From Burkholderiaceae bacterium (GTDB lineage Bacteria; Pseudomonadota; Gammaproteobacteria; Burkholderiales; Burkholderiaceae_C), in the NCBI GenBank assembly GCA_013360485.1, contig JABWBN010000016.1:1-36177 (forward strand): a stretch of DNA of 36,177 nucleotides, in the 5' to 3' direction. The first letter of the stretch is position 1; every line of letters begins with the position of its first letter. The position numbers were made by a program, and so were the translations under genes. The notes beneath the pieces were generated by a model. The model saw nothing but the letters and a program-made list of their open reading frames with translations, was not told where the DNA came from and did not search any database. This document shows positions 1 through 36,177 of the stretch, piece by piece.

Positions 1-81
1 GTTGGTGTCAGCGTTGAATTGCTCGTTGAGACCCAGGATGGGGTCGCGGGGGGCCATTTCGACGGCGGAGAACAGAGACAT
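1..81 (-). CDS. Aromatic/aspartate aminotransferase, N-terminal fragment
   Basis: The window begins inside this gene, and only the first 27 codons are visible on the minus strand. They read MSLFSAVEMAPRD..., then PILGLNEQFNADTN, the characteristic start of class I PLP-dependent aspartate/aromatic aminotransferases (TyrB/AspC family). These move amino groups between aromatic amino acids or aspartate and 2-oxoglutarate in the cytoplasm. The start codon is the ATG whose complement lies at 79-81, with an AAGGA ribosome site a few bases upstream. It is divergent from uvrB, so both promoters lie within 82-185. The lysine and arginine active-site residues are outside the window, so substrate preference cannot be judged. 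Confidence 0.8.
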   Translation of the reverse strand, partial: MSLFSAVEMAPRDPILGLNEQFNADTN

Positions 82-185
82 GGATCGTCCTTGGAGGGTA
101 GGGTAGTGGCAGGCAACCCCAAGCTGCGGTAGGCTTTCGGGTTAACCCCAGATTTTAGCGGCCTGCGCAGGCCGTGTCGCACACC

Positions 186-2294
<2,109 letters not shown>

Positions 2295-2348
2295 GGTGCC
2301 GGCGCCATCGACGACATGGATCGTCGCCCTGTGCAACAGTCACCACCC

Positions 2349-2891
2349 ATGATTCGAGCCTGGAACTCCTTGTCGCGCCGCACCGAGCCGGCGCAGGCCC
2401 GGGTGCTGATGGTGTGCCTGGGCAACATCTGTCGCTCGCCGACGGCCGAAGCCGTGTTGCGGGCCCGGCTGCACGCGGCGGGGTGGGGTGCACGCATCGC
2501 GGTCGACTCGGCCGGCACCCATGCCGATCGTGGCCATCCTCCGGATCCACGGGCGCAGGCCGCTGCAGCCCGACGTGGCTATGACCTGTCGGCACTGCGC
2601 TCGCGCCCCATGGCACGCGATGACTTCGAACGCTTCGAGCTTGTCCTTGCGATGGATCAGGACAACCTCGAGTGGCTGCAGCGCCGCTGTCCGCCGCCCT
2701 TGCGGCATAGACTGCGGCTGTTGCTGGCGGTGGGCTTGCCCGGCCAGGACATGCATGAGATTCCGGACCCCTATTACGGAGGTCCCGACGGATTCGAGTG
2801 CACGCTCGACCTGATCGAGCAGGCCTGCCGTGGGCTGATCGTGGAGCTGGACGCGGGGCGTTTGTCCATCCCCTGTTCGGAACAAGGCTGA
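2349..2891 (+). CDS. Low-molecular-weight protein-tyrosine phosphatase
   Basis: This is a cytoplasmic cysteine phosphatase of the LMW-PTP/arsenate reductase fold, expected to dephosphorylate phosphotyrosine proteins such as kinases of exopolysaccharide export. The signature loop CLGNICRS (C23 to R29, CX5R) lies near the N-terminus. The catalytic acid pair sits in EIPDPYYGG (Asp about 140). At 180 residues it is longer than the usual 150-160 because of about 18 extra N-terminal residues before RVLMVCLGN. The ATG at 2349 was chosen, but the frame is also open upstream to 2316. It lies 54 bases after uvrB and immediately before the iscR promoter. No kinase or polysaccharide genes are nearby, so its partner is unknown. 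Confidence 0.9.
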   Translation: MIRAWNSLSRRTEPAQARVLMVCLGNICRSPTAEAVLRARLHAAGWGARIAVDSAGTHADRGHPPDPRAQAAAARRGYDLSALRSRPMARDDFERFELVLAMDQDNLEWLQRRCPPPLRHRLRLLLAVGLPGQDMHEIPDPYYGGPDGFECTLDLIEQACRGLIVELDAGRLSIPCSEQG

Positions 2892-2894
2892 GCC

Positions 2895-2919
2895 AATGTC
2901 GACAAAATTAGTCGGGATC
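2895..2919 (+). promoter_or_regulatory. Candidate type 1 IscR-binding site, distal
   Basis: Compared with the E. coli type 1 IscR consensus as I remember it (ATASYYGACTRWWWYAGTCRRSTAT), 19 of 25 positions fit. The core GAC...AGTCGG half-sites are intact. It covers the -35 hexamer of the isc promoter. In E. coli, [2Fe-2S]-IscR binds such sites and represses its own operon when clusters are plentiful. Confidence 0.75.
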
Positions 2920-2928
2920 TGATATACT
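2899..2928 (+). promoter_or_regulatory. Predicted sigma-70 promoter of the isc operon
   Basis: A TCGACA -35-like hexamer (2899-2904) and a TATACT -10 hexamer (2923-2928) are separated by 18 bases. Transcription would start near 2935, about 47 bases before the iscR ATG. Both hexamers lie inside the two IscR-type operators annotated separately, so bound IscR would block RNA polymerase. Confidence 0.7.
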
Positions 2929-2948
2929 TGACAACAGCACTCGGGTAA
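2924..2948 (+). promoter_or_regulatory. Candidate type 1 IscR-binding site, proximal
   Basis: A second match, 20 of 25 positions to the same remembered consensus, begins ATACTTGAC and ends TCGGGTAA. It starts 29 bases after the distal site, about three helical turns, so both dimers would bind the same DNA face. It overlaps the -10 hexamer and the predicted transcription start, a repressing position. Confidence 0.7.
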
Positions 2949-2981
2949 ACCGGTTGTTCGGGATATTCAGGAGAACTCCCC

Positions 2982-3515
2982 ATGCGTCTGACCACCAAAG
3001 GCCGTTTCGCCGTGACCGCCATGATCGATCTGGCCCTGCGATCGAACAATGGGCCCGTGGCGCTGGCAGCGATCAGCCAGCGCCAGCAGATCTCGTTGTC
3101 GTACCTGGAGCAGCTGTTCGGCAAGCTGCGCCGCCACGATCTCGTGGAGAGCACCCGGGGGCCCGGCGGTGGCTACTCGCTGGGCCGGCGGGCCGATGAG
3201 ATCACCGTGGCCGACATCATCGTGGCAGTCGACGAGCCGCTCGATGCCACGGGCTGCGGTGGCAAGGAGAACTGCATGGGCGAGGACGCCGGTCGGTGCA
3301 TGACCCACGACCTGTGGTCCAGCCTGAACCAGAAGATGATCGAGTACCTCGACTCGATCTCGCTGCGCAAGCTCGTCGACGATCAACTCGCCAAGGGCGT
3401 GTCGATCGAAGAGGCGCCGATCAAGCGTGCGATCTCCAGCGTGCCGGTGGTCAAGCCCATCAAGGTGACCGCGCCGAACTCGGTCTTCGCCCTGGGTGGC
3501 GCACTCACCAAGTGA
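2982..3515 (+). CDS. iscR: Fe-S cluster-sensing transcriptional regulator IscR
   Basis: IscR is an Rrf2-family winged-helix repressor that carries a [2Fe-2S] cluster and adjusts cluster-assembly gene expression. The N-terminal MRLTTKGRFAVTAM and the recognition region SLSYLEQLFGKLRR are typical. The ligands appear as C92, C98, C106 and H109. E. coli uses C92, C98, C104 and H107, so the loop between the second and third cysteine is two residues longer here. The protein has 177 residues against 162 in E. coli, with an extra C-terminal segment rich in Val, Pro and Lys. It is the first gene of the isc operon, behind two predicted IscR operators, so autorepression is likely. Confidence 0.97.
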   Translation: MRLTTKGRFAVTAMIDLALRSNNGPVALAAISQRQQISLSYLEQLFGKLRRHDLVESTRGPGGGYSLGRRADEITVADIIVAVDEPLDATGCGGKENCMGEDAGRCMTHDLWSSLNQKMIEYLDSISLRKLVDDQLAKGVSIEEAPIKRAISSVPVVKPIKVTAPNSVFALGGALTK

Positions 3516-3578
3516 GCGCGGCGCCACTCGCCCCCTAACGCCGTCTGTGTCGATCCCAGCATCCTGCCAGGCCCAACC

Positions 3579-4793
3579 ATGACCCCGCATTTGCCCATCT
3601 ACCTCGACTATGGCGCAACGACGCCAGTGGACCCCCGCGTCGTCGACGCCATGATTCCGTGGTTGCGCGAGCACTTCGGCAACCCGGCCTCGCGCAGCCA
3701 CGCCTGGGGCTGGGAGGCCGAGGAGGCCGTCGAGAAGGCGCGGGTGCAGGTGGCCGAGCTCGTCGGCGCCGACCCGCGGGAGATCATCTGGACCAGCGGC
3801 GCCACCGAGTCGAACAACCTCGCCATCAAGGGCGCCGCGCAGTTCTACAAGACGCGGGGCAAGCACCTGGTCACCGTCAAGACCGAGCACAAGGCCGTGC
3901 TCGACACAACTCGCGAGCTCGAACGCCAGGGCTTCGAGGTCACCTATCTCGAGGTCAAGGAGAACGGCCTGCTCGACCTGGATCGGTTCAAGGCCGCGCT
4001 GCGCCCGGACACCATCCTCGCGTCGGTGATGCTGGTCAACAACGAGATCGGTGTCATCCAGGACATTCCGGCCATCGGTGCGATGTGCCGCGAGCGCGGC
4101 ATCGTCTTCCACGTCGACGCCGCGCAGGCGACCGGCAAGGTGGCCATCGACCTCGCCCGGCTGCCGGTGGACCTGATGAGCCTGGCCTCGCACAAGACCT
4201 ATGGGCCCAAAGGCATTGGCGCGCTGTACGTGCGCCGCAAGCCGCGGGTGCGGATCGAGGCCCAGATGCACGGTGGCGGTCATGAGCGCGGCATGCGCTC
4301 GGGCACCTTGCCCACCCACCAGATCGTCGGCATGGGCGAAGCATTCCGGATCGCCCGCGAGGAGATGGGCACCGAGCTCGAACGCATCCGCATGCTGCAC
4401 GACAAGATGCTGCGTGGCCTGTCCGATATCGAGCAGGTGTTCGTCAACGGCGATCTGGTCGCGCGTGTGCCGCACAACCTCAACATGTCCTTCAACTTCG
4501 TGGAGGGCGAGTCGCTCATCATGGGCGTCAAGGGCATCGCGGTGTCGTCCGGCTCAGCCTGTACGTCGGCCAGCCTGGAGCCGAGCTACGTGCTGCGTGC
4601 GCTGGGTCGCAGCGACGAGCTGGCTCACTCGAGCCTGCGCATGACGATCGGCCGCTTCACCACCGAGTCGGACATCGACTACGCCGTCAACGTGCTCAAG
4701 GATCGCGTGGCTCGCTTGCGCGAGCTCTCGCCGCTTTGGGAGATGTACCGCGACGGCGTGGATCTCAGCACCATCCAGTGGGCGGCGCACTGA
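3579..4793 (+). CDS. iscS: Cysteine desulfurase IscS
   Basis: IscS is a PLP enzyme that removes sulfur from L-cysteine as a persulfide and passes it to IscU for cluster building and to tRNA thiolation enzymes. The 404-residue length equals that of E. coli IscS. The PLP lysine is K206 in [12 protein letters not shown], the catalytic cysteine is C328 in the loop [14 protein letters not shown], and H104 sits in KTEHKAV, all at E. coli positions. The N-terminus is slightly longer ([16 protein letters not shown]). It lies 63 bases after iscR and 28 before iscU, in the same direction, so it is the second gene of the operon. Confidence 0.98.
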
Positions 4794-4821
4794 GCCGGCC
4801 CCCATCGCCTGGAGTCACAAC

Positions 4822-5244
4822 ATGTCGTACAGCAACAAAGTCATCGAGCACTACGAGAACCCGCGCAACGTCGGCGCCTTTGAGAAGGGCGACGACACCG
4901 TGGGAACCGGCATGGTGGGCGCGCCCGCCTGCGGCGACGTGATGAAGCTGCAGATCAAGGTCAATCCGTCCACCGGACTGATCGAGGATGCGCGATTCAA
5001 GACCTACGGCTGCGGCTCGGCCATAGCATCGAGCTCCCTGGTGACCGAGTGGGTCAAGGGCAAGACGCTGAGCCAGGCGCTCGAGATCAAGAACACCGAC
5101 ATTGCCGAGGAACTGGCACTGCCACCGGTCAAGATTCATTGCTCGATCCTGGCCGAGGACGCGATCAAGGCGGCCGTCAGCGACTACCAAGCCAAGCACG
5201 GCGAGCCGGCCGCCGCCGAACAGACGCCGGCACAGGCGGGCTGA
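4822..5244 (+). CDS. iscU: Fe-S cluster scaffold protein IscU
   Basis: IscU is the scaffold on which [2Fe-2S] clusters are built from IscS-derived sulfur before transfer by HscA/HscB. The ligands C37 (with D39), C64 and C107 are in the motifs [20 protein letters not shown] and KIHCSIL. The HscA-recognition motif LPPVK precedes the last cysteine. One residue is inserted relative to E. coli in the KVNPSTGL turn. The protein has 140 residues instead of 128, because of a short Ala/Pro/Glu-rich tail. The stop is 5 bases before the iscA start, indicating tight coupling. Confidence 0.98.
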
Positions 5245-5249
5245 TCACG

Positions 5250-5573
5250 ATGGCTGTCACTCTCACGGAAGCCGCAGCACGGCATGTCACGCGCTACCTG
5301 AGCCGTCGCGGCAAGGGCGTGGGCGTTCGGCTCGGTGTGAAGACCACCGGCTGCTCGGGCATGGCCTACAAGCTCGAGTACGCCGACGAGGTCGGTCCCG
5401 AGGATCACGTCTTCGAGGAGCACGGCGTGAAGGTCCTGGTCGACCCGAAGAGCCTGCCCTACATCGACGGCACCGAGCTCGACTTCGTGCGCGAAGGTCT
5501 GAACGAAGGCTTCAAGTTCCACAATCCGCGCGAGAAGGACCGTTGCGGCTGCGGCGAGTCGTTCCGGATCTGA
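5250..5573 (+). CDS. iscA: A-type Fe-S carrier protein IscA
   Basis: IscA is an A-type carrier that takes iron or assembled clusters to apo-targets, notably [4Fe-4S] proteins. The 107-residue product has the three conserved cysteines at the E. coli positions: C35 in TTGCSGMAY and C99/C101 in the C-terminal CGCGESF. The ATG at 5250 gives the standard N-terminus [13 protein letters not shown]. An upstream in-frame extension to 5049 overlaps iscU in another frame and is not believable. The hscB start lies 3 bases after the stop. Confidence 0.97.
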
Positions 5574-5575
5574 AC

Positions 5576-6094
5576 TTGAAGATCGACGACGACGACTTCA
5601 CCCTGTTCGGCCTGCCGCGGCGCTACGCGCTCGATCCGGCTGAACTGGATGCGCATTGGCGTGCGCTGCAGGCGCAGGTCCACCCCGACCGGCATGCCAG
5701 CGGGGGTGTGGCCGCGCAGCGGGTGGCCATGCAATGGGCCGTCCGGGTCAACGAGGCCTATCGTCGCCTGAAGGACCCCCTGCGCCGCGGCGCCTATCTG
5801 TGCGAGCTGGGCGGTGCGTCGATCGATGCGCACAGCAACACGGCCATGCCTGCGGCACTGCTGCATCAACACATGCTGTGGCGCGAAGCCCTCGAGGATG
5901 CCCGGGGCGTCGCCGAAGTCGAGCAACTGGACGAGCTGGTCGCCCGCCATCAGTGCGAACAGTTGGGTCGACTTGCCGAGCTGATCGACCGCGACGCTGA
6001 TTTGCCCGCGGCGGCAGCCCAGGTGCGCGCGCTGATGTTCCTGGCCCGCCTGCGCGACGACATCCACCATCGGCTCGAGGCGCTCGACGCCTGA
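5576..6094 (+). CDS. hscB: J-domain co-chaperone HscB
   Basis: HscB (Hsc20) is the J-protein that brings IscU to the HscA chaperone and stimulates its ATPase. The J-domain HPD motif is at residues 36-38 (QVHPDRH), preceded by DDFTLFGLPRRY, the conserved start of Hsc20. The C-terminal half is helical, as needed to bind IscU. No ATG exists in a suitable position. The TTG at 5576 gives a 172-residue protein, the usual length, and starts 3 bases after the iscA stop. A CTG at 5570 is the only close alternative. Without a clear ribosome site, translation probably depends on ribosomes finishing iscA. Confidence 0.93.
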   Translation: MKIDDDDFTLFGLPRRYALDPAELDAHWRALQAQVHPDRHASGGVAAQRVAMQWAVRVNEAYRRLKDPLRRGAYLCELGGASIDAHSNTAMPAALLHQHMLWREALEDARGVAEVEQLDELVARHQCEQLGRLAELIDRDADLPAAAAQVRALMFLARLRDDIHHRLEALDA

Positions 6095-6142
6095 CCGCCG
6101 GCCACGCAACCTGACCGCACGCACCGAACTGCGCCGTCTCAA

Positions 6143-7999
6143 ATGGCCCTGCTGCAGATCTCAGAACCCGGCCAGTCGCCGGACCCACACGCCAGGCGCA
6201 TCGCGGTGGGCATCGACCTGGGCACGACACACTCACTGGTGGCAGCGGTCCGTCATGGCCTGCCCGAGTGCCTGCCTGACGGTCAGGGCAGGGTGATCCT
6301 GCCTTCCATCGTGCGCTACATGGGCGAGGGTCGCCGGCAGATCGGCCACGACGCACAGGCCGAACAGGCACGCGATCCTGAAAACACGATCGTCTCGGTC
6401 AAGCGTTTCATGGGCCGCGGTCTGGCCGACATCGCGGGACATGAGCGCCTGCCGTACCGCTTTGTCGACCAGCCGGGCATGGTGGCGCTGGACACCTGTG
6501 ACGGGCGCAAGTCACCGGTGGAGGTGTCTGCCGAAATCCTGGCCACGTTGCGCTATCGCGCCGAAGATACCTTCGGCTGCGAGCTGTTCGGCGCTGTGAT
6601 CACGGTGCCGGCCTACTTCGACGACGCCCAGCGCCAGGCCACGAAAGACGCGGCCCAGCTGGCTGGCCTGAACGTGCTTCGACTGATCAACGAACCCACG
6701 GCTGCTGCGGTGGCTTACGGGCTCGAGAACGGCAGCGAAGGGCTGTACGCTGTCTACGACCTGGGTGGTGGCACTTTCGACATCTCCCTGCTGCGTCTGT
6801 CTCGCGGCGTGTTCGAAGTGGTCGCCACCGGCGGTGATGCCGCCTTGGGCGGTGACGACTTCGACCGCGCGCTGGCCGACTGGGCGCTGCACCGTTGCGG
6901 CCTGGTCGCGGTCACGCCGCAGGACAAGCGCACCGTGCTGGTGGCGGCACGGGCGACCAAGGAGCAGCTCAGCGACACCGATCGGGCCACGTTGCGCTGC
7001 GATGTCGACGGGCGGGCGATGGAGGTGGAAGTCGAGCGTGCCACCCTCGAGTCGATCACCCGTCCGTTGGTCGATCGCACGCTGGCGGCGGTGCGCAAGG
7101 TGCTGCGTGACGCCCGGCTGCGGCGCGACGAGGTCCAGGGCGTGGTGATGGTCGGGGGCTCGACCCGCATGCCCGCCGTACGCACGGCGGTGGGCGAATT
7201 GTTCGGGCGCGAGCCCTTGATCAACCTCGACCCCGATCAGGTGGTGGCGCTCGGCGCGGCCGTGCAGGCGCATGCCCTGGCCGGCAACACTCGCGACGGA
7301 GAGTTGCTGCTGCTGGACGTGATTCCGCTGTCGCTGGGACTCGAGACCATGGGCGGACTGGTCGAGCGGGTGATCGAGCGCAACACCACGATCCCGGTGG
7401 CCAAGGGCCAGGACTTCACCACCTTCAAGGATGGCCAGAGCGCGATGGCCATCCACGTGGTGCAGGGCGAGCGCGAGTTGGTGAGCGATTGCCGCTCGCT
7501 TGCCCGTTTCGAGTTGCGGGGCATACCGCCCATGGTGGCCGGTGCCGCGCGCATCCGCGTGACGTTCCAGGTCGATGCCGATGGCCTGCTCAGCGTGGCC
7601 GCGCGTGAACTCACGTCCGGCGTGGAGGCGTCGGTGGTGGTCAAGCCCAGCTACGGCCTGGCCGACGACGACATCGCCCGCATGCTGCGCGAGGGCAACG
7701 CCAGCGCCGAGGCCGACATGGCCGCGCGCGCACTGCGCGAGGCCCGCGTGGAGGCCGAGCGCATGCTGCTGGCCACGCGCTCGGCGCTCGATGCCGACGG
7801 CGAGCTGCTCGACATCGACGAGCGCGATTCGATCGATGCGCTGATGAACACGCTGGCCTCCCGCGCGCGTGGTGAACTGCCCGAACTCATCCACCAGGCT
7901 CTGGAGGCGCTGGCCAAGGGCACCGAGGCCTTTGCCGCCGCCCGCATGAATCGCGGTATCCAGGCCGCGCTCACCGGCCGCAAGGTCGACGACATCTGA
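6143..7999 (+). CDS. hscA: Fe-S assembly Hsp70 chaperone HscA
   Basis: HscA is a specialised DnaK-type ATPase that binds the LPPVK motif of IscU and drives cluster release. The 618-residue protein has the nucleotide-binding domain with [12 protein letters not shown] (about 23-34), the second phosphate loop DLGGGTFD (206-213) and a [12 protein letters not shown] adenosine-site motif. A substrate-binding domain with a helical lid follows. An N-terminal leader of about 20 residues precedes the fold, as in other HscA proteins. The gap from hscB is 48 bases and from fdx 23 bases. Length and isc context separate it from general DnaK. Confidence 0.97.
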
Positions 8000-8022
8000 C
8001 AGCTCTACGTCCCATACGCGCC

Positions 8023-8361
8023 ATGCCGGTCATCAAGATACTGCCCAACGCCGAGTACTGCCCGCAAGGCGATGCGATTGAAGCACCCAGCGGCACCTCG
8101 ATCTGCGAGGCTCTGCTCGACAACGGTATTGCGATCGAGCATGCCTGCGAGATGAGCTGCGCCTGCACCACCTGCCATGTGGTGGTTCGCGAGGGCTTTG
8201 ACACCCTCAATGAGCCTGACGAAAGCGAAGAGGACATGCTCGATCGGGCATGGGGCCTCGAACCCCACTCGCGCTTGAGCTGCCAGGCCATCCTCGGCGA
8301 TGCCGATGTGACCATCGAGATTCCGCGCTACTCGATCAACCACGCCAAGGAAAACCACTGA
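8023..8361 (+). CDS. fdx: ISC-type [2Fe-2S] ferredoxin
   Basis: This adrenodoxin-like ferredoxin supplies electrons to IscU/IscS during cluster assembly. The four ligands C42, C48, C51 and C87 lie in ACEMSCACTTCHV and LSCQAI, with the conserved extra C46 typical of ISC ferredoxins. Length is 112 residues, as usual. It is the last gene of the isc operon in this window. No iscX-like small acidic gene follows; instead a minus-strand gene ends 34 bases downstream. I see no convincing hairpin terminator in that 34-base gap. Confidence 0.97.
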   Translation: MPVIKILPNAEYCPQGDAIEAPSGTSICEALLDNGIAIEHACEMSCACTTCHVVVREGFDTLNEPDESEEDMLDRAWGLEPHSRLSCQAILGDADVTIEIPRYSINHAKENH

Positions 8362-8395
8362 GGACGGGCCGCGATACAAGCGTACTGGCCTTGAG

Positions 8396-9073
8396 TCAGG
8401 CGTGCGTGATCCAGTCCTGCCAATCGGGCCCGTCGAGGTGGGGCAGGGTGTTGTAGGTCACCAGGGTGTGGCGCTTCGGGTTGAACATGAGTTCGGTCAC
8501 CGCACTGTTGCGGATGCGCATGTTCAGGTCGATCGTGACCTGCGGTGGTGTCGAGAGCAGCAGGCCCACGGCGGTGGAGATCGGTCCGCCACTGGACACC
8601 ATCAGCACATCGCCCTGATAGCGCTCGCGAACCAGGTCCAGCGCGGCGGCCACGCCGTCAACGAAGGCGCGGTAGGTGGGCATGCCCTTGGGTTGCGCCT
8701 GCGCGTCCATCCAGAGCCGCAGCCCCTCGCGCAACAGGCGGAAGTGGTGGCGGTATTCGTCGTCGTTGGCTGGTCGGGCCAGGGGCTGCGGGTGGACGGT
8801 GGAAATCACCGCCAGACTGTCGTACTCGTCGAGCCCCGGCAGGGCCAGAGCGGCCTGGGTGCTGCCCAGTCCCTGCGCGATCGTATCCCAGGACTGGCGG
8901 TGTCGGCGCAGCGTTCCCGTGAGCACCGCCTCGAAGGCCCAATGGCGCTGGCGAAGATAGTCGCCCAGCCGACGGCACTGGCGGTGACCGAGTTCGCTGA
9001 GGCGGTCGTAGTCGTCGGCCCCGAACGAGGCCTGGCCATGTCGCACGAGCAGCAGTCGTCCCATCGCCTGCAT
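8396..9073 (-). CDS. Histidine phosphatase family protein (phosphoglycerate mutase-like)
   Basis: This is a member of the histidine phosphatase superfamily. The N-terminal [12 protein letters not shown] carries the RHG signature whose histidine is transiently phosphorylated. A second conserved histidine region appears as VSSGGPIS, where classical mutases have a histidine, so I cannot be sure the distal catalytic histidine is in the usual place. The product has 225 residues. ATGs at 9073 and 9064 are both possible starts. It converges with fdx and is divergent from tsaD. The substrate is unknown; SixA-like, CobC-like and sugar-phosphate phosphatases share the fold, so no gene symbol is given. 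Confidence 0.88.
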
Positions 9074-9182
9074 TGTGTGCGGTGGGTCCGTTGCACGCCT
9101 GTCGCGCCGGCGTCACCGTGCTGACGCAACCGCGTGCTCGGCGGGCGATAGCCGGGTGGCAGGCCACTACACTGACCGCATC

Positions 9183-10217
9183 ATGAAGGTGCTGGGTATC
9201 GAGTCGTCGTGTGACGAAACCGGGGTGGCGCTGGTGGAGACCGCCGATGCCGGCGTACCGATCCTGCGCGCCCACGCCCTGCACAGCCAGGTGCAACTGC
9301 ACGAGGCCTACGGCGGCGTCGTGCCCGAGTTGGCTTCGCGCGACCACATCCGGCGCGTATTGCCGTTGACTGCTCAGGTGCTGGAGCAAGCGGGTTGCAC
9401 ACTGCGCGACGTCGATGTGGTGGCCTACACCCGCGGCCCCGGGCTGGCGGGCGCGCTGCTCGTCGGCGCCGGCGTGGCCTGCGCGCTGGCTGCGGCGCTG
9501 GGGCTGCCCACACTCGGCGTGCATCACCTCGAAGGCCACCTGCTGTCGCCGTTCCTTTCGGCCGATCCGCCCGAGTTCCCGTTCGTCGCGCTGCTGGTGT
9601 CCGGCGGTCACACCCAGCTGATGCGGGTGCAGTGCGTCGGTGACTATGAGTTGCTCGGTGAGACCATCGATGATGCGGCAGGTGAGGCCTTCGACAAGAG
9701 CGCCAAGCTGCTCGGCCTGGGCTATCCGGGCGGGCCGGCCCTCGCGGCGCTGGCGGCTCAGGGAGACCCGGCGGCCTACGCGCTGCCCAGACCCTTGCTG
9801 CACAGCGGCGATCTCGACTTCTCCTTCGCGGGCCTGAAGACGGCGGTGCTCACGCAGGTGCGCCGCCTGGGTGATGCTCCCACGGACACGCAGCGGGCCA
9901 ACCTGGCGGCCAGCACGCAGGCGGCCATCGTCGAAGTGCTGGTGAAGAAGTCGCTGGCGGCGCTGAAGACCACAGGCCTGGCACGGCTGGTGGTCTCGGG
10001 TGGAGTGGGTGCGAACCGCGAGTTGCGCCGGCAACTCGACGCGGCATGCGCACGCCGGCGTGTTCGGGTGCACTACCCGGAGTTGGCGCTGTGCACCGAC
10101 AACGGCGCCATGATCGCGCTGGCCGCAGCCATGCGGTTGCAGGCTGGGCGCAGCCGGGCGACGCCCGACTACGGCTTCGCGGTTCGGCCGCGCTGGCCGC
10201 TGCAAGACATCGGCTGA
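9183..10217 (+). CDS. tsaD: tRNA N6-threonylcarbamoyladenosine transferase TsaD
   Basis: TsaD (YgjD/Kae1) transfers the threonylcarbamoyl group to A37 of ANN-decoding tRNAs, acting with TsaB and TsaE. The 344-residue product starts [17 protein letters not shown], the signature N-terminus. The metal-binding motif HLEGH covers residues 115-119. The phosphate/adenosine elements [10 protein letters not shown] and [11 protein letters not shown] are present, and ASHSK-fold features run throughout. ATG 9183 is chosen; an upstream in-frame start at 9075 would overlap the divergent phosphatase. A TACACT -10-like hexamer lies at 9168-9173, which would give a nearly leaderless message; this is weak evidence. 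TsaB and TsaE are not in this window. Confidence 0.97.
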
Positions 10218-10401
10218 TGTCAAGCTGGATGCGGGCCCGCAGCGCGGGCACCACCCGGTGCGGCCGGACGCGTGCAGGCATCCTAGAATGCGCGACTCTG
10301 CAACCGGCGTGGCAAAGCCATCTGCCGCTGCAATAACGCACCACCGATGCCGCTGAACCGGCAGCGGCTCTGTTCATGTTTTCAAGGTCCCGATTCCTGA
10401 G

Positions 10402-11706
10402 ATGACGCAAGCAGTATTTCGTCGCATTGCCCGCGCGGGCGTCCTGGTCGCCTGTCTTTCCGTTGCCTGGTTCCGTGCGCAGGCGCAGCAAACCGAACCG
10501 GTCACCGAGCCGGTGCGCCTGGCCATGATCGAAGGGCTGTCCGGCCCGTTTGCCAATGCCGGCGAGGCCGTGTTCCGCAATCTGCACTGGGCCATCGAGC
10601 GGGTCAATCAGCGCGGTGGTGTCAGGATGCCCGGCGGGGCCAGGAAGCTTGAACTGGTTCGCATGGACAGCAAGGGCAACGCTGACGAGGCCTTGTCGAT
10701 GTTGCGCAGTGCCGTCGACCAGCGCATCGGCTTCGTGCTCCAGGGCAACAGCTCTGCGGTCGCATCGGCGATCATCGATGCACTGAACAAACACAACGAG
10801 CGCGACCCGGCGCGCCGGGCGCTGTTCCTCAACTATTCGGCGGTCGAGCCGGCGCTGACCAACGAGCGGTGCAGCTTCTGGCACTTCCGATTCGACGCGC
10901 ACGCCGACATGCGGCTGGCGGCGCTGATGGATGTGCTCAAGGATGACGCCGCGCTGCGCAAGGTCTACCTGATAGGGCAGGACTACAGCTTCGGGCAATA
11001 CGTGGTCAAGCAGGCGCGTTCATTGATCCAGGCGCGCAGGCCCGATGTCGAGATCGTGGGTGAGGAACTGCATCCCATGGCTCGGGTCAAGGACTTCCTG
11101 CCTTACGCCAGCAAGATCCGCGCGAGCGGGGCCCAGGCGGTGGTCACGGGCAACTGGGGCAATGACCTCACGCTGCTGGTCAAGGCCGTGCGCGACCTGG
11201 GCGTGCCGGTGAAGTTCTATACCTTCTACGGCAACGCGCTGGGGGTGCCAGCCGCGCTGGGCGAAGCCGGCGTGGGTTCGGTGCTGGCGGTTGCCGAGTG
11301 GCATGCCAACGTGGCTGGCGAGCCCTCGCGCTCGTTGGTTTCGGCCTTTCGCAAGCGCTACCCGGATCCTCGCGACGACTACCTGCATGCCCGGATGCAA
11401 TCCATGATCGAGATGGTGGTTCAGGCCATGGAACGTGCGCGCAGCGTCGATCCCGTCGCGGTGGCGCATGCGCTCGAGGGCGCCCGACTGGACGCCGCCG
11501 CTTTGGGCGGCGTGCACGAAGGGCTGATGCGGGCCGATGACCACCAGTTCCAGCAACCGCTGGTAGTGATGCAGATGGATCGGGTGGGCTCGCCGGGTGT
11601 TGTTTTCGACGTCGAGGGCTCGGGCTATGGATTCCGCACCCTGCGACGCTACGACGCTGGCCAGATGGCAATGGCTCACACCTGCCGGATGGTGCGGCCC
11701 CAGTAG
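10402..11706 (+). CDS. Periplasmic substrate-binding protein, branched-chain amino acid (LivK) type
   Basis: The gene encodes a 434-residue secreted binding protein with a type 1 periplasmic binding fold. Residues 1-28 form a signal peptide with basic start (FRRIAR), hydrophobic core and an AQA cleavage site before QQTEP. The mature part begins [23 protein letters not shown], typical of Leu/Ile/Val- or urea-type ABC binding proteins. No permease or ATPase gene is adjacent, so it is an orphan component or a sensor. The ligand cannot be told from sequence. The 184-base region before it holds a TAGAAT -10-like box (10284-10289) and a 6-bp GC hairpin (10235-10249), both weak. A strong hairpin begins directly after its stop. 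Confidence 0.85.
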
Positions 11707-11737
11707 CTGCCACCGCCGGCCCAGCCGGCGGTGGCAG
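11707..11737 (+). terminator. Perfect 14-bp hairpin after the binding-protein gene
   Basis: The bases 11707-11720 and 11724-11737 are exact complements, with a three-base CCA loop, and begin right after the TAG stop. It is very GC-rich but lacks a T tract downstream, so it may act as a weak terminator or as a 3'-end stabiliser. Its 15-base apex is repeated in the rpsO-pnp spacer at 12310-12324. Confidence 0.6.
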
Positions 11738-11767
11738 TGCGGCGGCGCCTGGGACGACGGATGCGGC

Positions 11768-11773
11768 TATAAT
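11768..11773 (+). promoter_or_regulatory. -10 element of the rpsO promoter (TATAAT)
   Basis: A consensus TATAAT lies 170 bases before rpsO and points to transcription starting near 11780. The -35 region around 11745-11750 (GCGCCT) is poor. The predicted start coincides with the 5' side of the first leader hairpin. Confidence 0.65.
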
Positions 11774-11777
11774 CGAC

Positions 11778-11942
11778 GGGCTTTGCCCTTGGCCACGCGG
11801 ATTGTCGCGCGCGTCGAGGGCAGAGCCTAGGCACGGCGCGGGTCGGTTTCACCCGCGTCCGCAAGTGGCAACCGAAACCGTTACGTCTGCATGGGCAGTC
11901 TGCCCGGCAGCGTCGCGCGGTTTCTCCAATCAGGAAATCGAC
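11778..11942 (+). promoter_or_regulatory. Structured rpsO leader RNA, candidate S15 autoregulatory element
   Basis: The roughly 163-base leader contains several pairings I checked by hand. Stem A is 11778-11790 with 11816-11828 (13 pairs including G-U). Stem B is 11835-11843 with 11851-11859 and has a 7-base loop CGGTTTC (11844-11850). The loop is exactly complementary to GAAACCG at 11874-11880, so a pseudoknot is possible. A second CGGTTTC (11918-11924) can pair with the same GAAACCG. Alternatively 11918-11925 pairs with 11933-11940 (8 pairs, two G-U), hiding the ribosome site AGGAAA. A 5-bp hairpin lies at 11893-11905. S15 represses its own translation through leader RNA in many bacteria, so this is a plausible regulator. 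No experimental support is available here. Confidence 0.6.
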
Positions 11943-12212
11943 ATGTCCAACGCTGACATCAACCGCGCCGAGATCCTCAAGACGCACGCCCGTGCGGCCA
12001 ACGACACCGGCTCTCCCGAAGTGCAGGTTGCGCTGCTCACCGCGCGCATCAACGAACTCATGCCGCACTTCAAGACCCACCAGAAGGACCATCACGGCCG
12101 CCGCGGCCTGCTGAAGATGGTGAGCCGCCGTCGCAAGCTGCTCGACTATCTGAAGGACCGCGATGCCAGCCGCTACACAGCCCTGATCCAGAAACTGGGT
12201 CTGCGCAAGTAA
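11943..12212 (+). CDS. rpsO: 30S ribosomal protein S15
   Basis: S15 is a primary 16S rRNA-binding protein of the small-subunit platform and commonly represses its own mRNA. The 89-residue product has the family length and motifs ([22 protein letters not shown], split here as INELMPHF and [12 protein letters not shown]; then [12 protein letters not shown] and a C-terminal GLRK). ATG 11943 follows AGGAAA at 11932-11937 with good spacing. An in-frame extension upstream to 11802 would run through the structured leader and is not the start. pnp follows after a terminator-like hairpin, the same gene order as in E. coli. Confidence 0.98.
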
Positions 12213-12224
12213 GCAACCCATGAC

Positions 12225-12264
12225 CGAAAGAGCCTGTCTGGACCGACCAGCACAGGCTCTTTCG
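12225..12264 (+). terminator. rpsO-pnp spacer terminator (probably partial)
   Basis: A perfect 13-bp stem pairs 12225-12237 with 12252-12264. The loop holds an additional CTGG/CCAG mini-stem, and TCTTT follows. The AAAG/CTTT ends and T-rich tail fit an intrinsic terminator. As in E. coli rpsO-pnp, some polymerases probably read through into pnp, because I see no obvious separate pnp promoter. Confidence 0.8.
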
Positions 12265-12295
12265 TCTTTGGAGCCTCCCGATCCAGTCGCTGCTG

Positions 12296-12340
12296 TGTCA
12301 TTCCACCGGCGCCGGCCCAGCCGGTGCCGCTGGAATGGCA
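12296..12340 (+). promoter_or_regulatory. Long near-perfect hairpin in the pnp leader, candidate RNase III site
   Basis: Bases 12296-12316 pair with 12320-12340 around a CCA loop: 21 positions with one C-C mismatch and one or two G-U pairs. Such a long duplex upstream of pnp resembles in position the RNase III-cut stem through which E. coli PNPase controls its own mRNA. The equivalence is inference. Confidence 0.6.
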
Positions 12341-12381
12341 TGCCGCCGGACGGGGCCAGCCGGCTCCCGGTGAAATCCCGT

Positions 12382-12407
12382 CAGGGCGCCACCGCAAGCG
12401 CGCCCTG
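12382..12407 (+). promoter_or_regulatory. 8-bp hairpin just before the pnp ribosome site
   Basis: CAGGGCGC (12382-12389) is the exact complement of GCGCCCTG (12400-12407), with a 10-base loop. It ends 8 bases before the GGAGA ribosome site of pnp (12416-12420). It may help shape the leader; no function is shown. Confidence 0.45.
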
Positions 12408-12428
12408 CGCAAACCGGAGACATCATCC

Positions 12429-14708
12429 ATGAGCATGTTCAAGAAGGTTACCAAGACGTTCCAGTGGGGTCCGCATCAGGTCACGCTCGAGACCGGCGAA
12501 ATCGCACGCCAGTCCAGCGGTGCGGTGCTGGTCGATATCGAAGGCACCGTCGTGCTGGCCACCGTCGTGGCCCGGACCGAGGCCAAGGCCGGGCAGGACT
12601 TCTTCCCCCTGACGGTCGACTACATCGAGAAGACTTACGCAGCCGGCCGCATCCCCGGCAGCTTCTTCAAGCGCGAGGGCCGGCCCAGCGAACTGGAGAC
12701 CCTGACCAGCCGACTGATCGACCGCCCGATTCGTCCGCTGTTCCCCGATGGCTTCTTCAACGAAGTGCAGGTGGTCATTCACGTGCTGAGCCTGAACCCC
12801 GAGGTGCAGGCCGACATCGCTGCCATGATCGGTACCAGCGCCGCGCTGGCCGTGTCCGGCCTGCCGTTCAATGGCCCGATCGGTGCCGCTCGCGTGGGCT
12901 ACATCAATGGCGAGTACGTCCTCAACCCGGGCAAGATCCAGTTGGCCGACAGCAAGCTCGATCTTGTGGTGGCCGGCACCGAGACGGCCGTCCTGATGGT
13001 GGAGTCCGAGGCCGACCAGCTCAGCGAAGAAGTGATGCTGGGCGCGGTGGTTTATGGCCACGACATGGGCAAGGTGGCCATCGCGGCGATCAACGATCTG
13101 GTGCGCGAGGGCGGCAAGCCCGAGTGGAACTGGCAGGCGCCGGCAAAGGACGAGGCTTTCATCGCCAAGGTCAACGCGCTGGCCGAAGGCCCGCTGCGCG
13201 CGGCTTACCAGATCCGCAGCAAGCAGGCCCGCACGCAGGCCTGCCGCGAGGCCTATGCAGCGGTCAAGGCCGCCTTGGCCGGCGAAGGCGCAGCCTTCGA
13301 CGAAGTCAAGCTCGAGGGCCTGTTGTTCGAGATCGAATCGCGCATCGTGCGCGGCCAGATCCTGGCCGGTGAGCCGCGCATCGACGGACGCGACACCCGC
13401 ACCGTGCGCCCGATCGAGATCCGCACCGGCGTGCTGCCACGCACACATGGTTCGGCGCTGTTCACCCGTGGCGAAACCCAGGCGCTGGTGATCTCCACGC
13501 TCGGCACCGAGCAGGACGCGCAGAAGATCGACGCCCTGGCCGGCGAGTTCCAGGATCGCTTCCTGTTCCACTACAACATGCCGCCGTTCGCCACTGGCGA
13601 AACCGGCCGCGTGGGCAGCCCCAAGCGCCGCGAGATCGGTCACGGCCGCCTGGCCAAGCGTGCACTGGTTCCCCTGCTGCCCGCCCGTGACGAGTTCCCC
13701 TACACGCTGCGCGTGGTCAGTGAGATCACCGAGTCCAACGGCTCGTCCTCGATGGCTTCGGTGTGCGGCGGCTGCCTGGCCCTGATGGACGCGGGCGTCC
13801 CCATGAAGGCCCACGTGGCCGGCATTGCGATGGGCCTTATCAAGGAAGGCAACCGCTTCGCGGTGCTGACCGACATCCTGGGCGACGAGGATCACCTCGG
13901 CGACATGGATTTCAAGGTCGCCGGCACCACCAGCGGCGTCACTGCCCTGCAGATGGACATCAAGATCCAGGGCATCACGCAGGAAATCATGCAGGTGGCG
14001 CTGGCGCAGGCCAAGGAAGCGCGCATGCACATCCTGGGCAAGATGCAGGACGCTGTGGGCGGCGCCAAGACCGAGTTGTCGCAGTTCGCGCCGCGCCTTT
14101 ACACGATGAAGATCAACCCCGAAAAGATCCGCGACGTGATCGGCAAGGGTGGGGCGACCATCCGCGCGCTGACCGAGGAGACCGGCACGACGATCGACAT
14201 CGCCGAGGACGGCACCATCACCATCGCGTCGACCGATGGCGACAAGGCTGCGCTGGCGCGCAAGCGCATCGAGGACATCACGGCCGAGGCCGAGGTGGGC
14301 GCCATCTACGAAGGCCCGATCACCAAGATCCTCGAGTTCGGTGCTCTGGTCAACATCCTGCCGGGCAAGGACGGCCTGCTGCACATCAGCCAGATCGCGC
14401 ATCAGCGCGTCGAGCGGGTCGAGGACTTCCTCAAGGAAGGTCAGGTCGTCAAGGTCAAGGTGCTCGAGACCGACGACAAGGGGCGCATCAAGCTCAGTCT
14501 GAAGGCGCTGCTCGACCGACCCGAGGGCATGGAAGAGGAGCGCTATGAGCGCGCGCCGCGAGGCGATCGCGGTGACCGTGGCGAGCGTCGCGAGCGCGGA
14601 GAGCGCCCGCCGCGGCGTGAGCGCAGCGATCGTCCCGAGCGCGCCGAGCAGGGGCGCGAGGCGGGGCCCGCGAGCGATGCGTCGGACGCGGGCTCCCAGC
14701 AGCAGTAG
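12429..14708 (+). CDS. pnp: Polyribonucleotide nucleotidyltransferase (PNPase)
   Basis: PNPase is a trimeric 3'-to-5' phosphorolytic exoribonuclease of the degradosome. The 759-residue protein contains two RNase PH-like domains separated by a helical domain, with the catalytic aspartates D486 and D492 in [12 protein letters not shown] at E. coli positions. A KH domain follows (about 557-617, [13 protein letters not shown]), then an S1 domain (about 625-695, [19 protein letters not shown]). The last 60 residues are a low-complexity tail rich in Arg, Glu, Gly and Asp that makes it about 48 residues longer than the E. coli enzyme. ATG 12429 follows GGAGA at 12416-12420; ATG 12435 is less likely. 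The upstream hairpins suggest autocontrol. Confidence 0.98.
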
Positions 14709-14731
14709 GCACTCGACACCGATCGGTAGGC

Positions 14732-15736
14732 ATGCAGGCCATCGCCATCACTGCCCCAGGGGGGCCTGAGGTGCTCGTGCGTATGGATCGCCCTGACCCG
14801 CAGCCCGGGTCGGGCGAGGTGCTGGTGCATGTCGCAGCCAGCGGCGTGAACCGGCCCGATGTCCTGCAGCGCAAGGGTGCCTATCCGCCGCCGCCTGGGG
14901 CCAGCGATTTGCCGGGGCTGGAGGTGGCCGGTCGCATCGTCGCCGGAGATGCCGCTGAGCTGGCTGCTGCTGGATTGGGTCTGGGTGACCGGGTCTGCGC
15001 CCTGGTGGCTGGCGGTGGCTATGCCCAGCTGTGCGTCGCACCGATCGGGCAATGCCTGCCGGTGCCGGCCGGTCTGAACGACGTCCAGGCGGCCAGTCTG
15101 CCGGAGACTTTCTTCACCGTCTGGTCCAACGTATTCGACCGCGGCGCGCTGTTGCCCGGCCAGACCCTGCTGGTGCAGGGCGGCTCCAGCGGCATCGGTG
15201 TCACCGCCATCCAGCTGGCCAGGGCTTTCGGCGCTCGCGTGCTGGTGACCGTGGGGTCGCCGCAGAAGGCCGCTGCTTGCATCCAACTCGGTGCGGACCG
15301 GGCCATCCTCTACCGCGAGCAGGATTTTGTGCAGGAAGTGCTGGCCGCCACCAGCGGCCGTGGCGCCGACGTCATCCTCGACATGGTCGCCGGAGACTAC
15401 CTGGCGCGCGAGCTGCGCTGCCTGGCTGATGATGGCCGGCTGGTCATCATCGCGGTGCAGGGTGGCACGCGTTGCGAACTCAACGCGGCCGATGTGCTGC
15501 GCCGCCGGCTCACGATCACCGGCTCGACCCTGCGACCCCGTCCCGTGGCCTTCAAGACTGCGATTGCGCGGGCACTGCGCGAACGGGTCTGGCCGCTGCT
15601 CGAGTCGGGTGCGGTGCGGCCCGTGGTGCACCGGGTGTTTCCGGCGCAGGAGGCTGCTCAGGCACACGCGCTGATGGAGTCAGGCGACCACGTGGGCAAG
15701 ATCATGCTGGACTGGACCGTATCCACAGGAGACTGA
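14732..15736 (+). CDS. NAD(P)H quinone oxidoreductase, PIG3-type medium-chain reductase
   Basis: A 334-residue zinc-independent medium-chain dehydrogenase/reductase. It starts MQAIAITAPGGPEVL and has the GroES-like segment SGVNRPDVLQRKGAYPPPPGASD, typical of the human PIG3/bacterial quinone reductase group. The NADPH-binding loop VQGGSSGIG spans about 148-156. Such enzymes reduce quinones, often by one electron, and may protect against reactive carbonyls. It lies 23 bases after pnp, and tpiA starts 2 bases after its stop, so it is probably cotranscribed with tpiA. The physiological substrate is unknown. Confidence 0.92.
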   Translation: MQAIAITAPGGPEVLVRMDRPDPQPGSGEVLVHVAASGVNRPDVLQRKGAYPPPPGASDLPGLEVAGRIVAGDAAELAAAGLGLGDRVCALVAGGGYAQLCVAPIGQCLPVPAGLNDVQAASLPETFFTVWSNVFDRGALLPGQTLLVQGGSSGIGVTAIQLARAFGARVLVTVGSPQKAAACIQLGADRAILYREQDFVQEVLAATSGRGADVILDMVAGDYLARELRCLADDGRLVIIAVQGGTRCELNAADVLRRRLTITGSTLRPRPVAFKTAIARALRERVWPLLESGAVRPVVHRVFPAQEAAQAHALMESGDHVGKIMLDWTVSTGD

Positions 15737-15738
15737 AC

Positions 15739-16479
15739 ATGCGACGCAAGCTCGTGGCCGGCAACTGGAAGATGCACGGCAGCCGCGCCTCCAGCGCAGA
15801 ACTGCTCGCCGGCATCACCGCGGCGCGCCCTTACGACTGCGATGTAGTCGTGTGCGTGCCGTTCCCGTACCTGTCCGAAGCCGCCGTGGCGTTGGCCGGC
15901 AGCGATGTGCGCTGGGGCGCGCAGGACTGCTCGGCTTTCGAGCAGGGTGCTTACACCGGCGAAGTGTCGGTACTGATGTTGGCCGACTTCGGTTGCCGCT
16001 ACGTCATCGTCGGCCACTCCGAGCGCAGGCAGTACCACGCGGAGAGCGACCAACTCGTAGCGGACAAGGCCAAGGTCGCGCTGGCACGAGGGGTAACCCC
16101 CATCGTGTGCGTGGGCGAGACGCTGGCCCAGCGCGAGGCTGGGGAAACCGAAGCCGTGGTCAAGCGCCAGCTTTCCGCCGTGATCCATACGCTGGGGCAC
16201 TGCGCCAGCGAGATGGTGGTGGCCTACGAGCCTGTGTGGGCCATCGGCACCGGGCGCACGGCAACGCCCGAGCAAGCTCAGGCGGTGCATGCGCTGCTGC
16301 GTGCGCAACTGCGGGCGGCCACACCTCAGGCCGACCACATGCGCTTGCTCTACGGCGGCAGTGTCAAGGCCGACAACGCGGCCGCGCTCTTTGCGCAGCC
16401 TGACATCGACGGCGGACTCATTGGCGGTGCCAGCCTGAAGGCAAGCGACTTCGTGGCCATCTGTCGCGCAGCACGCTAG
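15739..16479 (+). CDS. tpiA: Triosephosphate isomerase
   Basis: TpiA interconverts dihydroxyacetone phosphate and glyceraldehyde 3-phosphate in glycolysis and gluconeogenesis. The 246-residue TIM barrel carries K11 in GNWKMHG, the catalytic H93 in VGHSERR and E164 in AYEPVWAIGTG, followed by the phosphate loop LYGGSVK. The ATG at 15739 is preceded by AGGAG at 15727-15731. An upstream in-frame extension to 15472 lies in the quinone reductase gene and is excluded. secG follows 66 bases later. Confidence 0.98.
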   Translation: MRRKLVAGNWKMHGSRASSAELLAGITAARPYDCDVVVCVPFPYLSEAAVALAGSDVRWGAQDCSAFEQGAYTGEVSVLMLADFGCRYVIVGHSERRQYHAESDQLVADKAKVALARGVTPIVCVGETLAQREAGETEAVVKRQLSAVIHTLGHCASEMVVAYEPVWAIGTGRTATPEQAQAVHALLRAQLRAATPQADHMRLLYGGSVKADNAAALFAQPDIDGGLIGGASLKASDFVAICRAAR

Positions 16480-16545
16480 CCGAAACGAACGTGTCATCGG
16501 GGCCGGGCAAACCGGTTCGTGCCCCGTCCAAGGAGAAATCGAAAC

Positions 16546-16959
16546 ATGCAAATCTGGATGAACTTCGTGCTGGTGGTCCAGCTCGTTGCCGCCTTGGCGA
16601 TGATCGGCCTGGTACTGGTGCAGCACGGCAAAGGTGCCGACATGGGCGCCTCGTTCGGCAGCGGTGCGTCGGGCAGCCTGTTCGGCGCCACCGGCAGCGC
16701 CAACTTCCTGTCGCGGTCGACCGCCGTGTGCGCGACGATCTTCTTTGCATGCACGCTGCTGATGGCGATTCTCACCAACACCAGCGCTCGCGCGCCAGGC
16801 GAGTCCGCCGGCAGTGCACTGGACCGACCCGCCGCTGCGAGTGCGGCTTCGGCCGCTGCGCCGGCAGCGGTGATACCGGGCGCAGCGCCGGCGCCCGCTG
16901 TGGCACCCTCCGCAAGCGCGGCCAGCGCCGTGCCGGCGGGGACGATCCCGACACGTTGA
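16546..16959 (+). CDS. secG: Sec translocon subunit SecG
   Basis: SecG is the small subunit of the SecYEG protein channel in the inner membrane. The 137-residue product has two membrane segments (about 5-22 and 58-78) separated by the conserved Gly/Ser-rich loop KGADMGASFGSGASGSLFG. The last 58 residues are a low-complexity Ala/Pro tail. The ATG at 16546 follows AAGGAGA (16530-16536). The open frame reaches back to 16519, but that start lies before the ribosome site. tpiA-secG-tRNA-Leu-nuoA is a familiar proteobacterial order. Confidence 0.95.
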   Translation: MQIWMNFVLVVQLVAALAMIGLVLVQHGKGADMGASFGSGASGSLFGATGSANFLSRSTAVCATIFFACTLLMAILTNTSARAPGESAGSALDRPAAASAASAAAPAAVIPGAAPAPAVAPSASAASAVPAGTIPTR

Positions 16960-17118
16960 CCGCCTGAGTTGATGCAACTGCGGGTGCAGGTGATTGAAGC
17001 GCGCCACACACCCGCACAAACCCGGGGATGAGCGATCTTTTCAGATTAGAATCTTAGGCTGTTCGGGGTGCGATCCTCATGCGACCTGAACATCCGGCGG
17101 ACCCCGGTCCGACGCAGT

Positions 17119-17203
17119 GCCGACGTGGTGAAATTGGTAGACACGCTATCTTGAGGGGGTAGTGGCGAAAGCTGTGCGAGTTCGAGTCTCGCCGTCGGCA
17201 CCA
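17119..17203 (+). tRNA. tRNA-Leu (anticodon GAG)
   Basis: An 85-base class II tRNA. The acceptor stem GCCGACG (17119-17125) pairs with CGTCGGC (17193-17199), followed by discriminator A and an encoded CCA. The anticodon stem CTATC/GGTAG encloses the loop TTGAGGG, giving anticodon GAG (reads CUC/CUU). The variable arm is present and the T-loop is TTCGAGT. It lies 159 bases after secG and may share its transcript. An AT-rich patch with TAGAAT (17047-17052) upstream might be a promoter, but I see no good -35. The gap to nuoA is 153 bases. Confidence 0.97.
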
Positions 17204-17300
17204 GGCTTGAAGCGGTCCAGGTCCTGATCCGGTGCCTGGGCCGTGCGCCCTGTAGGCAGGGAGCAGGCAGGGGCGCTCCGTGAGCCATCTTCTGATGGCG

Positions 17301-17319
17301 GGCGGCGCGCCAATTTTTT
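17301..17319 (+). terminator. Candidate small intrinsic terminator between tRNA-Leu and nuoA
   Basis: A short GC stem GGCG(GCG)CGCC at 17301-17311 is followed by AATTTTTT (17312-17319), the only T6 run in this spacer. A 6-bp hairpin, GCCATC/GATGGC (17284-17299), lies just before it. The stem is short, so termination may be partial; if real, a nuo promoter would need to lie close by. Confidence 0.4.
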
Positions 17320-17356
17320 GGCCGGATCGGACCCGACACCCATCGCGAAGCCGACC

Positions 17357-17716
17357 ATGGACCTTCAACAGTACCTGCCCGTCATCCTGTTCATTCTGGT
17401 GGGCGCGGCGGTCGGCGTTGCCCCGCAGGTCATTGGCTTCATCTTCGGGCCCAATCGGCCCGACGCCCAGAAGAACAGCCCCTACGAGTGCGGCTTCGAG
17501 GCGTTCGAGGATGCGCGCATGAAGTTCGATGTGCGCTACTACCTCGTGGCCATCCTGTTCATCCTGTTCGACCTCGAGATCGCGTTCCTGTTTCCGTGGG
17601 CCGTCGCGCTGCGCGACATCGGCGCCGCCGGCTTCTGGGCCATGATGATCTTCCTCGCGATCCTCGTGGTGGGCTTCATCTACGAGTGGAAGAAGGGTGC
17701 TCTCGACTGGGAGTGA
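17357..17716 (+). CDS. nuoA: Complex I membrane subunit A
   Basis: NuoA is a small three-helix membrane subunit at the junction of the arms of NADH:quinone oxidoreductase. The 119-residue product has the first helix at [18 protein letters not shown], then the conserved loop [15 protein letters not shown] containing the known redox-sensitive cysteine. Two further helices follow, with the pattern [14 protein letters not shown] 17357 gives the family N-terminus; an open frame from 17243 is not supported. It is the first gene of the fourteen-gene nuo operon. Confidence 0.97.
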
Positions 17717-17776
17717 ACGTCGTGACGCAACGACACCTGGCACGCACCGTCCGCATCGACACACTGGATCCGCAAG

Positions 17777-18256
17777 ATGGGCATTGAAGGCGTACTCAAG
17801 GAAGGCTTCGTCACCACTTCGGTCGACAAGCTGATCAACTGGTCCAAGACCGGTTCGTTGTGGCCCATGACCTTCGGTCTGGCCTGTTGCGCGGTCGAGA
17901 TGATGCACGCTGGCGCGTCGCGTTACGACATCGACCGCTTCGGCATGCTGTTTCGTCCGAGCCCGCGGCAGAGCGATCTGATGATCGTCGCCGGCACGCT
18001 GTGCAACAAGATGGGGCCCGCCCTGCGCAAGGTGTACGACCAGATGGCCGAGCCGCGCTGGGTGCTGTCGATGGGCTCCTGCGCGAACGGCGGCGGCTAC
18101 TACCACTACAGCTATTCGGTGGTGCGCGGCTGCGATCGCATTGTGCCGGTCGATGTCTACGTGCCCGGCTGCCCGCCCACCGCGGAGGCGCTGCTGTACG
18201 GCATTCTCCAGCTGCAGGCCAAGATCCGCCGCGAGAACACGATAGCCCGGGCCTGA
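17777..18256 (+). CDS. nuoB: Complex I [4Fe-4S] subunit B (cluster N2)
   Basis: NuoB (PSST) carries cluster N2, which hands electrons to quinone. The 159-residue product has the four ligands C37, C38 (LACCAVE), C102 (GSCANGG) and C132 (VPGCPPT), with the usual adjacent-cysteine pair. The N-terminal [13 protein letters not shown] is typical of betaproteobacterial NuoB. It starts 60 bases after nuoA, and nuoC starts 2 bases after its stop. Confidence 0.98.
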
Positions 18257-18258
18257 AC

Positions 18259-18858
18259 ATGACGCAACGACTCGACAACCTGCAGGCTGCGCTCGAGAAC
18301 GTGCTGGGCGGCCGCCTTCGGTCGCTGGTGCGCGCACGCGGCGAGATCACCATTACCGTGGCTGCCGGCGACTACCTCGAGGTGGCCCGCACGCTGCGCG
18401 ATGACCCGGCACTGAAGTTCGAACAGCTCATCGACCTGTGCGGCATCGACTACAGCACCTGGCAAGACCGGCCCTGGGAGGGCCTGCGCTATTGCGTGGT
18501 GTCGCACCTGCTGTCGGTGAGCCTGAATTGGCGAGTGCGCCTGAAGGTGTTTGCACCTGACGACGACGTCCCGGTGGTGGCCTCGGTCACCGACCTGTGG
18601 ACGGCGGCCAACTGGTTCGAGCGCGAGGCCTTCGACATGATCGGCGTGATCTTCGAGGGGCATGCCGACTTGCGCCGACTGCTGACTGACTACGGCTTCA
18701 TCGGGCATCCGCTGCGTAAGGACTTCCCGGTGTCGGGCCACGTGGAAATGCGCTACGACCCGGAGCAGAAGCGGGTGATCTACCAGCCGGTCACGATCGA
18801 GCCCCGCGAGATCACGCCGCGGGTCATCCGGGAAGAAAACTACGGGGGCCTGCACTGA
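18259..18858 (+). CDS. nuoC: Complex I 30 kDa subunit C
   Basis: NuoC is a peripheral-arm subunit next to NuoD. The 199-residue protein carries the family signature [26 protein letters not shown] in two parts (FEREAFDM, then [14 protein letters not shown]) and the GHPLRKDFP end motif. Here nuoC and nuoD are separate genes, unlike the fused nuoCD of E. coli. ATG 18259 lies 2 bases after the nuoB stop. The next gene is separated by an 84-base spacer that holds a repeat-like sequence. Confidence 0.97.
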
Positions 18859-18942
18859 TGAGCCGCCACCACGCTTGCATTCGTTCGCTGCCCCCCACGG
18901 GGGCGCAGGGCGCCCTGGCGGCGACCCGGCGGGAGCCCTGAC
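18858..18942 (+). repeat. Repeat-like nuoC-nuoD spacer with an embedded 27-codon open frame
   Basis: The spacer contains a 6-bp GCCCCC/GGGGGC hairpin (18890-18904) and a perfect 12-base palindrome (18906-18917). It ends in GGCGGGAGC, which also supplies the nuoD ribosome site. Its layout recalls short dispersed intergenic repeats I associate with Burkholderiales genomes, though no second copy is in this window. An ATG overlapping the nuoC stop (18858) opens a 27-codon frame, [13 protein letters not shown]..., ending at 18941, one base before the nuoD ATG. Open frames this short are common by chance in GC-rich DNA. Confidence 0.5.
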
Positions 18943-20196
18943 ATGGCCGAGATCAAGAACTACACGCTCAACTTCGGACCGCAGCACCCGGCCGCGCACG
19001 GCGTGCTGCGGCTGGTGCTCGAACTCGACGGCGAGGTGATCCAGCGCGCCGATCCGCACATCGGGCTGCTGCATCGCGCCACCGAAAAGCTGGCCGAGAG
19101 CAAGACCTTCATCCAGTCGCTGCCCTACATGGACCGTCTGGACTACGTGTCCATGATGTGCAACGAGCACGCCTATTGCCTAGCCATCGAGAAGCTGCTG
19201 GGCGTCGACGTGCCGATACGCGCGCAGTACATCCGCGTGATGTTCAGCGAAGTCACGCGCCTGCTGAACCATCTGCTGTGGCTGGGCTGCCACGGCATGG
19301 ACTGCGGCGCGATGAACATGCTGATCTACTGCTTCCGCGAGCGCGAAGACCTGTTCGACATGTACGAGGCGGTTTCCGGCGCGCGCATGCATGCGGCGTA
19401 CTTCCGGCCCGGCGGCGTGTACCGCGACCTGCCCGACTGCATGCCGCAGTACAAGGCCAGCAAGATCCACAACGAGCGTGCGACCCGCGCGCTGAACGAG
19501 AACCGGCAGGGCTCGCTGCTCGACTTCATCGAAGACTTCACCAAGCGTTTTCCGACGCTGGTCGACGAGTACGAGACGCTGCTCACCGACAACCGCATCT
19601 GGAAGCAACGCACCGTGGGCATCGGCGTGGTCACTCCCGAGCGTGCACTGAACCTGGGCTTCACCGGCGCCATGCTGCGTGGTTCGGGCGTTGCCTGGGA
19701 CCTGCGCAAGAACCAGCCGTACGACGTGTACGACCGCATGGACTTCGACATCCCGCTCGGGGTCAACGGCGACACCTACGATCGCTACCTGGTTCGCATC
19801 GAGGAGATGCGGCAATCCAATCGCATCATCGAGCAGTGCGTGCAGTGGCTGCGGGCCAATCCGGGCCCGGTCATCACCGACAACCACAAGGTGGCCCCTC
19901 CGACGCGCGTGGACATGAAGTCCAACATGGAGGAACTGATCCACCATTTCAAGCTGTTCACCGAGGGTTTCCCCGTCCCCGAAGGCGAGGCCTATGCGGC
20001 GGTGGAGCACCCGAAGGGCGAATTCGGCATCTACCTGGTAAGCGACGGGGCCAACAAGCCCTATCGCCTGAAGATCAGGGCACCGGGCTTCGCTCACCTG
20101 GCGGGCCTGGACGAGATGTCGCGCGGTCACATGATCGCCGACGCGGTGGCCATCATCGGCACCATGGACATCGTGTTTGGCGAGATCGATCGATGA
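18943..20196 (+). CDS. nuoD: Complex I 49 kDa subunit D
   Basis: NuoD forms the quinone-binding cavity together with NuoB and NuoH. The 417-residue product starts [19 protein letters not shown], with the conserved [12 protein letters not shown] loop that contacts quinone. It continues with the NiFe-hydrogenase-like large-subunit fold ([21 protein letters not shown]). ATG 18943 follows GGGAG at 18931-18935. Its TGA overlaps the nuoE ATG in an ATGA, so translation is coupled. Confidence 0.98.
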
Positions 20197-20714
20197 CGAA
20201 CACCCCGACGAACGCGGCAGCACCCGCGACGATGGCCGAGGCCACGCTGGCCCGGTTTGCAAAGGAAGTGGCGAAGTACCCGGCCGACCAGCGGCAGTCT
20301 GCCGTGATGGCCTGCCTGTCCATCGTTCAGCAGGAACAGGGCTGGGTGTCACCGCAGGCCGAGGAGGCCGTGGCGCAGTACCTGGGCATGCCGGCGATGG
20401 CCGTGCACGAGGTCACGAGCTTCTACAACATGTACAACCAGCAGCCGGTGGGCCGCTACAAGCTCAATGTCTGCACCAACCTGCCGTGCCAGTTGCGCGA
20501 TGGGCAGCAGGCGCTCGAGTACTTGTGCGGCAAGCTCGGCGTCGAAGATGGTGGCACCACGCCCGATGGGTTGTTCACGGTGCAGAAATGCGAGTGCCTG
20601 GGCGCCTGCGCCGATGCGCCGGTGATGCTCGTCAACGACCGCCAGATGGTCAGCTACATGAGCCGCGAGCGCATGGACGATCTGGTGGCCACGCTGAAGG
20701 AGCAAGCCAAGTGA
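20193..20714 (+). CDS. nuoE: Complex I [2Fe-2S] subunit E (cluster N1a)
   Basis: NuoE is the thioredoxin-like subunit of the NADH-dehydrogenase module. The 173-residue product has the ligands C94 and C99 ([12 protein letters not shown]) and C135 and C139 ([11 protein letters not shown]), coordinating N1a. C133 in the same segment is an additional cysteine. ATG 20193 overlaps the nuoD stop by 4 bases, and its own stop overlaps the nuoF GTG, a run of translational coupling. The first 13 residues are Ala/Thr/Pro-rich and probably flexible. Confidence 0.97.
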
Positions 20715-22060
20715 GCGCGCCCATGCCGGACCTGTCCAAGTTCCAAGCCACCGGCGCGGAGACATGCTTCCACGGCCGCCACGTCAACCCGCAGATCTAC
20801 GCCGGGCTGGATGGCCGCAACTGGCGCCTGTCGGACTACGAGGCACGCGGCGGTTACCAGGCGCTGCGCAAGGTGCTTGCCGCCGAGGGCGGCATGACGG
20901 CCGATCAAGTCATCGCAGAGGTCAAGAACTCGGGGCTGCGTGGCCGCGGAGGTGCAGGCTTTCCCACTGGCTTGAAGTGGAGCTTCATGCCGCGTGCATT
21001 GCCCGTGCAGAAGTTCCTGGTGTGCAACTCCGACGAGGGCGAGCCCGGGACCTGCAAGGACCGCGACATCCTGCGCTACAACCCGCACATCGTCATCGAG
21101 GGCATGATCATCGCGTCCTATGCGATGGGCATCTCGGTGGGCTACAACTACATCCACGGCGAGATCTTCGAGGTCTACGAGCGTTTCCAGCAAGCGCTCG
21201 AGGAGGCCCGGGCGGCGGGCTACCTGGGTGATCGCATCCTGGGCTCGGCGCACAGCTTCCAGCTGCATGCACACCACGGGTTCGGCGCCTACATCTGCGG
21301 CGAGGAAACCGCGCTGCTCGAGTCGATCGAGGGCAAGAAGGGCCAGCCGCGTTTCAAGCCACCGTTCCCGGCCAGCTTCGGTCTGTACGGCAAGCCGACG
21401 ACGATCAACAACACCGAAACGTTTGCTGCGGTGCCGTGGATCATCCGCAACGGCGGTCAGGCCTACCTCGAATGCGGCAAGCCCAACAATGGCGGCACCA
21501 AGATCTTCTCGATGGTGGGTGACGTCCAACGTCCGGGCAACTACGAGATCCCCATGGGCACCTCGTTCGCACAGCTGCTCGAGATGGCCGGTGGCGTCAA
21601 GGGCGGGCGCAAGCTCAAGGCCGTGATTCCTGGTGGGTCGTCGGCCCCGGTGCTGCCGGCCGCCACGATGATGGACTGCACGATGGATTACGACTCCATC
21701 GCCAAGGCCGGCTCCATGCTCGGTTCTGGCGCGGTGATCGTGATGGACGAAACGCGCTGCATGGTCAAGAGCCTGCTGCGTCTGTCGTACTTCTACAGCC
21801 ACGAAAGCTGCGGCCAGTGCACGCCGTGCCGTGAAGGCACGGGCTGGCTGTGGCGGCTGGTGAACCGGCTTGAGCATGGCCAGGGGCGCGCCGAAGACCT
21901 CGCACTGCTCGACTCCGTGGCCGAGAACATCATGGGGCGGACGATCTGCGCGCTCGGGGATGCTGCGGCCATGCCGGTGCGCGGCATGCTCAAGCACTTC
22001 CGCGACGAGTTTGCCTACCACGTCGAACACAAGACCTGCATGGTCCCGGCGTATGTCTGA
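20711..22060 (+). CDS. nuoF: Complex I NADH/FMN-binding subunit F
   Basis: NuoF binds NADH and FMN and carries cluster N3, the entry point for electrons. The 449-residue protein has the FMN/NADH glycine-rich segment [16 protein letters not shown] (75-90), the [15 protein letters not shown] loop, [13 protein letters not shown], and the N3 ligands C367, C370, C373 ([11 protein letters not shown]) and C413. GTG 20711 overlaps the nuoE stop and is well spaced from AAGGAG at 20697-20702. ATG 20723 (MPDLSKF) is the alternative but lies 20 bases from that site. Confidence 0.97.
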
Positions 22061-22078
22061 CCTCGGGACGCACGAGAA

Positions 22079-24415
22079 ATGATCGAAATCGAACTCGACG
22101 GCAAGAAGGTCTCGGTGCCCGAAGGCAGCATGGTGATGCATGCGGCCGACGCGGCCGGCACCGCGATTCCGCACTTCTGTTACCACAAGAAGCTCAGCAT
22201 CGCGGCCAACTGCCGCATGTGCCTGGTGGACATCGAGAAGGCACCCAAGCCGATGCCAGCCTGCGCCACGCCGGTCACCCAGGGCATGGTGGTGCGCACC
22301 AAGAGCGAAAAGGCGGTCAAGGCACAGAAGGCGGTGATGGAGTTCCTGCTCATCAACCACCCGCTGGACTGCCCGATCTGCGACCAGGGCGGCGAGTGCC
22401 AACTGCAGGATCTGGCCGTCGGTTACGGCGCCGGGGCCTCGCGCTACGGCGAGGAAAAGCGGGTCGTGCTGCACAAGAGCGTCGGGTCACTGATCTCGAT
22501 GGAGGAGATGAGCCGCTGCATCCACTGCACCCGCTGCGTGCGCTTCGGCCAGGAAATCGCCGGCGTGATGGAACTCGGCATGCAGAACCGTGGCGAGCAC
22601 TCCGAGATCACGACGTTCATCGGCCGCAGTGTCGACTCCGAACTGTCGGGCAACATGATCGACCTCTGCCCGGTGGGCGCGCTCACGAGCAAGCCGTTCC
22701 GCTTTGCCGCTCGCACCTGGGAATTGGCGCGCCGGCGCAGCGTGAGTCCGCACGACTCGACGGGCGCGAACATCATTGTCCAGGTCAAGAACCACCAGGT
22801 GTTGCGCGTGGTGCCGTTCGAGAACGAAGACGTCAACGAGTGCTGGATCGCCGATCGCGACCGCTACAGCTACGAAGCGTTGAACAGCCCGCAGCGGCTC
22901 GCGCAGCCGCGCATCCGGCAGGGCGGCCAGTGGCAGACGGTGGACTGGAACACGGCGCTGCGTTATGTCGCCGACGGGCTCAAGCGCGTGATCGCCGAGC
23001 ATGGGCTCGAAGGCGTGGGCGCGGTGGCGAGCGCTCAGCGCAGCATCGAGGAGCTGTTCCTGCTGGGCAAGCTGGTGCGTGGCCTGGGCAGCCAGAGCGT
23101 CGACTACCGGCTGCGCGATGCTGACTTCGGCAATGCCGCGCCTGCGGGGCAGGCGCGTTGGCTGGGTACCTCGATCGCGTCGCTTTCCAACCTGGACCGT
23201 GCGTTTGTCGTTGGCTCGTTCCTTCGCAAGGATCATCCGCTGTTCGCACAGCGCCTGCGCCAGGCGGCACGCAAGGGCGGCCAGGTACTCAGCCTGCATG
23301 CGGTGCACGACGACTGGGCCATGCCGGTGGCTGCGCGCATCACCGCGGCGCCTGCGCAATGGGTGTCGGCGCTGGCCGACGTGGCAGCCTGCATCGCCGC
23401 AGCCAAGAGCGTATCCGCACCGATGGCCGGGCGTACCGGTGGTGCGGCGCAAGCGGTGGCCGATGCGCTGTTGTCGGGCGAACGCAAGGCCGTGTTGCTC
23501 GGCAACGCCGCTGCGCAGCATCCTCAGGCCTCGGCACTGCTGGCGCTGGCCCAGTGGATCGGTGAACACACGGGTGCCAGCGTGGGTTATCTCACCCAGA
23601 ACGGCAACGCCGTGGGTGCCCAGCTGGCAGGTGCGTTGCCAGGCGCAGGCGGCTTGAGTGCCGGCCAGATGCTGACGCGGCCGATGAAAGCGCTGTTGCT
23701 GCTCGATGTCGAACCCGAGCTCGATGCCGCCAACGCCGCCGCGGCGCGCGCAGCACTGGGTGCATCCGGACTGGTGGTGGCGTTCACATCGTTTGCCGAC
23801 GCCCGTGTGCCTGACGCCGACGTGATGCTGCCGATCGCTGCATTCACCGAGACCGCGGGAACCTATGTCAACGCCGAAGGGCGTGTGCAGGCGGTTCAAG
23901 GCGTCGTACGGCCGGCGGGCGAAGCGCGACCGGCCTGGAAGGTGCTGCGCGTGCTGGGCAACCTGCTCGGCCTCGATGGCTTCGAACAGGAGACTGCCGA
24001 GGAAGTGGCGCGCGAGGTGCTGGGCGATACGGCAACACTGGCCGCGCGTCTGGACAATCGTGCACCGTCCGGTGCGCTGGGCGCGGCCGGGAGCACCGCT
24101 GCTGACGGTTTGCAACGCATCGCCGACGTGCCCATCTACAATGTCGACCCGCTGGTGCGCAGGGCCACCGCGTTGCAGCTGACCCGCGACGCACAGTCGC
24201 CGGTGGTGGGCGTGCCCAGCGGGCTGTGGCAGCAGCTGGCGCTGCAGCCAGGTGACCGGGTGCGCGTGTCGCAGGGTGCGGCGCAGGCCACCTTGGCCGC
24301 CCGCGAAGACAGCACGCTGGACGCTCAAACGCTGCGCGTGAGCGCCGGACATCCCGACACGGCAGCGCTGGGGGCCATGTTCGGCCCGATCGCGATCGAG
24401 AAGGCATCGCCATGA
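22079..24415 (+). CDS. nuoG: Complex I 75 kDa subunit G
   Basis: NuoG is the large Fe-S subunit of the peripheral arm. Its 778 residues include the N1b [2Fe-2S] ligands C34, C45, C48 and C62. The N5 set H94, C98, C101 and C107 ([14 protein letters not shown]) follows, then N4 C147, C150, C153 (CIHCTRC) and C197. I did not see the additional N7 four-cysteine motif of E. coli NuoG, which fits its absence in many proteobacteria. The rest is a molybdopterin-oxidoreductase-like domain without evident cofactor residues. The stop overlaps the nuoH ATG (ATGA). Confidence 0.97.
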
Positions 24416-25494
24416 TCGAGCAATTCAACCAGTACGGCAGCACCTTGCTGGCCGCGCCCTGGTGGGGCGGCGTGGCCTGGCCGGTGATCTGGAACCTCAT
24501 CAAGATCATCGTGCTGGTCGCGCCGCTGATGGGCTGCGTGGCTTACCTGACGCTCTGGGAGCGCAAGGGGATCGGCTTCACGCAGGTGCGCCCGGGCCCC
24601 AATCGGGTCGGACCCTGGGGCTTGCTCACGCCGATCGCCGATGCGGTGAAGCTGGTCTTCAAGGAAATCATCCGCCCGACAGCGGCCAACAAGGGCCTGT
24701 TCTTCCTGGCCCCGATCATGACCATCATGCCGGCGTTGGCTGCGTGGGCCGTGATCCCGTTCGGCCCCGAGGTGGCCGTGGCCAACATCAATGCCGGCCT
24801 GCTCTTCCTCATGGCCATCACGTCGCTCGAGGTGTACGGCGTGATCATCGCCGGGTGGGCCTCGAACTCGAAATACGCCTTCCTGGGGGCGCTGCGAGCG
24901 TCGGCCCAAATGGTGAGCTACGAGATCGCGATGGGCTTCGCGCTGGTGGTGGTGCTCATGGTGTCCGGCTCTCTCAACATGACCGAAATCGTCATGGGCC
25001 AGGCCAAGGGCATGGCCGCTGAAAAGGGCCTGAACTTCCTGTCCTGGAACTGGCTGCCGCTGCTGCCGATCTTCCTCGTCTACTTCATTTCGGGCCTGGC
25101 CGAGACGAACCGCCACCCCTTCGACGTGGTGGAAGGCGAGTCGGAGATCGTGGCCGGACACATGATCGAGTACTCGGGCATGTCGTTCGCCATGTTCTTC
25201 CTGGCCGAGTACGCCAACATGTGGCTGGTCTCCATCCTGACCGTCATCCTGTTCCTGGGCGGCTGGTTGCCACCGATCGACAGCGCGGTCTTCAACTGGA
25301 TACCGGGTTGGATTTGGCTGGGCCTGAAGACCTTCGTGGTCGTCACCATGTTCCTGTGGGTGCGTGCCACGTTCCCGCGCTATCGCTATGACCAGATCAT
25401 GCGCCTGGGCTGGAAGATCTTCATTCCGGTCACGCTGGTGTGGCTGATCGTCGTGGGCCTGTGGATGCAGACCCCGCTCAACATCTGGAAGTAA
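24412..25494 (+). CDS. nuoH: Complex I membrane subunit H
   Basis: NuoH is the membrane subunit at the quinone tunnel. The 360-residue protein has about eight or nine helices with the conserved loops [21 protein letters not shown] and [19 protein letters not shown] (given in part), which couple quinone chemistry to proton pumping. A short N-terminal segment, [19 protein letters not shown], lies before the first helix. ATG 24412 overlaps the nuoG stop; nuoI follows 6 bases later. Confidence 0.98.
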
Positions 25495-25500
25495 CCGGCC

Positions 25501-25998
25501 ATGGCTTCCACCGCTTCGATCAAGGACTACTTCTCCAGCTTCTTGCTGCTGGAACTGCTCAAGGGCTTGAAGCTCACCGGCAGGCACTTCTTCCAGCGCA
25601 AGATCACCATCCAGTTCCCGGAGGAGAAGACGCCGCTGTCGCCGCGTTTTCGGGGACTGCACGCCTTGCGGCGCTATGAACATGGCGAAGAGCGTTGCAT
25701 TGCGTGCAAGCTGTGCGAAGCCGTTTGCCCGGCGATGGCCATCACCATCGAGTCCGACCAGCGCGCCGACGGCACCCGCCGAACCACCCGCTACGACATC
25801 GACCTCACCAAGTGCATCTTCTGCGGCTTCTGCGAGGAAGCCTGTCCGGTGGACGCGATCGTCGAAACGCATGTCTTCGAGTACCACGGCGAGAAGCGCG
25901 GCGACCTGTACTTCACAAAAGACATGCTGCTCGCCGTCGGCGACCGCTACGAGCGCGAGATCGCTGCCAACAAGGAGGCCGACGCAAAGTACCGCTGA
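25501..25998 (+). CDS. nuoI: Complex I 2x[4Fe-4S] subunit I
   Basis: NuoI (TYKY) carries clusters N6a and N6b between NuoG and NuoB. The 165-residue product has two classical ferredoxin motifs: C66, C69, C72, C76 ([12 protein letters not shown]) and C105, C108, C111, C115 ([12 protein letters not shown]). The N-terminal amphipathic stretch [21 protein letters not shown] fits membrane-surface contact. Start 25501 is 6 bases after nuoH. The 81-base spacer to nuoJ holds a 7-bp hairpin (26019-26037) and no evident gene. Confidence 0.98.
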
Positions 25999-26079
25999 GC
26001 CCTGCCGCACCGATGCCCGTCCTGCCGGAAGCGGGACAGACCGGAGTGGCTGGCGCAGCCTGATCTGCGTGGCAACACC

Positions 26080-26718
26080 ATGAACATCACAGGCGCACTC
26101 TTCTATCTCTTCTCGGCGGTCCTGCTGTTCGCGTCCTGGCGCGTCATCACCGCGCGCAGCACCGTGCACTCGGCGCTGTATCTCGTGCTGGCATTTGCCA
26201 ATGCGTCGGTCATCTGGATGCTGCTCAGAGCCGAGTTCCTCGCCATCGCCCTGGTGCTCGTCTACGTGGGCGCCGTGATGGTGCTGTTTCTCTTCGTCGT
26301 GATGATGCTCGATCTCAAGGGCGACGAGTTCCGCGAGGGCTTCTGGAAGCACCTGCCGCTGGCCGGCCTGATCGGTGCCGTGATCGCACTCGAGATGGCG
26401 CTGGTTTTGCTGCCCGGCTTCCGGCTGGCCGAGGCGCCTGCGCTCGACCCCGCGCTGGTCAAGCTCGGCAACACGCGATTGCTGGGCATCGAGGTCTACA
26501 CGCGTTACCTCTACCCGCTGCAGGTAGCAGCCGTGCTGTTGTTGGTGGCCATGGTTGCGGCGATTGCCCTGACGCTGCGTCGCCGCAAAGACAGCCGCTA
26601 TCTCGATCCGTCCGTGCAGGTGCGGGCGCGCAAGGCAGACCGACTGCGCATCGTCAAGATGGACCCGGTCGTCGATGCGCCGGCCACCCCTGCGGCACCC
26701 GCTGGAGACCAGCCATGA
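26080..26718 (+). CDS. nuoJ: Complex I membrane subunit J
   Basis: NuoJ (ND6) is a five-helix membrane subunit next to the first antiporter-like module. The 212-residue product shows hydrophobic segments from residue 4 onwards and the conserved [18 protein letters not shown] helix. The C-terminal 40 residues are cytoplasmic, basic then Pro/Ala-rich. Its start has no clear ribosome site (GGCAACACC before ATG). The stop overlaps the nuoK ATG (ATGA). Confidence 0.96.
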
Positions 26719-27032
26719 GCCTTGGCACGATCACGCTCGGCCACTACCTGTCGCTGGGCGGCATGCTCTTCGCGCTGTCGGTGGTCGGCATCTACCTGAA
26801 CCGCCGCAACCTCATCGTGCTGCTGATGGCCATCGAGCTGATGCTGCTGGCGGTGAACCTGAACTTCGTGGCCTTCTCGCACTTCCTGGGCGACATGGCC
26901 GGACAGGTCTTCGTCTTCTTCATCCTCACGGTGGCGGCGGCCGAGTCGGCCATCGGCCTGGCCATCCTGGTGGTGCTGTTCCGCAACCGCTCCACGATCA
27001 ATGTCGAAGAGCTCGACACACTGAAGGGGTGA
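26715..27032 (+). CDS. nuoK: Complex I membrane subunit K
   Basis: NuoK (ND4L) is a three-helix proton-channel subunit. The 105-residue protein has the conserved membrane glutamates in [14 protein letters not shown] and [21 protein letters not shown] 26715 overlaps the nuoJ stop by 4 bases. An 86-base spacer before nuoL holds a GC hairpin and a small open frame. Confidence 0.97.
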
Positions 27033-27034
27033 GC

Positions 27035-27118
27035 ATGCACACGACACCTTGCCCCCGCAGTGGCAACGGCCCTGCGAACGACCGCCGCGCTTCGCGGCGG
27101 GTTGGGAGCGCCCACTAA
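27035..27118 (+). CDS. Possible 27-residue peptide between nuoK and nuoL
   Basis: An ATG two bases after the nuoK stop is preceded by AAGGGG (27024-27029) at 5-base spacing. It opens a 27-codon frame, MHTTPCPRSGNG..., rich in Arg. The TAA stop (27116-27118) directly abuts the nuoL ATG. The frame runs through an 8-bp hairpin (27082-27089 with 27093-27100), so translating ribosomes would melt it and could expose the GGGAGCG ahead of nuoL. I know no homologue, and an open frame of this length is expected by chance fairly often in GC-rich DNA. It could simply be spacer. Confidence 0.3.
   Translation: MHTTPCPRSGNGPANDRRASRRVGSAH
27082..27100 (+). repeat. 8-bp GC hairpin in the nuoK-nuoL spacer
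   Basis: CCGCCGCG and CGCGGCGG are exact complements around a CTT loop, ending 18 bases before the nuoL start. No T tract follows, so a terminator is unlikely; an mRNA-stability or ribosome-access role is possible. Confidence 0.6.
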
Positions 27119-29143
27119 ATGTCTACGCAACTCTCACAGAACCTGCTGCTTGCGGTGCCGCTGGCGCCCCTGGCGGGCGCGATCATCGCCGGCTTCTTCG
27201 GCAAGGCTGTCGGGCGCCGCGGCGCCCACATGGTGACGATCCTGGGCGTGCTGGTGTCCTTCGTCATCTCCGCGATGGTGCTGAAGTCGGTGGCGGTCGA
27301 AGGCGCCCGCTTCAGCGGAACCATCTACGAGTGGATGGTGCTGGGCGCGCTGAAGATGGAGGTCGGGTTCCTCGTCGATGGCCTGACCGCCATGATGATG
27401 TGCGTGGTGACCTTCGTGTCGCTCATGGTGCACATCTACACCATCGGCTACATGGAGGAAGATCCGGGTTACCAGCGGTTCTTCTCGTACATCTCGCTGT
27501 TCACGTTCTCGATGTTGATGCTCGTGATGAGCAACAACTTCCTGCAGCTGTTTTTCGGCTGGGAGGCCGTGGGTCTGGTGTCCTACCTGCTGATCGGCTT
27601 CTGGTACAAGAAGCCGACGGCCATCTTCGCCAACCTGAAGGCATTCCTGGTCAACCGGGTGGGCGACTTCGGCTTCATCCTGGGCATCGGCCTGATCGTC
27701 ACCTATGCCGGAACGCTGGGCTACGCCGAGACCTTCGCCAAGGCAGCCGACCTTGCCAAGCTCACCTTCCCGGGCACCGACTGGATGCTGATCACGGTCA
27801 CGTGCATCTGCCTGTTCATCGGTGCCATGGGCAAGAGCGCGCAGTTCCCCCTGCACGTGTGGCTGCCGGACTCGATGGAAGGCCCCACGCCCATCTCGGC
27901 CCTGATCCACGCCGCCACCATGGTGACCGCGGGCATCTTCATGGTCGCGCGCATGTCGCCGCTGTTCGAGCTGTCGGACACCGCGCTGAACTTCGTGCTG
28001 GTGATCGGCGCCATCACCGCGCTCTTCATGGGTTTCATGGGCATCATCCAGAACGACATCAAGCGGGTGGTCGCCTATTCAACGCTGTCGCAGCTGGGCT
28101 ACATGACCGTGGCGCTGGGGGTTTCGGCCTACTCCGTGGCGGTGTTCCATCTGATGACGCATGCGTTCTTCAAGGCTCTGCTGTTCCTGGGTGCGGGCTC
28201 GGTGATCATCGGCATGCACCACGACCAGGACATCCGCAACATGGGCGGCCTGCGCAAGTACATGCCCATCACCTGGCTGACGTCGCTGCTCGGTTCGCTG
28301 GCCCTGATCGGCACGCCGTTCTTCGCCGGCTTCTACTCGAAGGACTCCATCATCGAGGCGGTGCACTTCAGCAAGCTGCCGGGCGCCGGTTTCGCGATGT
28401 TCGCCGTCACGCTGGGCGTGTTCGTCACGGCGTTCTACTCGTTCCGCATGTACTTCCTCGTGTTCCACGGGAAAGAGCGTTTCCGGCACAAGCCGTTCCC
28501 CGGCGAGCATGACCATCACGACGATGGGCACGGACATGCGCACGAGCCTCACGAGAGCCCGTGGGTCGTGACGGCACCTCTGCTCCTGCTGGCCATACCC
28601 TCGGTAGTGATCGGCGCACTGACCATCGGTCCGATGCTCCATGGCGACTTCTTCAAGGATGCCATCACCGTCGATGCATCACGGCACGCAGCCATGGCCG
28701 AACTTGGCAACGCCTTCCATGGCTGGGTCGCGATGGGTGTGCATGCCTTCACCACGGTTCCGTTCTTCCTCGCGCTGGCGGGTGTCGTGGTGGCGTACGT
28801 GTTCTACCTGGTCACGCCGGCAGTGCCGGCGGCCATCGCGAAGGCGTTGTCGCCCGTGGTGCGCATCCTCGAGAACAAGTACTACATGGACTGGATCAAC
28901 GAGAACATCATCGCCGCCGCTGCCCGCAAGCTGGGTCTGGGGCTCTGGAAGGGCGGTGATCAGGCCGTGATCGATGGCCTGCTGATCGACGGCTCGGCCC
29001 GTGCAGTCGGTGGCATCGCCAGCCTGACGCGGCTGATCCAGACCGGCTACATCTACTGGTACGCGCTCGTCATGCTCCTGGGCGTGTTCGGGCTGCTGAC
29101 GTGGCAGCTGTGGCCCACCTTGTCCGGCCTGCTCGGGCGCTGA
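27119..29143 (+). CDS. nuoL: Complex I antiporter-like subunit L
   Basis: NuoL (ND5) is the distal proton-pumping subunit, with about 14 core helices and the long lateral helix that clamps the membrane arm. The 674-residue product has the conserved FFGWEAVGLVSYLLIGFWY and GKSAQFPLHVWLPDSMEGPTP regions (cited in part), with the key Glu and Lys residues. A His/Asp-rich loop (about 462-480, seven histidines) interrupts the C-terminal half, between the FRMYFLVFHGKERFRHKP segment and the next helix. ATG 27119 follows GGGAGCG at 27104-27110. Confidence 0.97.
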   Translation: MSTQLSQNLLLAVPLAPLAGAIIAGFFGKAVGRRGAHMVTILGVLVSFVISAMVLKSVAVEGARFSGTIYEWMVLGALKMEVGFLVDGLTAMMMCVVTFVSLMVHIYTIGYMEEDPGYQRFFSYISLFTFSMLMLVMSNNFLQLFFGWEAVGLVSYLLIGFWYKKPTAIFANLKAFLVNRVGDFGFILGIGLIVTYAGTLGYAETFAKAADLAKLTFPGTDWMLITVTCICLFIGAMGKSAQFPLHVWLPDSMEGPTPISALIHAATMVTAGIFMVARMSPLFELSDTALNFVLVIGAITALFMGFMGIIQNDIKRVVAYSTLSQLGYMTVALGVSAYSVAVFHLMTHAFFKALLFLGAGSVIIGMHHDQDIRNMGGLRKYMPITWLTSLLGSLALIGTPFFAGFYSKDSIIEAVHFSKLPGAGFAMFAVTLGVFVTAFYSFRMYFLVFHGKERFRHKPFPGEHDHHDDGHGHAHEPHESPWVVTAPLLLLAIPSVVIGALTIGPMLHGDFFKDAITVDASRHAAMAELGNAFHGWVAMGVHAFTTVPFFLALAGVVVAYVFYLVTPAVPAAIAKALSPVVRILENKYYMDWINENIIAAAARKLGLGLWKGGDQAVIDGLLIDGSARAVGGIASLTRLIQTGYIYWYALVMLLGVFGLLTWQLWPTLSGLLGR

Positions 29144-29164
29144 CGAACGGGGCGGAGAACAACA

Positions 29165-30640
29165 ATGGGTCTCTTGAGTGTTTCCATCTGGCTGCCGATC
29201 GCGTTCGGCTGCCTGTTGCTGGCGCTGGGGCGCGACGACAACCCGGGCATGGTGCGCTGGGTCGCGCTGATCGGCGCGCTGGTCAGTTTCCTGGTCACGA
29301 TCCCGCTCGTCACCGGCTTCCAGCTCAACTCGGCCGCGTTGCAGTTCCAGGAGAACCTCGCCTGGATCGAGCGATTCAACGTGCGCTACCACCTCGGTGT
29401 CGATGGCATCTCGGTCTGGTTCGTTCTGCTCACCGCATTCATGACCGTGATCGTCGTGATGGCAGGCTGGGAAGTCATCACCGAGCGTGTGGCCCAGTAC
29501 ATGGGCGCGTTCCTGATCCTGTCGGGCCTGATGGTGGGCGTGTTCTGTGCCGCCGACGGACTGCTGTTCTATGTCTTCTTCGAGGCCACGCTCATCCCGA
29601 TGTACATCATCATCGGCGTGTGGGGCGGGCCGAGGCGGGTCTACGCAGCGTTCAAGTTCTTCCTCTACACGCTGCTGGGTTCCCTGCTGATGCTGGTTGC
29701 GCTGGTCTACCTGTACTTCAAGTCCGGTGGCAGCTTCGACATCGCCACCTGGCACAAGCTGCCGTTGCCGTTGTCGGCGCAGACGCTGCTGTTCTTCGCG
29801 TTCTTCGCCGCATTCTCGGTCAAGGTGCCGATGTGGCCGGTGCACACCTGGCTGCCCGACGCACACGTCGAGGCGCCCACGGGTGGCTCGGTCGTGCTGG
29901 CGGCGATCATGCTCAAGCTCGGCGCCTACGGCTTCCTGCGCTTCTCGATGCCCATCGCGCCCGACGCCAGCCGGGAGTACGCCTGGTTCATCATCGCGCT
30001 GTCGCTGGTGGCGGTGGTCTACATCGGCCTGGTCGCGCTGGTGCAGCAAGACATGAAAAAGCTGGTGGCGTACTCGTCCATCGCGCACATGGGCTTCGTG
30101 ACCCTGGGCTTCTTCATCTTCAGCGAACTGGGCATTTCCGGCGGCCTGGTGCAGATGATCTCCCACGGTTTCGTCTCGGGTGCCATGTTCCTGGCCATCG
30201 GGGTGCTCTACGACCGAGTGCACTCGCGCCAGATCGCCGACTACGGCGGTGTCGTCAACACGATGCCCAAGTTCGCGGCCTTCGCCCTGTTCTTCGCGAT
30301 GGCCAACTGCGGGCTGCCGGGCACCGGCGGCTTCGTGGGCGAGTGGATGGTCATCCTGGGCACCGTGAAGACCAGCTTCTGGCTGGCAGCACTGGCTGCC
30401 ACGGCGCTGATCTTCGGCGCGGCCTATACCCTGTGGATGTACAAGCGCGTGTACTTCGGCGAGGTCACCAACGACCATGTGCGCACCCTGAGCGACATCA
30501 ATGCGCGGGAGTTCACCATCATGGCGTTGCTGGCGATCGCCACGCTGTGGATGGGCGTGTACCCGAAGCCCTTCACCGATGTGATGCACAGCTCGGTGGT
30601 CCATCTGATCGACCACGTCCAGGTCTCGAAGATCAAGTGA
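29165..30640 (+). CDS. nuoM: Complex I antiporter-like subunit M
   Basis: NuoM (ND4) is the middle proton-pumping membrane subunit. The 491-residue protein shows the conserved FEATLIPMYIIIGVWGG helix with its pumping glutamate, KVPMWPVHTWLPDAHVEAPTGG and the YSSIAHMGFVTLG region. ATG 29165 follows a GGGGCGGAGAAC stretch 21 bases after nuoL. nuoN starts 19 bases after its stop. Confidence 0.98.
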   Translation: MGLLSVSIWLPIAFGCLLLALGRDDNPGMVRWVALIGALVSFLVTIPLVTGFQLNSAALQFQENLAWIERFNVRYHLGVDGISVWFVLLTAFMTVIVVMAGWEVITERVAQYMGAFLILSGLMVGVFCAADGLLFYVFFEATLIPMYIIIGVWGGPRRVYAAFKFFLYTLLGSLLMLVALVYLYFKSGGSFDIATWHKLPLPLSAQTLLFFAFFAAFSVKVPMWPVHTWLPDAHVEAPTGGSVVLAAIMLKLGAYGFLRFSMPIAPDASREYAWFIIALSLVAVVYIGLVALVQQDMKKLVAYSSIAHMGFVTLGFFIFSELGISGGLVQMISHGFVSGAMFLAIGVLYDRVHSRQIADYGGVVNTMPKFAAFALFFAMANCGLPGTGGFVGEWMVILGTVKTSFWLAALAATALIFGAAYTLWMYKRVYFGEVTNDHVRTLSDINAREFTIMALLAIATLWMGVYPKPFTDVMHSSVVHLIDHVQVSKIK

Positions 30641-30659
30641 CGGCTAGCGGAAGAACGTC

Positions 30660-32141
30660 ATGACCCAAATGAACTGGCCTGTCGTCCAGGCCGAGGCGGT
30701 ACTGCTGGCCCTGGCCTGCGCCATCGCGCTGATCGATCTCTTCGTCACCGACCCGCGTCGGCGGCTCACGTTCTGGCTGACGCAGGCCACGATTGCCGTC
30801 GTGGGCGTGATGCACTGGTGCGACTTCGATGCCGGGATCACCCTTTACGGCATGCAGGCGATGGTGGTCAGCGACCCGATGGGGCACCTGCTGGCCTTCT
30901 TTGCGTGCGTGGCGATGCTCGTCACCGTTGCCTACGCCCAGCCCTACCTGGCCGGGCGCGACATGCTCAAGGGCGAGTTCTTCGTGCTCTCGCTGTTCGT
31001 GTTGCTGGGCATTCTGGTGATGGTCTCGGCCAACCATTTCCTGATGGTGTACCTGGGCCTGGAAGTGATGAGTTTGTCGCTCTACGCGCTGGTGGCATTG
31101 CGGCGCGACCATGGCGTGTCGACCGAAGCGGCGATGAAATACTTCGTGCTCGGCGCACTGGCCTCGGGCTTCCTCCTTTACGGCCTGTCGATGATGTACG
31201 GGGCGACCGGTTCGCTGGAGATCCCGAAGGTGTTCCAGGCGATCGGTCGTGCGCCGATCAACACGGCCGTGCTGGTGTTCGGGGTGGTGTTCGTCGTCGC
31301 CGGCCTGGCGTTCAAGCTGGGCGTGGTGCCCTTCCACATGTGGGTCCCCGATGTCTATCAAGGTGCGCCCACGGCGGTGACCCTGCTGATCGGCGGCGCG
31401 CCCAAGCTGGCGGCGTTCGCGATCACGATCCGCCTGCTGGTCGAAGGCATGCTCGGCCTGGCGGTCGATTGGCAGCAAATGCTGATGGTACTGGCGCTGT
31501 CATCGCTCGTGGTCGGGAACCTCGCCGCCATCGCGCAGAGCAACTTGAAGCGCATGCTGGCGTACTCCACCATCTCGCAGATGGGGTTCATGCTGCTGGC
31601 GATGACGGCAGGCGTGGTCTCGGGCAACACCTTCTCGGCGGGCAATGCCTACAGCTCGGCCATGTTCTACGTCGTGGCCTATGTGCTCACCACGCTGGGC
31701 ACGTTCGGCCTGATCATGTTCCTCGCACGCCAGGGCTACGAGAGCGAGGAGATCGCCGACCTGGCCGGGCTCGCCCGTCGTGCACCGTGGCTGGCCGGCG
31801 TGATGACCGTGTTCATGTTCTCGCTGGCCGGCGTTCCTCCGATGGTGGGCTTCTATGCCAAGCTGGCCGTGCTGCAGGCGTTGGTCACCACCAACCAGGC
31901 CGGCTACATCGGCGTTGCGGTCTTCGCCGTGCTCATGTCGCTGATCGGTGCCTACTACTATCTGCGGGTCGTCAAGGTCATGTACTTCGATGAACCCACC
32001 GACGCGTCGCACCCGGTGCAATCCGCTGGCGTGAGCGCACTGCTCGCGGCCAACGGGCTGGCGGTGCTCGGATTCGGTCTGCTGCCCGGCGGTCTGATGG
32101 CCGTGTGCCGTGACGCCATCATCAAGGCGCTTGCCTCCTGA
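30660..32141 (+). CDS. nuoN: Complex I antiporter-like subunit N
   Basis: NuoN (ND2) is the proximal antiporter-like pump subunit. The 493-residue product has the conserved YLGLEVMSLSLYALVA helix, FKLGVVPFHMWVPDVYQGAPT and AYSTISQMGFMLLA. ATG 30660 lies behind GGAAGAACGTC. It closes the canonical nuo set; a DUF2818-type gene follows 10 bases later in the same direction. Confidence 0.98.
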   Translation: MTQMNWPVVQAEAVLLALACAIALIDLFVTDPRRRLTFWLTQATIAVVGVMHWCDFDAGITLYGMQAMVVSDPMGHLLAFFACVAMLVTVAYAQPYLAGRDMLKGEFFVLSLFVLLGILVMVSANHFLMVYLGLEVMSLSLYALVALRRDHGVSTEAAMKYFVLGALASGFLLYGLSMMYGATGSLEIPKVFQAIGRAPINTAVLVFGVVFVVAGLAFKLGVVPFHMWVPDVYQGAPTAVTLLIGGAPKLAAFAITIRLLVEGMLGLAVDWQQMLMVLALSSLVVGNLAAIAQSNLKRMLAYSTISQMGFMLLAMTAGVVSGNTFSAGNAYSSAMFYVVAYVLTTLGTFGLIMFLARQGYESEEIADLAGLARRAPWLAGVMTVFMFSLAGVPPMVGFYAKLAVLQALVTTNQAGYIGVAVFAVLMSLIGAYYYLRVVKVMYFDEPTDASHPVQSAGVSALLAANGLAVLGFGLLPGGLMAVCRDAIIKALAS

Positions 32142-32151
32142 GCCACAAGCG

Positions 32152-32463
32152 GTGAGTTCGACCATCCAGGTCTGGGTGTTGCTGATGGTCGGTGCGGTGG
32201 CGGCCAACCTGCCGTTCCTGAACGAGCGCATCGGAATCATCGGGCCGCAGCGCAACCCCAAGTCGCTGGGATGGCGCCTGCTCGAGCTGTTGGTCCTGGC
32301 GCTGCTCATGATCGGACTGGGCACGCTCATCGAGGTCCGCATCGGCCAGCGGCATCCCCAGGGCTGGCCCTTCTATGCGGCAGCACTGAGCTTGTTTGTC
32401 ACGTTTGCCTTCCCGGGCTTCGTCTGGCGCTATCTGCGCCGGCGCCCTGCGCCCAACCCCTGA
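32152..32463 (+). CDS. DUF2818-type small membrane protein
   Basis: A 103-residue protein with three predicted membrane helices (about 6-24, 42-62 and 71-92), a conserved-looking NLPFLNERIGIIGPQR after the first helix and a basic C-terminal end RRRPAPNP. From memory it resembles DUF2818 proteins, which I recall next to nuoN in Burkholderiales; this is not checked against a database. GTG 32152 gives the N-terminus SSTIQVWVLL typical of that group. A GTG at 32110 would overlap nuoN by 32 bases. It is probably cotranscribed with nuo, so a link to complex I is plausible but unproven. Confidence 0.8.
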   Translation: MSSTIQVWVLLMVGAVAANLPFLNERIGIIGPQRNPKSLGWRLLELLVLALLMIGLGTLIEVRIGQRHPQGWPFYAAALSLFVTFAFPGFVWRYLRRRPAPNP

Positions 32464-32503
32464 TCCTCCATCCGGACATGGATCACGGACCTGCTGCACC
32501 CGC

Positions 32504-32524
32504 TGTGACGCAGGAGCGGTCACA
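32504..32524 (+). promoter_or_regulatory. Inverted repeat TGTGAC-N9-GTCACA before the DUF1178-type gene
   Basis: Two 6-base arms (32504-32509 and 32519-32524) are exact complements, 12 bases before the next ATG. The last bases merge into CACAAT, a possible -10. The spacer of 9 does not fit the CRP pattern. It could be an operator or a short hairpin. Confidence 0.3.
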
Positions 32525-32535
32525 ATGACAGCCTG

Positions 32536-33003
32536 ATGAAGGTTCTGGACTTGCAATGTGCGCACGGGCATCGTTTCGAGGGCTGGTTCGCCTCGGATGA
32601 CGATCTGGCCGCGCAACGCGAACGCGGGCTGTTGCGTTGCCCGTTGTGCGGCGACGCCACGATTGCACGCATGCCCAGTGCTCCGCGCTTGAACCTGGCG
32701 CATGCGCAGCCCGAGCCGGCGCCTGCCGCCTCATCGGAGAAGCCGACCACTGTCGCGGCGCACGCCGAACCCGAGCTGCAGTTGCAGGCGCTGTGGCTTC
32801 AGGCCGTGGCACAGGTGGTGCGCAACACCGAAGATGTCGGCGAGCGCTTCCCCGAGGAAGCGCGGCGCATTCACTACGGTGAGGCGCCACGTCGGGGCAT
32901 TCGCGGGCAGGCGACACCCGAGCAGCGCGCCGACCTGGCCGACGAGGGCATCGAAGTCCTGCCCCTTGCATTGCCCCCGGGTGCTGGTGGGCCCAGCCAC
33001 TGA
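32536..33003 (+). CDS. DUF1178-type zinc-ribbon protein
   Basis: A 155-residue cytoplasmic protein whose N-terminus MKVLDLQCAHGHRFEGWF and RCPLCGD form a zinc-ribbon pattern (C8, H12, C35, C38). The family, as I recall, is DUF1178, without known function. A Pro/Ala-rich linker (about 55-75) precedes a helical C-terminal region with RNTEDVGERFPEEARRIHYGE, which is well conserved in such proteins. It begins 72 bases after the DUF2818-type gene, so it may have its own promoter. It converges with the FAD-oxidase gene, with 26 bases between the stops and no evident terminator. Confidence 0.82.
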   Translation: MKVLDLQCAHGHRFEGWFASDDDLAAQRERGLLRCPLCGDATIARMPSAPRLNLAHAQPEPAPAASSEKPTTVAAHAEPELQLQALWLQAVAQVVRNTEDVGERFPEEARRIHYGEAPRRGIRGQATPEQRADLADEGIEVLPLALPPGAGGPSH

Positions 33004-33029
33004 GGGCCATGGAGCGCCTGGTCGAGCGG

Positions 33030-34436
33030 TCAGACCACCCGGCCTGGATTGAGCAGCCCCGATGGGTCCAGCGCCTGCTTGATGGCCCGCATCATGGTCA
33101 TGGCCACGGCCGGCTTGCGCTGAACGAGTTCGTCACGCTTGAGCACGCCCACCCCGTGCTCGGCTGAGATCGAGCCGCCGTGGCGTTGCACCAGGTCGTA
33201 GACCACCTGGTTGACACCGGCTTCATGCGTTTGCAGGAACAGCGCAGGATCGACGCCTGCCGGCGCCTGTACGTTGTAGTGCAGGTTCCCGTCGCCGAGG
33301 TGGCCGAAGTTCACCAGCCGCATGCCGGGCCAGCGTGACTGCAGTTGTGCATCGGCTTCGCCTGCGAAAGCGGCAATGGCCGACACCGGCAGGGAGATGT
33401 CGTGCTTGATGTTCAGGCCCTCTTCGCTCTGGGCCAGCGGTATCGACTCGCGCACGTGCCACAGCGCCTGTGCCTGTGACAGGCTCTCGGCCACGGCCGC
33501 ATCAGTGATAGCGCCCGCGTCGAGTGCATCGGCCAGCAGCGCCTCGAAACGGGCGCGGGCATGGGCTTCGCTTTCGTGGTCGGCATGCTCGATCAGAATG
33601 GTCCAGGCGGCGGGTGGCAATGGCTGGGGCAGGGCGGGGAAGTGCCGCCGCACCAGTTCGAGGCTGAATCGGTTCATCACTTCGAAACCGGTCAGGCCCG
33701 CACCCAGAAGGCCGTGCGCACGCCCCAGTAGCTCGACACACTGCTCGAGCCGGTCGCAGATGGCCAGTGCCGTGAGCGCGGCCGCCGGGCGCGGATAGAG
33801 TTTCAGCGTAGCCGCGGTGATCACCCCCAGGGTACCCTCGCTGCCGATGAACAGGTCGCGCAGGTCGTAGCCGGTGTTGTCCTTGCGCAGCCCGGACAGG
33901 CCATCCCATACCTCGCCTGCGGCATTGACGACCTCCAGGCCCAGGCACAGTTCGCGCGCATTGCCATAACGCAGGACCTGAGTGCCGCCGGCATTGGTCG
34001 CCAGATTGCCGCCGATCGTGCAACTGCCCTGCGAGGCCATGCTCAGGGGGAACAGCAGGCCCGCCTCTTCGACCTGCGCCTGCAAGGCTTGCAGCACGCA
34101 TCCGGCTTCGGCGGTGACCGTGAGGTTGGCCGCGTCGATGCGACGCACGCGGTTCAGGCGAGACAAGCTCAGCAGCACCTGGGTGCCGGAGTCATCGGGC
34201 ACGCCGCCACCTACCAGTCCGGTATTGCCGCCTTGGGGCACCACCGTCACGCCGTGCGCAGCGCAGGCGCGCAGGATGTCGGCCACCTCGGCGGTGCTGC
34301 CTGGGCGGACCACGGCCAGCGCACGGCCGCGCCAGCGCCGGCGCCAGTCGAGCTCCCAGGCGGACAGGTCGCCTTCGGTGAGCACCTGGGCGGTGCCGAT
34401 CCGCTCGCGCAGGATGTGGAGCAGTGGGTGTGTCAT
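33030..34436 (-). CDS. FAD-linked oxidase, D-2-hydroxyacid dehydrogenase type
   Basis: A 468-residue flavoprotein of the vanillyl-alcohol-oxidase fold, close to D-lactate or D-2-hydroxyglutarate dehydrogenases and GlcD. The FAD-binding loop VPQGGNTGLVGGGVP lies at 66-80. The second FAD segment SMASQGSCTIGGNLATNAGG follows, as does GSEGTLGVIT. The substrate domain has HLGDGNLHYN (379-388) and EHGVG (426-430), with histidines that bind the acid and metal. ATG complement 34434-34436 is chosen; a longer frame to 34880 is antisense to other genes. The upstream DUF2069-type stop overlaps this start by 4 bases, so the two are coupled. The acceptor and substrate are uncertain. Confidence 0.92.
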   Translation of the reverse strand: MTHPLLHILRERIGTAQVLTEGDLSAWELDWRRRWRGRALAVVRPGSTAEVADILRACAAHGVTVVPQGGNTGLVGGGVPDDSGTQVLLSLSRLNRVRRIDAANLTVTAEAGCVLQALQAQVEEAGLLFPLSMASQGSCTIGGNLATNAGGTQVLRYGNARELCLGLEVVNAAGEVWDGLSGLRKDNTGYDLRDLFIGSEGTLGVITAATLKLYPRPAAALTALAICDRLEQCVELLGRAHGLLGAGLTGFEVMNRFSLELVRRHFPALPQPLPPAAWTILIEHADHESEAHARARFEALLADALDAGAITDAAVAESLSQAQALWHVRESIPLAQSEEGLNIKHDISLPVSAIAAFAGEADAQLQSRWPGMRLVNFGHLGDGNLHYNVQAPAGVDPALFLQTHEAGVNQVVYDLVQRHGGSISAEHGVGVLKRDELVQRKPAVAMTMMRAIKQALDPSGLLNPGRVV

Positions 34437-34825
34437 GCGGTCACCTCGACGCCGCTGCGGCGGGCATGGGACAACCGCCATCGCACATGCGCGGCCGTCG
34501 CCGCGAACAACAAGAGCCCCAGCGCCACCTGTGCCCAGGCAAGTGCTGCTTCCGCACCCCGGCCGGCGGGGCCGCGCACCAGGCCCTCTGCGATGTACAG
34601 CCACACCAGCAGGCTGACCCAGCGGTAGGTGTACAGCCGCAGCTTCAGCATCCCTGCCAGCGGCCAAACCAGAGGCAACACTTTGACGGCCCAGGTGCCG
34701 CTGCCCGTGCGGGCAAGCCAGAGCTCCCAGGCCAGGCCCAGCGCAACCATGCCCAGTAGACAGGCCACCGCCAGTGCCCGAGTGGCGCGCACCACGGCGT
34801 CGGGCTGAGCGGCATCGATCGACAT
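34433..34825 (-). CDS. DUF2069-type membrane protein
   Basis: A 130-residue protein with about four hydrophobic segments, including WAVKVLPLVWPLAGMLKLRLYTYRW (cited in part) and SLLVWLYIAEGLVRGP, which match my memory of DUF2069. Function is unknown. The chosen start MSIDAAQPD has its ATG complement at 34823-34825; the frame is open further upstream to 34942, with other ATGs at 34834 and 34846. A TATCAT -10-like element (34833-34838, minus strand) would give a nearly leaderless message from this start. It is divergent from the YihY-family gene and coupled by overlap to the FAD-linked oxidase gene. Confidence 0.8.
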   Translation of the reverse strand: MSIDAAQPDAVVRATRALAVACLLGMVALGLAWELWLARTGSGTWAVKVLPLVWPLAGMLKLRLYTYRWVSLLVWLYIAEGLVRGPAGRGAEAALAWAQVALGLLLFAATAAHVRWRLSHARRSGVEVTA

Positions 34826-34844
34826 GACTGGCATGATAGCCGCC

Positions 34845-36116
34845 ATGACTCCGACGAACATGGTGCGTCCGCACCTGCATCGCCGCATGGCAGCGGCGCT
34901 GGGCGAACTGCGCACCTGGCCCTGGTTCGAAACCATGCGCATGCTGCGTCAGCGCTTTCGCGAAGATCGGCTGAGCCTGACCGCCAGCAGCCTGACGTTC
35001 ACCACGCTGATCGGGCTGGTGCCGTTGATGACGATGATGCTCGCCGTGTTCTCGGCCTTCCCGATGTTCGCGAAGTTCCAGGACTCGCTGCAGAAGTACC
35101 TGCTGCAGAGCCTGGTGCCCGACAACATCGCGCGCCCGGTGATGCAGTCGCTCACCCTGTTCGCCGCCAAGGCCAGCCGTCTGGGCAGTCTGAGCCTCCT
35201 GCTGCTGGGAGTCACCGCCCTGGTGCTGGTGTTCACGATCGACCGCACGCTCAACGGCATCTGGCGTGTCGGCAAGCCGCGACCGCTGGCTCAGCGTGTC
35301 CTGGTCTACTGGGCGGTTCTTACCTTGGGTCCCTTGCTGCTGGGCGCCAGTCTCTCGCTCACGTCATATGCCATCTCCGCGTCTCGCGGACTGGTCAGCG
35401 AGCTTCCGGGTGGATTGGCTTTGCTGTTCGGCCTGCTGGAGTTCGGGCTGCAGGCCACCGGCATGGCGGCGCTCTTCCGCTTCGTTCCCAACACTCAGGT
35501 GCAATGGCGCCACGCCTGGGCCGGTGGCGTGTTCGTGGCGCTGGGATTCGAGGTCACCCAGAAGGTGCTGGCCTGGTACGTGAGCGCGGTGCCTACCTAC
35601 TCGGTGGTCTATGGCGCGTTTGCCACGTTTCCGATCTTCCTGTTGTGGATCTACATCGGCTGGGTGATCGTGTTGCTCGGCGCGGTCATCGCCGCCTATG
35701 CGCCGAGCCTGTCGATGCGGGTGGTGCGCCAGCCTGACCTGCCCGGCCAGCGCTTCGCGCTCGCGCTGTCGGTCCTGCGGCTGCTGTCCGATGCCCGCCG
35801 GACCGGACGACCCGGGCTGCCGCTGCCGTCGCTTTCCGAGGTCCTTCGAGTCGACCCGTTGCAGGTGGAGCCGGTGGTCGATGCGCTGGTTGCTCTGGAC
35901 TGGTGCGGTCGACTCGATGAAGGGGCCGATGCGCGATACGTTTTGCTGATCGAGCCCACCACCACCCCCGCTGCGCCACTGCTGGACCGCCTGCTGCTGG
36001 CCGAAAGCGAGCAGGTGGCGATGTTCCGCCGCCGCGCCGGATTCGAGCGCTTGCGGGTGGCGGATCTGCTGGACGACGAGGGTTTCGCCGGCGCGGCGGT
36101 GCAGGCGCGCGGATAA
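34845..36116 (+). CDS. YihY/virulence factor BrkB family membrane protein
   Basis: A 423-residue inner-membrane protein of the YihY/BrkB family (formerly confused with ribonuclease BN). The N-terminal LRQRFREDRLSLTASSLTFTTLIGLVPL and the central NTQVQWRHAWAGGVFVALGFE are family hallmarks. There are six membrane segments, then a soluble C-terminal region of about 140 residues with a winged-helix look (SLSEVLRVDPLQVEPVVDAL). The start is uncertain: in-frame ATGs occur at 34824, 34833, 34845, 34860 and 34887, none with a ribosome site. Function is not established. A 7-bp hairpin (36107-36123) overlaps its TAA. Confidence 0.88.
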   Translation: MTPTNMVRPHLHRRMAAALGELRTWPWFETMRMLRQRFREDRLSLTASSLTFTTLIGLVPLMTMMLAVFSAFPMFAKFQDSLQKYLLQSLVPDNIARPVMQSLTLFAAKASRLGSLSLLLLGVTALVLVFTIDRTLNGIWRVGKPRPLAQRVLVYWAVLTLGPLLLGASLSLTSYAISASRGLVSELPGGLALLFGLLEFGLQATGMAALFRFVPNTQVQWRHAWAGGVFVALGFEVTQKVLAWYVSAVPTYSVVYGAFATFPIFLLWIYIGWVIVLLGAVIAAYAPSLSMRVVRQPDLPGQRFALALSVLRLLSDARRTGRPGLPLPSLSEVLRVDPLQVEPVVDALVALDWCGRLDEGADARYVLLIEPTTTPAAPLLDRLLLAESEQVAMFRRRAGFERLRVADLLDDEGFAGAAVQARG

Positions 36117-36123
36117 TCCGCGC
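36107..36123 (+). terminator. 7-bp hairpin over the stop of the YihY-family gene
   Basis: GCGCGGA and TCCGCGC pair around TAA, which is the stop codon itself. There is no T tract, so termination is doubtful. Confidence 0.3.
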
Positions 36124-36126
36124 CTC

Positions 36127-36177
36127 GTGAATCCGCCTGTGCGCCCAAGCCGGCCGGCCGGGGCCACGCCGAGCGAC
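36127..36177 (+). CDS. Possible start of a downstream gene (cut by window end)
   Basis: A GTG at 36127 opens a frame of 17 codons to the window edge, reading VNPPVRPSRPAGATPSD. It is compositionally ordinary and has no clear ribosome site. It may be the N-terminus of the next gene or merely spacer; nothing more can be said. Confidence 0.2.
   Translation, partial: MNPPVRPSRPAGATPSD

Follow-up and report, generated by a model that had tools for sequence, protein, structure and literature searches.

The window, which is the whole 36,177-nt stretch of DNA analysed here, comes from a draft genome of 378 contigs (G000) and carries rpsO, whose product matches solved chains of ribosomal protein S15 (best E 7.7e-34); the nearest named S15, from an Aquabacterium MAG, is 96% identical. 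The gene that follows (12324-14708, or from a later start) looks like one for polynucleotide phosphorylase (pnp), its translation having been judged by eye. A probable -10 promoter element precedes the leader (Table 1); it would place the transcription start near 11780 and give a leader of about 160 nt. Similar boxes precede the leaders of many relatives (uncounted), and a consensus promoter scan returned no promoter-like site. No terminator-like site was found by a scan of 11600-12450. In the gap from rpsO to pnp, a perfect inverted repeat of 11 bases (AAAGAGCCTGT/ACAGGCTCTTT, 12227-12262) was missed by that scan and is likely a terminator or a processing site. Two intergenic palindromes seen by eye on either side of rpsO (11707-11737 and 12299-12337) have the same centre, GGCCCAGCC; the first of them matches itself on the opposite strand.

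Three short elements of the leader can pair in alternative ways. The original prediction had placed one CGGTTTC in the loop of hairpin B, GAAACCG at element C and a second CGGTTTC at 11918-11924 within element E, and all three lie exactly there. The hairpin that it described over the ribosome site, made of 8 pairs between E and F, is also present. Two of these pairs are G-U (G11920-U11938 and U11925-G11933). The segment 11915-11945 adopts this hairpin at -7.1 kcal/mol, with the GGA of the Shine-Dalgarno (SD) sequence AGGA paired. Element C ends 51 nt 5' of the SD sequence. Folding of the whole leader, when compared with shuffled sequences, gave a z of -4.88. Among 20000 dinucleotide-shuffled versions of 11859-11942, 199 contained GAAACCG, 248 contained CGGTTTC and 4 had both in this order, the heptamer for this count having been picked after the fact.

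Table 1. Elements of the rpsO leader and adjoining features in the window
Feature	Position	Strand	Remarks
TATAAT, putative -10 promoter element	11768-11773	+	probable; read from the sequence
Hairpin A (5')	11778-11828	+	minimum-energy fold; sequence variable in relatives
Hairpin B	11834-11861	+	stem 11834-11843 with 11851-11861, bulge at 11858
Loop of B, CGGUUUC	11844-11850	+	5' strand of the putative pseudoknot
Linker, CAAGUGGCAACC	11862-11873	+	12 nt; long pseudoknot loop, would cross stem B
Element C, GAAACCG	11874-11880	+	partner of the loop of B or of E; look-alike of the SD region (GGAAAC)
Hairpin D	11883-11913	+	between C and E; predicted fold; variable, length differs among relatives
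Element E, CGGUUUCU	11917-11925	+	11917-11924 with C (11874-11881); 11918-11925 with the SD region (11933-11940)
Element F	11932-11940	+	SD sequence AGGA (11932-11935) and the bases after it
rpsO	11943-12212	+	ribosomal protein S15, 89 aa; ATG at 11943

To follow these elements among relatives, 215 rpsO leaders were parsed, of which 207 are distinct over their last 140 nt. A hairpin of the form CACG...[GA]GTTTC...CGCNNGT occurs in 77 of the 207, and the conservation of these letters is no evidence, as they were set by the search pattern. Element C is present in 70 of the 77 leaders with this GUUUC-type loop; those lacking it are L006, L066, L067, L068, L074, L180 and L218. Within the genus of the window, all 21 leaders have hairpin B, with its GUUUC loop, followed by C. 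Among 74 sampled leaders from other genera of the family, the loop is found in 36 and B followed by C in 34; this sample began as 80 hand-picked genomes, complete for the most part and generally one from each genus, of which 79 had S15 and 78 gave a leader that could be read, and 4 leaders chosen for a pattern match were then removed. Named genera with C include Aquabacterium, Methylibium, Piscinibacter, Sphaerotilus and Inhella.

The elements differ in how strictly their letters are kept. C, itself found by pattern, reads GAAACC in 61, GGAACC in 7 and GAGACC in 1 of 69 leaders. Of the 70 leaders with C, 65 show a counterpart of E by a loose pattern and 5 have no recognisable E; the second CGGTTTC is poorly kept in letters, with GGTTTC in 23 of the 70. 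Both copies of CGGTTTC had been expected to persist in close relatives; the loop and C do so in 21 of 21, but the second copy keeps GGTTTC in only 6 of 21, the remainder having GG[ACG]TTCC (11), GGC?TTTCC (3) or a looser form (1). Judged by eye, these variants in the genus remain able to pair with C, if imperfectly owing to a mismatch or a bulge, and with the SD region. F reads GGAAAC in 35, GGAAAT in 16 and GGAACG in 10 of the 70 leaders with C. C keeps GAAACC in most leaders while E varies, often mismatching C, as if a second, fixed partner held C. The linker between B and C is 11-16 nt long in 63 of the 70 leaders, longer in 3 and 5-7 nt in 4, each of these last four, measured to the first C found, having a second GRAACC farther downstream.

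Other forms of the leader were noticed in the course of this comparison. L053 (named Sphaerotilus) and L156 are shortened leaders with C directly 5' of the SD sequence and no E. Comamonadaceae-type leaders from other genera (L029, L092, L104, L168) have the CACG...CGCNNGU hairpin base in common, with UUCC in the loop, and some carry a 5' GGUUUUGC together with AAAACC after GCAAGU; they possibly form a three-way junction and represent a second type of S15 leader. Inspection by eye also suggested, for several leaders from other genera, a closing helix of 5' GGUUUU with AAAACC after GCAAGU, which would give a three-way junction like that of 16S rRNA; it was rejected for the class of the window, where it is inconstant.

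A covariance model of B plus C (R1, built from 59 sequences) was used to search 40 chosen genomes, 21 of the genus and 19 others, with 148 first-look candidates scored per genome. At E of 0.01 or less, it gave 31 matches in 30 of the 40 genomes, and 30 of the 31, in 29 of the 30 matched genomes, lie directly 5' of rpsO. The exception, in G065, is weak (E 0.0073) and not so placed. The genome of the window has a single match, directly 5' of rpsO, and G027, which has two rpsO genes (C1 near 2369253 and 4358263), has a B-C leader and a match before each. Because many of the searched genomes supplied sequences to the model, the counts of presence are not independent, and it is the rarity of other matches that is informative. 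The location of 30 of the 31 matches at rpsO fits an autogenous signal.

The original prediction called for compensatory changes in rpsO leaders of relatives, and covariation or coupled change was found for stem B, E:F and C:E, while B:C proved too invariant for the purpose. In stem B, 98.1% of cells are paired over 53 distinct rows, and 8 of the 10 pairs have changed on both sides, with 54 such cells against 10.4 in shuffles; the covariation score is 0.432, compared with 0.177 in shuffled alignments (reached in 0 of 500) and 0.04-0.10 when the strands are slid. As the MAFFT alignment broke the register of the helix in the E-F stretch, partner-swap tests were used there instead of pair counts. 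Native E:F duplexes are more stable than those with permuted partners among 59 representatives (z = -6.0, 0 of 5000). With the anti-SD core cut out and only the flanks compared, z is -8.0 (0 of 10000, n = 57, two without the anchor dropped), and under stricter thinning it is -5.6 (n = 33, one dropped) and -2.9 (n = 16).

For C:E, partner permutation gave z = -4.2 (0 of 5000, n = 59), -3.9 (n = 34) and -2.9 (n = 16). With flanks only, z moved from -2.9 to -2.6 to -0.1 as thinning rose, the C flank against the E flank being not significant at the strictest level (4295 of 10000, n = 16), and in many relatives C:E contains a mismatch or a bulge. The control pairs (C:F, C flank:F flank, hairpin B:F, -56..-28:F and -60..-32:C) gave z from -1.4 to +0.6. 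Swaps between nearest relatives were added to lessen the effect of shared descent. In 32 such pairs for E:F, the native partner was better in 21 and the swapped one in 7, with 4 ties (one-sided p = 2e-4); in 33 pairs for C:E, the numbers were 16, 12 and 5 (p = 0.017). Among the controls, C:F gave 11 to 15 with 6 ties and -60..-32:F gave 15 to 16 with 1 tie. One control was the exception, -60..-32:E being significant (21 to 9, 3 ties of 33, p = 0.01), and we attribute this to hairpin D reaching into the E window. Overall, coupled change is strong for stem B and E:F, and moderate for C:E.

The B:C pairing has no covariation test of its own, since both strands are nearly invariant within the class (partner swap, z = -0.9), and its support consists of co-occurrence and spacing. 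Of the 77 leaders with a GUUUC-type loop, 67 have GRRACC no more than 12 nt from hairpin B, compared with 2 of the 114 usable among 130 leaders with other loops, related species being counted separately. C can pair with the loop of B in 69 of 69 leaders, which holds partly by construction because a GRRACC-type pattern search defined C. Together, the comparisons support the existence of three mutually exclusive helices, B:C, C:E and E:F, upstream of rpsO, the last two of which change in a coupled way across genera.

The consequences of occupying C were then modelled in the 68 long-tailed leaders that carry C (the short L053 and L156 being omitted), using an energy model without pseudoknots and, as control, blocking of equal stretches of D. 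The minimum-energy fold of the free window leader contains the C:E helix (11874-11881 with 11917-11924, probability 0.99), as had been proposed for the state without S15. The accompanying proposal that the ribosome site is open in this state held only in part: the GGA of the SD sequence is paired with UCC at 11925-11927, and its accessibility of 0.31 indicates a weakly paired site rather than an open one. On the other hand, the proposal that a freed E hides the ribosome site was borne out in the folding model, in which blocking C raised the E:F probability in the window from 0.39 to 0.99 and lowered SD accessibility to 0.02. Over the 68 leaders, mean SD accessibility was 0.40 when free, 0.18 with C blocked and 0.30 with the control block, and mean E:F probability rose from 0.33 to 0.68 (control 0.49). 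With C blocked, SD accessibility fell by more than 0.05 in 45 of the 68 leaders and rose in 4, while E:F probability rose by more than 0.1 in 46, fell in none and showed no such rise in 22. The C:E probability is at most 0.5 in 25 of the 68, and in L105 and L163 E:F is predicted already with C free. In the window, the C:E state (-54.0) is about 7 kcal/mol better than the state with the SD sequence closed (-46.7), the pseudoknot being uncounted, so that the closed state needs help from S15 or from the order in which the leader is transcribed; the B:C duplex amounts to -8.0 kcal/mol with no penalty included.

Both E. coli and M. smegmatis have an rpsO leader pseudoknot through which S15 represses, and in the E. 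coli operator S15 recognises and stabilises a pseudoknot with a connecting loop of at least 9 nt (PMC8470358 and PMC4684408). The window resembles this operator (RF00114) in having a hairpin loop with a complementary element downstream, which may form an H-type pseudoknot, and an alternative two-hairpin fold before rpsO. Its connecting loop of 12 nt, like those of the 66 of 70 leaders with at least 11 nt, is above the E. coli minimum. Unlike in E. coli, the pseudoknot would lie away from the ribosome site and the coding start, and its effect would pass via a second element, E. The E. coli U-G/C-G motif of stem 1 is absent from stem B of the window, which has no G-U pair, and a G-U beside a G-C occurs in stem B of 43 of 69 aligned leaders. 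Where the E. coli operator has A in loop 1, the window has C, and this first loop position is C in 53, U in 14 and A in 2 of the 69. In translational riboswitches, one strand pairs either with the SD sequence or with an antisequester, under the control of an upstream bound domain. In the window, by comparison, the ligand would be a ribosomal protein, and C would be an antisequester that is both a pseudoknot strand and a look-alike of the SD region.

The rpsO leader of M. smegmatis also has a predicted pseudoknot 5' of the start codon, which is required for repression by S15 (PMC8470358), but the accessible description, by which the two are set apart, gives no element that chooses between the SD sequence and a decoy. 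Compared in the same manner, by description, the leader of Rhizobium radiobacter and other Alphaproteobacteria shares with the window a conserved hairpin (H1) with a conserved loop, followed by a linker that is long in about half of them and then by H2, typically with the ribosome site; unlike for the window, no pairing of the H1 loop with the linker is described in the accessible part of PMC4137082. Neither a betaproteobacterial S15 leader nor the B-C-E-F layout is described in the accessible parts of PMC7247131 (its leader table included), PMC4137082, PMC4684408 and PMC8470358, and no such leader appears, judging by titles and the opening of abstracts, among the literature matches listed, which cover papers outside subscription.

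An Rfam 15 search of the leader returned no family at the gathering score; with the threshold relaxed to E 5, the sole match was a Pyrobaculum snoRNA family (E 1.9), which is at chance level. RF00114 was accordingly rejected as the home of the window leader, having no match at either the gathering score or E up to 5. Of 60 genomes of the order, 7 have an RF00114 match above the cut-off and 16 reach E 0.001, the genome of the window having none; the Saezia leader L009 scores 30 bits, below the cut-off. Weak matches to RF00114 at rpsO may partly reflect S15 codons, because the model includes coding bases.

In an ungapped alignment with the reference chain u481, which we take to be the E. coli protein, the S15 of the window keeps His42 and Asp49, and has Gly in place of Ser52 and Lys in place of Arg58. 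These four residues belong to the description of the E. coli system, in which Ser52 and Arg58 are reported to act, at positions reported to contact the operator (PMC8470358). Among 22 distinct S15 stretches from genomes of the class with C, Gly52 occurs in 21 and Lys58 in 15, and among 41 accompanying other leaders the corresponding numbers are 23 and 20.

We propose, with fair but far from full confidence, that the rpsO leader works as an RNA switch on translation initiation, in which S15 holds the B:C pairing, the freed E covers the SD sequence and translation of rpsO falls, S15 thereby probably limiting its own production. Hairpin B and C would make up an H-type pseudoknot, with GAAACC bound to the loop GGUUUC, and this is taken here as the S15 operator. 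Without S15, C would pair with E in a long hairpin enclosing D, leaving the SD sequence only weakly paired; excess S15 would hold the pseudoknot, and E would be released to pair with F, giving less translation of rpsO. C looks like a copy of the SD region, and E would choose between the true site and the decoy. Because the polymerase makes B and C ahead of E, S15 could act co-transcriptionally. We infer the formation of the B:C pseudoknot, the identity of S15 as the ligand, its favouring of B:C and repression as the output; for the repressive direction we rely on the E. coli and mycobacterial systems, in which S15 represses by way of rpsO pseudoknots (PMC8470358 and PMC4684408).

The alternative that survives best, although we consider it unlikely, is an operator more like that of E. 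coli, in which the B:C pseudoknot, held by S15, alone obstructs the ribosome, E:F sets a low basal level and C:E is a spacer. Such an arrangement would suit L053 and L156, where B and C stand beside the SD sequence with no E, as well as L105 and L163, where E:F is predicted with C free too. In the window, however, 51 nt separate C from the SD sequence, and coupling is seen in both C:E and E:F, two helices sharing E that would be unexpected for a spacer; moreover, SD accessibility falls in 45 of 68 leaders when C is blocked. A different signal might act on the same helices, with temperature melting E:F or another protein or a small RNA taking C. Some RNA thermometers consist of a short hairpin with an A/U-rich core. 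The E:F hairpin is also short with such a core, yet we find this explanation improbable, given that 30 of 31 R1 matches lie directly 5' of rpsO, as fits an autogenous signal, and that leader pseudoknots are targets of S15 in E. coli and in mycobacteria (PMC8470358).

It would be more surprising still if S15 stabilised the opposite state, C:E with a more open SD sequence, or if control acted on the stability of the message instead of its translation. Sequence comparison does not fix the direction, but the S15 leaders with experimental tests repress (accessible parts of PMC4684408 and PMC8470358), and the scan of 11600-12450 found no terminator-like site. Chance complementarity in a G+C-rich leader is hardly credible, for the joint occurrence of both heptamers in the tail shuffles, rare but not impossible in one sequence, has to be set against C in 70 of 77 leaders, the covariation and the specificity of R1.

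Beyond the switch proposed for the window, the comparison raises the question of how such a layout arose. In L180, which lacks C, the loop is changed to CAGUUUC and can form 9 pairs with the SD region of the same leader (-14.2 kcal/mol); among other leaders without C, pairing of the loop with the SD region amounts to -7.2 kcal/mol in L067 and -6.0 kcal/mol in L006. The idea that leaders without C generally trap the SD sequence directly with the loop was rejected, as permutations were as good as native partners in 1365 of 10000 trials (n = 121), and in 420 (n = 65), 207 (n = 44) and 4128 (n = 17) with smaller sets; an older direct pairing of this kind may be no more than a possible origin. We therefore put forward only tentatively, and think it slightly likelier wrong than right, that there is a Burkholderiales class of S15 leader in which a decoy, C, separates the S15 pseudoknot from the true SD sequence, S15 takes the decoy and E moves to the SD sequence, with an older state, in which the loop pairs with the SD sequence, represented by L180, Thiomonas and L218.

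S15 is a model for how one ribosomal protein can be read by unrelated leader RNAs. The layout described here would be a variant of the known regulation by S15 through leader pseudoknots, resembling the E. coli operator while lacking an Rfam match. The relay through a decoy, if true, would show how a leader can separate the part that binds the protein from the ribosome site. As the family apparently holds other forms of the leader, some short without E and some without C, the evolutionary path between them is open to study.
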